A stretch of 64,000 nt of DNA, from NCBI RefSeq assembly GCF_026130175.1, contig NZ_JAIGNI010000021.1:1-64000 (forward strand), read 5' to 3'. The notes beneath the pieces were generated by a model. That model was not told where the DNA came from, did not search any database, and saw only the letters and a program-made list of their open reading frames with translations. Below, in pieces: positions 1-64,000 of the stretch. A program made the translations under genes and the position numbers. This DNA is from Lyngbya sp. CCAP 1446/10. GTDB lineage: Bacteria; Cyanobacteriota; Cyanobacteriia; Cyanobacteriales; Microcoleaceae. Position 1 is the first letter of the stretch, and each line of letters opens with the position of its first letter.

Positions 1-1266
1 GAGTGGGGGAGGGGAAAAATCTTGCTTCTTGCTTGTTGCTTCTTGCTTAAATATCGAGCTATTAAATCCGTTAAATCCCGCACATTGATCGCTGCCGAAC
101 TTGCTTTTTTCTGCTAAAACCGTGAAAGCTTTAACTAGATTTTCAATATCTGATTCTGTATTTCCCAAACTTATAATAAATGTTAAATGCTGCGGCATGG
201 GAAGTTCTGCTGTGACTGCGAGTTCCGAGTGTAGAATTTCATCGGCTGCAAATCCTGTGATGCCTAAATCGGATACTTTTACTGTTAGCCTGGTTCTGTC
301 TAAGGCTGCAAAACCTGGTGTGTTTAACGGTTCTAAAACTGACAATCCGGGAATTTGACTAATGTGCGATCGCGCTTTGTCTGCTAATAGTAAAGTTTCA
401 GCCATTAATTCCTTGCCGTGGAGGGCCATTTGTTGGCGAGCCGCGTCTAATGATGCTAATAATAAGTAGCTGGGACTGGTGGATTGTACTAGCTGTAATG
501 CTCGATCGAGTTTTTGGATATTTATCCGATCGCCCTTGACGTGCAGCATCGATGCTTGTGTCATTGCACCGAGGGTTTTGTGGATTGATTGTACCGTTAA
601 ATCTGCCCCGGCTGATAGGGCCGGTTCTGGTAAGTTTGGGTGAAAGTTAAAGTGCGCGCCGTGGGCTTCGTCTGCTAATAAGGGGATGTTGTATTGATGG
701 GTAATTTTGGCGATCGCCCGCAAATCCCCGCAAACGCCGTGATAGGTTGGGTAGACGACCATGACTGCTTTCGCGTCGGGATGTTGTTTTAGGGCTGCTG
801 CTGCGGCTTCTGGGGTGATGCTGTTGGCAATATCCCAGGTGCGATCGTACTCTGGACTGACAAAAATCGGAATTGCACCAGATAAGATTAAGCCTGAAAT
901 CGCCGATTGATGGATATTTCGAGGCAAGATAATTTTATCGCCGGGCCCGCAAGTCGCTACAATGGCGGCGATGATTCCGCCAGTCGAACCGTTTGCTAAA
1001 AAGCGAGTTGAGTCTGCTGCAAATGCTGCTGCTGCTAACTCTTGAGCTCGCGCAATTGCACCTTCTGGGTTGAAGAGATTGTCTAATTCCGGCAATTCCG
1101 GCAAATCTGAGCGAAATACTGCGGCACCGAATAAGTCCACTAGCTGCTGGGAGATGCCTTGTCCGCGTTTGTGTCCGGGGGCGTAAAATGGGCTGTGATG
1201 GTGGTTTGTGCGATCGCGCAGGGCATCTAATAGCGGTGTTTGTTGTTGAGAGTTTGGTGCTGACAC
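1..1266 (-). CDS. Orn/Lys/Arg decarboxylase family PLP enzyme (3' end beyond window)
   Basis: About 422 residues are visible and the frame stays open to base 1, so the C-terminus lies outside the window. The fold is the PLP-dependent group III decarboxylase type. An N-terminal YAPGHKRG motif, an ANGSTGG phosphate-binding turn, the DEAHGAH aspartate region and the Schiff-base lysine in SIHKTLGAMTQ are all present and in order. Such enzymes decarboxylate arginine, lysine or ornithine in polyamine synthesis; cyanobacterial members are often labelled only as aminotransferase-fold proteins, so the substrate is open. I chose GTG at 1266 because an in-frame TAA lies five codons upstream and no ATG fits. 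The visible C-terminus reads into a low-complexity AAGCAAGAAGCA stretch at bases 22-48, so the annotated end may be repeat-derived. It is not in an operon with the convergent genes that follow. Confidence 0.85.
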   Translation of the reverse strand, partial: MSAPNSQQQTPLLDALRDRTNHHHSPFYAPGHKRGQGISQQLVDLFGAAVFRSDLPELPELDNLFNPEGAIARAQELAAAAFAADSTRFLANGSTGGIIAAIVATCGPGDKIILPRNIHQSAISGLILSGAIPIFVSPEYDRTWDIANSITPEAAAAALKQHPDAKAVMVVYPTYHGVCGDLRAIAKITHQYNIPLLADEAHGAHFNFHPNLPEPALSAGADLTVQSIHKTLGAMTQASMLHVKGDRINIQKLDRALQLVQSTSPSYLLLASLDAARQQMALHGKELMAETLLLADKARSHISQIPGLSVLEPLNTPGFAALDRTRLTVKVSDLGITGFAADEILHSELAVTAELPMPQHLTFIISLGNTESDIENLVKAFTVLAEKSKFGSDQCAGFNGFNSSIFKQEATSKKQDFSPPPL

Positions 1267-1578
1267 ACTTATACCATTTTAGATTTTATATTTTAGATTG
1301 GGGATGACTGACTGGATCTTCCCTACAGTTGCATTTTTTTTGAGAATTGTATTAATTTTGATTACTGTATTTGATATTTGGTTTAATACCGAAGGCATAG
1401 TTTCATGCGGGCGTAACAGTAAATTATAGCTATTTAGATAGATGTGTTACCCGCATTTTTTAGTTTAAATTATTAAAATAAAACAATACCACAACTTAGT
1501 TATTTTTGGTTTAATAAATAGCTAAAAGTGGCGACTAAATGTTTGTAAAACATCTCTTAAGCTGAGCGAAGCACTAAC
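1267..1578. other. Intergenic region with one terminator-like hairpin
   Basis: This AT-rich spacer separates the minus-strand decarboxylase start from the small proline-rich frame. I see no coding signal in it apart from the hairpin listed separately at 1405-1461. Confidence 0.5.
1405..1461 (+). terminator. Imperfect hairpin followed by T-run
   Basis: ATGCGGGCGTAACA at 1405-1418 pairs with TGTTACCCGCAT at 1445-1456 (one bulged C), and six T residues follow. The loop is long (about 26 nt). It looks like a factor-independent terminator on the plus strand, but no plus-strand gene ends just upstream, so it may instead be a palindromic repeat. Confidence 0.35.
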
Positions 1579-1827
1579 ATGATTTTTCCCAACCCTACTC
1601 CATTTCCAGGCCCGCAAATTCCCGGTACCGAACCGGGGCTGCCGGAGATTCCCGCATCGCCACCGGTGCCGGGCCCCGTACCAGAACCGATTCCCGGCCC
1701 CGTACCAGAACCGGTACCTGCGCCAATTCCGCAGCCAATTCCCGCACCGGTGCCGGAAACTATACCTTATCCAATTCCTCAAACAGTTCCGGGGCCGATT
1801 CCTCAGACAATTCCTGAACCAATCTAA
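1579..1827 (+). CDS. Small proline-rich repeat protein (82 aa), hypothetical
   Basis: After a short N-terminus the whole frame is built of Pro-X-Pro units such as PIPGPVPEPVP and PIPQPIPAPVP, which would form an extended polyproline-II-like rod. There is no signal peptide and no recognisable domain. No clear Shine-Dalgarno sequence precedes the ATG. The repeat keeps the frame open, which raises the possibility that this is repetitive DNA rather than a gene; the opposite strand also reads open through it. The regular spacing of proline codons favours a translated product, but only weakly. It ends just before a small inverted-repeat element and lies upstream of ychF in the same direction. Confidence 0.35.
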   Translation: MIFPNPTPFPGPQIPGTEPGLPEIPASPPVPGPVPEPIPGPVPEPVPAPIPQPIPAPVPETIPYPIPQTVPGPIPQTIPEPI

Positions 1828-1833
1828 ATTATG

Positions 1834-1903
1834 TAGGACTTACGCACATATTCCCGGTTTTTGGGGAAAATCTGGGTTTCTCACCCCGCGTCCGTAAGTC
1901 CTG
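1834..1903. mobile_element. MITE-like element with AGGACTTACG termini
   Basis: AGGACTTACGCA at 1835-1846 is mirrored by TCCGTAAGTCCT at 1891-1902 (11 of 12 pairs), enclosing about 44 nt that include a GGTTTTTGGGG/AACCC-like segment. Terminal AGGACTTACGCA repeats of this kind are common non-autonomous elements in cyanobacteria. It sits between the proline-rich frame and ychF, 63 nt before the ychF start codon. Confidence 0.6.
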
Positions 1904-1966
1904 TCCGATATATTGCTGATACTTATGATATTTTGAGACAGTGAAGTGATATGTTTCTAAATAGCT

Positions 1967-3058
1967 ATGCTTACTGCCGGAATTGTCGGACTGCCTAATG
2001 TTGGCAAATCTACTTTGTTTAATGCTCTGGTTGCTAATGCCAAGGCGACTGCTGCTAATTTTCCTTTTTGTACGATCGAACCCAATACGGGTATCGTGGC
2101 AGTACCCGACGAACGGTTGAAGGTGCTGAGCAATATTGGTAATTCTGCCCAAACTGTGCCGACGCGGATGGAGTTTGTCGATATTGCGGGTTTGGTGAAG
2201 GGTGCGAGTCAGGGGGAAGGGCTGGGAAATCAGTTTTTGTCTCACATTCGGGCTGTGGATGCGATCGTCCATGTTGTCCGTTGTTTTGACGATGATGATA
2301 TCATTCACGTTGCGGGTTCTGTCGATCCCCAACGAGATATTGACATTATCAATCTGGAACTGATTTTAGCAGATTTGGCTCAAATTGAACGCCGGCTCGA
2401 TCGCACTCGCAAACAAGCCCGCAACAACAAAGAAGCTCAAGCAGAAGTGGACGTGCTTGAAAAGTTGGTTGTGGTTTTGAATGCAGAAAAACCAGTGCGC
2501 CAGTCCAGTTTAACTGACGAAGAAGCTGAATTAGTTAAAGGTTTAGAATTGTTAACAAACAAGCCGATTATCTATGCGGCTAACGTGTCTGAGGACGATT
2601 TGGGAACCGGAAATAGCTATGTCGAACAAGTGCGGGAAATAGCAGCTAAAGAAAATGCTAAGGTTGTCATAGTTTCGGCGCAAGTTGAGTCAGAATTGGT
2701 GGATCTGCCAGAAGAAGAACGGGCGGATTTCTTAGAATCTCTGGGCGTGAGTGAAGGTGGCTTAAAATCTTTGATTCGAGCTACTTACGACTTATTGGGT
2801 TTGCGGACTTATTTCACTAGCGGGCCGCAGGAAACTCGCGCTTGGACGATTATCGCCGGAATGTTAGCACCGCAAGCTGCAGGAGTGATTCACTCGGACT
2901 TTGAGCGGGGTTTCATCCGGGCCGAAACTGTGGCTTATGAAGATTTGGTTGCTACGGGCGCGATGAATGCTGCTAAGGAAAAAGGCTTAGTTCGCAGTGA
3001 AGGAAAACAGTATGTTGTACAAGAGGGAGATGTGCTGTTGTTCCGATTTAATGTGTAG
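1967..3058 (+). CDS. ychF: Redox-regulated ATPase YchF (Obg-family P-loop protein)
   Basis: A 363-aa protein, the normal length for YchF. The P-loop GLPNVGKST lies at residues about 8-16, followed by the switch region FPFCTIEPN and the G3 motif DIAGLVKGA. In place of a canonical NKxD there is an NVSEDD-type motif, which is why YchF prefers ATP to GTP. A coiled-coil insertion spans about residues 130-170, and the C-terminal TGS-like domain (about 280-363) carries TYFTSGPQETRAW. YchF is a cytoplasmic ribosome-associated ATPase linked to oxidative-stress responses. ATG 1967 gives the standard N-terminus MLTAGIVGLPN. The holin-like gene follows 20 nt downstream and may be co-transcribed. Confidence 0.97.
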   Translation: MLTAGIVGLPNVGKSTLFNALVANAKATAANFPFCTIEPNTGIVAVPDERLKVLSNIGNSAQTVPTRMEFVDIAGLVKGASQGEGLGNQFLSHIRAVDAIVHVVRCFDDDDIIHVAGSVDPQRDIDIINLELILADLAQIERRLDRTRKQARNNKEAQAEVDVLEKLVVVLNAEKPVRQSSLTDEEAELVKGLELLTNKPIIYAANVSEDDLGTGNSYVEQVREIAAKENAKVVIVSAQVESELVDLPEEERADFLESLGVSEGGLKSLIRATYDLLGLRTYFTSGPQETRAWTIIAGMLAPQAAGVIHSDFERGFIRAETVAYEDLVATGAMNAAKEKGLVRSEGKQYVVQEGDVLLFRFNV

Positions 3059-3078
3059 TTTTTTCAGGAGATAAGCAA

Positions 3079-3441
3079 ATGGATATCGTTTCGCTGGCAA
3101 TTGCTTGGTTGGTAACATCGGTGAGCTTTTTTATTATTTCCAAGTTGCCCATCGGGGTGGACATTGACACTTTCGGAAAAGCGATGGTTTCGGCGGCAGT
3201 TTTTGGATTGCTGAATGCTTTGGTGCGGCCGCTTTTTGTGGTTTTTGGTTTTCCCTTTGTATTGGTAACTTTTGGTTTGTTTATGATTGTTATCAATGCT
3301 GCAATCTTTGGATTGGCTGCTTGGCTAGTCGAAGGGTTTCGCTTGCGATGGGGAATTTGGAGTGCTTTGTTGGGCGCTGTAGCCCTCGGTTTTATTAACT
3401 CTATTCTTTATCAGTTGTTGAGTACGCTGCCAAGTCGGTAG
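3079..3441 (+). CDS. Phage-holin-superfamily IV-like membrane protein
   Basis: A 120-aa protein with four hydrophobic segments (about residues 5-25, 33-55, 58-80 and 88-112) and the short loop NALVRPLFV typical of the YvlD/superfamily IV holin-like group (DUF360 type). These proteins are widespread in bacterial chromosomes and have no established function; membership of a holin superfamily does not mean it lyses cells or comes from a phage. A good Shine-Dalgarno CAGGAG at 3065-3070 supports ATG 3079. It follows ychF by 20 nt in the same direction. Confidence 0.8.
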   Translation: MDIVSLAIAWLVTSVSFFIISKLPIGVDIDTFGKAMVSAAVFGLLNALVRPLFVVFGFPFVLVTFGLFMIVINAAIFGLAAWLVEGFRLRWGIWSALLGAVALGFINSILYQLLSTLPSR

Positions 3442-3513
3442 AGAAAGTAACGCGGAAGGGGCGGGTTTATCTGTCTTGTTAGCTATAGCAAATATCCCCG
3501 GCTAAACCCGCCC

Positions 3514-3598
3514 CTAATGACTAATGACTAATGACCAATGACCAATGACCAATGACCAATGACCAATGACCAATGACTAATGACCAATGACTAAAGAC
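3514..3598. repeat. STRR tract, heptamers TGACTAA / TGACCAA
   Basis: About twelve consecutive seven-base units, mainly ATGACCA with ATGACTA variants. This matches the TTGGTCA class of short tandemly repeated repetitive sequences known from cyanobacteria. It fills the gap between two converging genes and ends at the stop codon of the next gene. Confidence 0.9.
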
Positions 3599-4060
3599 CT
3601 ATGATGAGTAATTGTCAGGGATAAAAGCATCTCGACTGCGACTATTTTCCACAGGCCAGTCTGGATGTTCCCCGCCGATAATCAATTCTTCAACCGTCAC
3701 GAATTCTTTGCTTAGTTGCTGGAAAACATTAATTAAAATATCGATGCCGATAGCGTCGCTAGTTCCTAAATCAAACCAACAGCGAGCCCAAGCACCTTGA
3801 TACTCCATTTCTCCCATATTGTGCATCAAAGCCATCATGCTTTGGTCGGCTAGATTAACATCGTAATCCATGTCACTGATATCTAAGCCTTCATCTTGAA
3901 CTTGCAAATTTTCTGCATTAAATCCTCCGAGTTTTCCCAAGAAAAACCAAGAGTCAAATACTTCTTCAACATACTGTTTTTCACCGTTTGAAGGCACGTT
4001 GCTAAACTTCAGCCAAATCCAGAGGTCAAAGGGGTTAAACTCGCGAAACTGTACTTTCAT
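3599..4060 (-). CDS. DUF3531-like cyanobacterial protein
   Basis: A 153-aa soluble acidic protein beginning MKVQFREFNPFDLWIWLKF, with a central segment EYQGAWARCWFDLGTSDA and a C-terminal EEFVTVEELIIGGEHPDWPV-like block. I match it from memory to DUF3531, found in cyanobacteria and plant chloroplasts, function unknown. There is no signal peptide or membrane segment. It is preceded by the TPR protein on the same strand with 15 nt between that gene's stop and this start, so the two are probably one transcription unit. Confidence 0.7.
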   Translation of the reverse strand: MKVQFREFNPFDLWIWLKFSNVPSNGEKQYVEEVFDSWFFLGKLGGFNAENLQVQDEGLDISDMDYDVNLADQSMMALMHNMGEMEYQGAWARCWFDLGTSDAIGIDILINVFQQLSKEFVTVEELIIGGEHPDWPVENSRSRDAFIPDNYSS

Positions 4061-4075
4061 GGTGTTTTGGTATTT

Positions 4076-5095
4076 TTATAATGGTGGTAAAGCCGTCGGC
4101 CCCCAGATGCCATCTGCATCTCTAATTTTATCGCGCATTGGGTCGCAGTTGCGAGGTTGGCTGTCGAGACGGTTGCGGGTTTTGCACTGTTGAAAGAAGA
4201 TTTCGGCTACTAAACTGCGCGGTAGTTGGTCTGGTTTTACTAAGGCTGCGTCGAAGTTTTGGCGGGCTTCTTCTAGTAGGGTTTTGTTGGTGTCTTTTCC
4301 CCTGGCTTGGGAAAACAAGATTTGTGCTTTGAGATAAAGAATTTCTGGATTGTTTGGTGTTTCTGCTAGGGATTTGTTGGCAAATTCTAGGGCGCGATCG
4401 TATTTTTTCAAGTCTCGATAGCCTACTGCCATGCCGCGATAAGCTAAGTAGCGGGGAGAAGCTTTTTCTTCGAGTCGTTTAATGGCTTCGCTGGGGTTGG
4501 AAAAGGGCAGGTTTGTGGCTAGCATTAAGTCCATGTAGCCTTTAAGCAGGTTGAGTTCTGGGTCGTTGGGAGCTATTTTTTCGGCTTCATCTAGGTATTG
4601 AAATACTACTCGCAGTTTGTTGAGTGCTTGGGGCGCGCCTTTGGCTGTTCCTTCTTGGGCTATGGCATTTGCTCCTTCTAGAAAGTGACCGACTGCTGTG
4701 TATAGGTTGCCGCGTAATGGGTTAGTTTTTGTCAAGTTTTCGCCTACTTCGCGGGTTTTTTGCGCGTAGGAATTCATCGACTTGAAGTCCTGCTCGATGT
4801 AGGATAGGGAGGCTGCCATTGCATAGGCTAGCGGCTCGTTTGGTTCGGCTAATAGTGCTTGTTGAACTTGGACTTTTGCTTGTTTGTAGTTTCCTTGTTC
4901 AAACATTGTTTTGAAGGCTGCTTCGGTGTTTGGCCCGATCGCCTGTGGGTTGCTGCTGCGAAAGGGATCCCCCGCTACTGCGGAGTTAATGCAGAGGCCC
5001 AGGACGATCGCACTTGCTCCCAGGGCGATCGCCCGCACTGTCTGTTTAGAATTTAACATTTGTTTCCCAAGCGATGCTAAAGGGTTTTTTGTCAT
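4076..5095 (-). CDS. Exported TPR-repeat protein (Sll0314-like)
   Basis: A 339-aa protein with a hydrophobic N-terminal segment (AIALGASAIVLGLCINSAVA) that looks like a Sec signal peptide, followed by TPR-type helical pairs: EQGNYKQAKVQVQQALLAEPNEP, KYDRALEFANKSLAETPNNPEI in part, and an EARQNFDAAL unit. The C-terminus holds four cysteines (QQCKTRNR, PRNCDPMRD). It resembles the Sll0314-type TPR proteins of cyanobacteria, which lack a defined role; periplasmic scaffolding is my inference. The first ATG in frame is at 5095; a TTG two codons upstream is possible but has no advantage. The DUF3531-like gene follows closely. Confidence 0.75.
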   Translation of the reverse strand: MTKNPLASLGKQMLNSKQTVRAIALGASAIVLGLCINSAVAGDPFRSSNPQAIGPNTEAAFKTMFEQGNYKQAKVQVQQALLAEPNEPLAYAMAASLSYIEQDFKSMNSYAQKTREVGENLTKTNPLRGNLYTAVGHFLEGANAIAQEGTAKGAPQALNKLRVVFQYLDEAEKIAPNDPELNLLKGYMDLMLATNLPFSNPSEAIKRLEEKASPRYLAYRGMAVGYRDLKKYDRALEFANKSLAETPNNPEILYLKAQILFSQARGKDTNKTLLEEARQNFDAALVKPDQLPRSLVAEIFFQQCKTRNRLDSQPRNCDPMRDKIRDADGIWGPTALPPL

Positions 5096-5498
5096 GGTCA
5101 ATTCCCACTCGTGTAATATAGTGTAAACTAGAAGCCTATGAGTTGCGTTCTCAGACGAAGAGAGCCGCGAGCAAAAAAAGAATTGAATTTACTTGATTTT
5201 TTCCGGCTGTTGCGGTATATTTTAATAATGGGATTGTGATTAATTATTTATGAATAGACGCATTTCCCTTATTAAAATATACCATGAAACAAGTTAAAAG
5301 TCAAACGCCAAAGCTCGAAAAAAACGGAAAAATTTTGTAAAGATTTATGTAAATTTTATGTAAAATCATTTTGGGCGATCGGCACGATTTAAAAACAGCC
5401 TTAACTATTAATAGCACAACCAGAAGCTGAGGGATACAAGATTCCCAATTCCCAATTCCCAATTCCCAATTCCAGATTCCCAATTACCAATTGCGTTA
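5096..5498. other. Long AT-rich intergenic region between divergent genes
   Basis: This spacer holds the promoters for the TPR protein (minus) and the ABC ATPase (plus). Apart from an ATTCCCA tandem tract near its right end, I see no gene or convincing structural RNA in it. Confidence 0.5.
5440..5490. repeat. STRR tract, heptamer ATTCCCA
   Basis: Five to six copies of ATTCCCA with slight variation (AGATTCCCAATTACCA at the end) stand directly before the start codon of the ABC ATPase at 5499, so the tract would form part of its leader. Confidence 0.85.
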
Positions 5499-6164
5499 AT
5501 GCTTTATCTAAAAAACTTAGTTTATCATCCTACAGCCTGTCCGAATGCTATTCTTAAAAATGTTAACTTAGAACTGCCATCGCAGCAAATGGGGCTGATT
5601 GTAGGTCGTAGCGGTTCCGGCAAAAGTACGCTATTAGAAATATTAGCAGGTTTAGCAGAAAAAACCAGCGGCGATATCCGCTGGCGCGAACAAGAATTAA
5701 CACCGGAACACTTGCAACAGTTAGGAGGTTTAGTGTTCCAGTTTCCAGAAAGGCATTTTTGCGGAGGCACAATTTTAGAAGAATTGCGGTTGGGCCATCC
5801 TGAATTGGGACAAGAACAAATTAACTCAGCAATGGCAGAAGTGGGACTCGGACATTTGCCACTGAAGGCTTCCCCGCACGCTTTGAGTGGTGGACAACAG
5901 CGCCGGGTAGCCCTGGCGGTGCAGCTAATTCGCCAGCCGCATTTGCTGCTTTTGGACGAACCGACGGCGGGTTTGGATTGGTCGATGCGCCGGCAGTTGG
6001 TAAGCTTGTTGGGTAAGTTGAAAAGTCACTGGACTTTGTTGATTGTCACTCACGATGCTAGCGATTTGTTGGGCGTTGCTGATAAATTTTGGACTTTAGA
6101 CCACGGGGATTTGCAAGAGGTCGATCGGGCTAAGTTAGAAGCTAAGGAAACGAGTTTTGTTTAG
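5499..6164 (+). CDS. ABC transporter ATP-binding protein, EcfA/CbiO-like
   Basis: A 221-aa nucleotide-binding subunit. Walker A GRSGSGKST lies at about residues 36-44, the Q-loop reads VFQFPERHFCGGTI, the signature LSGGQQRR at about 127-134, Walker B LLLLDEPTAG at about 149-158, and the switch histidine in IVTHDASD. The FQFPE form of the Q-loop is characteristic of energy-coupling-factor (EcfA/CbiO) ATPases that drive vitamin or metal uptake. No EcfT or S-component gene is adjacent, so the partner and substrate are unknown. ATG 5499 is the first start, although its leader is an STRR tract with no clear ribosome-binding site. Confidence 0.85.
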   Translation: MLYLKNLVYHPTACPNAILKNVNLELPSQQMGLIVGRSGSGKSTLLEILAGLAEKTSGDIRWREQELTPEHLQQLGGLVFQFPERHFCGGTILEELRLGHPELGQEQINSAMAEVGLGHLPLKASPHALSGGQQRRVALAVQLIRQPHLLLLDEPTAGLDWSMRRQLVSLLGKLKSHWTLLIVTHDASDLLGVADKFWTLDHGDLQEVDRAKLEAKETSFV

Positions 6165-6190
6165 GTATTTTTTAGGTTTGACTCGATTTT

Positions 6191-6244
6191 ACGGCGAATA
6201 GAATTCGCGCCTACACAAACAATGTCCGCCTGCGCGGACTGAAT
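6191..6244. repeat. Two-hairpin dispersed repeat (copy 1)
   Basis: GCGAATAGAATTCGC forms one small hairpin and GTCCGCCTGCGCGGAC a second, joined by CTACACAAACAAT. A related copy with the same layout lies at 56536-56590. The pattern marks a family of small intergenic elements. Confidence 0.6.
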
Positions 6245-6308
6245 AAAAGAGTAGAAATAAAATTCGCATTTAGCTCTTCTCCTATCCAATTGCTAGGGAT
6301 AAACAAAA

Positions 6309-6366
6309 GGTTCGTAGTGAGGACTTTAGTCCTTCTTGATGCGGACTAAAGTCCTCACTACGAACC
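6309..6366. mobile_element. Perfect 24-bp palindromic element
   Basis: GGTTCGTAGTGAGGACTTTAGTCC at 6309-6332 is repeated exactly in inverted orientation at 6343-6366 with a 10-nt loop. Two relatives lie at 36393-36459 and 36470-36536. It lies between the ABC ATPase and rsmG and could act as a bidirectional hairpin, but there is no T-run, so I class it as a MITE-like repeat. Confidence 0.75.
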
Positions 6367-6453
6367 TGTCTTAGAAAAAAATGGTGAATATAATTTACCT
6401 GCGAAACGAATTCAGCCGATTATAACGGCATATAAAAGTTACAAGAGAATCAG

Positions 6454-7194
6454 ATGAATGAGATTGAAATGCCCGTGTTGCCTGAAATGAATGAGTTGTG
6501 GCAACAAACGCTGAATTGGCAGCCGAATGAGTCGCAGCAGCAACAATTTCAGCGGCTTTATGAGTTGATTGTTGAGGGAAATCGTTCCTTGAATTTAACT
6601 CGAATTACTGAGCCTGTTGAGTTTTGGGAAAAACATTTGTGGGATTCTCTGCGGGGAATTTCGAGACTGTTGCCAGCTAATCAAAATTTGGCGGAAAATA
6701 ACGATTCTCCCGCTGAATCGGTGTTGAAAGCGATTGATATTGGGACTGGTGGCGGTTTTCCGGGTTTGCCGATCGCGATCGCCCTGCCGGATTTATCTGT
6801 CACCTTGCTCGATTCGACTCGCAAGAAAATTACTTTCTTGGATACTGTTTTGCCGTCTTTAGGGATCACAAATGCTGTGACTTTGCTGGGTAGAGCCGAT
6901 GAAATTGCCCGACAGTTGCCGCAACAAGCTTACGATTTAGCTCTTCTGAGGGCTGTTGGTGCCGCTTCTGTGTGTGCTAAATGCGCCCTGCCACTGCTGA
7001 AAAATAATGGTTTGGCTGTACTTTACCGGGGGAATTGGACGGCGGAGGAAGAGACGGATTTGCAAAGTGCGATCGAGCGTTTGGGCGGCACCGTCGAGTC
7101 AGTCGAATCATTCACAACGCCGACGAGTCAGGGCGCGCGCCACTGCGTTTACTTGCGGAAAACTGTACAGCAGTTCGATCGCCCCATTCTATAG
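6454..7194 (+). CDS. rsmG: 16S rRNA (guanine-527-N7)-methyltransferase RsmG (GidB)
   Basis: A 246-aa protein of normal length. The N-terminus has NLTRITEPVEFWEKHLWDSL, the family's conserved opening block; the SAM-binding motif DIGTGGGFPGLPIAIALPD begins near residue 95, followed by LLDSTRKKITFLD and the catalytic-region segment LLRAVGAASVCAKCALPLL. RsmG methylates N7 of G527 in 16S rRNA; loss gives low-level streptomycin resistance in other bacteria. An N-terminal acidic extension is typical of cyanobacterial members. The gene stands alone and a terminal-repeat element begins three bases after its stop codon. Confidence 0.95.
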   Translation: MNEIEMPVLPEMNELWQQTLNWQPNESQQQQFQRLYELIVEGNRSLNLTRITEPVEFWEKHLWDSLRGISRLLPANQNLAENNDSPAESVLKAIDIGTGGGFPGLPIAIALPDLSVTLLDSTRKKITFLDTVLPSLGITNAVTLLGRADEIARQLPQQAYDLALLRAVGAASVCAKCALPLLKNNGLAVLYRGNWTAEEETDLQSAIERLGGTVESVESFTTPTSQGARHCVYLRKTVQQFDRPIL

Positions 7195-7197
7195 TAG

Positions 7198-7419
7198 GGA
7201 CATGGCACTGCCCATTAGTGTCAACTTAAGCCTGAAAACCTTTGTATCTCTCGTTTTTAGCAGAGGCCAGATCCCCCTAAATCCCCCTTAATAAGGGGGA
7301 CTTTGAGAATGCTCTTGTCCCCCCCTTCTTAAGGGGGGCTAGGGGGGATCTGGCCTGGTAAACAGCAGTCTGTAACTACGTTTGACGTTAAGTTGACACC
7401 TATGGGCACTGCCGTGTCC
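7198..7419. mobile_element. 222-bp MITE-like element with 32-bp imperfect terminal inverted repeats
   Basis: GGACATGGCACTGCCCATTA... at 7198-7229 pairs with the reverse complement of 7388-7419 at 28 of 32 positions. Inside lies a second nested inverted repeat: AGGCCAGATCCCCCTA at 7264-7279 against TAGGGGGGATCTGGCCT at 7340-7356, with further C5/G5 runs. There is no coding capacity. The element fills the gap between rsmG and the superoxide dismutase gene. The GACACGGCA-type terminus recurs as fragments near 39752 and 56660. Confidence 0.7.
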
Positions 7420-7440
7420 TGTATTTGATCTAATTGAAAA

Positions 7441-8196
7441 CTAACCGATCGCCTTTTCGTAGCGCTTGTTAACTTCCGTCCAATTAACCACATTCCACCA
7501 AGCTTTCAAATAGTCGGCGCGGAGGTTTTGATAGTTGAGATAATAAGCGTGTTCCCAAACATCATTGCCCATGATTGGATAGTTGCCATCCATGAAAGGA
7601 GTGTCTTGATTAGCAGTAGTTGCAATCTCTAGTTTGCCTGCTTTATTGCGAACCAGCCAAACCCAACCACTGCCAAAACGCTTAGTACCGGCCTCATTAA
7701 ATTTGGCTTGAAAATCCTCAACACTACCGAAATTTTGCTTAATTGCTGTGGCAATTGCGCCAGTAGGTTCGCCGCCGCCTTTAGGACTCATGATTTCCCA
7801 AAACATACTGTGATTGAGGTGTCCGCCGCCGTTATTTCGCACGGCTGTGCGAATATCTTCCGGTACTTTGCTCAAATCTCTGAGCATATTTTCCGCACTA
7901 ATATCTTTAAGTTGCGGGTGTTTGCTGACAGCTTCGTTGAGGTTTTTAACGTAGGCGGCGTGATGTTTATCGTGGTGAAATTGCATTGTCCGCGCGTCGA
8001 TGTGCGGTTCTAAAGCGTTGTATTCGTAAGGCAGAGGTGGCAGTGTAAAAGGCCCTGGAGTTTGAGCTATTTTTGTGTCTTTGGGGGCTGAACTTGCTTG
8101 CACTACATTATTTCCTGATGCTTGGCAAGCACCTAGGGTAATAGCTCCGACGCTAGCTGTCAGCAAATACAAGAAATCTCGGCGTTTGAGAGTCAT
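7441..8196 (-). CDS. sodA: Exported Mn-type superoxide dismutase with Tat/lipoprotein signal
   Basis: A 251-aa protein. Residues 1-24 form a signal with the twin-arginine motif KRRDFLYL and a lipobox ITLGAC (Cys24), so it should be exported folded and probably lipid-anchored. The mature part is a complete Fe/Mn SOD: ligands His74 (QFHHDKHH), His129 (LNHSMFW), Asp212 and His216 (NDVWEHAYY). Gln197 in [11 protein letters not shown] together with the GGG before HLNH points to the manganese form, because iron SODs carry the active-site glutamine near the second ligand. Membrane-tethered Mn-SODs are known in filamentous cyanobacteria. The gene is monocistronic. Confidence 0.92.
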
Positions 8197-8366
8197 AAAA
8201 GATACCTAAGTTGATTATTAACTGTTCGCTCTCAGATTAAAGCAAAATGGGAGGGAGTTTGGAAAAAAAGTTATATCGCCCGAATGGATGAGACGGATGG
8301 GTGATGGTTGTGAGAGTTTTTTCAGTATACGCTAATTGTGTGCGCCTGAGTCAAACTCATGTGTTC

Positions 8367-8409
8367 CGGTTAACTAACCCGATTTCTTTGTTGAAACCGG
8401 GTTTTTTTT
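8367..8409 (+). repeat. AACCCGATTTC/GAAACCGGGTT hairpin with T8 tail
   Basis: An 11-bp stem with one mismatch and a six-base loop is followed by eight T residues on the plus strand. It has terminator form, but there is no plus-strand gene before it; on the minus strand the T-run is missing. The AACCCGGTTTC hairpin is a frequent dispersed motif in such genomes, with fragments near 30891 and 40972. Confidence 0.5.
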
Positions 8410-8412
8410 AGA

Positions 8413-9594
8413 TTATTCTTGGGAAAGACGCTGCACGGATTCGCCTCCAAAAAGCCGATCTGCTGCTTGCAGAATACCGGGTATTTTGGCAGCGTGGGGG
8501 CTGTGGGCGAGACAACGGCGCAAGTCTAATTCATGGAGGCGATCGGCTTTTTTGCCAGGAAACCAGTGGCTGGCGTTACCCAAAAGGTTGTAGCGCATCT
8601 TGCAATAGTCGATCGCATCGTAAGCATTCGCCAAATTCCACAGCCACAAAATCACTCGAATGTTAACCTCTCCGGGAGTATTTTCGATAGTTGGTAAACC
8701 GACATCCCAAGTCTTAAACCAATCTTCTCCTAATTGATCAATCGCTGCCTTTTCCAACCTTGCTAATATCGGCGGCAACAATTCATCGGCTTTATCTAAC
8801 AATTCTACAGCTTTCAGATGCTCGTTAAAATCTTCAGGTTTGGCAGCACCTAAACTCAAAGTATGTACATGAGGGTGCGACAAACAAAACAAATCATTAA
8901 ACACCATCGGACTCAGAGGATAGCACAAATCAACCAATTTTTGCGATGGGTTGTAGAGTTGACCGCCTTTGTCAGAAGGGCTGATAATAAAAACGCCCAT
9001 GTCGTGACGTTTTGCCGCTTCAATTGCGGGCAAATTAATTTGATTGATGTAGTACCAATGCAAGTTAATATAATCAAATTGATTGGTTTCAATGGTTTTG
9101 ACAATCACATCCGTCGGCCCGTGAGTTGCAAAACCAATAAACCGAACTTTGCCTTCTGCTTGCAATTGTTTAGCAACATCCATGCAGCCGCCGGGACGCA
9201 TGGATTCCTCTAGCAATTCCCACGTATTAATGCCGTGTAAAGAAAATAAATCGACGTATTCTAGTTGCAAATAAGCTAAGGATTTATTAAATTCTTCGCG
9301 AAACTCCTGGGAGTTGGCTTGGGGATTTACTTTAGTTTGAACTATCAATTGTTCGCGTGGAAACTGGGGCAAAATCAAGCCCAACTGCATCTCGGAAGTG
9401 CCGTAACCGCGAGCAGTTTCTATGTGATTGATGCCGCATTCGATAGAATAGCGAATTGTGGCTTCTACATTTTGTTGATTGTCTGGTGGAATCTCATTTG
9501 CTGGCACGTCTTGCCATTTGTGGTGATATCTCATGCCGCCGCAGGAAAAGACGGGCATGGATAATTCTGTGCGGCCGAATCTGCGATATTGCAT
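8413..9594 (-). CDS. Aldo/keto reductase (COG1453-like)
   Basis: A 393-aa enzyme counted from MQYRRFGRTELSMPVFSCGG. The AKR barrel runs to about residue 270, with the conserved HIETARGYG (Asp position replaced by Glu), the lysine in IVQTKVNP, and the histidine in DLFSLHGIN. The C-terminal part (about 270-393) corresponds to the helical/ferredoxin-like tail of COG1453 proteins but has only scattered cysteines, so an iron-sulfur cluster is doubtful. The open frame extends 29 codons further upstream through an AGAAGGA tandem tract that would encode LLPSSFF repeats; I place the start at ATG 9594, which matches the family's usual N-terminus. Confidence 0.85.
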   Translation of the reverse strand: MQYRRFGRTELSMPVFSCGGMRYHHKWQDVPANEIPPDNQQNVEATIRYSIECGINHIETARGYGTSEMQLGLILPQFPREQLIVQTKVNPQANSQEFREEFNKSLAYLQLEYVDLFSLHGINTWELLEESMRPGGCMDVAKQLQAEGKVRFIGFATHGPTDVIVKTIETNQFDYINLHWYYINQINLPAIEAAKRHDMGVFIISPSDKGGQLYNPSQKLVDLCYPLSPMVFNDLFCLSHPHVHTLSLGAAKPEDFNEHLKAVELLDKADELLPPILARLEKAAIDQLGEDWFKTWDVGLPTIENTPGEVNIRVILWLWNLANAYDAIDYCKMRYNLLGNASHWFPGKKADRLHELDLRRCLAHSPHAAKIPGILQAADRLFGGESVQRLSQE

Positions 9595-9603
9595 GATCAA
9601 AAA

Positions 9604-9666
9604 GAGGGAAGAAGGAAGAAGGAAGAAGGAAGAAGGAAGAAGGAAGAAGGAAGAAGGAAGAAGGAA
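9604..9666. repeat. STRR tract, heptamer GAAGAAG
   Basis: Eight to nine units of AGAAGGA/AAGGAAG directly upstream of the aldo/keto reductase start codon. On the minus strand the tract is free of stops and creates a false LLPSSFF-repeat extension of the reductase. Confidence 0.9.
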
Positions 9667-9825
9667 AGCATCGGCATTCATTATACCTGTTACATTCCCT
9701 CGTCATAACAGGAAAATATCTGCGTTTATCTGTGTTTATCTGCCTTGTATCTGCGGTTGACCTCTTAATCTAAGATTTATGGAAAAGGTCTAGTCAACTG
9801 GTGCGCATTGCGCACCCTACAATAA

Positions 9826-10542
9826 CTATTTAGAAATTTCCCGCACTACGGGTTTACCGTCTTTGATTTCGCCGACTAAAACCAAATCTGTACAGTTAAC
9901 AAACAAGCCATTTTCTAACACGCCGGGAATATTATTCAAAGTTTTTTCTAATTCCGCAGGATTGTCAAGGTTGTCAAATTGAACGTCTATTACCATGTTA
10001 CCTTGGTCGGTAATTACTGGGCCTGCTTTTCTGATTCCCATGCGGAGTTCTGGTTTGCCTCCCAACTTTTCGATAGCGCGAGTAACGGGGGTGATTGCCA
10101 TCGGTATAACTTCGATGGGTACGCGAAAAGTCGAACCCAATTTATCGACCATTTTGGAACTGTCAACTACTACAATAAATTGAGCGGCGAGACAATCGAC
10201 AACTTTTTCGCGGGTGTGCGCCGCGCCGCCACCTTTAATTAAGTTGAGGTGGGGATCGACTTCATCAGCGCCGTCTATAGCTACGTCAATTCTGTCAATT
10301 TCGTCGAGGGTTGTCAGCGGTACTCCGTATTGTTTGGCTAATACTTCTGATTGAAAGGATGTCGGGACTCCTTTGATATCTTTGAGTTTTCCTGATTTTA
10401 TGCGATCGCCCAACGCTTGAATAGTATAAGCTGTAGTTGACCCCGTGCCGAGTCCGACAATCATACCTGATTTTACGCGATCGGCTGCTGCAAAGCCGAC
10501 TTGCTGTTTCATCAATTTTACGGGATCTTGTTCTGTGGTCAT
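9826..10542 (-). CDS. rpiA: Ribose-5-phosphate isomerase A
   Basis: A 238-aa protein of the expected length. Family motifs are all present: [16 protein letters not shown] near residue 30, [14 protein letters not shown], the active-site aspartates in [30 protein letters not shown], and [13 protein letters not shown]. It interconverts ribose 5-phosphate and ribulose 5-phosphate in the pentose-phosphate pathway and Calvin cycle. ATG 10542 gives the normal N-terminus. It is divergent from the large glycosyltransferase gene, and the 214-bp spacer is mostly a repeat element. Confidence 0.97.
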
Positions 10543-10592
10543 GTTCGGTATTCCTCAATAGCTTTAAGATTATATCATTTATTATGGATTTA

Positions 10593-10715
10593 TTTAACCG
10601 CAGAGAACGCAGAGAACGCAGAGAGGAAGAAGCAGAAGAGACGGCACTCGCAAATTGTTTCAAGTGGGAAATTCTCTCTTTATTCTCTGCGCCCTCTGCG
10701 CCCTCTGTGGTTAAA
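10593..10715. mobile_element. Element bounded by inverted CGCAGAG arrays
   Basis: TTTAACCGCAGAGAACGCAG at the left is mirrored by CTCTGCGCCCTCTGTGGTTA at the right, each carrying three CGCAGAG-like units. The same array motif occurs at about 15305-15335, inside the GH38 gene (22995-23185) and at 53357-53400. It fills most of the divergent promoter region of rpiA and the glycosyltransferase fusion. Confidence 0.65.
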
Positions 10716-10756
10716 CAAAAAAAATCTAGTTCACAAATCGGCGGATAATTGCCATA

Positions 10757-13700
10757 ATGAAAATCGGTTTTCTGGATACCTACACTTGGGATTATAATAT
10801 TGAAACTCCTTATCGCGAACCTTTGGGCGGCACTCAGTCGGCTATTTGTTATTTGGCTGAGGCGTTGGCTGCGCTGGGAAACGAGGTATTTTTACTTAAC
10901 AATACTTCCGAGTCTGGGATGTGGCGCGGTGTTGATTGCAGGCATCGGGTAGGGGATAAAGCTAATTTAGAATTGCTGCGATCGCTCGATTTTTTAGTTA
11001 TAGTCAATATAGTCGGCAAAGCGCTGGAAATTAAGCCGCTTTTGGGCAAACATACTAAGTTAATTTTGTGGATTCATAACGAACCTGGCTTTGTCTTTCT
11101 TGAGAATTTTAATAATTATCAAGAAATTAATGCTTGCAATGCGTTTGTTTTTGTCAGCGACTGGCAGCGCGAGCAATTTCACGCTCGTTTTGGGCTTGAC
11201 TGGAATCGCAGTTATGTTTTAAGAAATGCGATCGCACCTTGTTTTACTAACATTTTTCCCGATAATATTTCAATTCTATCTCAAAAATCTCTGCCGCCAA
11301 TTATAGCTTACACTAGCACTCCTTTTCGCGGATTAGATATTTTATTAAAAGTCTTTCCCGAAATTCGTCAAGCTGTCCCCGGCACCAGATTGAAAGTATT
11401 TTCGAGTATGAAAGTACACCAAATAGATGACAATGATAACGAGCTTTTTTTCGGTAAACTTTACCAAGAGTGTCAGGCAACAGAAGGCGTCGAGTACGTC
11501 GGTTCCGTACCGCAACCCGAACTCGTCCGGCAACTGCGTTCAGTCGCGGTTTTAGCTTACCCGAATACCTATTTGGAAACGTCATCGATTGCCGTGATGG
11601 AGGCGATGGCTAGTGGTTGCCGGATTGTGACGAGTGATTTGGCGGCTTTGCCGGAAACAACGGCTGGATTTGCGCGTCTAGTTTCCATATCAGGGGTAGA
11701 AAATTTAGCATCTGTGACTAATTGGAAGCGTGCCGGCCAACCGGATTGGGAGGGATATACCAGGCGGTTTGTTGAGGCGATAGTCGAAGTTTTAAAAGAG
11801 TGTACTGGTGCAGGCGGCGCAACTGCTGAAACTGAGCTGAGACAGCAGGTAGAATATATAAATAGAGGGTGTATTTGGTCTGGACGAGCCAGAGAGTGGG
11901 TAGAATGGTTGAATAGTATTAGTGTAAAACCTGTAAGAGTGGCAGAGCAAATGATAACAGAGTTTTTGGTGGATTTAGAATCAGCTCAAGCATATTTTGT
12001 CAAGGGAAATCGCCTGAAAGATACAGGAGATATCGGTGGCGCAATCGAGAATTATCAGAAGGCTTTAGAGTGCAATCCCAAAGATGCGGAAGTTCATAAG
12101 AAGTTGGCGGAAGTTTATGTTTTGCAAGGAGAATTTGACCGGGCGATCGCCCAATGTAACCTCGCCATCAAATTTCAACCGAATTTTGCGGCCGCTTATT
12201 TGACAATGGGCAATACTCTGCACGCTCAAAACCATCTGGAAATGGCGATTCAAGCTTACTTGCAAGCTTTAGAAATTCAGCCAGAATTTGCCGAAGCTAG
12301 TGCGAATCTCGGCAGTATGTATTACAAGTTGGGGCAATTGGCAGAGGCGGCAATTGCTTACCAAAAAGCTGTTGCTATTAATCCCCGTTTGTGCTCTGTT
12401 CATTTGATGCTAAGCAGCGTTTTACAGCAGCAAGGAAAGTTAGATGCAGCAATTTCTTGCTGTCAAAAAGTGCTACAAATGCAACCGCGAGATGCCAGCG
12501 CTGCGGAGAAATTATCGAGTTTAATCGCCCAAAAACAGCGGGAAACTACCGACAGCAAATTTCTCGAATTAGAAACGGAATCTGACGAGCAAAAACCAGT
12601 ATCTGTCAACAAAGATGAAGGCTATGGATTGCAGCCTTCGAGTATCAATTTGCCGCCAGCGCCCACTCCTGAAAATTTAAATACTCCGTTTACCAACCCT
12701 GCTGAAATTTCCGAACAAGTTACTTCGCTGAATGTTCCAGATAGCACACAAGTTGCTAATTTTCAAGCAGTAGAACAGTACAAAAAACTGGCAGAAAACT
12801 TTTTAGTTAAAGGTAAAATTCAAGAGGCAATCGCTGCGTGCCACCAAGCGATCAAAATTCGACCTGATTATATCCATGCTTACGTAACTTTAGGCAATGC
12901 TTTGCAAGCGGGAGGCAAAATTGAAGCTGCGATTAGATCCTATTCTCAAGCCCTAGAATTGCAGCCAAATTTTGCGGAAGTGCGCGCCAATATCGGCAGT
13001 ATGTATTTCAAAATGGGGCGTTTGGAAGAGGCGATCGCACATTACCAACAAGCCATCGCCCTGAGTCCTGATTTAGCGGGTGCTCACTGGAATTTAGGCA
13101 AAGTATATCACAAACATGGCAACGTCGAAGCTGCGATCGCCTGTTTTCAAAGAACATCCGAACTTAACCCGCAGCTTGTCGGCGCTGACTTCCACTTTAA
13201 CTTAGGCAATCGGCTTTTCACTCAAGGAAAGCGCGACGAAGCTGTCGAAAGCTACGAAAAGGCGATCGCCCTTAAACCAGATTGGGCAGAGGCCTATGGT
13301 AACATCGGCAGCGCGCGATCGCAACAAGGCAATCTCGATGCCGCCATCACTTCCTACCAGAAAGCCGTAGCCCTCAAGCCGGAATTAGAAGTGCTGCACT
13401 TCAATTTAGCCAATTCTTTCATGCAGCAATACAAGTACGAAGAAGCGATTACTAATTACCAAAATACTCTGAAAATTAAGCCCGATTGGCCGGAAGTTCA
13501 CGCGAACCTCGGCAGTTGTTTTTCCATGCAGGGGCGGCTGGAAGAAGCTTTAGCCAGCTATCAGCAAGCTTTGACACTAAAACCGGATTGGGCAGAGGTT
13601 TACTGCCGGATGGGACACATTCAGAAGCAGGATAAGCCGTTGGATGCGATCGCATATTTTGAAAAGGCGATCGAATGCAACCCCAAATACAGCGAAGCCC

Positions 13701-15205
13701 ACCAACAACTGTGCGACTTACTAAGCCACTCCACCAACCTCGCCAGAGCCCGCAGCGTCGCCGACAAATACTGCGAATTTTGCGGCGACAATGCCCCAGT
13801 CATGTCAGCCACAGCCTACGTTTTTTCCTACCTCCAATCAGGAGTTAGCAAACAGGCAATTCAAAAACTAGAAGAAATCGAAAAACTCTGCTACGAAAAA
13901 GTCGAAACCTTTAGTGTTATCGAACTCAAACTGCTTTACGAAATCTTCCTGTTTGCAGTTTCCCACCTACGAGATCACCGTGAAAAAAATGCCAGTTTCT
14001 ACCGACTAATTGCCAAAGAATACTACCAAAAAGCCGTCCCGTTGCGGCAGCAACCCAACAGAATCAAATCCGCAAATTACCTCACAAAACAACAGCCATT
14101 AAAAATCGGCTTCCTTTCCAAACACTTCCGCCGCCACTCAGTAGGTTGGTGCAGCGAAGCCTTAATTCGCGAATTAAGCCGCATCACCCCCCACGTTCAC
14201 CTTTATGTAACAGGTAAACTCAACCGAGATGAAGTTACGCAACGGTTTGAAGATATGGCCGGCAAGTTTTACTGGCCGAAAAAATATCCCAACGGCTTTG
14301 CTGACGGTGGCGAAATCCTCGCCGAAGTAGTACAAGACGATTTGGATGTTTTGATAGATTTAGACTCGATGACAGTCCCGACAAATGTCGAAGTGCTGTA
14401 TCAATATCCGGCGGGGATTTGCGTTTCTTGGCTGGGATTCGACGCGCCCTATATTTCGGATAATCACTATTTTCTATGCGACGAACATACTCACCCCCCA
14501 GGTGTTGATCAAAATTACTTAGAACAGTTAGTGAGATTGCCTAATTGTTCGGTAGCAATTGGCGAATTGCAAAGCATTCCTGTGAATCGAGAGGCGATTA
14601 GAAATGCTCTGGGGATTGGCTTGGATCAAATGGCTTATCTCTGTGTTGCGCCAGGGAGAAAAACTAATCCTGAAATGGTGCAAGCTCAAGTTAGAATACT
14701 TAAGGAAGTACCAGATAGTATGTTGATTCGCAAGGGCCAAGGCGATCCAGATATTATTCACAGCACTTATCGGGAAGAATGCGATATTCAGGGAGTAGAT
14801 TTTGCTCGAATTAAGTTTATCGGCCAAACTAGAAGTGAAGAGGAACATCGCGCTATTTATTATGTAGCTGACGTGCTGTTAGATTCCTATCCTTATAATG
14901 GTGGGACTCACAATTTAGAGGCTTTGTGGGCGAATTTGCCAGTGGTAACTAGATCCGGCGACCAATATCTTTCACGGATGGGTTATGCTTTTCTAAAAAG
15001 TGCAAATCTTGATGTGGGTGCGGCTTGGAGTTGGGAGGAATACACGCAGTGGGGAGTTAAGTTTGGCCGCGATGCTGGTTTGAGAAATGCGGTGAAACAG
15101 CATTTGATTAAGTCTAAACTGCCAGAAAATCTTGCGCCTTTGTGGAATCCTAAACAATTAGCCCAGGATATGTATGAGGTGTTTCAAAAACTGTTAGCTA
15201 AATAG
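10757..15205 (+). CDS. GT4 - TPR - GT41 (OGT/SPINDLY-like) multidomain glycosyltransferase
   Basis: A 1482-aa fusion. Residues about 1-370 are a GT-B glycosyltransferase of the GT4 type, with the nucleotide-binding-side segment KPLLGKHTKLILWIHNEP and the donor-site block YLETSSIAVMEAMASGCRIV. Residues about 411-590 and 672-990 are TPR arrays (many A.A...Y..AL...P units), split by a Pro/Glu-rich linker. Residues about 1110-1482 are a GT41 domain like O-GlcNAc transferase: LKIGFLSKHFRRHSVGW, CVSWLGFDAPYISD, LVRLPNC, and DVLLDSYPYNGGTHNLEALW. GT41 enzymes glycosylate Ser/Thr of proteins, with the TPRs holding the acceptor. Two catalytic domains in one chain could add two sugars in succession (inference). 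It is monocistronic; no clear Shine-Dalgarno sequence is seen. Confidence 0.92.
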   Translation: MKIGFLDTYTWDYNIETPYREPLGGTQSAICYLAEALAALGNEVFLLNNTSESGMWRGVDCRHRVGDKANLELLRSLDFLVIVNIVGKALEIKPLLGKHTKLILWIHNEPGFVFLENFNNYQEINACNAFVFVSDWQREQFHARFGLDWNRSYVLRNAIAPCFTNIFPDNISILSQKSLPPIIAYTSTPFRGLDILLKVFPEIRQAVPGTRLKVFSSMKVHQIDDNDNELFFGKLYQECQATEGVEYVGSVPQPELVRQLRSVAVLAYPNTYLETSSIAVMEAMASGCRIVTSDLAALPETTAGFARLVSISGVENLASVTNWKRAGQPDWEGYTRRFVEAIVEVLKECTGAGGATAETELRQQVEYINRGCIWSGRAREWVEWLNSISVKPVRVAEQMITEFLVDLESAQAYFVKGNRLKDTGDIGGAIENYQKALECNPKDAEVHKKLAEVYVLQGEFDRAIAQCNLAIKFQPNFAAAYLTMGNTLHAQNHLEMAIQAYLQALEIQPEFAEASANLGSMYYKLGQLAEAAIAYQKAVAINPRLCSVHLMLSSVLQQQGKLDAAISCCQKVLQMQPRDASAAEKLSSLIAQKQRETTDSKFLELETESDEQKPVSVNKDEGYGLQPSSINLPPAPTPENLNTPFTNPAEISEQVTSLNVPDSTQVANFQAVEQYKKLAENFLVKGKIQEAIAACHQAIKIRPDYIHAYVTLGNALQAGGKIEAAIRSYSQALELQPNFAEVRANIGSMYFKMGRLEEAIAHYQQAIALSPDLAGAHWNLGKVYHKHGNVEAAIACFQRTSELNPQLVGADFHFNLGNRLFTQGKRDEAVESYEKAIALKPDWAEAYGNIGSARSQQGNLDAAITSYQKAVALKPELEVLHFNLANSFMQQYKYEEAITNYQNTLKIKPDWPEVHANLGSCFSMQGRLEEALASYQQALTLKPDWAEVYCRMGHIQKQDKPLDAIAYFEKAIECNPKYSEAHQQLCDLLSHSTNLARARSVADKYCEFCGDNAPVMSATAYVFSYLQSGVSKQAIQKLEEIEKLCYEKVETFSVIELKLLYEIFLFAVSHLRDHREKNASFYRLIAKEYYQKAVPLRQQPNRIKSANYLTKQQPLKIGFLSKHFRRHSVGWCSEALIRELSRITPHVHLYVTGKLNRDEVTQRFEDMAGKFYWPKKYPNGFADGGEILAEVVQDDLDVLIDLDSMTVPTNVEVLYQYPAGICVSWLGFDAPYISDNHYFLCDEHTHPPGVDQNYLEQLVRLPNCSVAIGELQSIPVNREAIRNALGIGLDQMAYLCVAPGRKTNPEMVQAQVRILKEVPDSMLIRKGQGDPDIIHSTYREECDIQGVDFARIKFIGQTRSEEEHRAIYYVADVLLDSYPYNGGTHNLEALWANLPVVTRSGDQYLSRMGYAFLKSANLDVGAAWSWEEYTQWGVKFGRDAGLRNAVKQHLIKSKLPENLAPLWNPKQLAQDMYEVFQKLLAK

Positions 15206-15575
15206 GTGGGGAATTGGGAATTGGGAATTGGGCATTGGGCATTGGGCATTGGGCATTGCTGCTATAGCAATCCCTCATCAGTTGCCAACTCCTTTCTTTC
15301 TTCTCTTCCTCTGTGCCCTCTGCGCCCTCTGCGGTTCAAAAAAAAGAGATATCAGGTAGAGAAAAGCGATTTCTGGATATTTTTACCCACCAGTAAAGTT
15401 TTGTAACAATATTCGTGAAAATGCGTAAAAACTCCGCGCCGAGTCTGATAAATAAATGCTGATTCATAGTACCGCGATCGCACTGACCTTATGCCGGTTA
15501 GGGCGATCGCTTTTTTTACTAAGCCGTCAACAGTCAACCGTCAACAGTCAACAGTCAACCGTCAACCGTCAACCG
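15206..15575. other. Repeat-filled spacer between convergent genes
   Basis: It contains a GGGAATT/GGGCATT heptamer tract (15209-15257), a CTCTGTGCCCTCTGCGCC array (15308-15336) and a CAACAGT/CAACCGT tract (15524-15582). No gene is visible. Confidence 0.6.
15209..15257. repeat. STRR tract, heptamers GGGAATT / GGGCATT
   Basis: Seven consecutive units begin directly after the stop codon of the glycosyltransferase fusion: three GGGAATT-type units, then four GGGCATT units. Confidence 0.85.
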
Positions 15576-15582
15576 TCAACTG
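15524..15582. repeat. STRR tract, heptamers CAACAGT / CAACCGT
   Basis: About eight units of the CAACAGT class. The tract overlaps the 3' end of the GGDEF gene and supplies its TGA stop and the last codons (Val-Val-Ser). Confidence 0.85.
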
Positions 15583-18500
15583 ACTACTCGATCGCGCCCG
15601 CCAGACTTAGCCCGATACAGCGCCTTATCAGCAGCTTCAATCAGCATCTTCGGCGAATTTTGACCTTCAGAAATCGTCGCCACCCCCATGCTGAGAGTCA
15701 CACAATCGGTGACAACGGACTTGAGGTGGGGAATTGCTAAAGCTTTGACGCGCTGGCGGATTCCCTCAGCAAAAGCCTGTGCAGCCGCGATATCCGTATT
15801 TGGCAAAATTACCCCAAATTCCTCGCCACCGTACCTAGCAGCCAAATAAAGGCGTTCTGCGGGTGCGTTCGTGCAACAATCCCCGATCGCCCTCGCCACT
15901 TGTTGCAAACAAGCATCCCCAGCCTGGTGGCCGTAGTTGTCGTTATAAAGTTTAAAACAGTCAATATCGCACATGATCAAAGATAGCGGTTCCGAACTGC
16001 TCGATAGTTCCCATTCGCGGTTAATCACCTCGTCAAACCGGCGGCGGTTAGCTAGCTGAGTCAGACTGTCCAAATTCGCCAACCCGTCCAACCGCTGGTT
16101 AGCAACAGCTAACTGCTGGTAAAGTAAAGATTGTTCGATCGCGATCGCCACTTGAGTAGCCAACTGACTCAGCAAATCCATGTCAAACTGCTGCCACTCG
16201 CGGGGTCCCGAACAGTGGTGGGCAATCATTAAACCCCACAGTTTCGGCACTTGACAAGAAGGATTACCGTCACGGTGTTCCATTCCCTGCTGCACAATAG
16301 GCACCACCAAATTCGCCTTCACCTGACACTGGGCCAAAAAATTGACGTGACACTTGGTCAAATTAGAACCCTGAATATCCTCTATGGCGCGAATGCGGCC
16401 GTTTAAATACTGTCCGATGTAAGTATTAGCAAAACAGCAATCGTCAATTCCCATCCCCTTCAGTGGCATCCATCCTTCTCCAACCGACTCCACCACCACA
16501 TCTCCGTTCCAATCTGGGCGGAACCGGAAAAGAATCACCCGATCCGTTGCCAAAAACTCCCGCACTTCCGCTACTGTAGTGTTGAGAATCTCTTGGAGAT
16601 CGAGAGAAGAACGGATGCGTGATTGAATCTGCGCGATCAAGCGTTCCCGTTCTATTTGTTGCCGCAGCGCGACTTGGGCTTGCTTACTGTGAGTAATGTC
16701 CCGACCTTCCGGCAGCAACAATACTATTTTGCCAGTTTCGTCCGCCACCGGTTTGAGAGAAAAATCGATAGTTGCCGTGCGGTTTGCACCTTGAACTTCC
16801 ACTTCATAGCGGACAAATTCACCTTTTGCCGATCGAGAAATCGCCTCTTGCAACTGTTCCCGAACTTCCTGAGAAACTCCCCACCAAGGCCCCTGCCAAA
16901 ACGGACGATTTGCCACATCCCGCAGCTTAATTCCCGCAAAATCCAGAGAAGTTTGGTTAGCTTCCAGTAGAGTGCCGTCCGGTTTCAACAAGCTGACAAA
17001 TTGGAACGAAGAATCAAAAATTGCCCGAAAGCGCCGTTGAGAATCTCCCAACATTGCCGTCACCTTTTCACGAGAAGTAATATCGCGGAAGCGCCACACC
17101 CTGCCAATAATATTTTGTCCGACTCGAATCGGCTGCGTGTAGCGCTCAAAAGTCCGTCCGTCTTTAAAATCGAGAATATCGCAGCCATTAGACTCCGCAT
17201 CGCTATAAATTTCTTTAACTCTCTGCAAAAAATCCCTCGGATCTTTAACTTGCTTAGTAAGAAATGTCAGCCGCACCGTTCTATCCAGCGAGTTTCTAAC
17301 TTCTTCATGAATCCCCCACATTTGAACTAATTTTTCGTTAAAACTAATTAATTCTCCGCTGGTAGTAACGGCAAGAATGCCGTCTGCTGTTGCTTCCATA
17401 GTAGCGTGCAACAAAGAGCGCGAACGCTCTAATTCTGCTGCGATTAATTTGCGTTCCGTGAGGTTTCGCACTGCTTTAACCTGCACCAAACGACCTTCGT
17501 AAACTACGAATTTGCTGCGCACATCAGCAGGAAAAGCAGTTCCGTCCCGCCTGAGAAAAATCGCTTCACAGACGGTATTGCTGGCTGCGGAAATCATTTG
17601 CGGTGCCACTTTGTAAGATTTCGGCGATAGCAGTTCCAGCAAGCTCATTCCCACCATTTCCGCAGGTTCGTAAGCAAACAGCTTAGCAAAATTGCTGCTG
17701 ACGCTCAAAATTGTGTCGCGGTCAGCGACGGCAACTGCTTCAAAATAAGCTTCACATTCGAGCAATTGTGCTGCTGTGTTGCCGCCACTCCCCCCGGCAT
17801 AGCTGTTGTTGATTAGCTGTTGCATTTGCATATTTGCCGAGTACAGAGCGGCCATTGCCTGCCGATACATAGCAGTGCGTTTCTCGACTTTTTCAGTGAG
17901 GCGAGCGCGATTTTCTCGCAGTTCTCTTTCGACTGTAATTAAATCCGTAATATCTACTGCAAATACGATCACGCCAGCCACTTGCCCTGAGTCGTCACGG
18001 TAAGGTATTGTATCTGTCCGCACCCAGCATTTTTGACCGGAGGAAGTTGGCAGCAGTTCGACTTTTCCCAGTTTAGGAACGCCGGAATTGATTACTTCCA
18101 AATCTTCTAAATAATATTGCTCTGCTTCGTCTGGATAGATTTCATAAAAAGATTTTCCTTCTAGTTGATTTGCTGGAAAACCTCTCGATGCAGCGGCGGC
18201 TTTGTTAATTCGCAGCAGGCGGCTTTCCGTATCTTTGTACCAAATCATCGCCGGCACGGAATCAAAAATAATTTGCTGTTCTTGCTGCTGCTGACGCATT
18301 TCTGCTTCTGCTTGTTTTCTTTTAATTATTTCTTTTTGTAGTTTTTCGTTAGCTTTTTTGAGTTCGGAAGTGCCTGTTTCTACTGTTTTTTCTAATTGAT
18401 CGTAGTATTTTTTCAGCAAGTTTTGATGCTGTTCGCGTCGGATTTCTTCTAGTTTCAATCTTTCGCTAGCCTCCCAACTTTCCGATACAAAGTCTGCTAA

Positions 18501-19517
18501 AATTTGGCTGAATTCCTGTTCTTCTTCCGTCCACTCGCTGCCAGAATTTTCCCGTTCTACTCTGACAATTCCCGCCATTTTGCCTGCTAGCATAATAGGT
18601 AAGTGCAACAGGGAAGGAGAGCCTTGATCGGCAAAATAAAGACTGGCAAATTCTCGCGTTATCGGGTCATTTTCTGCTGCCACGGTTGCGATCGCACTTG
18701 CGGATTTTAAAGCTTCAAAATATGCCTGACAGTCGGCTGCTGTGACGATTATTTGTACGGAATGGAGTTGAGTATTTTGTTCGTAAAGGTCGATGCAGTG
18801 AAGCTGCGTTTTGTCTTCGCCGTACAGCCAAATGCTGGCTCGATCGCAGTTTAAAATATTGACAGCCGTTTCTGTGACTTCGCGGATAAATTCTTCTAGA
18901 TTGTTGCGTTCTTTAAGTTGACTTTTGGCTAATTTTGCGATCGCCAAAGCTGAACGGTGCCAATTGTCCTGAGAGTTTGGTGGCGCTGCGGAGGGCGAAG
19001 TGGCTTTAATTTCTTCGCAAACTAACAGTACAACCGGCTTTTGGAAATTGGCAACTGAGCGACCATCGGTATTTTCCTCTATTTTCCATTCTACCCCAGG
19101 CATGGCGCGCGCGGTTGTTTTTACCCAGATAATCCTGCCGTCTTTGCAAGTCAAGCCGCCTTCCCAACAGGCCACTTTTGGAGTTGACGTGCCGTTTTTC
19201 GGGTGAACCAATCTCGCAAATTCTGACTGCATCTTCTCTTGATCTTGGCAGTAAAAGATGTTAAAAATTGAATGACAAATTAATTCCTGCGACCTGTAGG
19301 CGAGGCGATACTGGCCGAATTGATTGAGCGAAAAAACTCTTCCCAAAGCATCTAGAACGAAATAAATGCCCGGAAAATTGTCGTAGAGAGTTTGATACCA
19401 ATCCTGTTCGACTTGTTTGTTGGACAAAACTTTCGTGACTGCGAGAGCGTCGCCCGTGCCTGTCAAGTGAGAATTGTTGGTTTCTGGGTTGCTTGAATTA
19501 CTTTTTTTAGCAAACAC
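15576..19517 (-). CDS. PAS/GAF sensor diguanylate cyclase with DXCF cyanobacteriochrome domain
   Basis: A 1313-aa soluble protein. Order: PAS (about 35-150), GAF (about 200-350), coiled coil, several PAS domains (about 430-960), a second GAF (about 980-1145), then GGDEF (about 1150-1313). The second GAF has the marks of a DXCF cyanobacteriochrome: Asp1026-Cys1027-Cys1028-Phe1029, and the bilin-binding Cys1056-His1057 in LTKCHVNFLAQCQVKANLVV. The two key cysteines are 28 residues apart, as in TePixJ (Cys494/Cys522). The cyclase active site GGEEF at 1230-1234 is intact; the usual RxxD inhibitory site is absent (R-L-Y-L there). It should make cyclic di-GMP under light control. The start is GTG 19517; no ATG is near. 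Photochemistry is inferred. Confidence 0.9.
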   Translation of the reverse strand: MFAKKSNSSNPETNNSHLTGTGDALAVTKVLSNKQVEQDWYQTLYDNFPGIYFVLDALGRVFSLNQFGQYRLAYRSQELICHSIFNIFYCQDQEKMQSEFARLVHPKNGTSTPKVACWEGGLTCKDGRIIWVKTTARAMPGVEWKIEENTDGRSVANFQKPVVLLVCEEIKATSPSAAPPNSQDNWHRSALAIAKLAKSQLKERNNLEEFIREVTETAVNILNCDRASIWLYGEDKTQLHCIDLYEQNTQLHSVQIIVTAADCQAYFEALKSASAIATVAAENDPITREFASLYFADQGSPSLLHLPIMLAGKMAGIVRVERENSGSEWTEEEQEFSQILADFVSESWEASERLKLEEIRREQHQNLLKKYYDQLEKTVETGTSELKKANEKLQKEIIKRKQAEAEMRQQQQEQQIIFDSVPAMIWYKDTESRLLRINKAAAASRGFPANQLEGKSFYEIYPDEAEQYYLEDLEVINSGVPKLGKVELLPTSSGQKCWVRTDTIPYRDDSGQVAGVIVFAVDITDLITVERELRENRARLTEKVEKRTAMYRQAMAALYSANMQMQQLINNSYAGGSGGNTAAQLLECEAYFEAVAVADRDTILSVSSNFAKLFAYEPAEMVGMSLLELLSPKSYKVAPQMISAASNTVCEAIFLRRDGTAFPADVRSKFVVYEGRLVQVKAVRNLTERKLIAAELERSRSLLHATMEATADGILAVTTSGELISFNEKLVQMWGIHEEVRNSLDRTVRLTFLTKQVKDPRDFLQRVKEIYSDAESNGCDILDFKDGRTFERYTQPIRVGQNIIGRVWRFRDITSREKVTAMLGDSQRRFRAIFDSSFQFVSLLKPDGTLLEANQTSLDFAGIKLRDVANRPFWQGPWWGVSQEVREQLQEAISRSAKGEFVRYEVEVQGANRTATIDFSLKPVADETGKIVLLLPEGRDITHSKQAQVALRQQIERERLIAQIQSRIRSSLDLQEILNTTVAEVREFLATDRVILFRFRPDWNGDVVVESVGEGWMPLKGMGIDDCCFANTYIGQYLNGRIRAIEDIQGSNLTKCHVNFLAQCQVKANLVVPIVQQGMEHRDGNPSCQVPKLWGLMIAHHCSGPREWQQFDMDLLSQLATQVAIAIEQSLLYQQLAVANQRLDGLANLDSLTQLANRRRFDEVINREWELSSSSEPLSLIMCDIDCFKLYNDNYGHQAGDACLQQVARAIGDCCTNAPAERLYLAARYGGEEFGVILPNTDIAAAQAFAEGIRQRVKALAIPHLKSVVTDCVTLSMGVATISEGQNSPKMLIEAADKALYRAKSGGRDRVVS

Positions 19518-19812
19518 TTTTAGGTTAACTCGACTGTAATTAATTTTACTTTCTGGAATTTAACTTTCTTTTGAAACTAAATTCAACCTTTTATTTCAAA
19601 AAATTACAACTTGTAACAAAATTACAACTTGTCCAGCGCGTTGGTTTTCGCTTCCCAATGCAACCCCCGTATTTGTTTGTAATTGGTAAATTGTCTGTCG
19701 GCGATATTTGCGCCTAGTTGTAGTACCAGCAAGTTTAACTGCAATTACCCCCTGTGTAGCTGTAGTATCCTCGACAATGGAAAAAATCGGCAATTAATGG
19801 TTTTAAGTATCT
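19518..19812. other. AT-rich divergent spacer with short direct repeat
   Basis: It contains two copies of AAAATTACAACTTGT about 18 nt apart near 19600-19633, upstream of the GGDEF gene. Their position would suit a regulator-binding site, but nothing else supports that. Confidence 0.35.
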
Positions 19813-20217
19813 ATGATAACACTCAAATATCTCGTGTTGGGATTGACTTACTTGGGTTTCGGTTTGGGATATTTGCCCGGACTGCGGATGAACCGGGCAG
19901 CGATCGCAATTGTCGGGTCAGCTTTTGCCGTAGCTTTGGGGATACTCGACCTGAAAACTGCTTGGCAGGCGATCGACCCTGGTACGATCGTTTTTTTGCT
20001 AGGAATGATGGTCGTCAATTCGGCTTTGGGAGCATCCGGTTCTTTTCAACCAGCTTTAGAGTCTTCAATTCGCTTTACTCATTCTCCTTTGGGCATTTTA
20101 GCAGCGGTTACTTTTGGCAAAAAGGCGATCGACATTACCCGATACTTCGAGATAATTCCTTCTTCCCTTCCCCCTCTTCCTTCGCGACAAGAGCGGTTAC
20201 GCGCGGGCTTCACCTAA
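19813..20217 (+). pseudogene. Truncated anion permease (ArsB/NhaD/SLC13-like), N-terminal fragment
   Basis: The first about 105 residues look like the start of an ion-transporter-superfamily permease: hydrophobic helices YLVLGLTYLGFGLGYLPGL, IAIVGSAFAVALGILDL and the conserved IDPGTIVFLLGMMVVNSALG. Full-length members have about 400 residues and ten or more helices. Here the similarity stops near base 20120 (LAAVTFG) and an unrelated tail, IDITRYFEIIPSSLPPLPSR, runs to a stop inside the end of the convergent GH38 gene. I read it as a 5' remnant left by a deletion that removed about three quarters of the gene. A working 134-aa product is unlikely. Confidence 0.7.
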
Positions 20218-23200
20218 AGCGCCTTCGCGGTTGATTAAAACAGCAAAACTCGCTATTTTCCAAGGCTCTATCTTAAAACCTCGCCCTTGAGGCAACTTTT
20301 CAGACAAATGTGCAGGTCGTTCTAACAAATCGACTGGCTCTACAATCTCCAACTCCAAATCGCTATCCAATTCTAACACAGCCTGTTTACCCTCGGATTC
20401 GCAGCACCGCAAAATCCACAGATTCGCATCATCTTCCGACTGTTTAAACGCCATCAACACTAAATTTTCGGCGGACAAATCCAAAAACTTGCCAACTGTC
20501 GGCAGAGTCTTATTTCTGGTTTTCTGTAACTGCGGCAACACCTTTACTAGCAGTGGCAAATTCAACTCGTACCCACGCCGAAATGTGCCTGCATCTTGCC
20601 AATTTCCAGCGTGGGGATAGACTGCACAAGTAAATTCTGAAACTCCAACATCTGCTTGTTCATCCGGCCAAGTCGAGCCCCGGAGTAAAGTCAGCCGGAT
20701 TTGATTTGGTTGAATGTCGCAACCGTATTTACAATCATTGAGCAAACTCACTCCAAAACCATCGTTGCTGATATCTACCCAGCGCAAAATTGGTACTTCC
20801 CATTTAGCTTTTTCGGCTGGTGTCTGCGGTTTGGTGGTGCGTGCGATCGCCCCGCCGGGAATTTCGCAAGTTGCAAAATCTGCTTCTACATTTAACCCGA
20901 AGGCTGCTTTGACTAAAACGTGAGTTTCTTGCCAATCTACAACTGTCTTAATTTTCAGCAGTGGCGAACCCACTTCTACTATATAATCTTGGCGAAACTC
21001 GGATTTGCCAATTTGCATAACTACGCGCAAACTCTGCCGCAATTCTCCGCGTTCTACCCAATAAATCTCTTTGAGTGTCGGCGCGGGTAAAGGATGTTTT
21101 TGATAATTCGGATCGATGTTCCAAGCATCCCAATATTGACCGCTATCTTGAAAGGCTTGCAGTTGATTGCCTCCGGCTGCATTCAACACTTCTCTATGAT
21201 TTATTTTATCCCAAATACTGGATAAATTGCCAGTTTGTTGGTCTATTATTGCCAGAATAAGTTCATTTTCTAAGATGATTTGTGGGGCGGGAAAATGCGT
21301 TTCTTGACAAAGTGCGTTTTTTTGTGTTATACCGTATGTAAGTTTTGATAAATCTGTCTTTTTTTCGGTTCCTGGGCTTGTGGACGGATGATTTAGGGTT
21401 TGAGAGTCTTGACGGCACAGCCAAAACACGCGGTAGCCGATCGCCGGAACATCCTCTGCACAAAATAACATGGTAAATTGCGGTGGGAGTCGATCGCCCT
21501 TAACAATCTGCGAAATCAGCCGTTGTCCCGACAAATCGTAAATTTGCCAAGCTGTATCGGAGGAATCGGGAAGAGTTAAAGCGACAACCTCAGAGCGCGA
21601 CCAATTGAGAGTATTAAAAATCAGAATCGGTTGAGCGTCCGGCTGCGGCGGAGAAGGCAGAGAAACTTGAGATGCGATCGCATCTAAAGATTGTAACAGG
21701 ATTTGGCGACAAGTGCGATCGGCCTCGGCAAAGGCTAGATTAGCATCCGTGTAGACTTGGGCGATCGCCGAACCGGGCAAAATATCGTGAAACTGGTTAA
21801 ACAACACCTGTTTCCAAGCCAATTCTAACTCAGATTTCGGATAAACCGCACCAGTGCAGATTGTTGCGATCGAAGACAACAACTCAGCTTGATAGAGCAA
21901 ATCTTCACAGCGGCGGTTTTGGCGTTTTTGGTCAGCGCGAGTCGTGTAACAACCCCGGTGAAATTCTAAATAAAGTTCGTCCTTCCAAATCGGGAGAGTG
22001 CGGAGATTTTCGAGTTGTGAGATAGAAGGATTTGCATCCGAAATTCTCGACAAATTGGAAAATTCTAGCGCCCGCAAATTCCCGACAGTTTCGCCAACTT
22101 GCAAATTCTCCCGATTGTCCGATTCTGAAACATCATTTTCGGGCAAAATTGCCACAACTTCCGGCAAAAACTGACTCTCAATCAAAGCCAAATAATCAAC
22201 AGCCTTCGCAAACTCCATCCTGGGGAAAAAAGGCGACAATTTCCAGCGTTTCGCCACCTCTAGCATATCACGAGTCGGGCCGCCTCCGTGGTCGCCAACT
22301 CCCGGCAACCAAAGAGCATCTGACAAATTAGTTTTAACTTCCCAGTCAAAAGCATAACTTGCCATTTTGACAGATTCTATACTTTCGCCGATCGCACCAG
22401 ACATCATACTAAATATTTTAGTACCATCCAACCCTTCCCACCAAAACGCACCATAGGGAAATTCCGTCGAATCATTCCAGCGCAACTTCTGAGTCACAAA
22501 ATAATCAACTCCACCGTCGCGCAAAATCTGAGGTAATTGCCATCCAAAACCAAAAGTATCTGGTAGCCAAGCCACTCGCATCAATTCCCCAAACTTTTCC
22601 CTTGCATAACGCTGTCCGTAAACAACTTGTCGCACCATTGATTCAGCAGAAATCAAGTTTAAATCCGGTTCAACCCACATCCCGCCGACAACTTCCCAAC
22701 GTCCGACAGCAACCTGCTTTTGAATCGCTGCAAACAAGTCCGGGCGGTGTTCTTCCATCCAAGCATAAAGCGCCGGAGTAGAGTGGCAGAAAATCAAATC
22801 GGGAAACTCCGATTGTAAATTCAACACCGACTCAAAAGTTCGTTCAGCAGCTTCCCAAGTTTCCGGGACAGGCCACAGCCAAGCTAAGTCTAAATGAGCG
22901 TGACCAACCAAATATATTTTACTTTTATATATAGATGTCGCACTGCCATTTTCACCTATATATATAGATGTACTGTTTTGATTATCTCCAACCTCAAAAA
23001 CTCGATCTATTCTTCCCTCTGTGCTCTCTGCGGCCTCTGCGGTTAAATCATCCAACTCCCCAGAAAAAGATTTAATGTTGAGATTTTCACCTATATATAT
23101 AGATGTACTGTGATGTTTTTCCACAACCTCAAAAACTCGATCTATTCTTCCCTCTGTGTTCTCTGTGGCCTCTGTGGTTAAATCATCCAACTCCCCAGAA

Positions 23201-23949
23201 AAAGCTCGGAGATACCCAAGTAAATTGTGCCGCAAAACAGAGAGAGAGCGATCGAACTTAGCGCGATTCGGTAAAGCCGACCAATCAATCAAATTAACCG
23301 CCAAATCAATCTCAGATTTTGGCAAATTCCCCTTGACAAACCAGGGATGATTTGCTATATTTTCGGTAGGGAGATATTGGGAATTTTTATTTTCTGAATT
23401 ACCAGCTAGGGATTTTTGCAAAATCTCTAATTCATCCGCCACAAAACCCGGATCGAAACAAGCAGAATCTGCCGCTTCGTACAAGCAAATCGATCGCACT
23501 AAAGCACCATTATCGTGCCCCGGACTTATCAACCGCAACATCACAAAAAATTCATCACCCGGATTGACCGACGCACTCAACAAAACTCGATCGGCACAAT
23601 CGAATAAATCACCTTGTCCGACTAACTCACCGCCCACAAAAATTTGAGCATCTTCCGCCCACCAAGTCAAGCCCAGCAGCAATCGCAAACCAGCCACAGG
23701 ATAGCCGTGCAAATTGTCAGGAATGACAAATTTCTGCCCTAAATAAACAACTTGCTTCCCAGAGGGCCAAGCAATATGTCCTTTCCCGTTCAGTTCGGCA
23801 ACTGGCCCGTTACAAATACCTACCGAACCCGCCACCGCGTCACCATCGCAGTACCTCCAGCCAGACTGAACCTCCAATTGACTGAGGCGGCGCAACTTCT
23901 CTACTACTTCAGAAATATTATTGCGATCGGGTGGCACGGAAGTGTTCAT
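20197..23949 (-). CDS. Alpha-mannosidase, glycoside hydrolase family 38
   Basis: A 1250-aa enzyme. After an N-terminal accessory beta-domain (about 1-240) and an unusual repeat insert (about 249-334), the GH38 catalytic domain starts at about residue 344 with the zinc motif HAHLDLAWLWP, followed by GGMWVEPD, the nucleophile aspartate in WLPDTFGFGW, and the second zinc-site histidine in GVGDHGGG. The central helical domain ends with FNQFHDILPGSAI, and beta-sandwich domains fill the C-terminus. GH38 enzymes hydrolyse alpha-mannosides. No signal peptide is seen, so it is probably cytoplasmic and may recycle glycans. The insert is a 135-bp in-frame tandem duplication (listed separately). Its 3' end overlaps the permease remnant by 21 bp. 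Confidence 0.93.
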   Translation of the reverse strand: MNTSVPPDRNNISEVVEKLRRLSQLEVQSGWRYCDGDAVAGSVGICNGPVAELNGKGHIAWPSGKQVVYLGQKFVIPDNLHGYPVAGLRLLLGLTWWAEDAQIFVGGELVGQGDLFDCADRVLLSASVNPGDEFFVMLRLISPGHDNGALVRSICLYEAADSACFDPGFVADELEILQKSLAGNSENKNSQYLPTENIANHPWFVKGNLPKSEIDLAVNLIDWSALPNRAKFDRSLSVLRHNLLGYLRAFSGELDDLTTEATENTEGRIDRVFEVVEKHHSTSIYIGENLNIKSFSGELDDLTAEAAESTEGRIDRVFEVGDNQNSTSIYIGENGSATSIYKSKIYLVGHAHLDLAWLWPVPETWEAAERTFESVLNLQSEFPDLIFCHSTPALYAWMEEHRPDLFAAIQKQVAVGRWEVVGGMWVEPDLNLISAESMVRQVVYGQRYAREKFGELMRVAWLPDTFGFGWQLPQILRDGGVDYFVTQKLRWNDSTEFPYGAFWWEGLDGTKIFSMMSGAIGESIESVKMASYAFDWEVKTNLSDALWLPGVGDHGGGPTRDMLEVAKRWKLSPFFPRMEFAKAVDYLALIESQFLPEVVAILPENDVSESDNRENLQVGETVGNLRALEFSNLSRISDANPSISQLENLRTLPIWKDELYLEFHRGCYTTRADQKRQNRRCEDLLYQAELLSSIATICTGAVYPKSELELAWKQVLFNQFHDILPGSAIAQVYTDANLAFAEADRTCRQILLQSLDAIASQVSLPSPPQPDAQPILIFNTLNWSRSEVVALTLPDSSDTAWQIYDLSGQRLISQIVKGDRLPPQFTMLFCAEDVPAIGYRVFWLCRQDSQTLNHPSTSPGTEKKTDLSKLTYGITQKNALCQETHFPAPQIILENELILAIIDQQTGNLSSIWDKINHREVLNAAGGNQLQAFQDSGQYWDAWNIDPNYQKHPLPAPTLKEIYWVERGELRQSLRVVMQIGKSEFRQDYIVEVGSPLLKIKTVVDWQETHVLVKAAFGLNVEADFATCEIPGGAIARTTKPQTPAEKAKWEVPILRWVDISNDGFGVSLLNDCKYGCDIQPNQIRLTLLRGSTWPDEQADVGVSEFTCAVYPHAGNWQDAGTFRRGYELNLPLLVKVLPQLQKTRNKTLPTVGKFLDLSAENLVLMAFKQSEDDANLWILRCCESEGKQAVLELDSDLELEIVEPVDLLERPAHLSEKLPQGRGFKIEPWKIASFAVLINREGALGEARA
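22927..23204. repeat. In-frame 135-bp tandem duplication carrying dispersed repeats inside the GH38 gene
   Basis: Two copies with a period of exactly 135 bp (45 codons) start at 22949 and 23084; a partial third TATATATAGATGT motif precedes them near 22927. Each copy holds a CTCTGTG/CTCTGCGG array of the kind normally found between genes here, a TATATATAGATGTACTG motif and CCAACTCCCCAGAAAAAG. It is translated as two FSGELDDLT-EA-E-TEGRIDRVFEV units. It lies at the border of the N-terminal domain and the catalytic domain, where extra sequence is tolerated. Confidence 0.9.
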
Positions 23950-24132
23950 TTTTAGCTAAAATAGGAATTGCGTAGGAATCAGGGCTCAGCATCGAACCGC
24001 GTTGGCGCAAAGGACGCGAAGAAATAAGGGTTTCAGAGGTTTTGAAACTGCGATTAATATCTCGGTTTGATTTTACAGCAAAGTTTAGCAATTCCGGCGC
24101 GAATCTAAAACCTGAATTCAATAATTAAACTT

Positions 24133-26100
24133 ATGTCTAACGGTTACTACGGCCCATACCAAAGCCGAATATTAAATTTTATATCCAAACAGTCCCGCCA
24201 AGTCGCCGATAATTGCGATCGCACTTGGCGACAAATTAAACAAACAACGCTCAACGGCACCCAAATTCTACTTTATCCAGCTTACTTGCTGGTGCAAAGT
24301 TCCCGAATGTTGACCAGACAGTTGCGGGAATCAAGTCCCAAAGTAGATTTACCCGAATTGCAAAAAGATGTCGGGGACGAAAATCCCGATTTGCTACAAA
24401 ATTGGGATGAGGGGGAAATGTCGGAAGGTGCGATCGGCAAAATCCTGCACTTAGCCGAAAATCTGCTAAACTCGTCGCAAACTGCCAAAACTTTAGCCAG
24501 CGTCCCGCTGTTAATAAATCAGACAAATCCAGCAACGGAGAAACCCGCTAGGGGTTTGCTTCCAGCTATCAATTTTTTCAGTGGAAAAACCACCAAGCAT
24601 CAAACAACTTCCGCCTTAGAACATCCGCTAACCAAAACTCAATTAGACAGCAAACCACAAGTTAGCGCCATCGCGACTTTCATTCCGGCGCGCACTTTAG
24701 TTTTGGTGGGAAGAGAAAATCAGGTATTAGATATTTTGACACCCCAACAGCAGGAATTGTTGGAAAATCGGATAACTTGGGAAGTCGCCAACAACGGGCC
24801 GGAACGGCGGGAAGTTGCTCAAAAAGAATTAAAATTTAATCTCGGTTTGGAGTCGGCTGCTAAAAAATCGCAGTTAGCGCCGGTGCGTCGTTTTTGGGAA
24901 TTGATGGCTTGGCTCCAGTCGAGTCCGGTTGCTGTGAAAAGAAATCAGTTTGGAGAATCAATTTTTGCAGTCAAAAAATCGATCGACCGCAACGCGATCT
25001 TACTCCAAAAAGCCGCAGCGCAGATGACTGCTGCGACAACCGCACCGCAGTCGATCGCTCAATCAAATTCCACCGATGACAATATTCCAAAATTAGAAAC
25101 TCATTTTAACAGCAAGTTCGATCGCACCGGCAATCCGCTCTCCTTTGTCACATTACTTGATCGCGCCGCCGTCAACCTCGAAGAATTTACCGTCCCCCCA
25201 GCCGCCAAAACCACCGCCGCCAATCCAGAGGTAAAACTTGATACATCACCCACGCAAACCAATTTAGGTCTTACCGGCCGCGAAATCCTGGAAAAATACG
25301 CTCAAAACATCGAAAAAATGATTTGGTCGTCCGTAGACAACCTGCTGGGCAAAGAAACAGCAGCCAGTGATAATACTGAAAAATCAGTAGCAATTCGGTA
25401 TTATTTGCAACAACAAGGACAACTAGAAAAAACGCAAAATAGCCAGGAGGTCGATCGACCTTGGTTGAATTGGCAAGACTTATTCGGGGAAATGGCGCCG
25501 CAGCAGTCCATCGAGGGAAGTTCCGAACCAGACGGCGCAACAGATGAAAGCCCTATATCACAAAATTGCTCAAAAGTCAAGCAAGAAATGGCAGAAGGTC
25601 GATCGACCGCCGTCTCAATGTCGCCCTACCCCAAATCAATTCACCGCCTGCTAGCCGGACTCAGGCAGAGCTTGCTCGCACCAGAGTCAAAAAGTCAACC
25701 CCAAGAAGCCTCAAATTTAGCAGTCACTCAAAACAATAGCTCTGTACCCGCAACAGCATCAACCCCAGGGGGGACACAGGAAACCCAAGTGCCAAAATAC
25801 ACAAACCCCAACACCGCGCAAAACAGCCAATCCCCAGCAGCAATCACCCAGCAAACCAGCAAATATACCCCAGCAGCGACAGCCGCCCAACCAACAAATC
25901 GCAGCGCAACCGTCCCGCCGGCAGACGAATACTTAGAAACAAAATCCGAATCAATGGGTTACATTAAACACCCGCTAGAACAAGTGCTCGAATGGCTCGA
26001 CATACTCATGGTGCGACTAGAAAACATTTTAGAGCAACTCTGGAACTGGGCAAAAACCAATTGGCCAACAATCCCCCAAACCAAAGATAAAATTGAGTAA
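24133..26100 (+). CDS. Hypothetical protein, 655 aa, low-complexity rich
   Basis: I do not recognise a family. The N-terminal 60 residues contain an aromatic/amphipathic stretch (TQILLYPAYLLVQSSRMLTRQL) that could be membrane-associated. The middle (about 180-260) is ordered-looking, with ARTLVLVGRENQVLDILTPQQQELLENRITWEVAN. Residues about 470-610 are rich in Ser, Gln, Thr and Pro and look disordered. The last 40 residues form a Trp-rich amphipathic helix, EQVLEWLDILMVRLENILEQ. No cysteine clusters or catalytic motifs are visible. ATG 24133 follows a stop-containing spacer. It is divergent from the mannosidase and lies 75 bp upstream of psbI in the same direction. Likely cyanobacterial lineage-specific. 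Confidence 0.75.
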   Translation: MSNGYYGPYQSRILNFISKQSRQVADNCDRTWRQIKQTTLNGTQILLYPAYLLVQSSRMLTRQLRESSPKVDLPELQKDVGDENPDLLQNWDEGEMSEGAIGKILHLAENLLNSSQTAKTLASVPLLINQTNPATEKPARGLLPAINFFSGKTTKHQTTSALEHPLTKTQLDSKPQVSAIATFIPARTLVLVGRENQVLDILTPQQQELLENRITWEVANNGPERREVAQKELKFNLGLESAAKKSQLAPVRRFWELMAWLQSSPVAVKRNQFGESIFAVKKSIDRNAILLQKAAAQMTAATTAPQSIAQSNSTDDNIPKLETHFNSKFDRTGNPLSFVTLLDRAAVNLEEFTVPPAAKTTAANPEVKLDTSPTQTNLGLTGREILEKYAQNIEKMIWSSVDNLLGKETAASDNTEKSVAIRYYLQQQGQLEKTQNSQEVDRPWLNWQDLFGEMAPQQSIEGSSEPDGATDESPISQNCSKVKQEMAEGRSTAVSMSPYPKSIHRLLAGLRQSLLAPESKSQPQEASNLAVTQNNSSVPATASTPGGTQETQVPKYTNPNTAQNSQSPAAITQQTSKYTPAATAAQPTNRSATVPPADEYLETKSESMGYIKHPLEQVLEWLDILMVRLENILEQLWNWAKTNWPTIPQTKDKIE

Positions 26101-26175
26101 TCTTTAGCCTATGATAAAAAAAGTTGCACTCGCAGCAATCAGCTCAGTATTAAACCATCTTTGGAGGCTCCCATA

Positions 26176-26292
26176 GTGCTAACCCTCAAAATCGTAGTTA
26201 ATGTAGTTGTCCTATTTTTTGTTTCCCTGTTCATATTTGGATTTTTGTCCAATGACCCAGCCCGGAACCCCAACCGCAGAGACATGGAATAA
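26176..26292 (+). CDS. psbI: Photosystem II reaction center protein I
   Basis: A 38-aa protein read from GTG 26176: (M)[20 protein letters not shown], then [17 protein letters not shown], then TAA. This matches PsbI along its full length: one transmembrane helix (about residues 4-24) and the conserved stromal-side tail FGFLS-DP-RNP-R-D. PsbI binds the D1 subunit next to CP43 and stabilises photosystem II. A strong Shine-Dalgarno GGAGG at 26163-26167 with 8-nt spacing supports the GTG start. A TATGAT hexamer at 26110 could be a -10 element. It is a single gene. Confidence 0.95.
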
Positions 26293-26468
26293 GCCAGTTA
26301 TCTCCGTCGCTAGTTCGGGGGCCCGACACCGCAGCCCCCGTACCAGGGCACGAAGCCACAAAAGTGACTCAATCAAAACTTGACCTCGCACCACCAGCGA
26401 GGTTATGTTGTGGCAAAAGAAACCCGTTTGCTAGGAAATATTCGCTGATTGCCGCGAAACATCTGTTT

Positions 26469-26518
26469 ATTCAGTTGACAGTTGACAGTTGACAGTTGAC
26501 AGTTGACAGTTGACAGAT
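26469..26518. repeat. STRR tract, heptamer CAGTTGA
   Basis: Six consecutive CAGTTGA units in the spacer between psbI and the DUF3769 gene. The same heptamer occurs at 36241-36272, 54633-54664 and, reverse complemented, at 61401-61435. Confidence 0.9.
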
Positions 26519-26559
26519 GAGAGCGACCTCTACAATGTAGAAGGAGGAGGATTGGAGCA

Positions 26560-26640
26560 ATGAATAATCTTCTTTTAATTTCTTCCTACAAGGGTTCCGG
26601 CTTTAAACCAATTCTTTCTGGTAAGCAACCAAGTTTCTGA
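26560..26640 (+). CDS. Possible 26-aa small protein with strong Shine-Dalgarno
   Basis: ATG 26560 is preceded by AAGGAGGAGG at 26541-26550, the best ribosome-binding site in the window, plus a nearer GGAG at 26554. The frame encodes MNNLLLISSYKGSGFKPILS and six more residues, then TGA. It has no known homologue that I can recall. It might be a leader peptide for the DUF3769 gene that begins 154 nt downstream, or a chance frame. Confidence 0.25.
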   Translation: MNNLLLISSYKGSGFKPILSGKQPSF

Positions 26641-26794
26641 GGATGAGTCGGTTAGCTGCGAGGCATACCTGAAGATTTCCGGTTAACCTGGAAACGCTGC
26701 CTGTTAAATGCAAAAATTTTGATGATAAATTGTCCGCTATAAAAAACCCTCTAAAATCTAAAATCTAAAATCGGATGACTCACCTGTTGTAACT

Positions 26795-29344
26795 ATGCCA
26801 TATCCGGTCCCGCCGCCCGAACCATCTGCCATCATCTACATCGCGAAACCAAAGAAAGCAGCCCTAACTGTCGCAGCCAGTGATGGAGACACCGCCAGCA
26901 ACTCCGCAGAAACACCGGAACCAAGCCCAGAAATCGTTCAGCCACCCCAGCAACCGGCCCAAGTAGAAGCAGCAGCAGCACTCCTCGATAACGCCCCAGC
27001 CACCAACCAACAGCCTCCAGAAATCGCACACCCCGCAGCCACAGTCGAAAGCGACGAAGCAGTAGAAGGATTTCAGCGCCCGGTTGCTGCGGAAAAACCC
27101 GAAACTGTAGAAGCCAAGCAAGATTCCTCATTTACTGCTTACCAGTTAGGTTCGGTAGAAAATGCTGTGGCAGCTCGGAATCGCCAAAAAATAGCAGGGG
27201 AGCAGAGAAAAGACGACAAGAATGCGCTAAAACCGCAAGAAAGTTGGTATCAGGCCCAAGGCCGACAGTTAGAAGAGAACGCTCCCGTACCAGCAGAGAT
27301 TCCCGTTCCAGAACCCGCACCAGAACAGCCTCCCACCGAGCAGCAACAGTTCGAGATTCCCACACCAGGAACCGCCCCCACACCAAGAACCGCCCCCGCA
27401 CCCACAACGCCAAGAGCGCCCAAACCAAAGCCCAAACCTGCCGTGCCCGGAGTCCGCACTGCGCCTTCTCAGCGGACGGTGCCATTTCCGGTGAGTCCGG
27501 CTGATACGATCGAAATTAAGGCCGATAGTCAAGAGTTTGACGACAAGCAGCAAATTGTCACGGCGGTTGGTAATGTTGTGGTGCGGTTCCGGCAAACTGT
27601 GATAGATGCCGATCGCGCGATCGTCAACCTAGTCACCCGCCAAGTGATAGCATCCGGTAACGTCGCCTATACCCGCGGGCAACAAGTAGTCCGTGGCCGG
27701 CAGATGGAATTCAATCTCGGCCTCAACTCCGGCGCAGTCGAACAAGCCAGCGGCGAAATATTCCTCCCCGCAGCAGGTAGCGAATTAACGCCCACACTAC
27801 CCACAGATATTAGTGCTGGAACCATTCTAGAACAGCCCCTGAGCGATCGAATTACCAGCCAGCAGCCCCTGCGCGGAGTCAAATCCCCCGGCGCGGCCAG
27901 CATTACCGTCGGCGGCGGCGGACAGCTAGCAGCCCCCCAAGTTGTCGGCGCAGTCAACCGCATCCGCTTTGAAGCAGAACGCCTCGAACTTCTGCCAAAC
28001 GGCGCCAGAGTAGCAACCAACATTCGGATTACTAACGACCCATTTTCCCCGCCAGAATTTGAATACAGGGCGCGGAGGGCGACGATTACCAGGATTTCGC
28101 CCACGGCTGAAGAATTAGTCACAAATTCGCCCCGCTTAGTATTCGACAACCGTATCAAAATACCCGTGTATCCCCGCAGACAAGTGTTTGACAGCCGACA
28201 GCAGAACGGCCCTTGTTTGACCTTTGGCTACGACGCCCGGGACAGGGGCGGTTTGTATGCCGAGTGCGGTTTTCAGGTGTTGCAAAACGGGCCGGTGCGG
28301 CTCACCCTGACACCCCAAGTTTACCTTCAGCGGGTCGTGGCAGATCACGGCGGCAATCCGTTTTTTCCCGACAGCTACGGGCTCAAAGCGAAGTTGACCT
28401 CTAGGCTCGGCCCCCGTACTAATATCGAAGCCTCGGCGATATTTCTGAGTTTTGAGAATTTCCCGAATTTGCCAGAAGACAGCTTTCGGGCCAATTTGCG
28501 CCTGCGGCAGGCGATCGGCACTCACTCTCTAGCGGCAGAATACAGTTATCGCGATCGACTGTTTAACGGCTCTCTGGGCTATCAAACCGTTCAGAGCAGC
28601 CTCGGAGCAGTGCTCACTTCCCCTGTCATCCCGCTAGGCAGAACAGGCATCAATCTCAGCTACCAAGCCGGGTATCAATTTATCAATGCTGACACCGATC
28701 GAGCAGATTTGCTCGAACCAGTGCGCGAAAACAACCGCATCGATTTAGGCCGCGCCCAAGCCAGCTTCGCCTTGAGCCGCGGCTTCAACCTGTGGGAGGG
28801 TAAACCGCTACCCCGCACTCCCACCCAGGGTTTGAAGTACACGCGCAACCCAGTGGTTCCTTTCTTGCAACTAGCCTTGGGAGTCCGGGGAGTTGGCACT
28901 TATTACAGCAGCGGCGACACACAAAACTCGATCGCCACCAGCGTCGGCATTCAAGGGCAGTTCGGCCATTTCTCCCGCCCTTTCCTCGACTACACTGGAT
29001 TTAACGTCACTTACACTCAGGTGGGGCGGGACGGCATATCGCCTTATTTGTTCGATCGGCTAGTAGATTTGAAAGTCCTATCTTTTGGACTTGTCCAGCA
29101 AGTTTATGGAGGATTTCGAGTAGGCTTTCAAACAGCTATTAATACAGAGAGCAAGGAAGTAATCAGTACGAACTACACTTTAGAATACAGCCGTCGCAGC
29201 TACGCAATTATTTTGCGTTTTAATCCTGAGCGTCAAGTCGGCAGCCTGACTTTTAGAATTAGTGACTTCAACTGGAACGGCACACCCCAACCTTTTTACG
29301 GGGACGTGCGAACTGTAGAAGGAGGCGTGCGTTTATCCGATTAA
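26795..29344 (+). CDS. DUF3769 protein with OstA/LptA-like domain (LptD-like outer-membrane protein)
   Basis: An 849-aa protein. Residues about 1-230 are Pro/Ala/Glu-rich and probably disordered, ending in a run of PAPxPxP units. Residues about 230-330 form an OstA/LptA-like domain (IEIKADSQEFDDKQQIVTAVGNVVVRFRQTVIDAD in essence). The rest is beta-strand rich with alternating hydrophobic residues (VRLTLTPQVYLQRV, GINLSYQAGYQFIN, RRSYAIILRFNPE), fitting a barrel, and corresponds to the cyanobacterial DUF3769 family. By analogy with LptD it would insert lipopolysaccharide into the outer membrane. No classical signal peptide is visible at the N-terminus MPYPVPPPEPS, which is odd for a barrel protein; an in-frame TAA about 14 codons upstream rules out a longer N-terminus without another start. 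Confidence 0.82.
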   Translation: MPYPVPPPEPSAIIYIAKPKKAALTVAASDGDTASNSAETPEPSPEIVQPPQQPAQVEAAAALLDNAPATNQQPPEIAHPAATVESDEAVEGFQRPVAAEKPETVEAKQDSSFTAYQLGSVENAVAARNRQKIAGEQRKDDKNALKPQESWYQAQGRQLEENAPVPAEIPVPEPAPEQPPTEQQQFEIPTPGTAPTPRTAPAPTTPRAPKPKPKPAVPGVRTAPSQRTVPFPVSPADTIEIKADSQEFDDKQQIVTAVGNVVVRFRQTVIDADRAIVNLVTRQVIASGNVAYTRGQQVVRGRQMEFNLGLNSGAVEQASGEIFLPAAGSELTPTLPTDISAGTILEQPLSDRITSQQPLRGVKSPGAASITVGGGGQLAAPQVVGAVNRIRFEAERLELLPNGARVATNIRITNDPFSPPEFEYRARRATITRISPTAEELVTNSPRLVFDNRIKIPVYPRRQVFDSRQQNGPCLTFGYDARDRGGLYAECGFQVLQNGPVRLTLTPQVYLQRVVADHGGNPFFPDSYGLKAKLTSRLGPRTNIEASAIFLSFENFPNLPEDSFRANLRLRQAIGTHSLAAEYSYRDRLFNGSLGYQTVQSSLGAVLTSPVIPLGRTGINLSYQAGYQFINADTDRADLLEPVRENNRIDLGRAQASFALSRGFNLWEGKPLPRTPTQGLKYTRNPVVPFLQLALGVRGVGTYYSSGDTQNSIATSVGIQGQFGHFSRPFLDYTGFNVTYTQVGRDGISPYLFDRLVDLKVLSFGLVQQVYGGFRVGFQTAINTESKEVISTNYTLEYSRRSYAIILRFNPERQVGSLTFRISDFNWNGTPQPFYGDVRTVEGGVRLSD

Positions 29345-29354
29345 TTCAATTGGG

Positions 29355-29592
29355 GGTAATGGGTAATCAGTAATTGGTAATCGGTAATTGGTAATAACCA
29401 AGCAAAAAAAATCACCAATTCCCAATTCTTCAATTCCAAATGCTCCAAATGCTCCAATTCCCAATTTCCAATTCCCAATTTCCAATTCCTAAGGACAACT
29501 GACTACTGACTACTGACTACTGACTACTGACTACTGACTACTGACAACTGACTACTGACTACTGACTACTGACTACTGACTACTGACTAATG
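29355..29592. repeat. STRR tracts: TAATTGG / ATTCCCA / TGACTAC
   Basis: Three different short-repeat tracts follow one another: GGTAATTGG-type units (29355-29395), CCAATTC/ATTCCCA units (29412-29487) and about twelve TGACTAC units (29496-29592). They fill the entire 265-bp gap after the DUF3769 gene and reach to within 20 bp of the next start codon. Confidence 0.9.
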
Positions 29593-29609
29593 ACTAATTA
29601 CCAATTCCC

Positions 29610-30281
29610 ATGACAGATGGACGTACAATATCTGCACAAGCAGCAGCTCTGCTGGTTCACTACGGTTTTGATCTAGGTGGCAAAAAAGCAGAGAAATTGG
29701 CTGGTGAATGGCTGACCAAGTATCCCGGCTATTGGCTGCGTTTAGCAGTAGTTGAAGCGCTTTATCAAGGGCGCTACAAAGCTATTTCTGTCGGACAGCT
29801 ATTGAGTATGTGGCACCGGATAGGCCAACCACTTTATCATTTTAATCGCGAGTTTGAACGCTTAGTCTGCAACAACTTTCCTCAAGATTTAACCTTTGAA
29901 AGTTATGCTCAACCGCCGCAGGAAGAGATACTTTTATCGAACCCGGAATCGGAAGTCGGTGTCGCAGAATTAGATCCAATTGAGCACTCAGAAGCAGAAC
30001 TCGATCGCACTCCAGATGCAGAAGTCCCGAATACAGAGGTTCTGGAAGCAGAACAACTGCGCGTCGCGGACGATCGCACAAAAGAAAATACAGAAGTTGT
30101 AGTATATGAAGATGTGGATGTTACCGCCCTGGCCGATCGAGCCGAACCAGAGCGCCAATTAATAGACCAAGCTGTAACAAAATCATTCCCAGTTGCCAAA
30201 CACACTGATTTTCACACCAAACTAAAAGCCGTTGCCCGAGAAGGCCGTAGAAAGAAAGGAGAAAGCATCAACAAGAAATAA
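29610..30281 (+). CDS. Conserved cyanobacterial hypothetical protein, 223 aa
   Basis: The N-terminal 100 residues form a compact, likely helical domain (SAQAAALLVHYGFDLGGKKA, YWLRLAVVEALYQGRYKAIS, QLLSMWHRIGQPLYHFNREF ERLV in essence) that I recall as conserved in many cyanobacteria without known function. Residues about 110-200 are acidic and probably disordered; the C-terminus is basic (KAVAREGRRKKGES). The arrangement resembles a small helical adaptor with a tail, but no function can be assigned. The start lies just after STRR tracts with no obvious ribosome-binding site. Confidence 0.75.
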   Translation: MTDGRTISAQAAALLVHYGFDLGGKKAEKLAGEWLTKYPGYWLRLAVVEALYQGRYKAISVGQLLSMWHRIGQPLYHFNREFERLVCNNFPQDLTFESYAQPPQEEILLSNPESEVGVAELDPIEHSEAELDRTPDAEVPNTEVLEAEQLRVADDRTKENTEVVVYEDVDVTALADRAEPERQLIDQAVTKSFPVAKHTDFHTKLKAVAREGRRKKGESINKK

Positions 30282-30319
30282 GCTGTGAACTTTGGGAATG
30301 AGATAGTTGTTTGTCACTA

Positions 30320-30832
30320 TTAACTTTTTGGACTTGCACCCATCCGAATTTCCGAACAAAAAGATGCTTGTTCCGTACCGTTAGCTTGCTTAACAACGCT
30401 AGTCCGCAGCCGCAGATTGGGGATGAGATACCACAGCCTTTCTTCAGCATGGACGGTATCTGATTCTGTAATCAATGTCAGCACATCGTCGCCACCCATC
30501 ACGTAGCGGGTGTTTCCCTTTGCTTGCAAAACTTTGCCTTCGCTGGGATTGTCGGGATTCGGGACGATCGCTAATATTGTAGAACCAACTTGTTTAGCTT
30601 GGTTGCGATCGGGAACACCATCCCAAGAAATCCGAACGCCCTTTAGCCCAGTTGAGTCCGGGTTAATCGAGTGCTGTTGGCAAAGTTTGACGACTGCTGC
30701 ATCGCTAGCTGTCAGCATTTCTATTTTGAGGTCAGATTTACCTGCTTGCAATTCCCCAGAATTGAGATTGTGTACGGTGCGCTGAGAAAACCATTTGCCT
30801 GCACTTAACTCAAAAAACTCGATAACATCCAT
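30320..30832 (-). CDS. Phycobiliprotein lyase, CpcS/CpeS family
   Basis: A 170-aa protein with the family opening MDVIEFFELSAGKWFSQRT, followed by GKSDLKIEML, GVRISWDG, and the C-terminal-half strands ERLWYLIPNLRLRTSVV and ASFCSEIRMG. The fold is a lipocalin-like ten-strand barrel. CpcS/CpeS lyases attach phycocyanobilin or phycoerythrobilin to a cysteine (Cys82-type) of phycobiliprotein subunits. The ending RTSVV...ASFCSEIR agrees with CpcS/CpcU/CpeS, but I cannot tell which substrate class. It is convergent with the hypothetical gene upstream and not in a phycobilisome operon. Confidence 0.88.
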   Translation of the reverse strand: MDVIEFFELSAGKWFSQRTVHNLNSGELQAGKSDLKIEMLTASDAAVVKLCQQHSINPDSTGLKGVRISWDGVPDRNQAKQVGSTILAIVPNPDNPSEGKVLQAKGNTRYVMGGDDVLTLITESDTVHAEERLWYLIPNLRLRTSVVKQANGTEQASFCSEIRMGASPKS

Positions 30833-31539
30833 GAAATTTGTCTCTAAACTTAAATACTTCTTTATTTTCGATCGCCACGGGCGTACTATAAACTCAGAAA
30901 CCCGGTTTTTGCCTGCGTACCTAGCGGTTAAACCAATGATTTTAGCCGATCGACCAGGTTTAAGAGTGCAAGTGCCACTCTATATTTTAAAGGAATAGGG
31001 CGCGCCTGCAAAACTTTCCGGGATTTGGGCCAAGCAGATTGCAGGTTTGGTTGAGGTAGGAAACCCCACCGGGCGACAGCAGGCTGATGCAGCCGAGTTG
31101 ACAGAAAACTAGATTCGGCATCGTATTTCGCTAAAAAAGTCTTGTTCGCACATCAAATAGGATTGCGATAGCTCAAAAAATTGAGCTTTGAGAGTGTTAG
31201 CCGATCGACAATCATCGTTCCCCGACCAGCTATATTAAGAAAAACAACGATATATGTCAGGTTTTGTCGATCGGCAGATTTGGGGCTGTTGAGTTGAATT
31301 ATCTTGGTGACGGTTGATGGTAATCGCAGGCCTTGAAAATTCTCAAACCAGACTCAGACTAAAAAACCAGCGATTCATCGAAGCATCACCAAACCGATGG
31401 CAGCAGCCCCGTAGCAAATAGCCTTCAAATATGCCATGCTAAGTAAACGAGCAAAGTAAGCAATAAAACTTTCTCGATCGGGTTTTGGACAAGGTGCAGC
31501 TAGCGATCGCATACATTAAAAAAAGACATCCACAAATTT
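30833..31539. other. 707-bp spacer without a recognised gene
   Basis: Only an AACCCGGTTTTT repeat fragment near 30891 and short open frames are seen. One of them (31375-31512, minus, 45 codons) reads MRSLAAPCPKPDRESFIAYF and ends in a hydrophobic YGAAAIGLVMLR; it could encode a tiny membrane peptide, but nothing supports it further. A stretch at 31001-31110 (plus) reads LSGIWAKQIAGLVEVG without a start and might be a gene remnant. Confidence 0.4.
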
Positions 31540-33774
31540 ATGAGCGAGTTTACACAAGGGCTAGATAAAATGCAGCCCGCAGAACAGACGCACTGTTTGG
31601 GAATCCTACCAAGTCAGCTAGCAGCGACTTCAGACTCAGAGAAATTATACAGCTTACTAACAGATTACAATTTTATTCAAGCCAAGCTGTCAGCATCGGG
31701 AGTACAAGCGCTAATAGAAGACTACGATTTAGCAACAAGTCCCGATATTATCACCGACAAAAAAGCCGACAAACTCAAATTAATCCAAGAAGCAATCCGG
31801 CTTTCTGCCCACATTTTAGCCAAAGATAAAACCCAACTAGCGACCCAACTAATTGCCCGCTTAATGCGCTTTGAAATTCCCGAAATTCAAGCACTACTAG
31901 CCCAAGCAAAACAGCAGAAAAACCCCTGGTTGCGGCCACTAACGCCCAGCTTTACCCCTCCAGGTGGCAGATTGCTACGCACCCTCACCGGACATACAGA
32001 CTGGGTACAAGCTGTAGCAATCACCCCCGACGGCAAGCAGGCAATTTCTGCATCCTCCGACCACACTCTCAAAGTTTGGCACTTAGAAACAGGAGAAGAA
32101 CTTTTCACCCTCAAAGGTCATCTTACCTACGTCAATGCTGTAGCTGTCACCCCAGACGGCACTAAAATAATTTCCGGTTCTTGGGACAACACGATTAAAA
32201 TTTGGAATTTAGCAACTGGAACAGAAATATTAACATTAGCAGGTGATACTTTTGCAGTAGAAGCAGTAGCAGTAACTCCCGACGGCAAGCGAATAATTTC
32301 TGGTTCCTGGGACGGCAGCATAAAAGTTTGGGACTTGTCAACAGGGGCTGTGATTTTTAACCTGAAAAGTCACAGCAGTTTTGTGCAGTCCGTAGCAGCA
32401 ACTCCCGATAGCAAACAGTTAATTTCCGGTTCGGGAGACAACAGCATAAAAGTCTGGAATCTAGAAACAGGACAAGAACTTTTTACCCTCACCGGACATA
32501 CAGATTGGGTAAAAGTAGTAGCAGTAACTCCCGACGGTAAACAAATAATTTCCGGCAGTTATGACAGCACAATCAAAGTGTGGAGTTTGTCAGAAAAAAA
32601 GCAACTTTTTACTTTAGGAGAACATAGCAGTTTTGTCCAAGATATAGCAGTAACTCCAGATGGAAAACAAGTAATTTCAGCAGCCGGCGACAAAACGCTG
32701 AAAGTTTGGAATCTAGAAACAAAAGCAGAACTTTTTACTTTTACTAATCACATCGCGCCCGTGAATGCTGTCGCTGTTACCCCCGACGGGAAGCGGATAG
32801 TTTCTGGTTCATCTGACAAAACTCTCAAAGTTTGGCGCTTAGAAACAGGCAAAGAAAATTTATCACCTGCCAGTCACGATGACTGGGTAAATGCTGTAGC
32901 ACTGACGGCGGACGGTACTAAAGCAATTTCCGGTTCAGGAGACAACAGGATTAAAGTCTGGAATCTCAAAAACGGGCAAGAAATTTTTACTATTGGGGGA
33001 CATCAAGACTGGGTAAAAGCGATCGCAATAACAGCAGATAGCCAGCGAATAATTTCGGGTTCCGGCGACAAAACCGTGAAACTTTGGGATCTAGAAACCG
33101 GAACCGAAATCTTGACTTTCACGGGTCATACAGACTGGGTAAATTCTGTAGCTGTTACCCCTGACGGAACGATGGCAATTTCTGGTTCTGGAGACAAAAC
33201 TATTAAAGTTTGGAGTTTAGAAACAGGAGACGAACTTTTTACATTTTCAGGTCATACTGACGGGATAAAAGCTGTGGCAGTTACTCCAGACGGAAAATGG
33301 GTAATTTCGGCGGCCGGCGACAAAACTTTGAAAGTTTGGAGTTTGGGGAAAGAAAAGAATATTTTGAAAAATATGTGGAATTTAGTCGTAAAAAATCAAC
33401 TTTTTACTCTCAAAGGTCATGAGAGTTTTGTGAATGCTGTGGCAGTTACAACGGATGGCAAATGGGTGATTTCTGGCGGGCGGGAACACGATCTGAAAGT
33501 TTGGAATTTGTCAAGTAAAAAAGAAGCTTTTACTTTGGTAGGTCATGCTGATGCAATCACAGCTTTGGCGACTGTGGGAAATAAGGTGATTTCGGTTTCG
33601 GATGACAATACTCTGAAAGTTTGGGATTTGTTGAGTCGCAAAGTAGTTGCTAGTTTCAGGGGAGATAGTGCTTTGAAAGCTTGCGCTATTGCACCGGATG
33701 GGGTGACAATTGTGGCGGCGGAAGCTTCGGGACAAGTTCATTTTTTGAAGTTGGAATTAGTCAGTCGTCAGTAG
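31540..33774 (+). CDS. WD40 repeat protein with N-terminal helical domain (14 repeats)
   Basis: A 744-aa protein. Residues about 20-130 are helical (SEKLYSLLTDYNFIQAKLSA, LIARLMRF) and resemble the helical segment that precedes WD40 propellers in APAF-1/NB-ARC-like proteins, but there is no NTPase domain. From about residue 148, fourteen WD40 repeats follow (GHTDWVQAVAITPDGK...LKVW-L type), enough for two seven-bladed propellers. The repeats are very similar to each other, a sign of recent internal duplication. Such proteins are cytoplasmic interaction platforms; the partner is unknown. No signal peptide is present. The GHTDWV-type repeats keep canonical GH and W positions except for repeats 3 and 14, where GH has become GD. 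Confidence 0.9.
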   Translation: MSEFTQGLDKMQPAEQTHCLGILPSQLAATSDSEKLYSLLTDYNFIQAKLSASGVQALIEDYDLATSPDIITDKKADKLKLIQEAIRLSAHILAKDKTQLATQLIARLMRFEIPEIQALLAQAKQQKNPWLRPLTPSFTPPGGRLLRTLTGHTDWVQAVAITPDGKQAISASSDHTLKVWHLETGEELFTLKGHLTYVNAVAVTPDGTKIISGSWDNTIKIWNLATGTEILTLAGDTFAVEAVAVTPDGKRIISGSWDGSIKVWDLSTGAVIFNLKSHSSFVQSVAATPDSKQLISGSGDNSIKVWNLETGQELFTLTGHTDWVKVVAVTPDGKQIISGSYDSTIKVWSLSEKKQLFTLGEHSSFVQDIAVTPDGKQVISAAGDKTLKVWNLETKAELFTFTNHIAPVNAVAVTPDGKRIVSGSSDKTLKVWRLETGKENLSPASHDDWVNAVALTADGTKAISGSGDNRIKVWNLKNGQEIFTIGGHQDWVKAIAITADSQRIISGSGDKTVKLWDLETGTEILTFTGHTDWVNSVAVTPDGTMAISGSGDKTIKVWSLETGDELFTFSGHTDGIKAVAVTPDGKWVISAAGDKTLKVWSLGKEKNILKNMWNLVVKNQLFTLKGHESFVNAVAVTTDGKWVISGGREHDLKVWNLSSKKEAFTLVGHADAITALATVGNKVISVSDDNTLKVWDLLSRKVVASFRGDSALKACAIAPDGVTIVAAEASGQVHFLKLELVSRQ

Positions 33775-33826
33775 TCAGTAGTCAGTCGTCAGTCGTCAGT
33801 CGTCAGTCGTTAGTCGTCATTAGTCA
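33766..33826. repeat. STRR tract, heptamers CAGTCGT / CAGTAGT
   Basis: About eight CAGT(C/A)GT units begin in the last codons of the WD40 gene and continue past its stop codon, so the last few residues (SRQ) are repeat-encoded. Confidence 0.85.
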
Positions 33827-33928
33827 TTGTGACGATCGCATTTTTGCTAAACTTGAAAAGTGCGATCGACCTTTTCCCCAATCTAGTTTACAATTATTCC
33901 GGGTCAATGCCCATCGATCGCAGTCTGT

Positions 33929-34648
33929 CTAACTTAATTCATCTGGGTTAATTCCCATTTCTCGCAGCCGTTCCGCCAAAAGTTGCGATCGCCGCCGTTC
34001 CTCTTCTAAAGCTGTTTCTGCAAGTTCTGCCCGCTGACGTTCTTGTTCTGTCCGCTGTTCGGCTTGTTCTAACAGTTGACAAATCTCAACGTAGGAGAAA
34101 AATCTAGTGCCATCAGGTCGATAAATTTGCAATTCATCGCCTGATAAATCGAACCGGATGGCTAACCTTGGACTCGCGTAGTTTTCCATAGATGCGATCG
34201 CATCCAAGCCGTCTTCTCCGCGCAACCAACCTCTGAGTTGATTGTTAGTAGGATTGTAAATATAATATTCTTCAACTTGGTGGCGATCGTAAAAAAGTAA
34301 TTTCGTCTCCATTTCATCCTGGCTATTGCTAGGAGAGAGAATCTCAAACACAACTTGCGGTGCAATTCCTGACTCGTTCCACTGCTGATAAGAACTCCGT
34401 CTCCTTTTCGGTGTGCCGAAGACAACCATCACATCCGGGGCATTAACAATATTCGGTCTTCCCTGAACCGGATACCAAAACAAATCGCCCGCTACAAATA
34501 CATTCTCGTCATTAGCATACATCCATTCTAGATTTTGCTCAATGACTAGAATCCAGCGAAACTGATCGGTATTGTTTGCCATTGGTTTACCGTCGGTGTC
34601 GGGGTAGATAATCTGTTGCTGAGTTGGGGATGGGATTTGAGTTACCAT
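33929..34648 (-). CDS. Uma2 family (DUF820) endonuclease-like protein
   Basis: A 239-aa protein. The core (about 10-185) has the restriction-endonuclease-like fold of the Uma2/DUF820 family: PDVMVVFGTPKRRRSSYQQW provides the catalytic Asp, and VVFEILSPSNS the conserved Glu. A highly charged coiled coil (about 190-235, EQRTEQERQRAELAETALEE) ends in GINPDEL, a tail that is common in cyanobacterial members. These genes are present in tens of copies in many cyanobacterial genomes, and their biological role is not established. It starts at ATG 34648. Confidence 0.88.
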   Translation of the reverse strand: MVTQIPSPTQQQIIYPDTDGKPMANNTDQFRWILVIEQNLEWMYANDENVFVAGDLFWYPVQGRPNIVNAPDVMVVFGTPKRRRSSYQQWNESGIAPQVVFEILSPSNSQDEMETKLLFYDRHQVEEYYIYNPTNNQLRGWLRGEDGLDAIASMENYASPRLAIRFDLSGDELQIYRPDGTRFFSYVEICQLLEQAEQRTEQERQRAELAETALEEERRRSQLLAERLREMGINPDELS

Positions 34649-34826
34649 AACTGTTGTCCGGGATTAGGGACTATTTGATTTAATTTTAGCTGTTTCGGAA
34701 GGGTGAGAAGTGCGACTCACGCGCGGGATAGCTACGCTTCACGACTTTTCAACGAATTTCTGCGGTTCATTAAAAAAAATCTCATTCAGCAGCGAAAATA
34801 GGGCAGACACCGCCCGCCCCAGCAAA

Positions 34827-36236
34827 CTACTTCCTCTGCAACCTCACCCCACGTATAGAATAGTCCAAAAGCTCGATCGGGTGCATCAAAGTAACAGATT
34901 TCCCTTGCAACTCCAAATGCTTCTTAATTTGCAAAGAACAACCAGGATTAGAAGAAGCAATCAACTCCGCCCCAGTATTCACTAAATTCTCCACCTTCTG
35001 CACACCCAACTCATCAGCAATCTCCGGCTGCAACATATTATAAACCCCCGCACTCCCGCAACACAAAGCAGCATCCAAAGGCTCTTTTAACCTCACACCA
35101 GGGATTTGTTGCAACAACTTACGCGGCTGCAAACTAATCTTTTGCCCGTGCAACAAATGACAAGCATCCTGATAAACAATAGTCAAATCTCCATCAACCA
35201 AAGGATTGAGTTGCGCCGTCATTCCCGCACTTGCCAAAAACTCCTGCACATCCTTCACATTAGCAGCAAACTTTTCAGCTTTCTCCCGATATTCCGGGTC
35301 ATCAGCTAAAATGTGACCGTATTCTTTCAAAGTATGGCCGCACCCAGCAGCGTTAATAATTACAAAATCAACATTAGTATTTTCAAAGCTGTCAATCATT
35401 TGTCGCGCCAAAGATTGCGCCTGTTGGGCTTGCCCTTGATGTTCTGGTAAAGCAGCGCAGCATCCTTGACTTTTGGGAATCACAACCTCGCAGCCGTTAG
35501 CCGTTAAAACACGCACCGTAGCCTCATTAACCGGCGAGAATAACAACCTCTGCACGCAACCTAAAATCACGCCGACTCGATAGCGTTTCTCCCCTTCTGC
35601 GGGAATAACTTCAGGTAAATTATCCCGAAAAGAATCAACTGTTACCTTCGGCAAAATTGATTCCATCGCCGCCAAACGGGGAAATACTTTTTTCAGCAAA
35701 CCTGTTTTACGAATGAGTTTTGGCAGTCCTAATTTTTGATAAACAAACAGCGGTACAAGCAAAGGCCGCAATCTGTGAGGATAGGGAAAGAGATTAAAAA
35801 TCAGAGTACGAATTACATTGTCAGAAAAAGTGCGTTTTTGATTCCTAGTAACTTGGTGGCGAGTTGCAGAAATCAGCTTATCGTATTGAACTCCAGAAGG
35901 GCAAGTTGTCACGCAGGCCAAACAGCCCAAACAAGTATCAAAATGCTGCGAAGTTGCTTCATTTAAAGGTGCGTCGCCTTCGTTGATTGCATCCATTAAA
36001 TAAATGCGGCCTCTGGGCGAATCCATTTCTTTGCCAAGTACCCGATAACTCGGACAAGTTGATAAGCAAAAGCCGCAGTGCACGCAAGTATCAATTAATT
36101 TGGGATCAGGCGGGTTGATGGCGTCGAAACCGGGAATTTCGAGGGTTTGCAAGTGAGGATTTTGTGCTAAAAAATTGCTTTCTTTAGCTGGCTTTAAATC
36201 TTCGCTGGGAATTTGTGATTTTTCTGATGTTTGCAT
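34827..36236 (-). CDS. glcF: Glycolate dehydrogenase iron-sulfur subunit GlcF
   Basis: A 469-aa protein. Two 4Fe-4S motifs lie near the N-terminus: CVHCGFCLSTCPSY and CLGCLACVTTCPSG. Two CCG domains follow, GCVQRLLFSP...SQGCCAALPEH, and YQDACHLLHGQ...ALCCGSAGVYN. This is the GlcF architecture. With GlcE/GlcD-type flavin subunits it oxidises glycolate to glyoxylate in photorespiration. The open frame runs 19 codons further up through a CAGTTGA tract; I place the start at ATG 36236 (MQTSEKSQ). That ATG directly abuts a repeat element, so there is no recognisable ribosome-binding site. It lies downstream of the flavin subunit on the same strand. Confidence 0.93.
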   Translation of the reverse strand: MQTSEKSQIPSEDLKPAKESNFLAQNPHLQTLEIPGFDAINPPDPKLIDTCVHCGFCLSTCPSYRVLGKEMDSPRGRIYLMDAINEGDAPLNEATSQHFDTCLGCLACVTTCPSGVQYDKLISATRHQVTRNQKRTFSDNVIRTLIFNLFPYPHRLRPLLVPLFVYQKLGLPKLIRKTGLLKKVFPRLAAMESILPKVTVDSFRDNLPEVIPAEGEKRYRVGVILGCVQRLLFSPVNEATVRVLTANGCEVVIPKSQGCCAALPEHQGQAQQAQSLARQMIDSFENTNVDFVIINAAGCGHTLKEYGHILADDPEYREKAEKFAANVKDVQEFLASAGMTAQLNPLVDGDLTIVYQDACHLLHGQKISLQPRKLLQQIPGVRLKEPLDAALCCGSAGVYNMLQPEIADELGVQKVENLVNTGAELIASSNPGCSLQIKKHLELQGKSVTLMHPIELLDYSIRGVRLQRK

Positions 36237-36379
36237 ATATGGCAGTTGACAGTTGACAGTTGACAGTTGACAATTGCTTAGTACGGGAATCAAATCATTT
36301 ATGCTTGACGGATATCGGATATATTCATGAGGTTATTTATGTTATTTATGTCCGCGCCCGATGTGGCGGTTGCTATATT
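36237..36379 (-). mobile_element. 143-bp dispersed element (copy 1) containing CAGTTGA tract
   Basis: The reverse complement runs ATATAGCAACCGCCACATCG ... GACATAAATAAC ... CGTCAAGCAT ... TTGATTCCCGT ... (CAACTGT)n CTGCCATAT. A second copy lies in opposite orientation at 61312-61441. Short TATAGCA / TGCTATA-like ends frame both. It lies between glcE and glcF and touches the glcF start codon. Confidence 0.75.
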
Positions 36380-36392
36380 ACTTAATTCTTTT

Positions 36393-36459
36393 GGTTTGCA
36401 TTCAGGATTTTAGTTCTTTTCCTGGGATTTAAGAAGGACTGAATTCCTCACTACAAACC
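36393..36459. mobile_element. Palindromic element, degenerate copy
   Basis: GGTTTGCATTCAGGATTTTA pairs imperfectly with GAATTCCTCACTACAAACC across an internal CCTGGGATTTAAGAAGG. It is the diverged tandem neighbour of the copy at 36470-36536 and related to 6309-6366. Confidence 0.65.
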
Positions 36460-36469
36460 TTAAATTCCT

Positions 36470-36536
36470 GGTTCGTAGTGAGGATTTTAGTCCTCTTCCT
36501 GGGATTTAAGAAGGACTGAATTCCTCACTACGAACC
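36470..36536. mobile_element. Palindromic element overlapping the glcE stop codon
   Basis: GGTTCGTAGTGAGGATTTTA at 36470 pairs with GAATTCCTCACTACGAACC ending at 36536. The right arm contains the TAG stop and last two sense codons of the flavin subunit gene (36528-36536). Confidence 0.75.
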
Positions 36537-37847
36537 TTTCAAGATAAAACGATCGCAATTCAAGATATTTTCCGGGTCAAACTCTTGTTTAATCCGGCGC
36601 ATTAAATCGATCGCACTTCCAGTATAGCCCCAAACATCTAACCCTTGCTTAATGTCGGTCGGCGCTGCCAAAACAGTCATAAAACCGCCTTTAGCTTCGC
36701 ACGCCCTGCGTACCTGCAACAGTGTATCCGCAGTCGCAGTCTCAAACCGCAAAACCCCCAAACCGCTGCCCGCGTGAATCAAAGCGTCCTGTACCGGCAA
36801 TTCGTTAATTGCCGTTACAGCTTCCGAGGGTCTGATTCCTATTTTGCAAATAATTGCTGACTTTGTGCCAGAATTCCACATTGTTTCTGGTAATCTTTGC
36901 CATAACTGAAGCTCATCATTCTCCCCGCAGTTAGTGCCTTGCAAACCCAACTTTTCGGCAACTTCCAGCAAGCGGGCTGATTGTTGTTTAACGCTTTCGG
37001 CGATACTTTGAAACCTCACTACCAATCCAGAACCTTTACCCAAACTAAGTTTTTCTACTAACTGCGGTGATAGCAAATCAACAGCAGTCGGTGTCAGAGC
37101 AGAAGATAATAAAATTTGAGTGGCTTCAGCTAAAGCATTAGTTTCTCCTGTTAGTATGACAGTTCCCGATGATTCCGGCAGCGGATAAACTCGGAAAGTT
37201 ACTTGAGAAATGATGCCTAATGTGCCGTAAGCACCGGTAAACAGTTTCATCAAGTCGTAACCGGCGACATTTTTAACAACTCGACCTCCGGCTACAGCAA
37301 TTTTACCGTCCGATCGCACAAACGTAATTCCCAACAACAAATCGCGCACGCCCCGATAGCGATGCCGCAAGGAACCCGTGTCAGCAGTAGCAATAATCCC
37401 TCCCAATGTTGCCTGTTGCGGATATGCTGGATCGATCGGCAAAAATTGACCTGCTTTACCTAAAATTTCCTGCAAATCCGCAAACTTCATGCCCGCTTCC
37501 GCAGTCACCGTCAAATCGCCCACAGCGTGTTCTACCAGCCTGTTCAGACGCCCCGTACTGACGGCAATTTTGACTCCCTTGACTAAACCGCCCCAATCGA
37601 GTTTGCTGCCACTACCACAAGGCAAGACTGCACAGCGATTTGGCTCAGCCCAAGCAATCACCGCCGCGAGTTCTTCCTGAGTATTGGGGTAAACGGTGCA
37701 GTCTATTTTCGTGCCCGGCGCAACAGCTTTTTCTACCCGTTCTTGCCAAAATGGCTCTGTATCTTGCCAGCGACAGATGCCAGCAGTCCCGACAATACTT
37801 TCTAATTCTTGTGTGCTTACGTAATTTTCGGTAGAAAAAGATTTCAT
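36528..37847 (-). CDS. glcE: Glycolate dehydrogenase FAD-binding subunit (GlcE-like)
   Basis: A 439-aa FAD-linked oxidase. The PCMH-type FAD domain (about 45-225) has LPCGSGSKLDWGG, AEAGMKFADLQEIL, PQQATLGGIIATADTGS and GGRVVKNVAGYDLMKLF TGAYGTLG in essence; the C-terminus has the family ending MRRIKQEFDPENILN. Together with GlcF just downstream it should form part of glycolate dehydrogenase in photorespiration. GlcE and GlcD are similar; the genome may hold a separate glcD. The open frame extends upstream to 37952, overlapping the divergent KaiC-like gene, so ATG 37847 (MKSFSTENYVS) is preferred. Its last codons and stop come from a palindromic repeat. Confidence 0.85.
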   Translation of the reverse strand: MKSFSTENYVSTQELESIVGTAGICRWQDTEPFWQERVEKAVAPGTKIDCTVYPNTQEELAAVIAWAEPNRCAVLPCGSGSKLDWGGLVKGVKIAVSTGRLNRLVEHAVGDLTVTAEAGMKFADLQEILGKAGQFLPIDPAYPQQATLGGIIATADTGSLRHRYRGVRDLLLGITFVRSDGKIAVAGGRVVKNVAGYDLMKLFTGAYGTLGIISQVTFRVYPLPESSGTVILTGETNALAEATQILLSSALTPTAVDLLSPQLVEKLSLGKGSGLVVRFQSIAESVKQQSARLLEVAEKLGLQGTNCGENDELQLWQRLPETMWNSGTKSAIICKIGIRPSEAVTAINELPVQDALIHAGSGLGVLRFETATADTLLQVRRACEAKGGFMTVLAAPTDIKQGLDVWGYTGSAIDLMRRIKQEFDPENILNCDRFILKGS

Positions 37848-37931
37848 GAAGGTTATCAGACGCCCGGTAAAAAAAATATCAAAACACTGCCTAAAACCAT
37901 TAAATATTAATACGGGCCCGATATTCAAAAC

Positions 37932-39407
37932 ATGAACAAACAAATGTCTCAAAACCGAATTTCTCTGGGAATTACCGGTCTCAACGAAGTGATTGGCGGC
38001 GGCCTAATTTCTCAACGCTCTTATCTGGTGCGCGGCGGCCCGGGTACTGGCAAGACTACACTGGGCTTTCACTTTTTGGCAGCAGGTTTGGCTGTGGGAG
38101 AAACGCCCCTGTTTATTACTTTAGGAGAACCCGAAGCGCAATTGCGGGCCAATGCCCAAAGTCTCGGTTTTGATATTGAAGCGATGGCGTTCCTGGATTT
38201 GAGCCCATCCTCAGAATTTTTTACAGAAGTTCAGACTTATGACATTTTCTCCCCCTCGGAGGTGGAGCGAGAACCGACTACACAAAAGATTATCGATCGA
38301 GTCAAAGCTGTCAAGCCACAACGGGTGTTTTTGGATGCAATCACCCAATTTCGCTACTTAGCTGCGGATGAGTTTCAGTTTCGCAAGCAGGTTTTGTCTT
38401 TTCTGCGGTTTTTGGTGGAAGGGGGGGCGACGGTGGTGTTCACCTCAGAAGGCACTTCAAGTGCTCCCGACGACGATTTGCAATTCATCAGCGACGGAGT
38501 AATTTACTTGGAACTGCGCCCTGAAGGACGCGCCCTGTCTGTCACCAAGCTGCGAGGCTCCAACTTTCGCAGCGGCCGCCATTCGCTGCGCCTGACTCAG
38601 GCTGGTATGGAGGTGTTTCCGCGACTGCTTCCTGGCAACTATCAACAGGATTTTGTTGCTGAAGCAATTTCTTCTGGGGTTCCAGAAATGGACGAGCTGC
38701 TGCACGGGGGACTGGAACGGGGGACTGTGACGGTGATTACTGGGCCTAGCGGCGTGGGTAAAACGACGGTGGGGATGCAGTTTATGAAGGAGGCGGCGGG
38801 AAGGGGGGAGCGATCGGTAGTTTACATTTTTGAGGAGTCAATTTCTACTCTGCTGGGCCGCTGCGAATCAGTTAACATCCCGGTTGGGGCGATGATTGGG
38901 CAAGGAAGTCTTTCCGTGATACCCGTAGAACCTTTGCTGTACTCGCCGGATCAGTTTGCCTGTATGGTACGCCAGGAGGTGGAGCAGCAAAAGACGCAAA
39001 TTGTGATGATTGACAGCATTTCTGGCTATCAGCTTTCGATGCAGGGGCAAGATTTGGTGAACAATTTGCACGCTTTGTGCAAATATCTGAAGAATATGGG
39101 AGTCACCGTTATCTTGATTAATGAGGTAGAAGCCATTAGCGGAGATTTTCGCCTGACTGAGATCGGGATTAGCTATTTGGCTGATAATCTGATGTTTATA
39201 CGCTATCTGGAACGCCAACTGCATAATAGGACAGAAATCCGCAAGGCGATCGGCGTAATTAAAAAACGAGTCAGCAATTTCGAGAGAACTCTGCGAGAAC
39301 TTGAGATTACTCGCTACGGCATCAAAGTCAGCAAACCGATACGGGGGCTGCGCGGCATTTTGAGCTCGGCGCCGACGTGGATTGAGGGGGAAGCGGAGGA
39401 AGATTGA
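37932..39407 (+). CDS. KaiC-like double RecA-domain ATPase
   Basis: A 491-aa protein with two RecA/KaiC domains. Walker A sites are GGPGTGKTT (about 35-43) and GPSGVGKTT (about 271-279); Walker B-like strands are RVFLDAITQF and IVMIDSISGY. In the second domain, LTEIGISYLADNLMFIRY aligns with the KaiC phosphosite loop: Thr409 and Ser414 match KaiC Thr426 and Ser431, but Thr432 is replaced by Tyr415. The C-terminal KaiA-binding tail of true KaiC is not evident. It is therefore a KaiC paralogue of the kind often linked to histidine kinases, not the clock gene itself (no kaiA/kaiB nearby). It leads the signalling genes after a 550-bp repeat-filled spacer and is divergent from glcE. Confidence 0.9.
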   Translation: MNKQMSQNRISLGITGLNEVIGGGLISQRSYLVRGGPGTGKTTLGFHFLAAGLAVGETPLFITLGEPEAQLRANAQSLGFDIEAMAFLDLSPSSEFFTEVQTYDIFSPSEVEREPTTQKIIDRVKAVKPQRVFLDAITQFRYLAADEFQFRKQVLSFLRFLVEGGATVVFTSEGTSSAPDDDLQFISDGVIYLELRPEGRALSVTKLRGSNFRSGRHSLRLTQAGMEVFPRLLPGNYQQDFVAEAISSGVPEMDELLHGGLERGTVTVITGPSGVGKTTVGMQFMKEAAGRGERSVVYIFEESISTLLGRCESVNIPVGAMIGQGSLSVIPVEPLLYSPDQFACMVRQEVEQQKTQIVMIDSISGYQLSMQGQDLVNNLHALCKYLKNMGVTVILINEVEAISGDFRLTEIGISYLADNLMFIRYLERQLHNRTEIRKAIGVIKKRVSNFERTLRELEITRYGIKVSKPIRGLRGILSSAPTWIEGEAEED

Positions 39408-39559
39408 ATCGGGGTTCTCCGTGCTGTTTTTGGCCATTTGCTGCTAATTTTGCAGTTGTGAATCTACTAATCAGTAGGGTGCGCACCCCGCACCTCACCA
39501 CTAACAGTAGTGCGCGCACCCCGCACCTCACCACTAGCCTAAGTTCTGGAAAACTTAAA

Positions 39560-39671
39560 TAGACCTCTTGCAAAAATCCGAAAATACCCTGAAACCATCT
39601 GCGTCAATCTGTGTTTATCTGCCCGATATCTGCGGTTGCTCTATGACTTGAATATTTTTGCAAGAGGTCTA
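39560..39671. mobile_element. 112-bp MITE-like element, 17-bp perfect terminal repeats
   Basis: AGACCTCTTGCAAAAAT at 39561-39577 is matched exactly in inverted form at 39654-39670. The flanking bases are T and A. The inside carries the TCTGTGTTTATCTGCC ... TCTGCGGTTG motif also seen at 9720-9756 and 61100-61140. Elements with AGACCTCTTGCAAAAAT ends are familiar in filamentous cyanobacteria. Confidence 0.75.
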
Positions 39672-39704
39672 ATATATTGGTAAAATTGTATATTTTCCGA
39701 CTTT

Positions 39705-39804
39705 TATAGCAGTTTTCAATTCTATAAAATACAGTAAGGACTTAGCAACGGGGCCGTGTCCTGCGATCGAGCATCTGTACTTCACTCAACTGAAAACCGC
39801 TGTA
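39705..39804. mobile_element. 100-bp MITE-like element with TATAGCAGTTTTCA ends
   Basis: TATAGCAGTTTTCAATT at the left pairs with AACTGAAAACCGCTGTA at the right (about 14 of 17). An internal GGGCCGTGTCC motif resembles the ends of the element at 7198-7419. Confidence 0.6.
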
Positions 39805-39957
39805 AGAGCTCGCCGAAAAGTAAGCTAATACCAGATCAAAAAAATAATCCAACTTTAGGTAAGCTCCAAACCCATATATAATCAGTCATTCCCAATTCTT
39901 CACTTCTTTAATCTAAAACCTCAAATTGTATAATCCGTATTCAGAGGAAGCTGATAG

Positions 39958-40329
39958 ATGACTGACAACTCAATAATTTTAGCCGTAGACCGCAATCACC
40001 GAAACTTGGAACTCCTAGCACAATTTCTCAACAAAGAAGGATACCAAATGATCGCGGCTTATAGTTTTGAAGAGGTTGCAAAAGCTATCAGTGAGCCTGC
40101 TAGGATCGGGATGGCTTTAGTAGATATTTCTGGTTTTGACCGCCAGATTTGGCACTGTTGCGAACAACTGCGAAATCACCAAATCCCTTTTCTGATACTC
40201 TCGCCCAGACAAAGCGCTGCCATTCAGCACGAAAGCCTCTGCCACGGTGCTCGGAATATGTTGGTAAAACCTTTGATCGTTAGAGATTTGCTATCCATTG
40301 TTCACAGCTTGCTAGGAGAACCTGTGTGA
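39958..40329 (+). CDS. Single-domain response regulator (CheY-like receiver)
   Basis: A 123-aa protein that is a receiver domain only. The phosphoacceptor Asp56 lies in ALVDISGFD and the conserved Lys104 in NMLVKPL, with Ser in FLILSPR. The N-terminal acidic pair is reduced to one residue (Asp11 in AVDRNH, with Arg where the second acid normally stands), so metal binding may be weakened. Its stop overlaps the start of the kinase gene by four bases (GTGA), so the two are translated as a coupled pair. With the KaiC-like ATPase upstream it forms a probable signalling cluster. A strong ribosome-binding site precedes ATG 39958. Confidence 0.88.
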   Translation: MTDNSIILAVDRNHRNLELLAQFLNKEGYQMIAAYSFEEVAKAISEPARIGMALVDISGFDRQIWHCCEQLRNHQIPFLILSPRQSAAIQHESLCHGARNMLVKPLIVRDLLSIVHSLLGEPV

Positions 40330-41459
40330 GTCAAATTTTATTGCTTGTCGAACAGAAAGAAAATCGCCGCCTGTTATTAGAATGGCTAGCAGTTTACTAT
40401 GAGGTGTTGCTGCCAAACTCAGGAGAAAATAGTGAGAAATTTTTACCATTTAATCAATCTTTTGACCTGGCTATAATTGATGGTCTTGCCCTGAAACGCC
40501 ACTGGCAATGGGTTGCAGCCCAAAAACAGGCAGAACACCCGGTATGCTTGCCTTTTCTTTTGATTACATCCCGCTCGGATGTAGGGATGGCAACGCAATT
40601 TATTTGGCAAAGTATTGACGATTTGATTATCGCTCCGATCGAGAAGATAGAATTGCAAGCGCGGGTGGAGATTTTGCTGCGATCGCGCCAGTTGTCTTTA
40701 ACTCTCAAATTGTCTCACGACCAACTCGATCGCACTTTGCAAACAGCCCAAGAACTCAACGAGATGAAAACCTCTTTGCTGTACATGATTGCCCACGACG
40801 TTCGCAATCCTTTGAATTTCATCATCGGCACTACACAACTTCTTACCCAGTACAAATCGAAATTAACAGATGAGAAAACACAAGAACTGCTAGACAAAAC
40901 TCAAGCAGCCGCCAAAGGCATCGATCAGTTATTGGACGACGTTCTGCTGCTAGGCCGTGTTGAGTCAGGAAAAACCGGGTTTTGCTTGCTACCGCTTGAC
41001 TTAGCAACGTTTTGTAATGAATTGGTAGAGGAATTTCAGAGCAGCCTAAAGTTGAAACCTCAAACTGAGCCGGTAACGCTGATTTTTGTGAATCACAGTC
41101 CATCGGCGATGGCGTGTTTGGAGGTAAGCTTGCTCCGGCGCATTCTGGGAAATTTGCTGTCAAATGCGATTAAGTATTCTCCCCCAAATACCGAAGTAAT
41201 CTTTGAATTAAAACTTACCGAAACTGAGGCTATTTTTTCGGTACAGGATGCAGGAATTGGCATACCTGTAGCAGACCAAGGAAGGCTGTTTGAGTCATTT
41301 TACCGGGCTACAAATGTCGGTCGAATTCCCGGTACTGGACTGGGGCTGAGCATTGTTAAAAAATGTGTGGACTTGCACGGTGGCGAAATTACATTGATCA
41401 GTGAAGAAGGCGTCGGCAGTATATTTACGGTAACGCTGCCGATCGATCGCAAAACCTAG
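40326..41459 (+). CDS. Histidine kinase with N-terminal pseudo-receiver
   Basis: A 377-aa cytoplasmic protein. Residues about 1-122 have a receiver fold, with Asp52 in LAIIDGLAL, but the acidic pair is missing (LLVEQKEN) and the conserved Lys is replaced (LIIAPIEK), so it is a pseudo-receiver. The kinase core follows: H-box MIAHDVRNPLN with His157, N-box LLSNAIKYSPP, G1 VQDAGIGIP and G2 GTGLGLSIVKK. GTG 40326 is the start, overlapping the receiver's TGA. Pseudo-receivers occur in circadian input/output kinases such as CikA, which fits the nearby KaiC-like gene. Phosphotransfer to the adjacent receiver is the obvious inference. Confidence 0.92.
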   Translation: MSQILLLVEQKENRRLLLEWLAVYYEVLLPNSGENSEKFLPFNQSFDLAIIDGLALKRHWQWVAAQKQAEHPVCLPFLLITSRSDVGMATQFIWQSIDDLIIAPIEKIELQARVEILLRSRQLSLTLKLSHDQLDRTLQTAQELNEMKTSLLYMIAHDVRNPLNFIIGTTQLLTQYKSKLTDEKTQELLDKTQAAAKGIDQLLDDVLLLGRVESGKTGFCLLPLDLATFCNELVEEFQSSLKLKPQTEPVTLIFVNHSPSAMACLEVSLLRRILGNLLSNAIKYSPPNTEVIFELKLTETEAIFSVQDAGIGIPVADQGRLFESFYRATNVGRIPGTGLGLSIVKKCVDLHGGEITLISEEGVGSIFTVTLPIDRKT

Positions 41460-41865
41460 AAAAAAGCAAATCTCGCCTGCAACGCCTTAAACTAGATGCA
41501 GGAATTATATTGGGATTTAAAGACGGGATTTTTGGCAGGGATGATAAATCGCTGGTTTCTCATTTTTATTACGGCATCGATGCAAGGCTTTTGATGGTTT
41601 TTTCCTAGGCAATTCCAGCGGAAATTTATCATGCTCGATCGCACCGCTGGCGGAAAATTCACACTATTTTAAAGTGCATCGCGCTGCTGCTATTTCTCTG
41701 CCCAAGAGTAACGGGTTCTCGCGATTTGTTGGAAATTCGTTTAAGCTAGCAAAAATAACTCATTTATCACCGCAATTTCAAAAACTAAACTTGTCCGAAA
41801 CCAGCGCCAAAATACAGTAAAATACTTTATTTTATGTTCGTTATTACTTTTTTAGACTGACTAAT
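41460..41865. other. 406-bp spacer between convergent genes
   Basis: I see no gene, tandem repeat or clear terminator here; it is unremarkable AT-rich DNA. Confidence 0.5.
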
Positions 41866-42717
41866 TCAAAGTTCTAAAGGAGCAACGGCGCTGAATAACT
41901 CTTCTAGGATAAACCGCAGCAAAGATTGAGTTGCTAATATTAAACCCAATCTGGCTTGGGCGAGTTTTGGTGTTTCTATTTTAACTTCTCCCCAAATTCG
42001 GCACTGGCTGTAAAAAATCTGAAATGCTTCGCTCAAACTATTGGCTAATTTGAAATAATTGACTGGTTTCTCGCGGTTTTTGACCTCGAAAATAGGATAT
42101 AAACTATCTAGCACTGCTATTAGTTGCGATATTAAACTGCATTCTGCTGGATGCACTAACCGCAGTCGATCGCCCTCGTCAACCCAGGGGATAGGGTTTG
42201 GCGCCGCCAGCGACCAAATTTGCGGTGCTGTAGCGACATCCGGCTGCGCGATCGCAATTATCCGATCGCGATCGGCCATTCGCAACAGGGAACAACAGCG
42301 CGCGTGGCTGTACTGAATCGGAAACAGTCGATCGGCACACACAACAGGAGATAAGATCCGATATTCTGGAACTGGGAGGGGAATTTGAGCTAAACGCTGC
42401 AACCAGACGGCTAAACCGGCATCCGTCAACTCTAGTTCAATCATTCCATCCCGTGCGACTTTAACGGCGAAATCCGGGTAACACAACGGTTGGAGAGTTT
42501 CGGCCAACTGTGTGGCGATCGCCTGCGGTGTCTGCTGCCAAGTTTTAGTCAATTTCAGGGCGATCGCAGACACATACAGCACTCGCGCGCTATTTTTAGC
42601 CCGATTTAACGGAATTTCGGTCATTGTCCCCTGCTGGGCGATCGCCCTGTGGAACCTTAAGAGCAAGAAACACTTCACTGTAACTTCTGGGTACTGCGAG
42701 ATATTTGCTGTATCCAT
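41866..42717 (-). CDS. DALR-domain protein, ArgRS paralogue lacking the catalytic core
   Basis: A 283-aa protein. The first about 110 residues (PQAIATQLAETL, FAVKVARDGMIELELTDAGL) resemble the N-terminal Add-1 domain of arginyl-tRNA synthetase. The C-terminal 90 residues (KLANSLSEAFQIFYSQCRI, ARLGLILATQSLLRFILEEL) match the DALR anticodon-binding domain. The Rossmann catalytic domain with HIGH and KMSKS motifs, normally several hundred residues, is absent. Such stand-alone DALR proteins recur in cyanobacteria; a tRNA-binding role is possible but unproven. The frame is intact and codon use looks ordinary, so it is not a fresh pseudogene. ATG 42717 is used; an internal ATG 31 codons later (MTEIPLNRAKNS) is an alternative. 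Confidence 0.8.
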   Translation of the reverse strand: MDTANISQYPEVTVKCFLLLRFHRAIAQQGTMTEIPLNRAKNSARVLYVSAIALKLTKTWQQTPQAIATQLAETLQPLCYPDFAVKVARDGMIELELTDAGLAVWLQRLAQIPLPVPEYRILSPVVCADRLFPIQYSHARCCSLLRMADRDRIIAIAQPDVATAPQIWSLAAPNPIPWVDEGDRLRLVHPAECSLISQLIAVLDSLYPIFEVKNREKPVNYFKLANSLSEAFQIFYSQCRIWGEVKIETPKLAQARLGLILATQSLLRFILEELFSAVAPLEL

Positions 42718-43074
42718 TATCGGCCCATCCTGCGGTAAAAGTGCCTAGAGACTGTTACCACTTGTGCTGTCCTTGTACGTTAAACTGCTCATGTCAGAGA
42801 TAGTCGATCGGCTTATTCCGGTGGCGCTACATCGAATTAATCCACTTTCTAGCGATTTTTGGGCGAAATATACAATAATTTACGATCGACTCATTGCTGA
42901 ATTCTACCATTTTCATGTATTTTTTGCTACATTAAAATTTTGGGTAAAACTGAGAAGAGTCAGCACAGTTAAGAAGCGTGTCAGCTCGATCGGGGGTTGG
43001 TTGTCTCACTTAGTATCGCAATGCAGGCCAAAGCTGTTTTTCTCACTAACTAAATATATCCCAGAGCCTCACTT
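42718..43074. other. 357-bp divergent spacer
   Basis: This separates the DALR gene and the Crp-family gene, which are divergent. A plus-strand frame (42764-43222) runs out of phase into the regulator and is rejected. No operator can be assigned with confidence. Confidence 0.45.
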
Positions 43075-43932
43075 ATGCAATCAACTTCCACACATCCAGA
43101 AACGATCGATCGACCTTTTATCACCTGGCAGCGAATTATCGACTGGGCCCAGGAACACTACCGCTGCCGGACTTTTAGCAAAGACGAGAAGATTCCAGCC
43201 AGACCCGGACTGCTCTATTTAGTCCAGAAAGGTTCTGTGCGGCTCGTAGGCAGCGCTCAGGTTAGCACCGCTTCAAAATCGTCGAAATCCTCTGACAAAA
43301 CTACAGAAGAAGCTTTTTTGGGCTTCGTCGGTGCCGGTCAGCCCTTTGAACTGGTTGCTCAGTCTCCCTTTACGCTCCAAGCTTATGCCCACGCCGATAA
43401 CACTCACGTAGTGTGGATGTACTGGCACGATTTGGATAATTGGCCTCACTTTCGCCGGGAAATTCTGGATGCGTTTCGCTACCAGCACCAGCGAAAACTG
43501 CTCTGGCTAAGCACTTTGGGACAGCGCCGGACGATCGACAGATTGCTGGGTTTTCTCACTTTGTTGATCGAAGAGTTCGGCGAACCCTACGTAGGTGAGG
43601 GATCACCGGATGTGGTTCGGGGCTACCGATTACCTTGGACATTGACTCACGCTCAAATTGGTAGCGCCATCGGCTCGACGCGGGTGACGGTGACGCGGCT
43701 GATGGGTAAGTTGCGATCGAAAGGTTTAATTAATACTGAAGATGACAATTTAATCTGTTTGCCGGCTAAGGCTACTCCCCAAAAGACCAAAAATCAAAAA
43801 CAGGATGTAGCAGGATTCCTCGAAGATTCCCTCGAAGATTCCCTCGAAGATTCCCTCGAAGATTCCCTCGAAGATTCCCTCGAAGATTCCCTCGAAGATT
43901 CCCTCGAAGATGATCTCGAAGAATCTGCATAA
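43075..43932 (+). CDS. Crp/Fnr family transcriptional regulator with acidic LEDS-repeat tail
   Basis: A 285-aa protein. Residues about 20-135 form a cNMP-binding-like beta-roll (PGLLYLVQKGSVRLVG, AFLGFVGAGQPFELVA), without a clear cAMP phosphate cassette. A dimer helix and a winged helix-turn-helix follow (LTHAQIGSAIGSTRVTVTRL MGKLRSKGLI in essence). The tail after about residue 245 is seven exact Leu-Glu-Asp-Ser units plus two variants, encoded by a 12-bp minisatellite. Typical Crp/Fnr regulators have 210-240 residues, so the tail is extra. Target genes are unknown; the gene is divergent from the DALR gene. Confidence 0.88.
   Translation: MQSTSTHPETIDRPFITWQRIIDWAQEHYRCRTFSKDEKIPARPGLLYLVQKGSVRLVGSAQVSTASKSSKSSDKTTEEAFLGFVGAGQPFELVAQSPFTLQAYAHADNTHVVWMYWHDLDNWPHFRREILDAFRYQHQRKLLWLSTLGQRRTIDRLLGFLTLLIEEFGEPYVGEGSPDVVRGYRLPWTLTHAQIGSAIGSTRVTVTRLMGKLRSKGLINTEDDNLICLPAKATPQKTKNQKQDVAGFLEDSLEDSLEDSLEDSLEDSLEDSLEDSLEDDLEESA
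43819..43926. repeat. 12-bp coding minisatellite CTCGAAGATTCC
   Basis: Seven exact tandem units of CTCGAAGATTCC from 43819 to 43902 are followed by two diverged units (CTCGAAGATGAT and CTCGAAGAATCT). The period is a multiple of three, so copy-number changes keep the regulator's frame. Confidence 0.95.
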
Positions 43933-44235
43933 AATCCTGCGGGTGATTCCCCACAAACAGCGCATCGCTATTAAATCAATCGCCAAAATGGTTGGGAAGT
44001 TCTTAATTGCTGAAGCATAAGCGGTCGATTGTTACTCTCGGAGATAACTAACTAAAGCCTTCTTACTTCTTCCATCTTCCTGATGACTAATGACTACTGA
44101 CTACTGACTACTGACTACTGACTTTTTCCATCTTCCATCTTCCATCTTCCATCTTCCATCTTCCTGATGACTAATGACTTCTTCCTTCTTCCTTCTTCCT
44201 TCTTCCTTCTTCCTTCTTCCTTCTTCAAGGTACTA
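43933..44235. other. Spacer made largely of short tandem repeats
   Basis: TGACTAC units (44082-44127), TTCCATC units (about 44131-44163) and TTCCTTC units (44178-44225) follow one another. The frame of the next gene reads through the last tract, giving a false LLPSSFF extension. Confidence 0.8.
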
Positions 44236-44910
44236 ATGACAATGACCGATGACAAGCAAAAATCTCCAATCCCGAACAATCAGCAACGGGTGGTATTCTG
44301 CGACTTTGACGGCACGATAACTGTTGAAGAAACTTTTGTAGCAATGCTCAAGCATTTTGCACCGGAATTGTCATCTCAACTAATGCCGGAAATACACGCA
44401 AGAAGGCTGAGTTTGCGATCGGGAGTGCGCCAGTTACTAGAGTCTATTCCCTCGGAATGTTATGGAGAAATTGTAGAATTTTCTAGGGGAAAGCTGATGC
44501 GGCCGGGATTGGTGGAATTGCTGGATTTTTTGGACGAGCAAAAGGTGGATTTTGCGATAGTTTCCGGTGGCCTGCGGATTATGGTAGAGACGGTGATGGG
44601 TGATTTGGTACACCGGGCGATCGCCATTTATGCTGTGGATGTAGACGCTAGTGGGCCTCACTTACGAGTCAATTCTGAGTTTGAAGGAGATGCGGAATTG
44701 GTGTCTAAGGTGCGGGTGATGAGCCTGCACCCATCCCAGGAACAGGTGGCGATCGGAGATTCTCTGACGGATTTTAACATGGCTTTGCAGGCGAATTCGG
44801 TGTTTGCGCGCGATCGGCTAGCCGAGTATCTAGACGAACAGCAAAAGCCGTATACTAAATGGGATAATTTTTTTGACGTGTTGGAAACTTTATCCCAGAA
44901 ATGGAATTGA
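44236..44910 (+). CDS. mtnX: MtnX-like HAD-IB phosphatase (methionine salvage)
   Basis: A 224-aa HAD-superfamily phosphatase. Motif I VFCDFDGTIT holds both catalytic aspartates, motif II is FAIVSGGL, and motif III/IV is VAIGDSLTDFNM. Length and order fit 2-hydroxy-3-keto-5-methylthiopentenyl-1-phosphate phosphatase (MtnX), which removes phosphate in the methionine salvage pathway. The next gene is mtnB, which supports the assignment over related phosphoserine phosphatases. The start ATG 44236 (MTMTDDKQ) has AAGG 6 nt upstream; longer frames run into an STRR tract. Confidence 0.88.
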   Translation: MTMTDDKQKSPIPNNQQRVVFCDFDGTITVEETFVAMLKHFAPELSSQLMPEIHARRLSLRSGVRQLLESIPSECYGEIVEFSRGKLMRPGLVELLDFLDEQKVDFAIVSGGLRIMVETVMGDLVHRAIAIYAVDVDASGPHLRVNSEFEGDAELVSKVRVMSLHPSQEQVAIGDSLTDFNMALQANSVFARDRLAEYLDEQQKPYTKWDNFFDVLETLSQKWN

Positions 44911-44978
44911 AACTTAACTAGGAATTGCGCAAAAATCGCACTAAGCAGCCTATAGCGGTTCTCAAAAAAGTGAGGAGA

Positions 44979-45015
44979 GCCTCATGCCCTATGCCCCATG
45001 CCCTATGCCCTATGC
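44979..45015. repeat. STRR tract, CCCTATG / CCCCATG
   Basis: Five ATGCCC(T/C) units between mtnX and mtnB. They place several in-frame ATG codons ahead of the real mtnB start. Confidence 0.8.
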
Positions 45016-45148
45016 TGGAAGCGTACCTGATCTTTCTGAGAAAGGCTATATATGTACTTGTAAGGTGCATAAGCACGCTACGTTTAAAACGGCTAGCGCA
45101 ATTCCTATCAACGTCAAAAATAGATCAAAATCTGAGGATTTGCAGAGA

Positions 45149-45778
45149 ATGAGTGGCGATTTGAGATCGGATTTAATTGCAGCAGCCAAACATTTTTACG
45201 ATCGCGGTTGGATGGCTGGGACTGCTGGTAATCTTTCAGCCCGCTTACCAGACGGCAGTTTTTGGATTACTGCTAGTGGGCGTCAGAAAGGGCAGTTAAC
45301 TGCTTCAGATTTTATCAGAATGAGCTTAGACGGCGTTATTGTTGAGCAACCTGTTCCCGACAGCCGCCCTTCCGCCGAAACCAGCATTCATGTAGCCGTT
45401 TACAATTGTTTTCCAGACGCGAAAGCTTGCTATCACGTACACTCAATCGAGGCAAATTTAGTTTCTCGGCTAGTAGCAGGCGATGCAGTGCCTTTACCTG
45501 CGATCGAAATGCTCAAAGGTTTGGGGGTGTGGGAGGAAAACCCGCAGGTGGCGATACCCCTATTTACAAATTATTTAGAAGTCCCTAAAATTGCCAAGGA
45601 AATTTGTGAATATTTTGCGGTTTCATCGCCCTCTGTACCCGCTTTGTTAATTCGCGATCACGGCATCACAGTTTGGGCAGACTCCCCAGCCGCCGCCTAC
45701 AATTACGTAGAAATTGTAGAATACATTTTTCGCTACACCCTCGCAGCCCGCCAATTAAATTTAGATTTGAAATGTTAG
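45149..45778 (+). CDS. mtnB: Methylthioribulose-1-phosphate dehydratase
   Basis: A 209-aa class II aldolase-fold enzyme. The opening AAAKHFYDRGWMAGTAGNLS is typical of MtnB. The zinc ligands are in CYHVHSIEA (His-x-His) and the distal DHGITVW, with the catalytic Glu region RPSAETSIHVAVY. It dehydrates methylthioribulose 1-phosphate in methionine salvage, one step before or beside MtnX. The open frame begins 55 codons earlier in a repeat tract; ATG 45149 (MSGDLRSDL) restores the family's normal length of about 205. Confidence 0.94.
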   Translation: MSGDLRSDLIAAAKHFYDRGWMAGTAGNLSARLPDGSFWITASGRQKGQLTASDFIRMSLDGVIVEQPVPDSRPSAETSIHVAVYNCFPDAKACYHVHSIEANLVSRLVAGDAVPLPAIEMLKGLGVWEENPQVAIPLFTNYLEVPKIAKEICEYFAVSSPSVPALLIRDHGITVWADSPAAAYNYVEIVEYIFRYTLAARQLNLDLKC

Positions 45779-46036
45779 ATTTGAAATCTGGACATTCCAG
45801 GATGCAAAACCTAATTATGTTGAGTTCCATTCACACCGCACCTTACCGCTATTACTATGCAATACTTGGGACAATTTTTGATGGCTAACCGTATAATAAT
45901 GGTTGCAAAATGATTCGGCAATCGAGTTACTTTCCGGTAAATCTAGGGTTTCAGACTACGAACTAAAAACTGTCCTGACTATTGACTATGTAGACTGTAT
46001 AAAACGAGCAAACATCAAGAATAGATAATAAAAATT

Positions 46037-47071
46037 ATGGCTAAATATACCAGAATTCTATCCATAGATGGAGGCGGAATTAGAGGGATTATCCCCGCGC
46101 AAGTTGGAGTTAGCCTTGAGACCAAGCTACAACAGAAAAGCGGCAACCCAAATGCGAGAATAGCTGACTATTTTGATTTAATTGCCGGCACGAGTGCCGG
46201 AGGAATTTTAACCTGCATCTATTTGTGTCCCGATACCGAAAATCCCAGCAGACCTCGGTGGACGGCTCAAGACGCTGTTAATTTTTCCATCAAGAGCGGT
46301 CGCGAGGTTTTTAAGAGTTCATTTTGGCAAAAACTCAAATCTATCGACGGTTTGATAGATGAGAAATATCCGAGCGATGCCTTAGAAAAATTCTTTTTGG
46401 AACATTTCAAAGATTGCCAACTCAGCCAACTGCTGAAACCTTGTTTAATTACCAGTTACGATATCGAAAGAAGAAAAGCTAACTTCTTCAATCAAATAGA
46501 TGCTAAAAAATATCCAGAAGCAGACTATTTTATCAGAGATATCACCAGAGCCACATCTGCCGCTCCCTCTTACTTTGAATCTCCCAAAATCTACTCTCTG
46601 ACAAACGAATCCTACGCTTTAATTGATGGGGGAGTATTCGCAAACAATCCAGCACTTTGTGCCTATGCTGAAGTCAGAAATAAATTAAAAATTCCCGACG
46701 AACGCCCAGAGAGAGGCCCCACAGCAAAAGATATGGTAATCTTATCGCTGGGGACGGGACAAGCTCAGAAAAAATTCCCCTACGAAGAAGTAAAAAACTG
46801 GGGTCAAGTTGAGTGGGTTGAGCCTTTGATTAATATCATGATGACCGGAGTTTCAGAAACTATAAATTATCAAATGCTCCAAATTTATGATGCGGTTGAA
46901 AGACCAAATCAATATTTGAGAATTAGTCCAGATTTGAGCCACGAACAACCGCTGCCGATTGATGATGCTTCGGAAAAGAAGATATCGGAACTGGTGAGAA
47001 TTGGCAAGGAGCAAGCCGAAAAGTATAACGAACGGTTGGATGAGTTGATCGACTTGTTGCTTGCCGAGTAG
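46037..47071 (+). CDS. Patatin-like phospholipase
   Basis: A 344-aa protein. The oxyanion loop is DGGGIRGIIP (about 11-20), the nucleophile Ser53 is in GTSAGG, and the dyad Asp197 is in DGGVFANNP. A conserved RATSAAPSYF segment follows the core. Patatin proteins hydrolyse acyl chains from membrane lipids. Relatives such as CapV act as CBASS effectors, but no cyclase or CBASS accessory gene lies beside this one, so housekeeping lipid turnover is the simpler reading. No signal peptide or membrane helix is present. It is preceded by about 258 bp without a gene. Confidence 0.9.
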   Translation: MAKYTRILSIDGGGIRGIIPAQVGVSLETKLQQKSGNPNARIADYFDLIAGTSAGGILTCIYLCPDTENPSRPRWTAQDAVNFSIKSGREVFKSSFWQKLKSIDGLIDEKYPSDALEKFFLEHFKDCQLSQLLKPCLITSYDIERRKANFFNQIDAKKYPEADYFIRDITRATSAAPSYFESPKIYSLTNESYALIDGGVFANNPALCAYAEVRNKLKIPDERPERGPTAKDMVILSLGTGQAQKKFPYEEVKNWGQVEWVEPLINIMMTGVSETINYQMLQIYDAVERPNQYLRISPDLSHEQPLPIDDASEKKISELVRIGKEQAEKYNERLDELIDLLLAE

Positions 47072-47086
47072 TTAGTCATATTGTAG

Positions 47087-47153
47087 GGTGGGTTGGGCGC
47101 GGCGATTAAGTTAAGTAACCAATAAATAAATCTCAAACCGCGCCTAACCCACC
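47087..47153. repeat. GGTGGGTTGGGCGCGG inverted repeat after the patatin gene
   Basis: The 16-bp left arm (47087-47102) pairs with CCGCGCCTAACCCACC at 47138-47153 with one mismatch; the 35-bp loop is AT-rich. It is a common repeat type and may also help end transcription of the patatin gene. Confidence 0.65.
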
Positions 47154-47279
47154 AATCGCTCCCTCTGGCAGACTGAAAATATATGTTGACAAATCGTGCA
47201 ATAATTGCTGTACAATTGCCGAAAATCTCTATGTGGCAATGCTTCGTCCTGTTTGCAATTAATCGCGAGCCGTCAGTAA

Positions 47280-48089
47280 TTGGTTAAAAAACACCAAAAG
47301 CGCGATCGACATTTAGATGAAACCTTGAATAACAGGTGGTTTCAGCGGTTTTTAGTGACGCTGTTCCTGGGCGGCCAAGTGCTGCTGCGCGTCCTGCAAG
47401 GCAAAATTGACCGCCGCAAAATCATGGAACATTTAGTCACCGTAGGCCTGGATTCTTTGCGCTCCGTGCTGCTAATAGCCTTTTTTGCGGGCATGATTTT
47501 CACCGTTCAATCGGCCAGAGAATTGATTCGGTTTGGGGCGGTTGGGGCGGTGGGAGGTGCTTTTGCTCTGGCATTTTGCCGCGAATTAGCACCAGTTTTA
47601 ACGGCGGGCGTGGTGGCGGGACAAGTAGGTTCGGCTTTTGCTGCGGAGATTGGAGAAATGCAGGTGACGGAACAAATAGATGCCCTGTATATGTTGAGAA
47701 CAAATCCAGTTGATTATTTAGTAGTGCCGAGGGTGATAGCTTGCTGCATCATGCTGCCGATTTTAACAATTTTTGCGGTGGCGGTGGGGATTTTGGGCGG
47801 GCTGTTTGTGGCGGTTAATTTTTATGAGTTGGAACCGTCGGTATTTTTGGAATCGGTGCGGACTTTTTTGGGGCCTTGGGATTTAGTAACTGTGGCGATT
47901 AAGAGTTTTATTTTTGGGTTGATTATTGCCCTCGTCGGTTGCGGTTGGGGGTTGACTACCACGGGCGGAGGAAAAGGTGTAGGCCAAGCTGCAACGGCGG
48001 CGGTTGTGACTTCTTGGGTGTTTATTTTTGTGGCAGATTTCTTTTTATCGCTGTTGATGTTTCATGAGTTGGGAATTACTAGAAGTTGA
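47280..48089 (+). CDS. MlaE family lipid ABC transporter permease
   Basis: A 269-aa membrane protein of the MlaE/YrbE family with about five to six helices. Characteristic segments are VGLDSLRSVLLIAFFAGMIF, RELAPVLTAGVVAGQVGSAF AAEIGEM (family hallmark), ALYMLRTNPVDYLVVPRVIA and GLTTTGGGKGVGQAATAAVV. MlaE permeases move phospholipids between the membranes together with an MlaF ATPase and an MlaD MCE protein; neither gene is adjacent here. The start is TTG 47280, directly after an in-frame TAA, and gives MVKKHQKRD. A later start would cut into the conserved N-terminus. Confidence 0.9.
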   Translation: MVKKHQKRDRHLDETLNNRWFQRFLVTLFLGGQVLLRVLQGKIDRRKIMEHLVTVGLDSLRSVLLIAFFAGMIFTVQSARELIRFGAVGAVGGAFALAFCRELAPVLTAGVVAGQVGSAFAAEIGEMQVTEQIDALYMLRTNPVDYLVVPRVIACCIMLPILTIFAVAVGILGGLFVAVNFYELEPSVFLESVRTFLGPWDLVTVAIKSFIFGLIIALVGCGWGLTTTGGGKGVGQAATAAVVTSWVFIFVADFFLSLLMFHELGITRS

Positions 48090-48226
48090 GGTTAATTGAT
48101 TTTAGATTTTAGATTAGACAAGATTACCAAAATAATTAGGACGACGCTTTGAGCATCGTCCGAAAATTTGATTCAAAGGGCTTTTGCAATTCAAGTCTAT
48201 TTTATTGCAATCTTGTCTATTTGAGA

Positions 48227-49705
48227 TTAAACAGAGGGTTTCGGCTCAGGAATATAAGGAGGGCGATAAACTCTAATTTCCTGAATTGGAACTTTGCTGT
48301 CTGTTTCGGGAATGATTTCGAGAATGTGTTTGGAATTGCTTAAATTCTGAGCCAATGTTGTAGGATATTCTAGGCTTGAATCTACAATCTTTGGCGGAAT
48401 GTATGAATCAACAAACATCGGTTTAACCTGCCAAGTAATCTCAAAACCTTTCGGAGTCAGCTTTTTAGAGTATTCATAGGCATTTTGCAGCCACCAGTTT
48501 TTCGGTTCAATCACGACGCGGCCAGATTTTGAAACAAACATTTCGTCGTTTGTACCGCTGCCGTCGTAACCTGTTTTAGAACCGATCACGTCAAATTTAA
48601 ACTTGGTAGCATCGCTGTTAATCTCAGTGATTATCGCTTTCCAATCTTCGATGATTAGGGGTTTTTGGCTGGATATTTGGAGAATTGCGGGCCAAGCGAC
48701 GCCCAGACTAGCGCTGGGTCTGGTGATACTGTAAAGTTCGGGAAATTCTGAGGGTTTTTTGCCGTCGATCGCAATTTTAGCAGAAATTGCCTTGCCGTTG
48801 AAGGTTTTATCAGCGATCGCATCTATCCGATTTCCTTCAAACTCCAAAACCAACTTACCATCTTGCCACTTAACATCAGTGCCAACTCTATAGGTTTTGA
48901 CTAAATCCTGCGACGCTGCTTGAGGAGAGTTTGGGTTGTATCGCAGGTGCGGTTTAATCAAAGCAGCCAAGAGGAAATTTCCCCAATCATTGAGGTGAAT
49001 GCTGTCACTCAATAGCTGTTTGGGCTGTAATCGATTGTCTTTTAAATATCTGCGCCAAGGTGCGCGAATTTCTGCGATTTCGCAGCCGTATTTATCTGCC
49101 AACTCAGGCAGCCATTTAGTTGAATGAGTGTTGTGCCATTCATATCCTTTGACTTCATCTGGATTATCGCTCTTGTTACCTGCGGGCAACCAGTTTATGT
49201 GGTCTGAATGCAAGAGTATTTCGCTAGCAGTGCGGCTGCGGACATTGGCAATTATCGCTTCGTAATCTTCATCGCCTCCGTAGACGTGAAAAATTAGCAA
49301 GTCTGGATAAAAAGGATACAAATCGTGTTCGCTGGGACGGATTAAAATCGGCGCTGCAAATCCTCCGATTGCCCGATTTTCCACTATCAAATCTGCATAG
49401 GGAAATCGCTGTTTCAAATCCTTTGCTACATCTTGCCACCAATCTTGCTGAGTGATGGATTGACCGTAAAATAAGATGCGTACTTTTCGGCGTTGTGTGG
49501 GAGTGCTGGTTGCAAGTAACCCCATCGTCCGTTGAATTCTGGCTCCCAAATTAGCATTATTTGCAATAGGAGCGGGTGGGGGAAATGGGGTGGCGACTGC
49601 TGTTTTTTTAAGAATCGGAACTAACAGGAAGCTCAAACATAATAAAAGTAGCCACCAGTATCTATAAATCTGGGATTTTAGGCTGTTACCGTGCCGTTTT
49701 GCCAT
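48227..49705 (-). CDS. SGNH/GDSL hydrolase-like exported protein
   Basis: A 492-aa protein with an N-terminal basic stretch and one membrane helix (about 15-30, WWLLLLCLSFLLVPIL), so it is anchored or secreted. Residues about 72-240 resemble an SGNH hydrolase: ILFYGQSITQQDWW stands at the block I serine position, ENRAIGGFAAPIL at block II, and SDSIHLNDWGNFLLA at the block V Asp-x-x-His. The C-terminal half is beta-rich and unrecognised. Such enzymes remove acetyl or acyl groups from glycans or lipids; the substrate here is unknown. Start ATG 49705. Confidence 0.75.
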   Translation of the reverse strand: MAKRHGNSLKSQIYRYWWLLLLCLSFLLVPILKKTAVATPFPPPAPIANNANLGARIQRTMGLLATSTPTQRRKVRILFYGQSITQQDWWQDVAKDLKQRFPYADLIVENRAIGGFAAPILIRPSEHDLYPFYPDLLIFHVYGGDEDYEAIIANVRSRTASEILLHSDHINWLPAGNKSDNPDEVKGYEWHNTHSTKWLPELADKYGCEIAEIRAPWRRYLKDNRLQPKQLLSDSIHLNDWGNFLLAALIKPHLRYNPNSPQAASQDLVKTYRVGTDVKWQDGKLVLEFEGNRIDAIADKTFNGKAISAKIAIDGKKPSEFPELYSITRPSASLGVAWPAILQISSQKPLIIEDWKAIITEINSDATKFKFDVIGSKTGYDGSGTNDEMFVSKSGRVVIEPKNWWLQNAYEYSKKLTPKGFEITWQVKPMFVDSYIPPKIVDSSLEYPTTLAQNLSNSKHILEIIPETDSKVPIQEIRVYRPPYIPEPKPSV

Positions 49706-49741
49706 TGTTTTATGTTTCGGTTCTCTAAAAATTATCCCTAA

Positions 49742-49847
49742 CTAAGCTGTGGAGCATTTAAATTGCATATTCGGGACGCTGCTCAAAGCCCATCCCACAA
49801 GAATTTTATTGATTTTTGACACACAATTTAAATGTAGAACAGCTTAC
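49742..49847. mobile_element. 106-bp MITE-like element with TAAGCTGT...CATTTAAATTG ends
   Basis: TAAGCTGTGGAGCATTTAAATTG at the left, in short form TAAGCTGT + CATTTAAATTG, matches the reverse complement of the right end (CAATTTAAATG ... ACAGCTTA) at about 19 of 23 positions. The rest of the 49706-50049 spacer shows no gene. Confidence 0.65.
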
Positions 49848-50049
49848 CAAAAGTATCTCTAGCGTTCACATTGTAAACCTTTCGATAGCTTGTACGCTAC
49901 ATGGTGCGGTTCAGGAATAGCTTGCGGTTGTACAGTGCGCGCCTTACGAGTTGCTTTTTTATTCTTGATTCTGTTATATTAACAATATAGTGCGACAAAA
50001 GATGATATAATTCTGGCTGATTAATTGCAAAAGATCGATCGCACGTCAA

Positions 50050-50394
50050 ATGGATTACAAAACAGCCCGCAGTTTTCTGATCGACCAAGGAACAGCCCTG
50101 GACACCAAGAAAAATCCCGACGCCTTCCTGATGCGCCTCAAACAAGGCCAGCCGCCCGTACCGGGACAGGTGACATCGATTTTATTAGCTTTAAAAATAT
50201 TGTTTGAAGGGCTGCAAGAATCTCCAATGCTCGATCGCCAATTAATCTCGGCACTGCATTTACTCTCAGTCGAGAGTTTGCTACAATTTGAAGCAGGACT
50301 TCGCAGAGGAGTTTCTTGGCCGCCACTGCTCAAAGAAGACTTAACTAGAATTGCGATCGCAGTCAAGAATATCTTTTCCGGCGTCTGGCAATAG
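50050..50394 (+). CDS. Conserved cyanobacterial hypothetical protein, 114 aa
   Basis: A small, probably all-helical protein beginning MDYKTARSFLIDQGTALDTK, with PPVPGQVTSILLALKILFEG in the middle and LLKEDLTRIAIAVKNIFSGV near the end. I recall similar proteins across cyanobacteria, sometimes mislabelled dethiobiotin synthetase; it has no P-loop, so that label is unsupported. No membrane segment is certain. Function unknown. Confidence 0.7.
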   Translation: MDYKTARSFLIDQGTALDTKKNPDAFLMRLKQGQPPVPGQVTSILLALKILFEGLQESPMLDRQLISALHLLSVESLLQFEAGLRRGVSWPPLLKEDLTRIAIAVKNIFSGVWQ

Positions 50395-50441
50395 TTTAGC
50401 TGAGTCAACTCCCGACGTTTAACAAGAAAAATTGTCAAACT

Positions 50442-50639
50442 CTACTCGCGAAAGCTTTCTAGGGATGCCAAAAGAGCCGGAAGTCCCGCCAGCGAGGCGG
50501 ACACTAAAGCCTCATCTTTGTAAACTCGCGATCGGGTAATGCCAATAGTTTTAGCAGCCGAGGTTGTAGAGCCTCGCATCTCCCTATTACTGGTTTCGAC
50601 TATCCCTAAATTTCTGGTTTCTCGCTTCAAACCCAACAT
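50442..50639 (-). CDS. Possible small protein, 65 aa
   Basis: The frame begins MLGLKRETRNLGIVETSN and has a short helix-turn-helix-like stretch (SAAKTIGITRSRVYKDEALV). A GAGGA sequence lies 8 nt upstream of ATG 50639. I recognise no family; it may be a gene remnant, since the neighbouring region contains two other remnants. Confidence 0.3.
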   Translation of the reverse strand: MLGLKRETRNLGIVETSNREMRGSTTSAAKTIGITRSRVYKDEALVSASLAGLPALLASLESFRE

Positions 50640-50816
50640 AGCAGTATCCTCAATTTATCCGTAGGGTTGCGCCGCCAAATTTTTCGGGGCTTGCTCAATA
50701 CTTCTATTATTACTCAGATTGGCAAAAGATATGAAACGATGAAATAATTATTCACGATTGGTAGGGATCAAGTTAAACTGCATCATAACTCTTGTCAAGC
50801 TCCATAACAACTCTTA

Positions 50817-51251
50817 TTAATTTTTTACAGAAAGTGTTTGTTTGAGCCGATCGCCCGCAGCGACACAGACACCAGCAACTAAAAAGGCGATCGTGCCTAC
50901 AACCGCCGTGTTAACAACAGGAATAGCCCAAGGTTCTGCAAACATAACTGAGTACAAACTCATCTCCAGCGAAAAACCGCCAAAATAAATCCCCACGCCC
51001 AACCCTCCCTGCTGCGGTGGCACCAGAGACAAAGCAAAAGGAACCATACCGTTAGCCACCAAACTATAACTAAAAATTACAGCCAAAACAGTTACTGCTA
51101 CCATCACAATCCCCTGACTGAAAGCCACCGCTAACAGCAAAACAGCAGTTGCCGCCAATCCGCCCAAAAGCGCCCGCTGATTCCCCGCACGGGTGGCAAT
51201 TTTCCCAGCAAGGAAAGCAGCAAAAGCCAAAATAATAGCAAATAAATCCCG
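50817..51251 (-). pseudogene. C-terminal remnant of an MFS transporter
   Basis: About 143 residues resemble the last four helices of a major-facilitator transporter (LLGGLAATAVLLLAVAFSQG, IVMVAVTVLAVIFSYSLVAN, FALSLVPPQQGGLGVGIYFG, VVNTAVVGTIAFLVAGVCVA). Upstream, an in-frame TGA stands right before the similarity, no ATG is available, and the first eight or so helices are missing. Full-length members have about 400-450 residues. The gene is broken by a 5' deletion. Confidence 0.75.
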
Positions 51252-51556
51252 TCATTAACAATTTAAGATCGGCGCCCGCGATTCAGAATGGGGGCGAGAT
51301 TTATTTGCAGCAGTTCGTTCAGTTGTCAATACTGGGAAGCTTCCCAAGCTGAGTTTTCCAACTCTTCGTCAGAAATATCAGGGATAAGTACGAGCACTTC
51401 TCCGATACCGACAGGAAAACCATTGAGTTTGCTCAAGCCATCGATTACGGTAGCTAGGAGGGATAACTCTATCTGGTGCAGATTTTTTGCTTTTTCGATC
51501 AGTTGGTAGTCCGCGTTAATCTGCGTGCATCTGCGGTTTCAATACTCCATCATCGC
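51252..51556. other. Region of gene debris
   Basis: It holds the remnant listed at 51326-51518 and a TCCGCGTTAATCTGCGTGCA repeat at 51509-51540. The sequence joins an MFS remnant to an unrelated remnant, which suggests deletion scars. Confidence 0.4.
51326..51518 (-). pseudogene. Remnant of an unknown protein gene (about 58 codons)
   Basis: The minus strand reads LIEKAKNLHQIELSLLATVI, then DGLSKLNGFPVGIGEVLVLI and PDISDEELENSAWEASQY to a TGA. The composition is that of a normal folded protein, but there is no start codon: the frame begins in a dispersed CTGCGTGCATCTGCGG repeat right after an in-frame stop. I take it as the 3' end of a gene cut by repeat insertion or deletion. Family unknown. 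Confidence 0.4.
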
Positions 51557-52087
51557 CTACTGCCCGATCGCTACAGCATCGATATTTCCAGCAGAAAAAG
51601 CCGGACGAATAAACTCATCCTTCTCCTCGGCTGTGATGAAACCCTTATCTACCGCTAGCTGCATCACTTCAGTCAGAAACCCTCTGAGGGTATCTAATAC
51701 TTGAGCGCGATCGCACTCAAACTGCTTTTCCCAGCATGAATATCCAAACTTTCTCAATGTGCAGCTAATCTGATTGTCGATGGGTACTAACGTAATAGCG
51801 AAGGAACTTTCAGGAAAAGTTATTACTATTTTTTGACCTTGTGATAGCTTAAAAATTTCCTTAGGAAAGTAATTGTCAATCATCATACAAATATCTGGGT
51901 CTAAAAATACCTGTCTTTTCTCATCACCTATTTCAATTAAAACTTTATGGTTGTATTCAAAACAGAAACGCCACCATCCCATTTCAAAATGAGAAAGTTC
52001 TCCTAATGGATCTTCTGGAGCAATTCCCCAATCTTCTTCTAAGAAAAGTTCTGTTAATCTAATATCGAATTTTTGACTACTATTCAT
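51557..52087 (-). CDS. Hypothetical protein, 176 aa
   Basis: A soluble acidic protein, MNSSQKFDIRLTELFLEEDW at the start, with alternating strands in the middle (HKVLIEIGDEKRQVFLDPDI, IVITFPESSFAITLVPIDNQ) and a helical C-terminus (VLDTLRGFLTEVMQLAVDKG). I recognise no family. The frame is full length with ATG 52087. An accessory or immunity-type protein is conceivable, but nothing proves it. Confidence 0.55.
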   Translation of the reverse strand: MNSSQKFDIRLTELFLEEDWGIAPEDPLGELSHFEMGWWRFCFEYNHKVLIEIGDEKRQVFLDPDICMMIDNYFPKEIFKLSQGQKIVITFPESSFAITLVPIDNQISCTLRKFGYSCWEKQFECDRAQVLDTLRGFLTEVMQLAVDKGFITAEEKDEFIRPAFSAGNIDAVAIGQ

Positions 52088-52169
52088 GGCGACTACTCCT
52101 ATTTAATTAGGACAAAATTGAACAATCTACAGGATAACCATAAACCACAAACACGATCTTAAAAAAGTA

Positions 52170-52216
52170 GTAAGTTGGGCGAAGTAAAACCTAGGGTTAG
52201 TTTCCTCAACCCAACC
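52170..52216. repeat. GTAAGTTGGGC / CTCAACCCAACCTAC inverted repeat
   Basis: A short imperfect palindrome between the hypothetical gene and the 3' end of the Tas-like gene. It is of the same broad TTGGGTT class as the repeat at 47087-47153. Confidence 0.45.
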
Positions 52217-52228
52217 TACAAATTAGGA

Positions 52229-53266
52229 TTAAGGTGTGGGATTCGGATACTTAGCGTGCACAGAATTAATTTCTGCTACAATCTCTTTATCCAGCGTCAC
52301 ATCCAAACTGCTGAGATTTTCCTCAAGTTGCGCGATCGATGTGGCACCGATAATTGTGCTAGTCACAAACCAGCGCGATCGCACATAGGCCAAAGCCATC
52401 TGCGCCGGACTCAAACCGTGTTTTTGAGCAATCTCAATATATCCTTTCACCGCATCATTCAGATTAGTTTTATCGTAACGCTGACCGAATCCAGCAAACA
52501 AAGCCAGTCGCGAATTTTCCGGTATTCCATTCAAGTATTTACCAGTTAATAGCCCGAAAGCCAAAGGACTGTAAGCCATCAATCCCACATTTTTAAAACG
52601 GCAAGTTTCTGCCAAATTCATGTGAAAAGTCCGATTGCTCAAACTAAAAGCATTCTGAATCGAAACAACTTTCGGCAAACCGTGTTTTTCCGCCAATTCG
52701 CAAAACTCGCAAACTCCCCAAGGCGTTTCGTTACTCAAACCCAAATAGCGGATTTTGCCAGCTTTAATCAAGTCAGCAAATACCTCTAATTGTTCTAAAA
52801 TTGGTACAGTTTCGTGTTCTTGAGTAATATCGTAGTCCGGCGCGCCAAATAGCGGCACGTAGCGATCGGGCCAGTGGATCTGATACAGGTCGATGTAGTC
52901 AGTTTGCAGGCGCTTCAGGCTGTCATTCAGGGCTTTTTCGACATTTGGGCGATCGATCTGATTTTTACCTTCCCGAATCCACTTTAATCGAGTGCTTCTC
53001 CCCGCCACTTTCGTCGCTATAATAACCTTATCCCGCTGCTGTTTCACCAGCCATTCCCCGATATATTCCTCGGTTTTTCCCTGACTTTCCGGTTTTCCCG
53101 GCACCGGATACATTTCTGCCGTATCGATAAAGTTGATTCCTCGGGAAATTGCCAAATCGAGCTGTTGCGCTGCTTCTGTAACGGTGTTCTGCTGGCCGTA
53201 AGTCATCGTACCCAAACAGATTTCAGATACTGATAAATCGCTTTCGCCTAGTTTTTTGTATTCCAT
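52229..53266 (-). CDS. Aldo/keto reductase, Tas-like
   Basis: A 345-aa enzyme. It follows E. coli Tas closely in layout: MEYKKLGESDLSVSEICLGT, INFIDTAEMYPVPGKPESQG with the catalytic Asp and Tyr, KVIIATKVAG with the catalytic Lys, and YIDLYQIHWPDRYVPLFG with the His. The C-terminal STIIGATSIAQLEENL binds the cofactor phosphate. It reduces carbonyls with NADPH; the natural substrate is unknown. The open frame extends to 53410 through a CGCAGAG repeat. I chose ATG 53266; ATG 53278 (MGKI) is a possible alternative. Confidence 0.88.
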   Translation of the reverse strand: MEYKKLGESDLSVSEICLGTMTYGQQNTVTEAAQQLDLAISRGINFIDTAEMYPVPGKPESQGKTEEYIGEWLVKQQRDKVIIATKVAGRSTRLKWIREGKNQIDRPNVEKALNDSLKRLQTDYIDLYQIHWPDRYVPLFGAPDYDITQEHETVPILEQLEVFADLIKAGKIRYLGLSNETPWGVCEFCELAEKHGLPKVVSIQNAFSLSNRTFHMNLAETCRFKNVGLMAYSPLAFGLLTGKYLNGIPENSRLALFAGFGQRYDKTNLNDAVKGYIEIAQKHGLSPAQMALAYVRSRWFVTSTIIGATSIAQLEENLSSLDVTLDKEIVAEINSVHAKYPNPTP

Positions 53267-53356
53267 AATTTTGCCCATCAAAAAAATCTCTGATTCTATA
53301 TTATCAAAAAAATGATTTGATTTACAAGACAGCAAAAAAGTGCGATCAACCTCCTC

Positions 53357-53402
53357 TCCTAATTCCTCTGCGCTCTCTGTGTTCTCTGCGGTTAAAAAAA
53401 AC
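53357..53402. repeat. CTCTGCG array
   Basis: CTCTGCGCTCTCTGTGTTCT and CTGCGGTTAAA form one copy of the dispersed CGCAGAG array upstream of the Tas-like gene. Confidence 0.7.
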
Positions 53403-53509
53403 ATTTTCATAATTATAAGCGAATTTGACGATCAGAAAAATGTGTTAATTGCAAATCATACATCGGGCAAATTTAATGTTAATATAAATAATTGCTAGTC
53501 AGATTATTT

Positions 53510-54634
53510 ATGAGTTTATACCCACAAAAAGTTCCTTTTGTCAACCTCTCCCTGCAACACCAACCAATTCAATCCCAAATAACAGAAACACTTGGGAAAA
53601 TTATTGAGCGAGGAGACTTTATTTTAGGTCAAGCACTGGCAGAATTTGAAACAGCATTTGCCGCAGCTTCTGGAGTACAATACGGTGTAGGAGTGGCTTG
53701 CGGAACTGATGCGATCGCCCTGGGACTCCAAGCTTGCGGCATTAATCCGGGCGACGAGATTATTATCCCCGCCAACACGTTTATCGCCACCATCATCGCG
53801 GTCATTCAAGCCAAAGCAATACCTATCCTGGTAGATTGTGACCCGGAAACCGCCCTGATTGACCTCACAGCAGCCGAAACAGCGATTACCTCAAAAACTA
53901 AAGCAATTATCCCCGTACATCTCTACGGTCAAATGGTATCGCCCAGTCAGCTTTTAGATTTTGCCAACCGCCACAACTTAATAATTTTTGAAGATGCCGC
54001 CCAAGCGCACTTAGCCGAAAGAGAAGGATACCGCGCCGGTGCCATTGGGAAAGCTGCCGCCTTCAGCTTTTATCCCAGCAAAAACCTCGGCTGCTTTGGC
54101 GATGGTGGGATGTTAATTACTAATGATGCAAAAATCGCAGAAGAAATGCGAACTCTCCGTAATTATGGAGCACGAATAAAATATTTGCACACTAAAATTG
54201 GCACTAATAGTCGCCTTGATAATTTGCAAGCCGCCGTGCTCAACGTGAAGTTGCCTTACTTGGAAAAATGGAATCGCGATCGCAACTTAGCCGCCCAACA
54301 TTACAATACTTTATTAGAGCCGCTGAAACACAAAGGCATTGTACCGATCGCCAATCACAGCGGTTCAGGTCACATTTATCACATCTATGCGATCCAAATT
54401 ACTGAGAAAAGCCCCATCGACCGCAATACCCTCCAGCAAAAACTCGCCCAAGAAGGCATTGAAACAGGCATCCACTATCCCGTACCCTGCCACCTGCAAC
54501 CAGCCTACCAAAACTTAGGCAATCCGGGCGACTTCCCCCACGCAGAAACTCTCTGCCAACAGATTTTATCATTGCCAATTTATCCCGGATTGAGTAATAC
54601 TCAGATTGAGCAGGTTGTAGGGGCGATCGTTTGA
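53510..54634 (+). CDS. DegT/DnrJ/EryC1/StrS family sugar aminotransferase
   Basis: A 374-aa PLP enzyme. It opens with VPFVNLSLQHQPIQSQI; GVACGTDAIALGLQACGI binds the cofactor phosphate; IIFEDAAQAHLAE carries the Asp and Gln; and the Schiff-base lysine is in FYPSKNLGCFGDGG. The C-terminus has TGIHYPVPCHLQPAY. These enzymes put an amino group on nucleotide-bound keto-sugars for surface polysaccharides. The location ahead of exosortase and Wza/Wzc genes fits an exopolysaccharide role (inference). ATG 53510 (MSLYPQKV) is preferred to a TTG-type start six codons earlier. Confidence 0.92.
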   Translation: MSLYPQKVPFVNLSLQHQPIQSQITETLGKIIERGDFILGQALAEFETAFAAASGVQYGVGVACGTDAIALGLQACGINPGDEIIIPANTFIATIIAVIQAKAIPILVDCDPETALIDLTAAETAITSKTKAIIPVHLYGQMVSPSQLLDFANRHNLIIFEDAAQAHLAEREGYRAGAIGKAAAFSFYPSKNLGCFGDGGMLITNDAKIAEEMRTLRNYGARIKYLHTKIGTNSRLDNLQAAVLNVKLPYLEKWNRDRNLAAQHYNTLLEPLKHKGIVPIANHSGSGHIYHIYAIQITEKSPIDRNTLQQKLAQEGIETGIHYPVPCHLQPAYQNLGNPGDFPHAETLCQQILSLPIYPGLSNTQIEQVVGAIV

Positions 54635-54708
54635 CAGTTGACAGTTGACAGTTGACAGTTGACAGAAGGAAGAGTTGACAGAAGGAAGAGTTGACAGAAG
54701 GAAGACGC
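54633..54708. repeat. STRR tract CAGTTGA with AGAAGGA units
   Basis: Four to five CAGTTGA units start at the aminotransferase stop codon and pass into three GACAGAAGGAAGAGTT units, a mix of two tract types. Confidence 0.85.
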
Positions 54709-54939
54709 AAGACTCAAGACGGAAGAAGACATACACAGTAAACTGTTTAGCGATCGGTATTTTACCTTTAATTAGGTGGATTTACTTAATTGTTTATAAA
54801 AGTTATGCTGAGGGTGTTGCAAGCCATAGGGTGGAGATCTCAAAGCGTTGGAGTTGGGAATTAACAAACTTTAACTCACAGTTCACAATCCCTTTCGCGT
54901 TGTGAACCCTCGCGCGACAATCTCAAAACTTCTCAAACC
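54709..54939. other. Spacer before the exosortase gene
   Basis: No gene, hairpin or further repeat is recognised between the STRR tract and the exosortase start. Confidence 0.4.
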
Positions 54940-55818
54940 ATGCACATCCAGCGCAGAATTCGCATTGTTCTCAAGCGATACCTCCTGGGGGAAGGTATCA
55001 CGGTACTCCTAGTGCTACTGTACGCCCCCCTGCTAGTACACTGGTACGACGGCTGGCTTAACAAAAACATCAGCATCGAACACGAATACTTCAGCCACGG
55101 ACTAATTGGTTTGCCCTACGCGGCTTATATTGCTTGGATGAACCGAAATTGCTGGCTGCGCTTGCCCAACTCGCCGCATCCTTTGGGAAGCTTTTTCCTG
55201 GTACTAGCGACGCTTTTTTATCTGAGTCGCTTAAGCGATTTGGTGAATTTTTCCCTGCCACTAATGCTAGCCAGCATTTGCTTATCTTTAAAAGGAATTC
55301 CCGGATTAAAATTGCAAGCAATGCCACTTTTATTCGTATGTTTTGCCTCCCCAAATCACATTCCTTACCTCATAGAACCCTACGCATTGCCGTTGCAGCA
55401 CTTCATTGCTGAAGCATCAGGCTGGATATTAATTAACGTTGGTCTCAACGTCAGAGTCGAAGAAATTTATCTGTATGTAAACGATCGCATTGTCGAAGTT
55501 GCGCCCCACTGTGCAGGCTTGAAAATGCTGTTTACCAGTCTTTACGTCAGCTTAATTCTACTGGATTGGACGGGTGTTTGGAGCTCCCACAAAAAAAGCA
55601 TTTTGTTTTTAGTGGCTACATCTATCATTAGCATAACTTCCAACATTCTGCGCAACACTTTGCTGACTTATTTTCACGGAACCGAAAGAGAGAGACTTTT
55701 TACTTGGCTGCACGCCGGATGGGGCGGAGACTTGTATTCTGCTTGTATACTAGGCTTATTGGTACTTCTCATCAACGGGATGGAAAAGTATTTCCCCAGC
55801 CAGTCTGCCAATTCATGA
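54940..55818 (+). CDS. Cyanoexosortase B
   Basis: A 292-aa polytopic membrane protein with about eight helices. The exosortase catalytic residues are visible: Cys191 in VAPHCAGLKML, Arg238 in SNILRNTLLTYFHG and His258 in WLHAGWGGD. The partner gene right after it is of the cyanoexosortase-B-associated type, which decides the B subclass. Exosortases cleave PEP-CTERM-like C-terminal signals on exported proteins, usually in genomes and loci that make exopolysaccharide. No obvious PEP-CTERM substrate is encoded in this window. The stop codon overlaps the next start (ATGA). Confidence 0.9.
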   Translation: MHIQRRIRIVLKRYLLGEGITVLLVLLYAPLLVHWYDGWLNKNISIEHEYFSHGLIGLPYAAYIAWMNRNCWLRLPNSPHPLGSFFLVLATLFYLSRLSDLVNFSLPLMLASICLSLKGIPGLKLQAMPLLFVCFASPNHIPYLIEPYALPLQHFIAEASGWILINVGLNVRVEEIYLYVNDRIVEVAPHCAGLKMLFTSLYVSLILLDWTGVWSSHKKSILFLVATSIISITSNILRNTLLTYFHGTERERLFTWLHAGWGGDLYSACILGLLVLLINGMEKYFPSQSANS

Positions 55819-56525
55819 AACAAATAATTTCAGCACGGAAACTACTGCGGCGGTACCAATTATCTAAAATTGTGGTACTGGTGTTTTTGCTGGTACTGGT
55901 TGGAGTAGTAGCAATTCCCGGCTACGCGACGGGAAGGTGGCCTTGGACAAACCCGCCGACAGTTGCAAACCTCAAGCAATTGAAAAGTTTGCGCCAAAAC
56001 GGGATGAGACTTCCCGGCTGGCAGGTGATTAGCGTCCAGAATAACGTCCAAATTGGCGGTCACAGATGGTTAGTTGAAGAAATCAAAAATCATCAAACAA
56101 TTGCCATTTTATTGCTGATGCCTCAAAACGACCCCAAAAACCAGCCACAAGTAGAATGGCTAGATATCGATGGATTTCACCGGTGGCAAACAGATTCTCA
56201 TCGCACTTTGAGGTTTACAGTTAAATTAGCGCCAACATCCGACAAGCCATCGCCTACCGTCGAGGCCCGGTTTTTCCGAAGCTGGACTTCCCAACAAACT
56301 TTTGCTGTCGTGCAGTGGTACGCTTGGCCTAATGGGGGTTCTCCAGCAACCAGCCGCTGGTTTTGGGAAGACAGCATTGCTAGACTGTCGAACCGCCGCG
56401 CCTCTTGGGTTGCTGTCAGTATCATCGTTCCGATTCAACCGCAGGACGATATTAAGATAGTTGAACCGCTGCTGGAATCTCTGAGTCAAAGTGTTCAAGC
56501 TCAATTAATGGCAGAAACTTTCTGA
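55815..56525 (+). CDS. Cyanoexosortase B system-associated protein
   Basis: A 236-aa protein with an N-terminal membrane anchor (about 18-38, IVVLVFLLVLVGVVAIPGYA) and an EpsI-like external domain (LPGWQVISVQNNVQIGGHRW, FRSWTSQQTFAVVQWYAWPN, and a C-terminal QAQLMAETF). EpsI-type domains accompany or are fused to exosortases. ATG 55815 overlaps the exosortase stop by 4 nt, so translation is coupled; frames that start further upstream are inside the exosortase gene. Confidence 0.88.
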   Translation: MKQIISARKLLRRYQLSKIVVLVFLLVLVGVVAIPGYATGRWPWTNPPTVANLKQLKSLRQNGMRLPGWQVISVQNNVQIGGHRWLVEEIKNHQTIAILLLMPQNDPKNQPQVEWLDIDGFHRWQTDSHRTLRFTVKLAPTSDKPSPTVEARFFRSWTSQQTFAVVQWYAWPNGGSPATSRWFWEDSIARLSNRRASWVAVSIIVPIQPQDDIKIVEPLLESLSQSVQAQLMAETF

Positions 56526-56535
56526 GTTTAATCAA

Positions 56536-56590
56536 GAGGGCGATTGAAATCGCTTCTATACAAACAAAGACCGCCTCCGCGGGCTAGAAG
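56536..56590. repeat. Two-hairpin dispersed repeat (copy 2)
   Basis: GCGATTGAAATCGC forms the first hairpin and CCGCCTCCGCGG the second, joined by TTCTATACAAACAAAGA. It has the same layout as 6191-6244. Confidence 0.6.
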
Positions 56591-56723
56591 AATCAAGAGG
56601 TAATACCAATTATAAAAAATATTGCTACAGATAAATTAGAGAATCTCATCTTTAGGGAAACGGCATTGCCGTGTCCGGCTGGAGAGTAGAAAAAATATAA
56701 AATTTAAGTGCAGGCTTGCGGAC

Positions 56724-58298
56724 ATGAAATTTAAAAATCAGCGAATTATTCAAAATATAACCCTTTTTTATACCCTCAAAATGCGGGAAAAATTCACAAT
56801 CAAAAATCGCGTTGCTTTTTCCTTGGCTGGTCTGCACTCAACTGCTTGGACTTTATCTTTTGCTGCTGTATTCTGGGGCTTTAACGGCAAAGTTTTTTCC
56901 GAAAAGGCTTTAGCCCAATCTGTTGTTCCTAGTTCTGAACAGTTCTTACCACCACCACCACTGCGCGTACCGCCACCGCCAGCCAACTTCAACAGACAAA
57001 TTAACCCAGCTTTTCGGAATCGGCCTTACCGCTTGGGCCCTGGAGACCAGATTTCTGTTCAAGTTCAGCGCTTCCCAGAGCTAAATTTTACAGGTGCTAT
57101 CAGCCCTGAAGGGGTAATTGTACTGCCATTAATCGGCACAGTAAATGTGCGCGGCCTTACCGTCGAAGAAGCACAGCAGCGACTCCGAGAGCGATTCACC
57201 CAATTTATCAAAAATCCTCAAGTCTCGACTGCTTTGCTGGTTCAGCGCCCGGTAGTGGTGACGGTGACGGGGGAAGTGGCGAGACCTGGTTTTTATCCGC
57301 TGCAAACTCCGCAGCTTCCGGCGGCTTTGGCTGCGGCGGCTGGGACGACTCCGACGGCCGAACTGCGGGCGGTGCGGGTGCGGCGGACTTTGCCTGGTGG
57401 CGCTGTGGCGGAGCAAGTTGTTGATATTTTGACGCCGCTGCAAACTGGTATTGCTCCGCCGGATTTGCGTTTGGAAGATGGAGATGCGATCGTCGTACCG
57501 TATAAACAGATTACAGCCGATCGCAAATCCGATCAAGATTTAGCATCCAGGTACAGCCTAGCCGCTGCGGCTGTCCCCGTCCAAGTTACGATCACTGGAG
57601 AAGTCGGCAAACCTGGTTTTTACACGCTTCCGGTGGGTTCTGGTCGAATTTCCGCTGCTGTGACGATTGCAGGCGGAGTCACGGGAAAAGCCGATTTGCG
57701 GGCGGTGCGAGTGCGGCGGACGCTGGTAGACGGCTCTTCGGTGGAGCAACCCCTCGACCTCTACACTCCCTTAGCAAAGGCTAACGATTTGTTCGATTTT
57801 CCTTTGGCATCGGGAGATGTGATTGTGATCCCGGAATTGGACGCTAGTATCAAAAACCTAGACTACGACAAAGCTCTGGTGGCGCGGTCTACGCTGATTA
57901 AGCCCAGGATCTACGTTCGAGTTTTGAGTTACGCTAGTGGTAGTTTGACTTCGTTCTACCTAGAAAATGGCAGCAAGTTTTTGGATGCTATCAACAACTT
58001 ACCTGTAAATCTAGCTGACTTGCGGAAAATGGCCCTGATTCGGTTCGACCAAAAGCAAGGTAGAGCAATCAACCGCAAGATAGATGCGAAAGCTGCTTTG
58101 GAGGGAAATGTTTCTCAGAACCCGATGCTGGAAGATAATGATGTGATTGTGATTGGTAGAAATCTGGTAGAGCGCGTTGGTTATGCAATCAATACTGTTA
58201 CTCGACCATTCCGCGATACTTTGGGATTTATTCTGTTCTTCGAGCAATTAAGAAATGGGGTGACAAATTTGTTTGGGCCATCCAATAATAATAGGTAG
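56724..58298 (+). CDS. Wza-type polysaccharide export protein with SLBB domains
   Basis: A 524-aa protein. A signal peptide is likely near residues 28-65 (WTLSFAAVFWGFNGKVFSEK, then ALAQS). After a proline-rich linker comes the Poly_export domain (about 101-190, YRLGPGDQISVQVQRFPELN, GAISPEGVIVLPLIG). Two similar SLBB domains follow (VVTVTGEVARPGFYPL and VQVTITGEVGKPGFYTL). The family forms the outer-membrane channel for capsule or exopolysaccharide export. ATG 56781 (MREKFTIKN) would give a more usual signal length and is a good alternative. The Wzc-type gene follows after 455 bp. Confidence 0.9.
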   Translation: MKFKNQRIIQNITLFYTLKMREKFTIKNRVAFSLAGLHSTAWTLSFAAVFWGFNGKVFSEKALAQSVVPSSEQFLPPPPLRVPPPPANFNRQINPAFRNRPYRLGPGDQISVQVQRFPELNFTGAISPEGVIVLPLIGTVNVRGLTVEEAQQRLRERFTQFIKNPQVSTALLVQRPVVVTVTGEVARPGFYPLQTPQLPAALAAAAGTTPTAELRAVRVRRTLPGGAVAEQVVDILTPLQTGIAPPDLRLEDGDAIVVPYKQITADRKSDQDLASRYSLAAAAVPVQVTITGEVGKPGFYTLPVGSGRISAAVTIAGGVTGKADLRAVRVRRTLVDGSSVEQPLDLYTPLAKANDLFDFPLASGDVIVIPELDASIKNLDYDKALVARSTLIKPRIYVRVLSYASGSLTSFYLENGSKFLDAINNLPVNLADLRKMALIRFDQKQGRAINRKIDAKAALEGNVSQNPMLEDNDVIVIGRNLVERVGYAINTVTRPFRDTLGFILFFEQLRNGVTNLFGPSNNNR

Positions 58299-58299
58299 T

Positions 58300-58370
58300 C
58301 ATTGGCCAAACAGGTCATTGGCCAAACAGGTCATTGGCCAAACAGGTCATTGGCCAAACAGGTCATTGGG
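58300..58370. repeat. 16-bp tandem repeat CATTGGCCAAACAGGT
   Basis: About four and a half copies, starting two bases after the wza-type stop codon. The TTGGCCAA core is palindromic. Confidence 0.9.
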
Positions 58371-58488
58371 CGAAGCGAAGCGGAGGGATTGGGCGAAGCG
58401 AAGCGGAGGGATTGGGCATTGGGCATTGGGCATTAGGCATTGGTCATTGGTCATTAGTCATTGGTCATTAGTCATTAGTCATTAGTAA

Positions 58489-58714
58489 AGAGGGCGGGTT
58501 TTGTATTCGTAAAGTCGCTTCTATCAAAGATTTTTAGCTAAACCCGAACCTACCAGATACTATGTTTTTGGCTCCGACATACTTAGTTATGATTTATCGT
58601 TAGAGGGCGGGTTTTGTATTCGTAAAGTCACTTCTATCAAAGATTTTTAGCTAAACCCGAACCTACCAGATACTATGTTTTTGGCTCCGACATACTTAGT
58701 TATAATTTATCGTT
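58489..58714. repeat. 113-bp tandem duplication upstream of the wzc-type gene
   Basis: Two copies, starting at 58489 and 58602, differ at only two or three positions (for example GTCGCTTC versus GTCACTTC). Each contains AGAGGGCGGGTTTTGTATTC and AGCTAAACCCGAACC, whose GGGTTT/AAACCC arms can pair. The second copy ends 39 bp before the wzc-type start codon, so it probably includes promoter DNA. Confidence 0.9.
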
Positions 58715-58753
58715 GGCAATTCTTCAATCTAAAATCTAAAATCTAAAATAGTC

Positions 58754-61057
58754 ATGACTTTATCAGTTGTTAAACGTTATTTAATTGCTTTTGACCAATA
58801 TAAGTGGGTGGGACTGGCCACTCTCGCGGTGAGTGTGGGCGTGTCGGGAGTAGTGGCTGGGCAGCCAACTCCGGCGCCGGTTTACGTTGCTGTAGGTACG
58901 CTGACCTACCTCAGACCGAGCGTGATTTTTTCATCGACTACTACTAAAATTCAACAGGAAGGACAAGAAATAACTAAAGATATGCTGCTGGATACAGAGA
59001 AGGTGCTTAAACCAGTAGCAGAAAAACTCATCAAAGCAGAAAAAAAATTAAACAAAGAAGAAGCGGCAATAGTAAATAAAGAAGAAGCGGAAAAAAAATT
59101 ACAACTTTTGACTAAAAAGCTGGCAGACAACGTGCAGATCAAGATGCCGACTAAGAATAATGACCCCAGCGCTTTGATTCAAGTATTGTACAAAAATGCC
59201 GATCGCAAAAAAGCAGAAGCGGTAGTAAAGGCGCTGATGAAGGAAATGGAGGCTTACAGCAAAAATTCTAATACTTCTAGACTGCGAACAACGATCGACC
59301 AAATTAAACAGCGTTTGCCGAAAGTAACTCAGGAACTCAGGGAGGTGGAAGCAAAACTTGAAGCCTACGAAAAACAAGAAGGAACTTCAATTTTAGCAGT
59401 TCAGAGCGGTACTTTGCCGCAAGCGATTATCGGCACCGAACAGCAGCAGCGACAACTCCGCGTGCAGTTGGGAGCAATAGAAGCTCAAATTAAAAGCTTG
59501 CAGGAGCGCTTGGGATTGAATGTGGAGCAAGCTTACGTGGCTCAAGCACTGTCGGCAGATCCAATTATTGCGCAACTGCGAGTGCAACTGTTTTCGATCG
59601 AATCTCAGCTCAAAATTCTGCGCAGCGACTTGCAGGAGGAACACCCGAAAATTGTGGAATTGCTCAAACAAAAACTAGCTTTTGAGCAGCAGTTGCAGCA
59701 GCGACAGTCGGAGGTGCTAGGGGGTAACGGGGTGGCGGCTCCGCTCAGAAGTGCCGATCGAATTCGGATAGACTCTTCTTTAGACCCGGCCAGACAGCAG
59801 TTAGCTCAAAGTTTGATTGCTTTGCAAACGCAGCAGGATACGGTGCAACAGCAACTCAAAGGAGTCGAGAAAACTGAACAGCTATTACGCCAGGAATACG
59901 CGACAATCCCCAACAAGCAGTTAGAACAAGGGCGGTTAGCCCAGCAAGTGGCGCTGAAAAAAGCTCTCTACGATAAGATGCAGTCGGCTTTGGTAGATGC
60001 TGAGGCAGCGATAGCTGAGACAACGGGGAGTTTGATCGTCTCCCAAGAGCCCAAAGCTGATGATGTTGACTCAAGCCAGAGAAGTAGGCCGGTGATGCTG
60101 GCGGTGGGGGGATTTGTAGGATTGCTGCTGGGCGGCGGGTTGATATTTTTGTTGGGGATGCTCAACGGCAAGTTTTACAGTTGGGAAGAAGTGCGGGCGG
60201 CTTTGGTGGAGAAAGAGGTGCCGATACTGGCTGTTTTGCCTGAAGTAATTGTGTTTGATTCCTATGGGGAGGAGATGCCTCTGGCTTTGGAGCCGAATTC
60301 ACCTTATTTGGATTTTTACGAGCGGTTGCGGACTAATTTGCGCCGAATTGGCGAAAAACCTGTGAAGGTGGTGTTGCTGACTTCGGCGGCCGGTTTGGAG
60401 GGGAAAAGTTTTAGTGCTTACAATTTAGCAATTGCGTCGGCTCGATCGGGTAAACGGACGTTGTTAATTGAAGCAGATTTGCGATCGGCTTCTAACGTAG
60501 AATCTTTGAGAATCGCTCAAGATCCTCTAGCGGCGGTGGAACCTTTACACTATTACGGCAATATCAGCGAGTGTGTCCATTTGGTTCCAGAGGTAGAAAA
60601 TCTATACGTGGTGCCGAGTCCGGGCTTTTTGCGGCAGGCTTCGGCGGTACTGGAATCGAGCGAAATGCGGAGGTTGTTTGAGGATGTTCGCAACCGCTTT
60701 GATTTTGTGGTGGTGGATTCTCCGGCGTTGAGCGAGTGCAATGACGCACTGACGCTGGAACCGTACACGGACGGTATAATTTTGGTGGCGCGGGCTGGTT
60801 ATACTTTGGCGAGTATGTTGTCTGAGGCTGCGGATCAGTTGCTGGAATCTGATGATGAGGATTCGCACAAATCGGGGCCGCGGCTATTGGGGGCGATTAT
60901 TAATGGTGCTGATATTGCGGTGAAGTACCGCAACGATGTTGATGAGTTGGACTTGCCTTTGAGTGCTGTGGGCGATGGGGCGATCGAAGTGCGATCGAGA
61001 CAATTACCGCACCAGTCTAAGCCCAAAAATAAAGCTATTAATAGTAAATTAAACTAA
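58754..61057 (+). CDS. Wzc/GumC-type polysaccharide co-polymerase with BY-kinase-like domain
   Basis: A 767-aa protein. A Wzz-type N-terminal region with one helix (about 18-38) leads into a long coiled coil (about 140-410). A second helix follows (about 447-470, LAVGGFVGLLLGGGLIFLLG). The cytoplasmic P-loop domain has Walker A SAAGLEGKS (Lys551), Walker A' LLIEADLRS (Glu where Asp is usual) and Walker B FVVVDSPAL. The C-terminal tyrosine cluster of true tyrosine autokinases is missing (ending KNKAINSKLN), so regulation by Tyr phosphorylation is doubtful. It would set chain length and pair with the Wza-type exporter upstream. Confidence 0.88.
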   Translation: MTLSVVKRYLIAFDQYKWVGLATLAVSVGVSGVVAGQPTPAPVYVAVGTLTYLRPSVIFSSTTTKIQQEGQEITKDMLLDTEKVLKPVAEKLIKAEKKLNKEEAAIVNKEEAEKKLQLLTKKLADNVQIKMPTKNNDPSALIQVLYKNADRKKAEAVVKALMKEMEAYSKNSNTSRLRTTIDQIKQRLPKVTQELREVEAKLEAYEKQEGTSILAVQSGTLPQAIIGTEQQQRQLRVQLGAIEAQIKSLQERLGLNVEQAYVAQALSADPIIAQLRVQLFSIESQLKILRSDLQEEHPKIVELLKQKLAFEQQLQQRQSEVLGGNGVAAPLRSADRIRIDSSLDPARQQLAQSLIALQTQQDTVQQQLKGVEKTEQLLRQEYATIPNKQLEQGRLAQQVALKKALYDKMQSALVDAEAAIAETTGSLIVSQEPKADDVDSSQRSRPVMLAVGGFVGLLLGGGLIFLLGMLNGKFYSWEEVRAALVEKEVPILAVLPEVIVFDSYGEEMPLALEPNSPYLDFYERLRTNLRRIGEKPVKVVLLTSAAGLEGKSFSAYNLAIASARSGKRTLLIEADLRSASNVESLRIAQDPLAAVEPLHYYGNISECVHLVPEVENLYVVPSPGFLRQASAVLESSEMRRLFEDVRNRFDFVVVDSPALSECNDALTLEPYTDGIILVARAGYTLASMLSEAADQLLESDDEDSHKSGPRLLGAIINGADIAVKYRNDVDELDLPLSAVGDGAIEVRSRQLPHQSKPKNKAINSKLN

Positions 61058-61566
61058 TAGATTTGCATGGCATCCATTCGGTTTAAATTTTTGAAGAGCA
61101 TCTGCGTTTCTCTGTGTTTATCTACCTTACATCTGCGGTCGATATATCAATCAAATATTTAAGCAATTCAAATCTAAATTACACCGCTTGATGCTTGTAA
61201 AGCAGTCCTCAATAAAATTTAAATCGGGTTTGCCAAATAAAATTCAAAGGCATACCCAACAAAGGTTTTTTTTCGCAGCATCCTGATAATGGGATTTAGT
61301 CTAAAATCCAAATATAGCAACCGCCACATCGGTGAGGACATAAATAACTTCATGAATAGAGCCGATACCCGTCAAGCATCAATGATTTGATTCCCGTCAT
61401 GCAACTGTCAACTGTCCACTGTCAACTGTCAACTGCTATATCATTATCAAGCCAGGATGAGGCAGCATTTAAATCTGTCTGCCTCTCCCACTTGACATTG
61501 GTGACAATGCCAGAAAGTTGTCACCAATGATTAAAACCCACTAACGCAAATTGCTAGTCAAAAGAC
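61058..61566. other. 509-bp spacer between convergent genes
   Basis: It contains a TCTGCGTTTCTCTGTGTTTA repeat (61100-61140) and the dispersed element at 61312-61441. A GTGACAATGCCAGAAAGTTG / TTGTCACCAATG pairing near 61499-61530 may form a weak hairpin after the Calx-beta gene. No coding sequence is seen. Confidence 0.5.
61312..61441 (+). mobile_element. 130-bp dispersed element (copy 2)
   Basis: It runs ATATAGCAACCGCCACATCG ... GACATAAATAACTTCATGAAT ... CGTCAAGCATC ... TTGATTCCCGTCAT ... (CAACTGT)n CTGCTATAT, the same order as the reverse complement of 36237-36379. The ends ATATAGCA and TGCTATAT form an 8-bp inverted repeat. Confidence 0.75.
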
Positions 61567-64000
61567 CTAGTTAGCAAATTGGTTGTTCAAGGCGACAAAA
61601 CCAGGAATAAGCTTCGGGTCTGTGAGTGAATTTAACCAGCTAGCGGCGACACCGAAGTTGGGGACTGAGTTGGAATTAATCCCGACGTTAGAGGCTCCGA
61701 TTCCGCCACCCATCAGTAGCTCGTCGGCGATAGATTTGTTCACCAAAGCTGCTGTTCCCTGCGCCGGAGCCCCAAAGCTGGAATTCTTTCGCAGACCACC
61801 GTCGAGTAGATCGTCCTTTGTCAAAGTGAGACTACTTGCCGTTTTCAGCAGCGGAGCTATAGGTGCCGGGGGGGCTGGGTCATTGTCTATGATGCTCAAA
61901 ACGGTGCTGCTTTGCGCTCCAATTGTCGCATTGCCTGTCGTCGGGCCAACCAAAGTTAAACCGAGAGTTTCGTCACCCTCAAATAAAGTGTCATCGAAAA
62001 TGGGAATGGTGATGGTTTTGGGTACTAAATCCCCAGCACCAAAATTGACAGCGATTAAACCATTGGTGTAATCAGAGCCTGCTGTAGCAGTAAGATCGGA
62101 CAAGTTCACGAAAGTTGAGACTGCACCGACAGCACTACCAGTACGAGTGACTGTCACGGCTTGAACAGGCGTTCCATTTTCGTTGACACTGAAGAACGGG
62201 GCGCTGAATTGCAGGGTGCTGTCATTGTCTATGATCGTCGTAACGGCCGTACCTTGGGTTCCAATCGTGGCATTGCCGGTCGGGTTAACCAAACTTAAAT
62301 TGACAGTTTCGTTACCCTCCACCAAAGTGTCATCGATAATGGGAATATTAACTATCTTGGGTGCAGAATCCCCAGCGGCAAAATTGACAGGGATGGCAGT
62401 ATTGTCGTAGTCAGCAGGGGCTGTAGCACTTCCATTACTGAGGTTCACGCTAGCTGAAACTGCACCGGTACTACTGCCAGTGCGAGTGACTGTCACGGCT
62501 GCAACGGCCGTTCCATTTTCTCTGATCCTGAAGGTAGGAGCACTAAATTGCAGGGTGCTGTCATTGTCTATGATGTCGAAAGTGGCCGTACTTTGGGTTC
62601 CAATCGAGGCGTTGCCTGTCGGGCTGCCCAAAGTTAAGTTAGCAGTTTCGTTACCCTCCACCAAAGTGTCGTTGACGATCGGAATATTGACAGTCTTGGG
62701 TGCAGAATCGCCAGGGGCAAAACTAACAACGATCGGATTACCGTTGTAATCAAGGCCGCCTGTAGCAGTACCATCGGCCAAGCTGACGGTGGCTGAGACT
62801 GTACCAGAGGTTACACCAGTGCGAGTGACTGTCACGGCTGCGATCGGCGTTCCATCTTCGTTGAGACTAAAGGTAGGGGAACTAAATTGCAGGGTGCTGT
62901 CATTGTCTACGATGGTCGTAACGGCGGTACTTTGGGTTCCAATCGTGGCATTACCTGTCGGGTTAATCAAACTTAAATTGACAGTTTCGTTACCCTCGAA
63001 CAAAGTATCGTTGACGATCGGAATATTGACCGTTTTGGGTGCAGAATCGCCAGCGGCAAAATTGACAACGATCGGACTATTGCCGTAATCATCAGGCGCA
63101 ACAGCAGTACCATCGGCCAAGCTCACCGTCGCTGAGACAGCAGCGGCACTACTGCCAGTACGAGTGACTGTTACGGCTGCGATCGGCGTTCCATTTTCGT
63201 TGATCCTGAAGGTAGGAGCACTAAATTGCAGGGTGCTGGTCGGGAGAGTGTCATTGTCCACTATGCTCAAACTGGCAGTACCTTGCGTCCCAATCGTAGC
63301 GCCTGTCGGATTGGTCAAGCTTAAGTTGACGGTTTCGTTACCTTCCACCAAAGTGTCATCGACAATGGGAACGACGATCGTCTTGGGCGCAGAATCCCCA
63401 GCAGCAAAATTGACAGGGATGGCAGTATTGGCGTAATCAGCAGGGGCTGTAGCAGTACCATTGGTGAGGTTCACCGTAGCTGAGGCGGCAGCCGTGCTGC
63501 TACCTGTGCGAGTGACTGTCACGGCTGCAACCGGCGTTCCATCTTCGTTGACGCTGAAGGTGGGGGCGCTAAATTGCAGGGTGCCGACAGGGAGAGTGTC
63601 ATTGTCTACGATGTTCAAACTGGCAGTACCTTGCGTTCCCAAGCTGACACGGCTGGTGCCGGTGGGATTGGTCAAGCTTAAGTTGACGGTTTCGTTACCT
63701 TCCACCAAAGTGTCATCGACAATGGGAATGACGATCGTCTTGGGTGCAGAATCCCCAGCAGCAAAATTGACAGGGATCGCAGTATTGTTGTAGTCACCAG
63801 GGGCAACAGCAGTACCATTGGTGAGGTTCACCGTAGCTGAGGCGGTGCCGGCGCTGCTACCTGTGCGAGTGACTGTCACGGCTGCAACCGGAGTCCCATC
63901 TTCGTTGACGCTGAAGGTTGGGGCACTAAACTGAAGGCTAACCGGATCTTGAGTTCCTTGATATTGAATATCCCGCAGCAGGTAGTCCGAACTATCGTCT
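61567..64000 (-). CDS. Calx-beta repeat protein (5' end beyond window)
   Basis: The frame is open to base 64000, so the N-terminus lies outside; about 810 residues are visible. Six Calx-beta domains of about 110 residues follow one another, each with LQFSAPTFSVNEDGTP, AVTVTRTGS, DY-N, VNFAAGDSAPKT, DDTLVEGNETVNLSL and IVDNDS. The acidic loops bind calcium in this family. The 110-aa tail (LLKTASSLTLTKDDLLDGGL, SWLNSLTDPKLIPGFVALNN) is not a PEP-CTERM or a typical secretion signal. Such proteins are large, exported and cell-surface or adhesive. The high repeat identity points to recent internal duplication. GTG 63879 is not a credible start because the repeat continues upstream of it. Confidence 0.9.
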   Translation of the reverse strand, partial: DDSSDYLLRDIQYQGTQDPVSLQFSAPTFSVNEDGTPVAAVTVTRTGSSAGTASATVNLTNGTAVAPGDYNNTAIPVNFAAGDSAPKTIVIPIVDDTLVEGNETVNLSLTNPTGTSRVSLGTQGTASLNIVDNDTLPVGTLQFSAPTFSVNEDGTPVAAVTVTRTGSSTAAASATVNLTNGTATAPADYANTAIPVNFAAGDSAPKTIVVPIVDDTLVEGNETVNLSLTNPTGATIGTQGTASLSIVDNDTLPTSTLQFSAPTFRINENGTPIAAVTVTRTGSSAAAVSATVSLADGTAVAPDDYGNSPIVVNFAAGDSAPKTVNIPIVNDTLFEGNETVNLSLINPTGNATIGTQSTAVTTIVDNDSTLQFSSPTFSLNEDGTPIAAVTVTRTGVTSGTVSATVSLADGTATGGLDYNGNPIVVSFAPGDSAPKTVNIPIVNDTLVEGNETANLTLGSPTGNASIGTQSTATFDIIDNDSTLQFSAPTFRIRENGTAVAAVTVTRTGSSTGAVSASVNLSNGSATAPADYDNTAIPVNFAAGDSAPKIVNIPIIDDTLVEGNETVNLSLVNPTGNATIGTQGTAVTTIIDNDSTLQFSAPFFSVNENGTPVQAVTVTRTGSAVGAVSTFVNLSDLTATAGSDYTNGLIAVNFGAGDLVPKTITIPIFDDTLFEGDETLGLTLVGPTTGNATIGAQSSTVLSIIDNDPAPPAPIAPLLKTASSLTLTKDDLLDGGLRKNSSFGAPAQGTAALVNKSIADELLMGGGIGASNVGINSNSVPNFGVAASWLNSLTDPKLIPGFVALNNQFAN

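Follow-up and report, generated by a model that had tools for sequence, protein, structure and literature searches.

Gene and domain organization

The DNA analyzed here, referred to as the window, is a 64,000-nucleotide stretch from the filamentous cyanobacterium Lyngbya sp. CCAP 1446/10. The gene of interest occupies 15576..19517 on the minus strand, the strand of all features described below, and encodes 1313 residues from a GTG start, with the domain order PAS-GAF-PAS-PAS-PAS-PAS-CBCR GAF-GGDEF. The frame and length given in a preliminary description, made from the sequence alone, were correct, and valine is the aligned first residue in 22 of the 22 rows reaching it in the ortholog alignment, which compares residues and not codons.

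The PAS domains and second GAF domain that had been proposed upstream are borne out by PAS and GAF matches in Pfam. They comprise a weak PAS1 region (residues 41-140, 19098..19397; PAS_3, E 6.8e-5, under the Pfam cut-off), a first GAF region (residues 191-352, 18462..18947; GAF, E 2.8e-13), PAS2 (residues 416-527, 17937..18272; PAS_4, E 3.7e-19), PAS3 (residues 586-691, 17445..17762; PAS_9, E 2.4e-7), a weak PAS4 (residues 695-821, 17055..17435) and PAS5 (residues 825-946, 16680..17045; PAS_4, E 1.7e-9). As an isolated piece PAS4 falls below the cut-off (PAS_8, E 0.0012), while the whole-protein search gives PAS_8 at E 3.4e-12, with the best stretch at 702-744. The predicted bilin-binding cyanobacteriochrome GAF domain follows (residues 965-1140, 16098..16625; Pfam GAF at 973-1127, and alignment with 3vv4), and a GGDEF (diguanylate cyclase) domain ends the protein (residues 1147-1310, 15588..16079; Pfam E 6.8e-47, and sequence alignment).

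We considered whether the first GAF might also bind bilin through a Cys-His pair, and rejected this: the dipeptide occurs in the whole protein only at 81 and 1056, not in the first GAF, which thus shows no sign of bilin attachment.

Sequences compared

Relatives were compared in a set of 90 CBCR/GAF-GGDEF rows, made up of the window, 29 loci from the search and 60 stretches fetched as its best-ranked near-full-length matches; the tree left out the 24 of these 90 rows that have no canonical Cys. Pieces of 100 residues or less were left out (8 of 28). The phylum sample covered 386 genomes of a larger group with up to 3 or up to 5 candidates per genome scored, so that its counts are lower bounds. 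Four of the six same-genus genomes are apparently assemblies of L021, L022, L027 and L030, and the genus rows and the 22 ortholog loci are therefore not independent. A plasmid search gave 10 records, every one below 60% identity.

The bilin-binding GAF domain

Motif scans, the orthologs and 3vv4 all locate a DXCF motif at D1026-C1027-C1028-F1029 (16431..16442), in which Cys1028, after Cys1027, is the predicted second (C10-ligating) cysteine, and the canonical bilin attachment cysteine with its histidine at C1056-H1057 (16347..16352). The positions earlier assigned to DCCF (1026-1029), CH (1056-1057) and the GGEEF of the output domain (1230-1234) are right. None of the six residues (D, C, C, F, C, H) varies in the 21 of 23 rows covering them, namely the window and 20 of the 22 orthologs; the remaining two, L041 and L042, have broken frames and entered the alignment with their best piece alone, which leaves gaps here. 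Judged by sequence, the bilin motif is not a chance occurrence.

The DXCF structure 3vv4, which we take to be TePixJ and which the PDB table names 'Methyl-accepting chemotaxis protein', aligns with the domain at E 9.5e-38, free of gaps between DXCF and CH. The two cysteines coincide with those of D-P-C-F and C-H in 3vv4, and do not lie outside the chromophore pocket, a placement that the preliminary description had held would speak against its reading. 3vv4 is the fourth-ranked PDB match, and each of the three ranked above it lacks a Cys where DXCF has one; that non-DXCF domains stand at the top of this ranking counts against the reading favored below.

The 28-residue spacing reported for Cys1028 and Cys1056 is correct, but it is no special match to TePixJ, as had been suggested, since 42 of the 42 [D/E]xCF rows with a canonical Cys, among the 90, share it. 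We therefore rejected the spacing as a particular link to TePixJ and take it to support membership in the group. The domain has what distinguishes DXCF cyanobacteriochromes, namely a canonical bilin-binding Cys with His or Tyr after it (here His) and, at a fixed distance, a second Cys within Asp-Xaa-Cys-Phe. Red/green (XRG) domains are described as carrying the Trp of WXDXXL (PMC11284453). Residue 1024, two before the Asp, is Ile in the window and Trp in 0 of 21 covering rows, and the domain is not of this red/green type, the WXDXXL Asp being equated with Asp1026 by our alignment.

The genome contains three near-full-length Fe_bilin_red (PcyA-type) genes and two fragments. AlphaFold models built from shallow alignments had pLDDT 56.8 for CBCR-GGDEF (20 rows) and 44.4 for the CBCR alone (21 rows), too poor to be read for the pocket or cysteine distances.

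The GGDEF domain, linker and product-inhibition site

The GGEEF active-site signature, located by motif scan and in the orthologs at residues 1230-1234 (15816..15830), is intact, as had been claimed. It is invariant in 20 of 20 rows, as are the other active-site residues, DIDxFKxxND and GHxxGD, and the domain is predicted to be a diguanylate cyclase.

The product-inhibition motif (I-site) is another matter. Alignment with relatives places RxxD, five residues before GG[D/E]EF, at E1221-R-L-Y1224 (15846..15857), and the motif is absent there; the only RxxD of the domain is RRFD at 1159, elsewhere. The preliminary description had called the motif missing, and it is, since the nine residues before GGEEF read ERLYLAARY where most relatives read RxxDLVARY. 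At the same position 3i5a (WspR family) has R-P-S-D, with 4 residues fewer. RxxD is present in 70 of the 90 rows and missing in 20; of the 36 DXCF relatives from other genera, 27 have it. The suggestion that output may not be feedback-limited is accordingly well founded, though still a prediction: product inhibition of SesA is reported to have needed the RXXD Arg676 (PMC5871770).

The helical linker from CBCR to GGDEF is 42 residues long in 85 of the 90 rows, which were picked by similarity to the query protein, and 35, one heptad less, in the other 5.

Comparison with known systems

CBCR-GGDEF proteins of the DXCF kind are widespread, and the Lyngbya protein therefore falls into an already known type of photoreceptor. 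Its closest studied relative in function is SesA (Tlr0924), described as a diguanylate cyclase activated by blue and turned down by green light (PMC8846402). The reported cysteines of Tlr0924, Cys499 and Cys527, have the same spacing of 28, and conversion of phycocyanobilin (PCB) to phycoviolobilin (PVB) is described for it (PMC4067208, PMC4223177). Both proteins thus join a DXCF bilin GAF to a diguanylate cyclase output. They differ, SesA being taken from its published description, in the predicted PAS domains and GAF upstream in the Lyngbya protein and in the RXXD that SesA, with a reported IC50 of about 1 uM for c-di-GMP, has at 676 (PMC5871770) and that the Lyngbya protein does not have. 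Cph2 of Synechocystis is similar by description in having a bilin GAF that controls a cyclase, up in blue and down in green (PMC8846402), but has an additional GAF-PHY phytochrome module.

The GAF domain of TePixJ (PDB 4GLQ; presumably also 3VV4) is a blue/green DXCF domain with the same spacing, whose alignment with ours runs without gaps from DXCF to CH. As represented by 3vv4, it differs in its non-GGDEF output, the chain being named methyl-accepting chemotaxis protein, in having Pro and not Cys at position X, and in the absence of the insertion that carries Cys1088.

L072, from genome G129 (same family, different genus), is 64% identical over CBCR-GGDEF and groups with the clade of the Lyngbya protein (support 100/99). 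Its I-site is also lost (ERLYLVARY), so that replacement of this motif is seen in one protein from another genus of the family; it also has an insertion at the same place and a Cys at the 1064 position. It differs in having DPCF rather than DCCF, an insertion without Cys, and a shorter open frame (714 residues).

Proposed mechanism and alternatives

The observation made in the preliminary description is confirmed as a whole, and its interpretation is supported. We consider it highly likely that the protein is a DXCF cyanobacteriochrome diguanylate cyclase working like SesA; very probably, a two-cysteine bilin pigment switches on c-di-GMP production under colored light. Cys1056 would be linked to ring A of phycocyanobilin, much of which is probably converted to phycoviolobilin by the domain. 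In the dark Cys1028 would also be bonded to bilin C10, giving a blue/violet-absorbing state; blue light would flip the C15=C16 bond and free Cys1028, the pigment would then absorb in the green or teal, and green light would return it. Green versus teal tuning has been assigned to the beta2 and helix-4 Phe residues (PMC11284453 / PMC5240096). The helical linker (residues 1108-1149) would carry the change to the GGDEF domain, which would make c-di-GMP, most likely once blue light has switched the pigment, as in SesA. With the RxxD site gone, output is expected to be limited by light, the upstream PAS/GAF inputs and phosphodiesterases, and not by product feedback. The literature searched yielded neither spectra nor enzyme assays of this protein.

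Less likely, though the foremost alternative, is that the second Cys has no role in a blue/green cycle, with PCB kept or no reversible C10 ligation, and a different color pair, for example one with a red-absorbing photoproduct. DXCF and related domains do vary: several color tunings have been described (PMC11284453, PMC5240096), and Tlr0924 is reported to hold both PCB and PVB, with products that absorb red and green. Here, however, the protein retains the Asp, Cys and Phe of the motif, the spacing, and the His that follows the canonical Cys.

The lineage is set apart by its upstream PAS domains and GAF, its replaced product-inhibition motif, and three extra cysteines (1027, 1064 and 1088), which are lineage-specific and invariant in 21 ortholog rows. 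Cys1027 adjoins the predicted photoactive Cys1028. A Cys at position X is found in six same-genus rows, which form one clade (support 100/100), whereas none of 36 other DXCF relatives has one. Cys1064 (16326..16328), identified in the alignments of orthologs and DXCF relatives, has a counterpart in 1 of these 36 (L072), and Cys1088 lies in an insertion of about 13 residues between two strands (about residues 1078-1090, 16248..16286, with alignment-dependent edges). Since 13 of the 40 lineage-specific columns of the bilin domain are invariant, all three cysteines would be so by chance at about 0.03, by a hand estimate on a post hoc choice. This pattern would suit a working bilin domain in which Cys1027 (and Cys1064/Cys1088) act as a thiol/redox gate, so that light is reported only in a reduced cell; under oxidizing conditions a disulfide would capture Cys1028, and the blue state could not form. 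We think such a gate improbable, as disulfides between neighboring cysteines are strained and rare and the cytoplasm is usually reducing; 'cyanobacteriochrome' together with 'DCCF' was not found in the literature searched. A lineage-wide photoreceptor in which the vicinal Cys-Cys at the photoactive position, with Cys1064 and Cys1088, makes bilin ligation redox-sensitive is a similarly long shot; if it were true, light color and redox state would be coupled to a c-di-GMP synthase evolutionarily freed from product feedback.

Mean identity to the window is 87-92% in PAS2-PAS5 (18 of the 22 orthologs) and 84% in the bilin domain, so that light may be a secondary input; yet a cyclase controlled mainly by PAS/GAF, with a minor or vestigial bilin domain, is doubtful, for although a paralog family of the genus (own copy G000:C72) has no canonical Cys in the alignment, every bilin motif residue of the present protein is, unlike in the paralog, invariant wherever covered.

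Implications

In Thermosynechococcus, c-di-GMP under light-color control is reported to set cell aggregation, and the physiological importance of product inhibition has been called unresolved (PMC5871770). The same source describes SesA R676A as escaping feedback and Synechocystis over-expressing R676A as inviable in white light. The Lyngbya protein is a natural counterpart of SesA R676A, though related rows without RxxD exist as well (the 20 of 90 above), and a lineage in which a DXCF cyclase is retained but its inhibition site is gone offers a natural comparison for how runaway c-di-GMP is avoided. The invariant extra cysteines, one adjoining the photoactive Cys, pose a simple question for mutagenesis.

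Domain architecture and bilin pocket

The reading frame at 15576-19517 proposed in the preliminary description lies on the minus strand and encodes, from a GTG start, a protein of 1313 residues, and the motifs reported in that description are where they were said to be: DCCF at residues 1026-1029, CH at 1056-1057 and GGEEF at 1230-1234, with no product-inhibition (RxxD) motif ahead of GGEEF. Pfam places a GAF domain at 973-1127 and a GGDEF domain at 1147-1310, and its matches also bear out the PAS domains and the further GAF domain upstream. When segments were searched separately, PAS2, PAS3, PAS5 and the first GAF passed the Pfam cut-offs, and PAS1 and PAS4, excised and searched alone, fell below them. 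The protein is a real, well-conserved DXCF cyanobacteriochrome (CBCR) with a GGDEF output, as first read; it belongs to a known kind, with a feedback motif lost and cysteines added in its own lineage.

A profile built from 21 orthologous GAF domains matched 25 PDB sequences at E <=1e-10, which we take to be mostly cyanobacteriochromes with some phytochromes. Structure 3vv4, presumably TePixJ, ranked fourth (E 9.5e-38), and since its alignment is gap-free between its D-P-C-F and its C-H, Cys1028 and Cys1056 coincide with its two cysteines, which upholds their assignment to the chromophore pocket. The three PDB sequences outranking it (6oap, 8k9o and 6mgh) lack a Cys at the DXCF position. AlphaFold models were too poor to contribute anything on the pocket. 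Also among the matches is 4GLQ, named TePixJg in PMC11284453.

Orthologues and gene neighborhood

A scan of the genome collection returned 25 loci, comprising 22 orthologues (73-92% identity) in genomes mostly named Microcoleus, Tychonema or Oscillatoriales/Microcoleaceae, and three loci matching PAS parts alone. Residues D1026, C1027, C1028, F1029, C1056 and H1057 show no variation across 21 of the 23 rows formed by the window protein and its orthologues; L041 and L042 have gaps at these columns because their frames are broken and a single piece was aligned. Frames are broken near residue 880 in L041, 920 in L042 and 1130, between the two domains, in L036; all three are metagenome-assembled genomes, and the breaks reflect assembly error or decay. 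Among 386 evenly sampled cyanobacterial genomes, the six belonging to the strain's genus are alone in matching the whole PAS2-PAS5 stretch, with partial matches in 30 more.

Gene order around the gene is largely conserved. Of the 20 loci that extend more than 851 bases on one side, 19 have a GH38 alpha-mannosidase there (it is absent from L036; L021 and L039, too short to judge, are outside the 20). Of the 17 that extend more than 5 kb on the other side, 13 have a TPR glycosyltransferase, which is missing in L030, L031, L035 and L036. In the window, the frame at 10757-15205 on the plus strand encodes a protein of 1482 residues that matches a group-1-type glycosyltransferase close to its start and GT41 (O-GlcNAc-transferase-like) at its C terminus, and that contains many TPR repeats. 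Of 22 orthologue loci, 19 carry CitMHS-like pieces, often short fragments, directly upstream of the CBCR-GGDEF gene and on the strand opposite to it; the window's own (19813-20217, plus strand, 134 residues) matches only the first quarter of this transporter family and is either a relic kept long or a short gene.

Relatives and added cysteines

The CBCR-GGDEF region was matched in 102 of the 386 genomes at E <=1e-45, some matches covering one domain only. The canonical Cys is retained in 66 of 90 aligned rows, and 42 of those add [D/E]xCF (34 with Asp). The 28-residue spacing between the cysteines noted earlier holds, and is the same in 42 of 42. Residue X is Pro in 23, Thr in nine, Cys in six, Ser in two, and Ala and Tyr in one each; among these rows Cys is confined to the six from the same genus, which form a single clade in the tree of 66 rows (100/100), joined by L072, which comes from a different genus within the family (100/99). 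A small CBCR-GGDEF clade (L096, L097, L102) has DCYF at the DXCF motif, with Cys at X and Tyr where the second Cys normally stands; its canonical site reads CQ. The strain's genus also has another GAF-GGDEF family (L114, L119, L124, L128, L130 and L133, the strain's own copy at G000:C72:71004-72017), which is without the canonical Cys in the alignment, and has NFCF at the DXCF position in four of six rows, KFCI in the own copy and NFSF in one; its members may attach bilin via the other Cys, or not at all.

The linker between the CBCR and GGDEF domains (residues 1108-1149) has 42 residues in 85 of 90 rows and 35 in five, in a set selected by similarity and so biased toward equal length. This one-heptad difference fits helical coupling. 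The 35-residue rows listed (L074, L075, L077) are EPCF-type, in open frames of about 1600 residues.

Of 176 columns in the bilin domain, 95 are invariant across 21 orthologue rows. Forty are lineage-specific (window residue found in at most two of 36 DXCF relatives), and the 13 of these that are invariant include Cys1027, Cys1064 and Cys1088; the chance of all three being invariant is about 0.03 by a hand calculation made after the data were seen. Cys1088 is located within an inserted stretch about 13 residues long, which has no counterpart in 33 of the 36 relatives and a single residue in L134; L072 and L073 have longer insertions, with Cys missing at that column.

Predicted signaling and loss of the feedback motif

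By analogy with SesA (Tlr0924), the blue-activated DXCF diguanylate cyclase of Thermosynechococcus, blue light would break the Cys1028-C10 bond and turn the cyclase on, and green light would undo the switch (PMC4067208, PMC4223177, PMC5871770, PMC8846402). No study of the window protein was found among the titles and abstract openings listed, and "cyanobacteriochrome" with "DCCF" gave no match in the literature searched, a field much of which sits in subscription journals, mostly outside the search.

The strain's genome has 23 GGDEF matches (22 above cut-off) and 18 EAL match stretches (some split inside a single protein); of Fe_bilin_red it has three near-full-length genes and two fragments. 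It also holds 36 matches to the bilin domain; eight of 19 other GAF pieces (over 100 residues, from the best 20 loci) have DxCF and the canonical Cys, so this domain is one of several of DXCF type in the cell.

RxxD occurs in 70 of the 90 rows. Outside the genus, 27 of the 36 DXCF relatives have it; since the other nine also lack it, its absence is not unique to this lineage. Seven of those nine have lost the Arg and kept the Asp; the window lineage has a replaced motif and a loop lengthened by four residues, a change common to L072. According to PMC5871770, SesA is product-inhibited via RXXD at 676 (IC50 about 1 uM), R676A abolishes the inhibition, and Synechocystis over-expressing SesA R676A is inviable in white light, with normal growth in green plus red. 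Unlike SesA, the window protein is predicted to be a natural DXCF cyclase without RxxD. Its lineage might escape R676A-type harm through a weak cyclase, tight PAS control or EAL enzymes, and the lost feedback motif and extra cysteines are the features that deserve a bench test.
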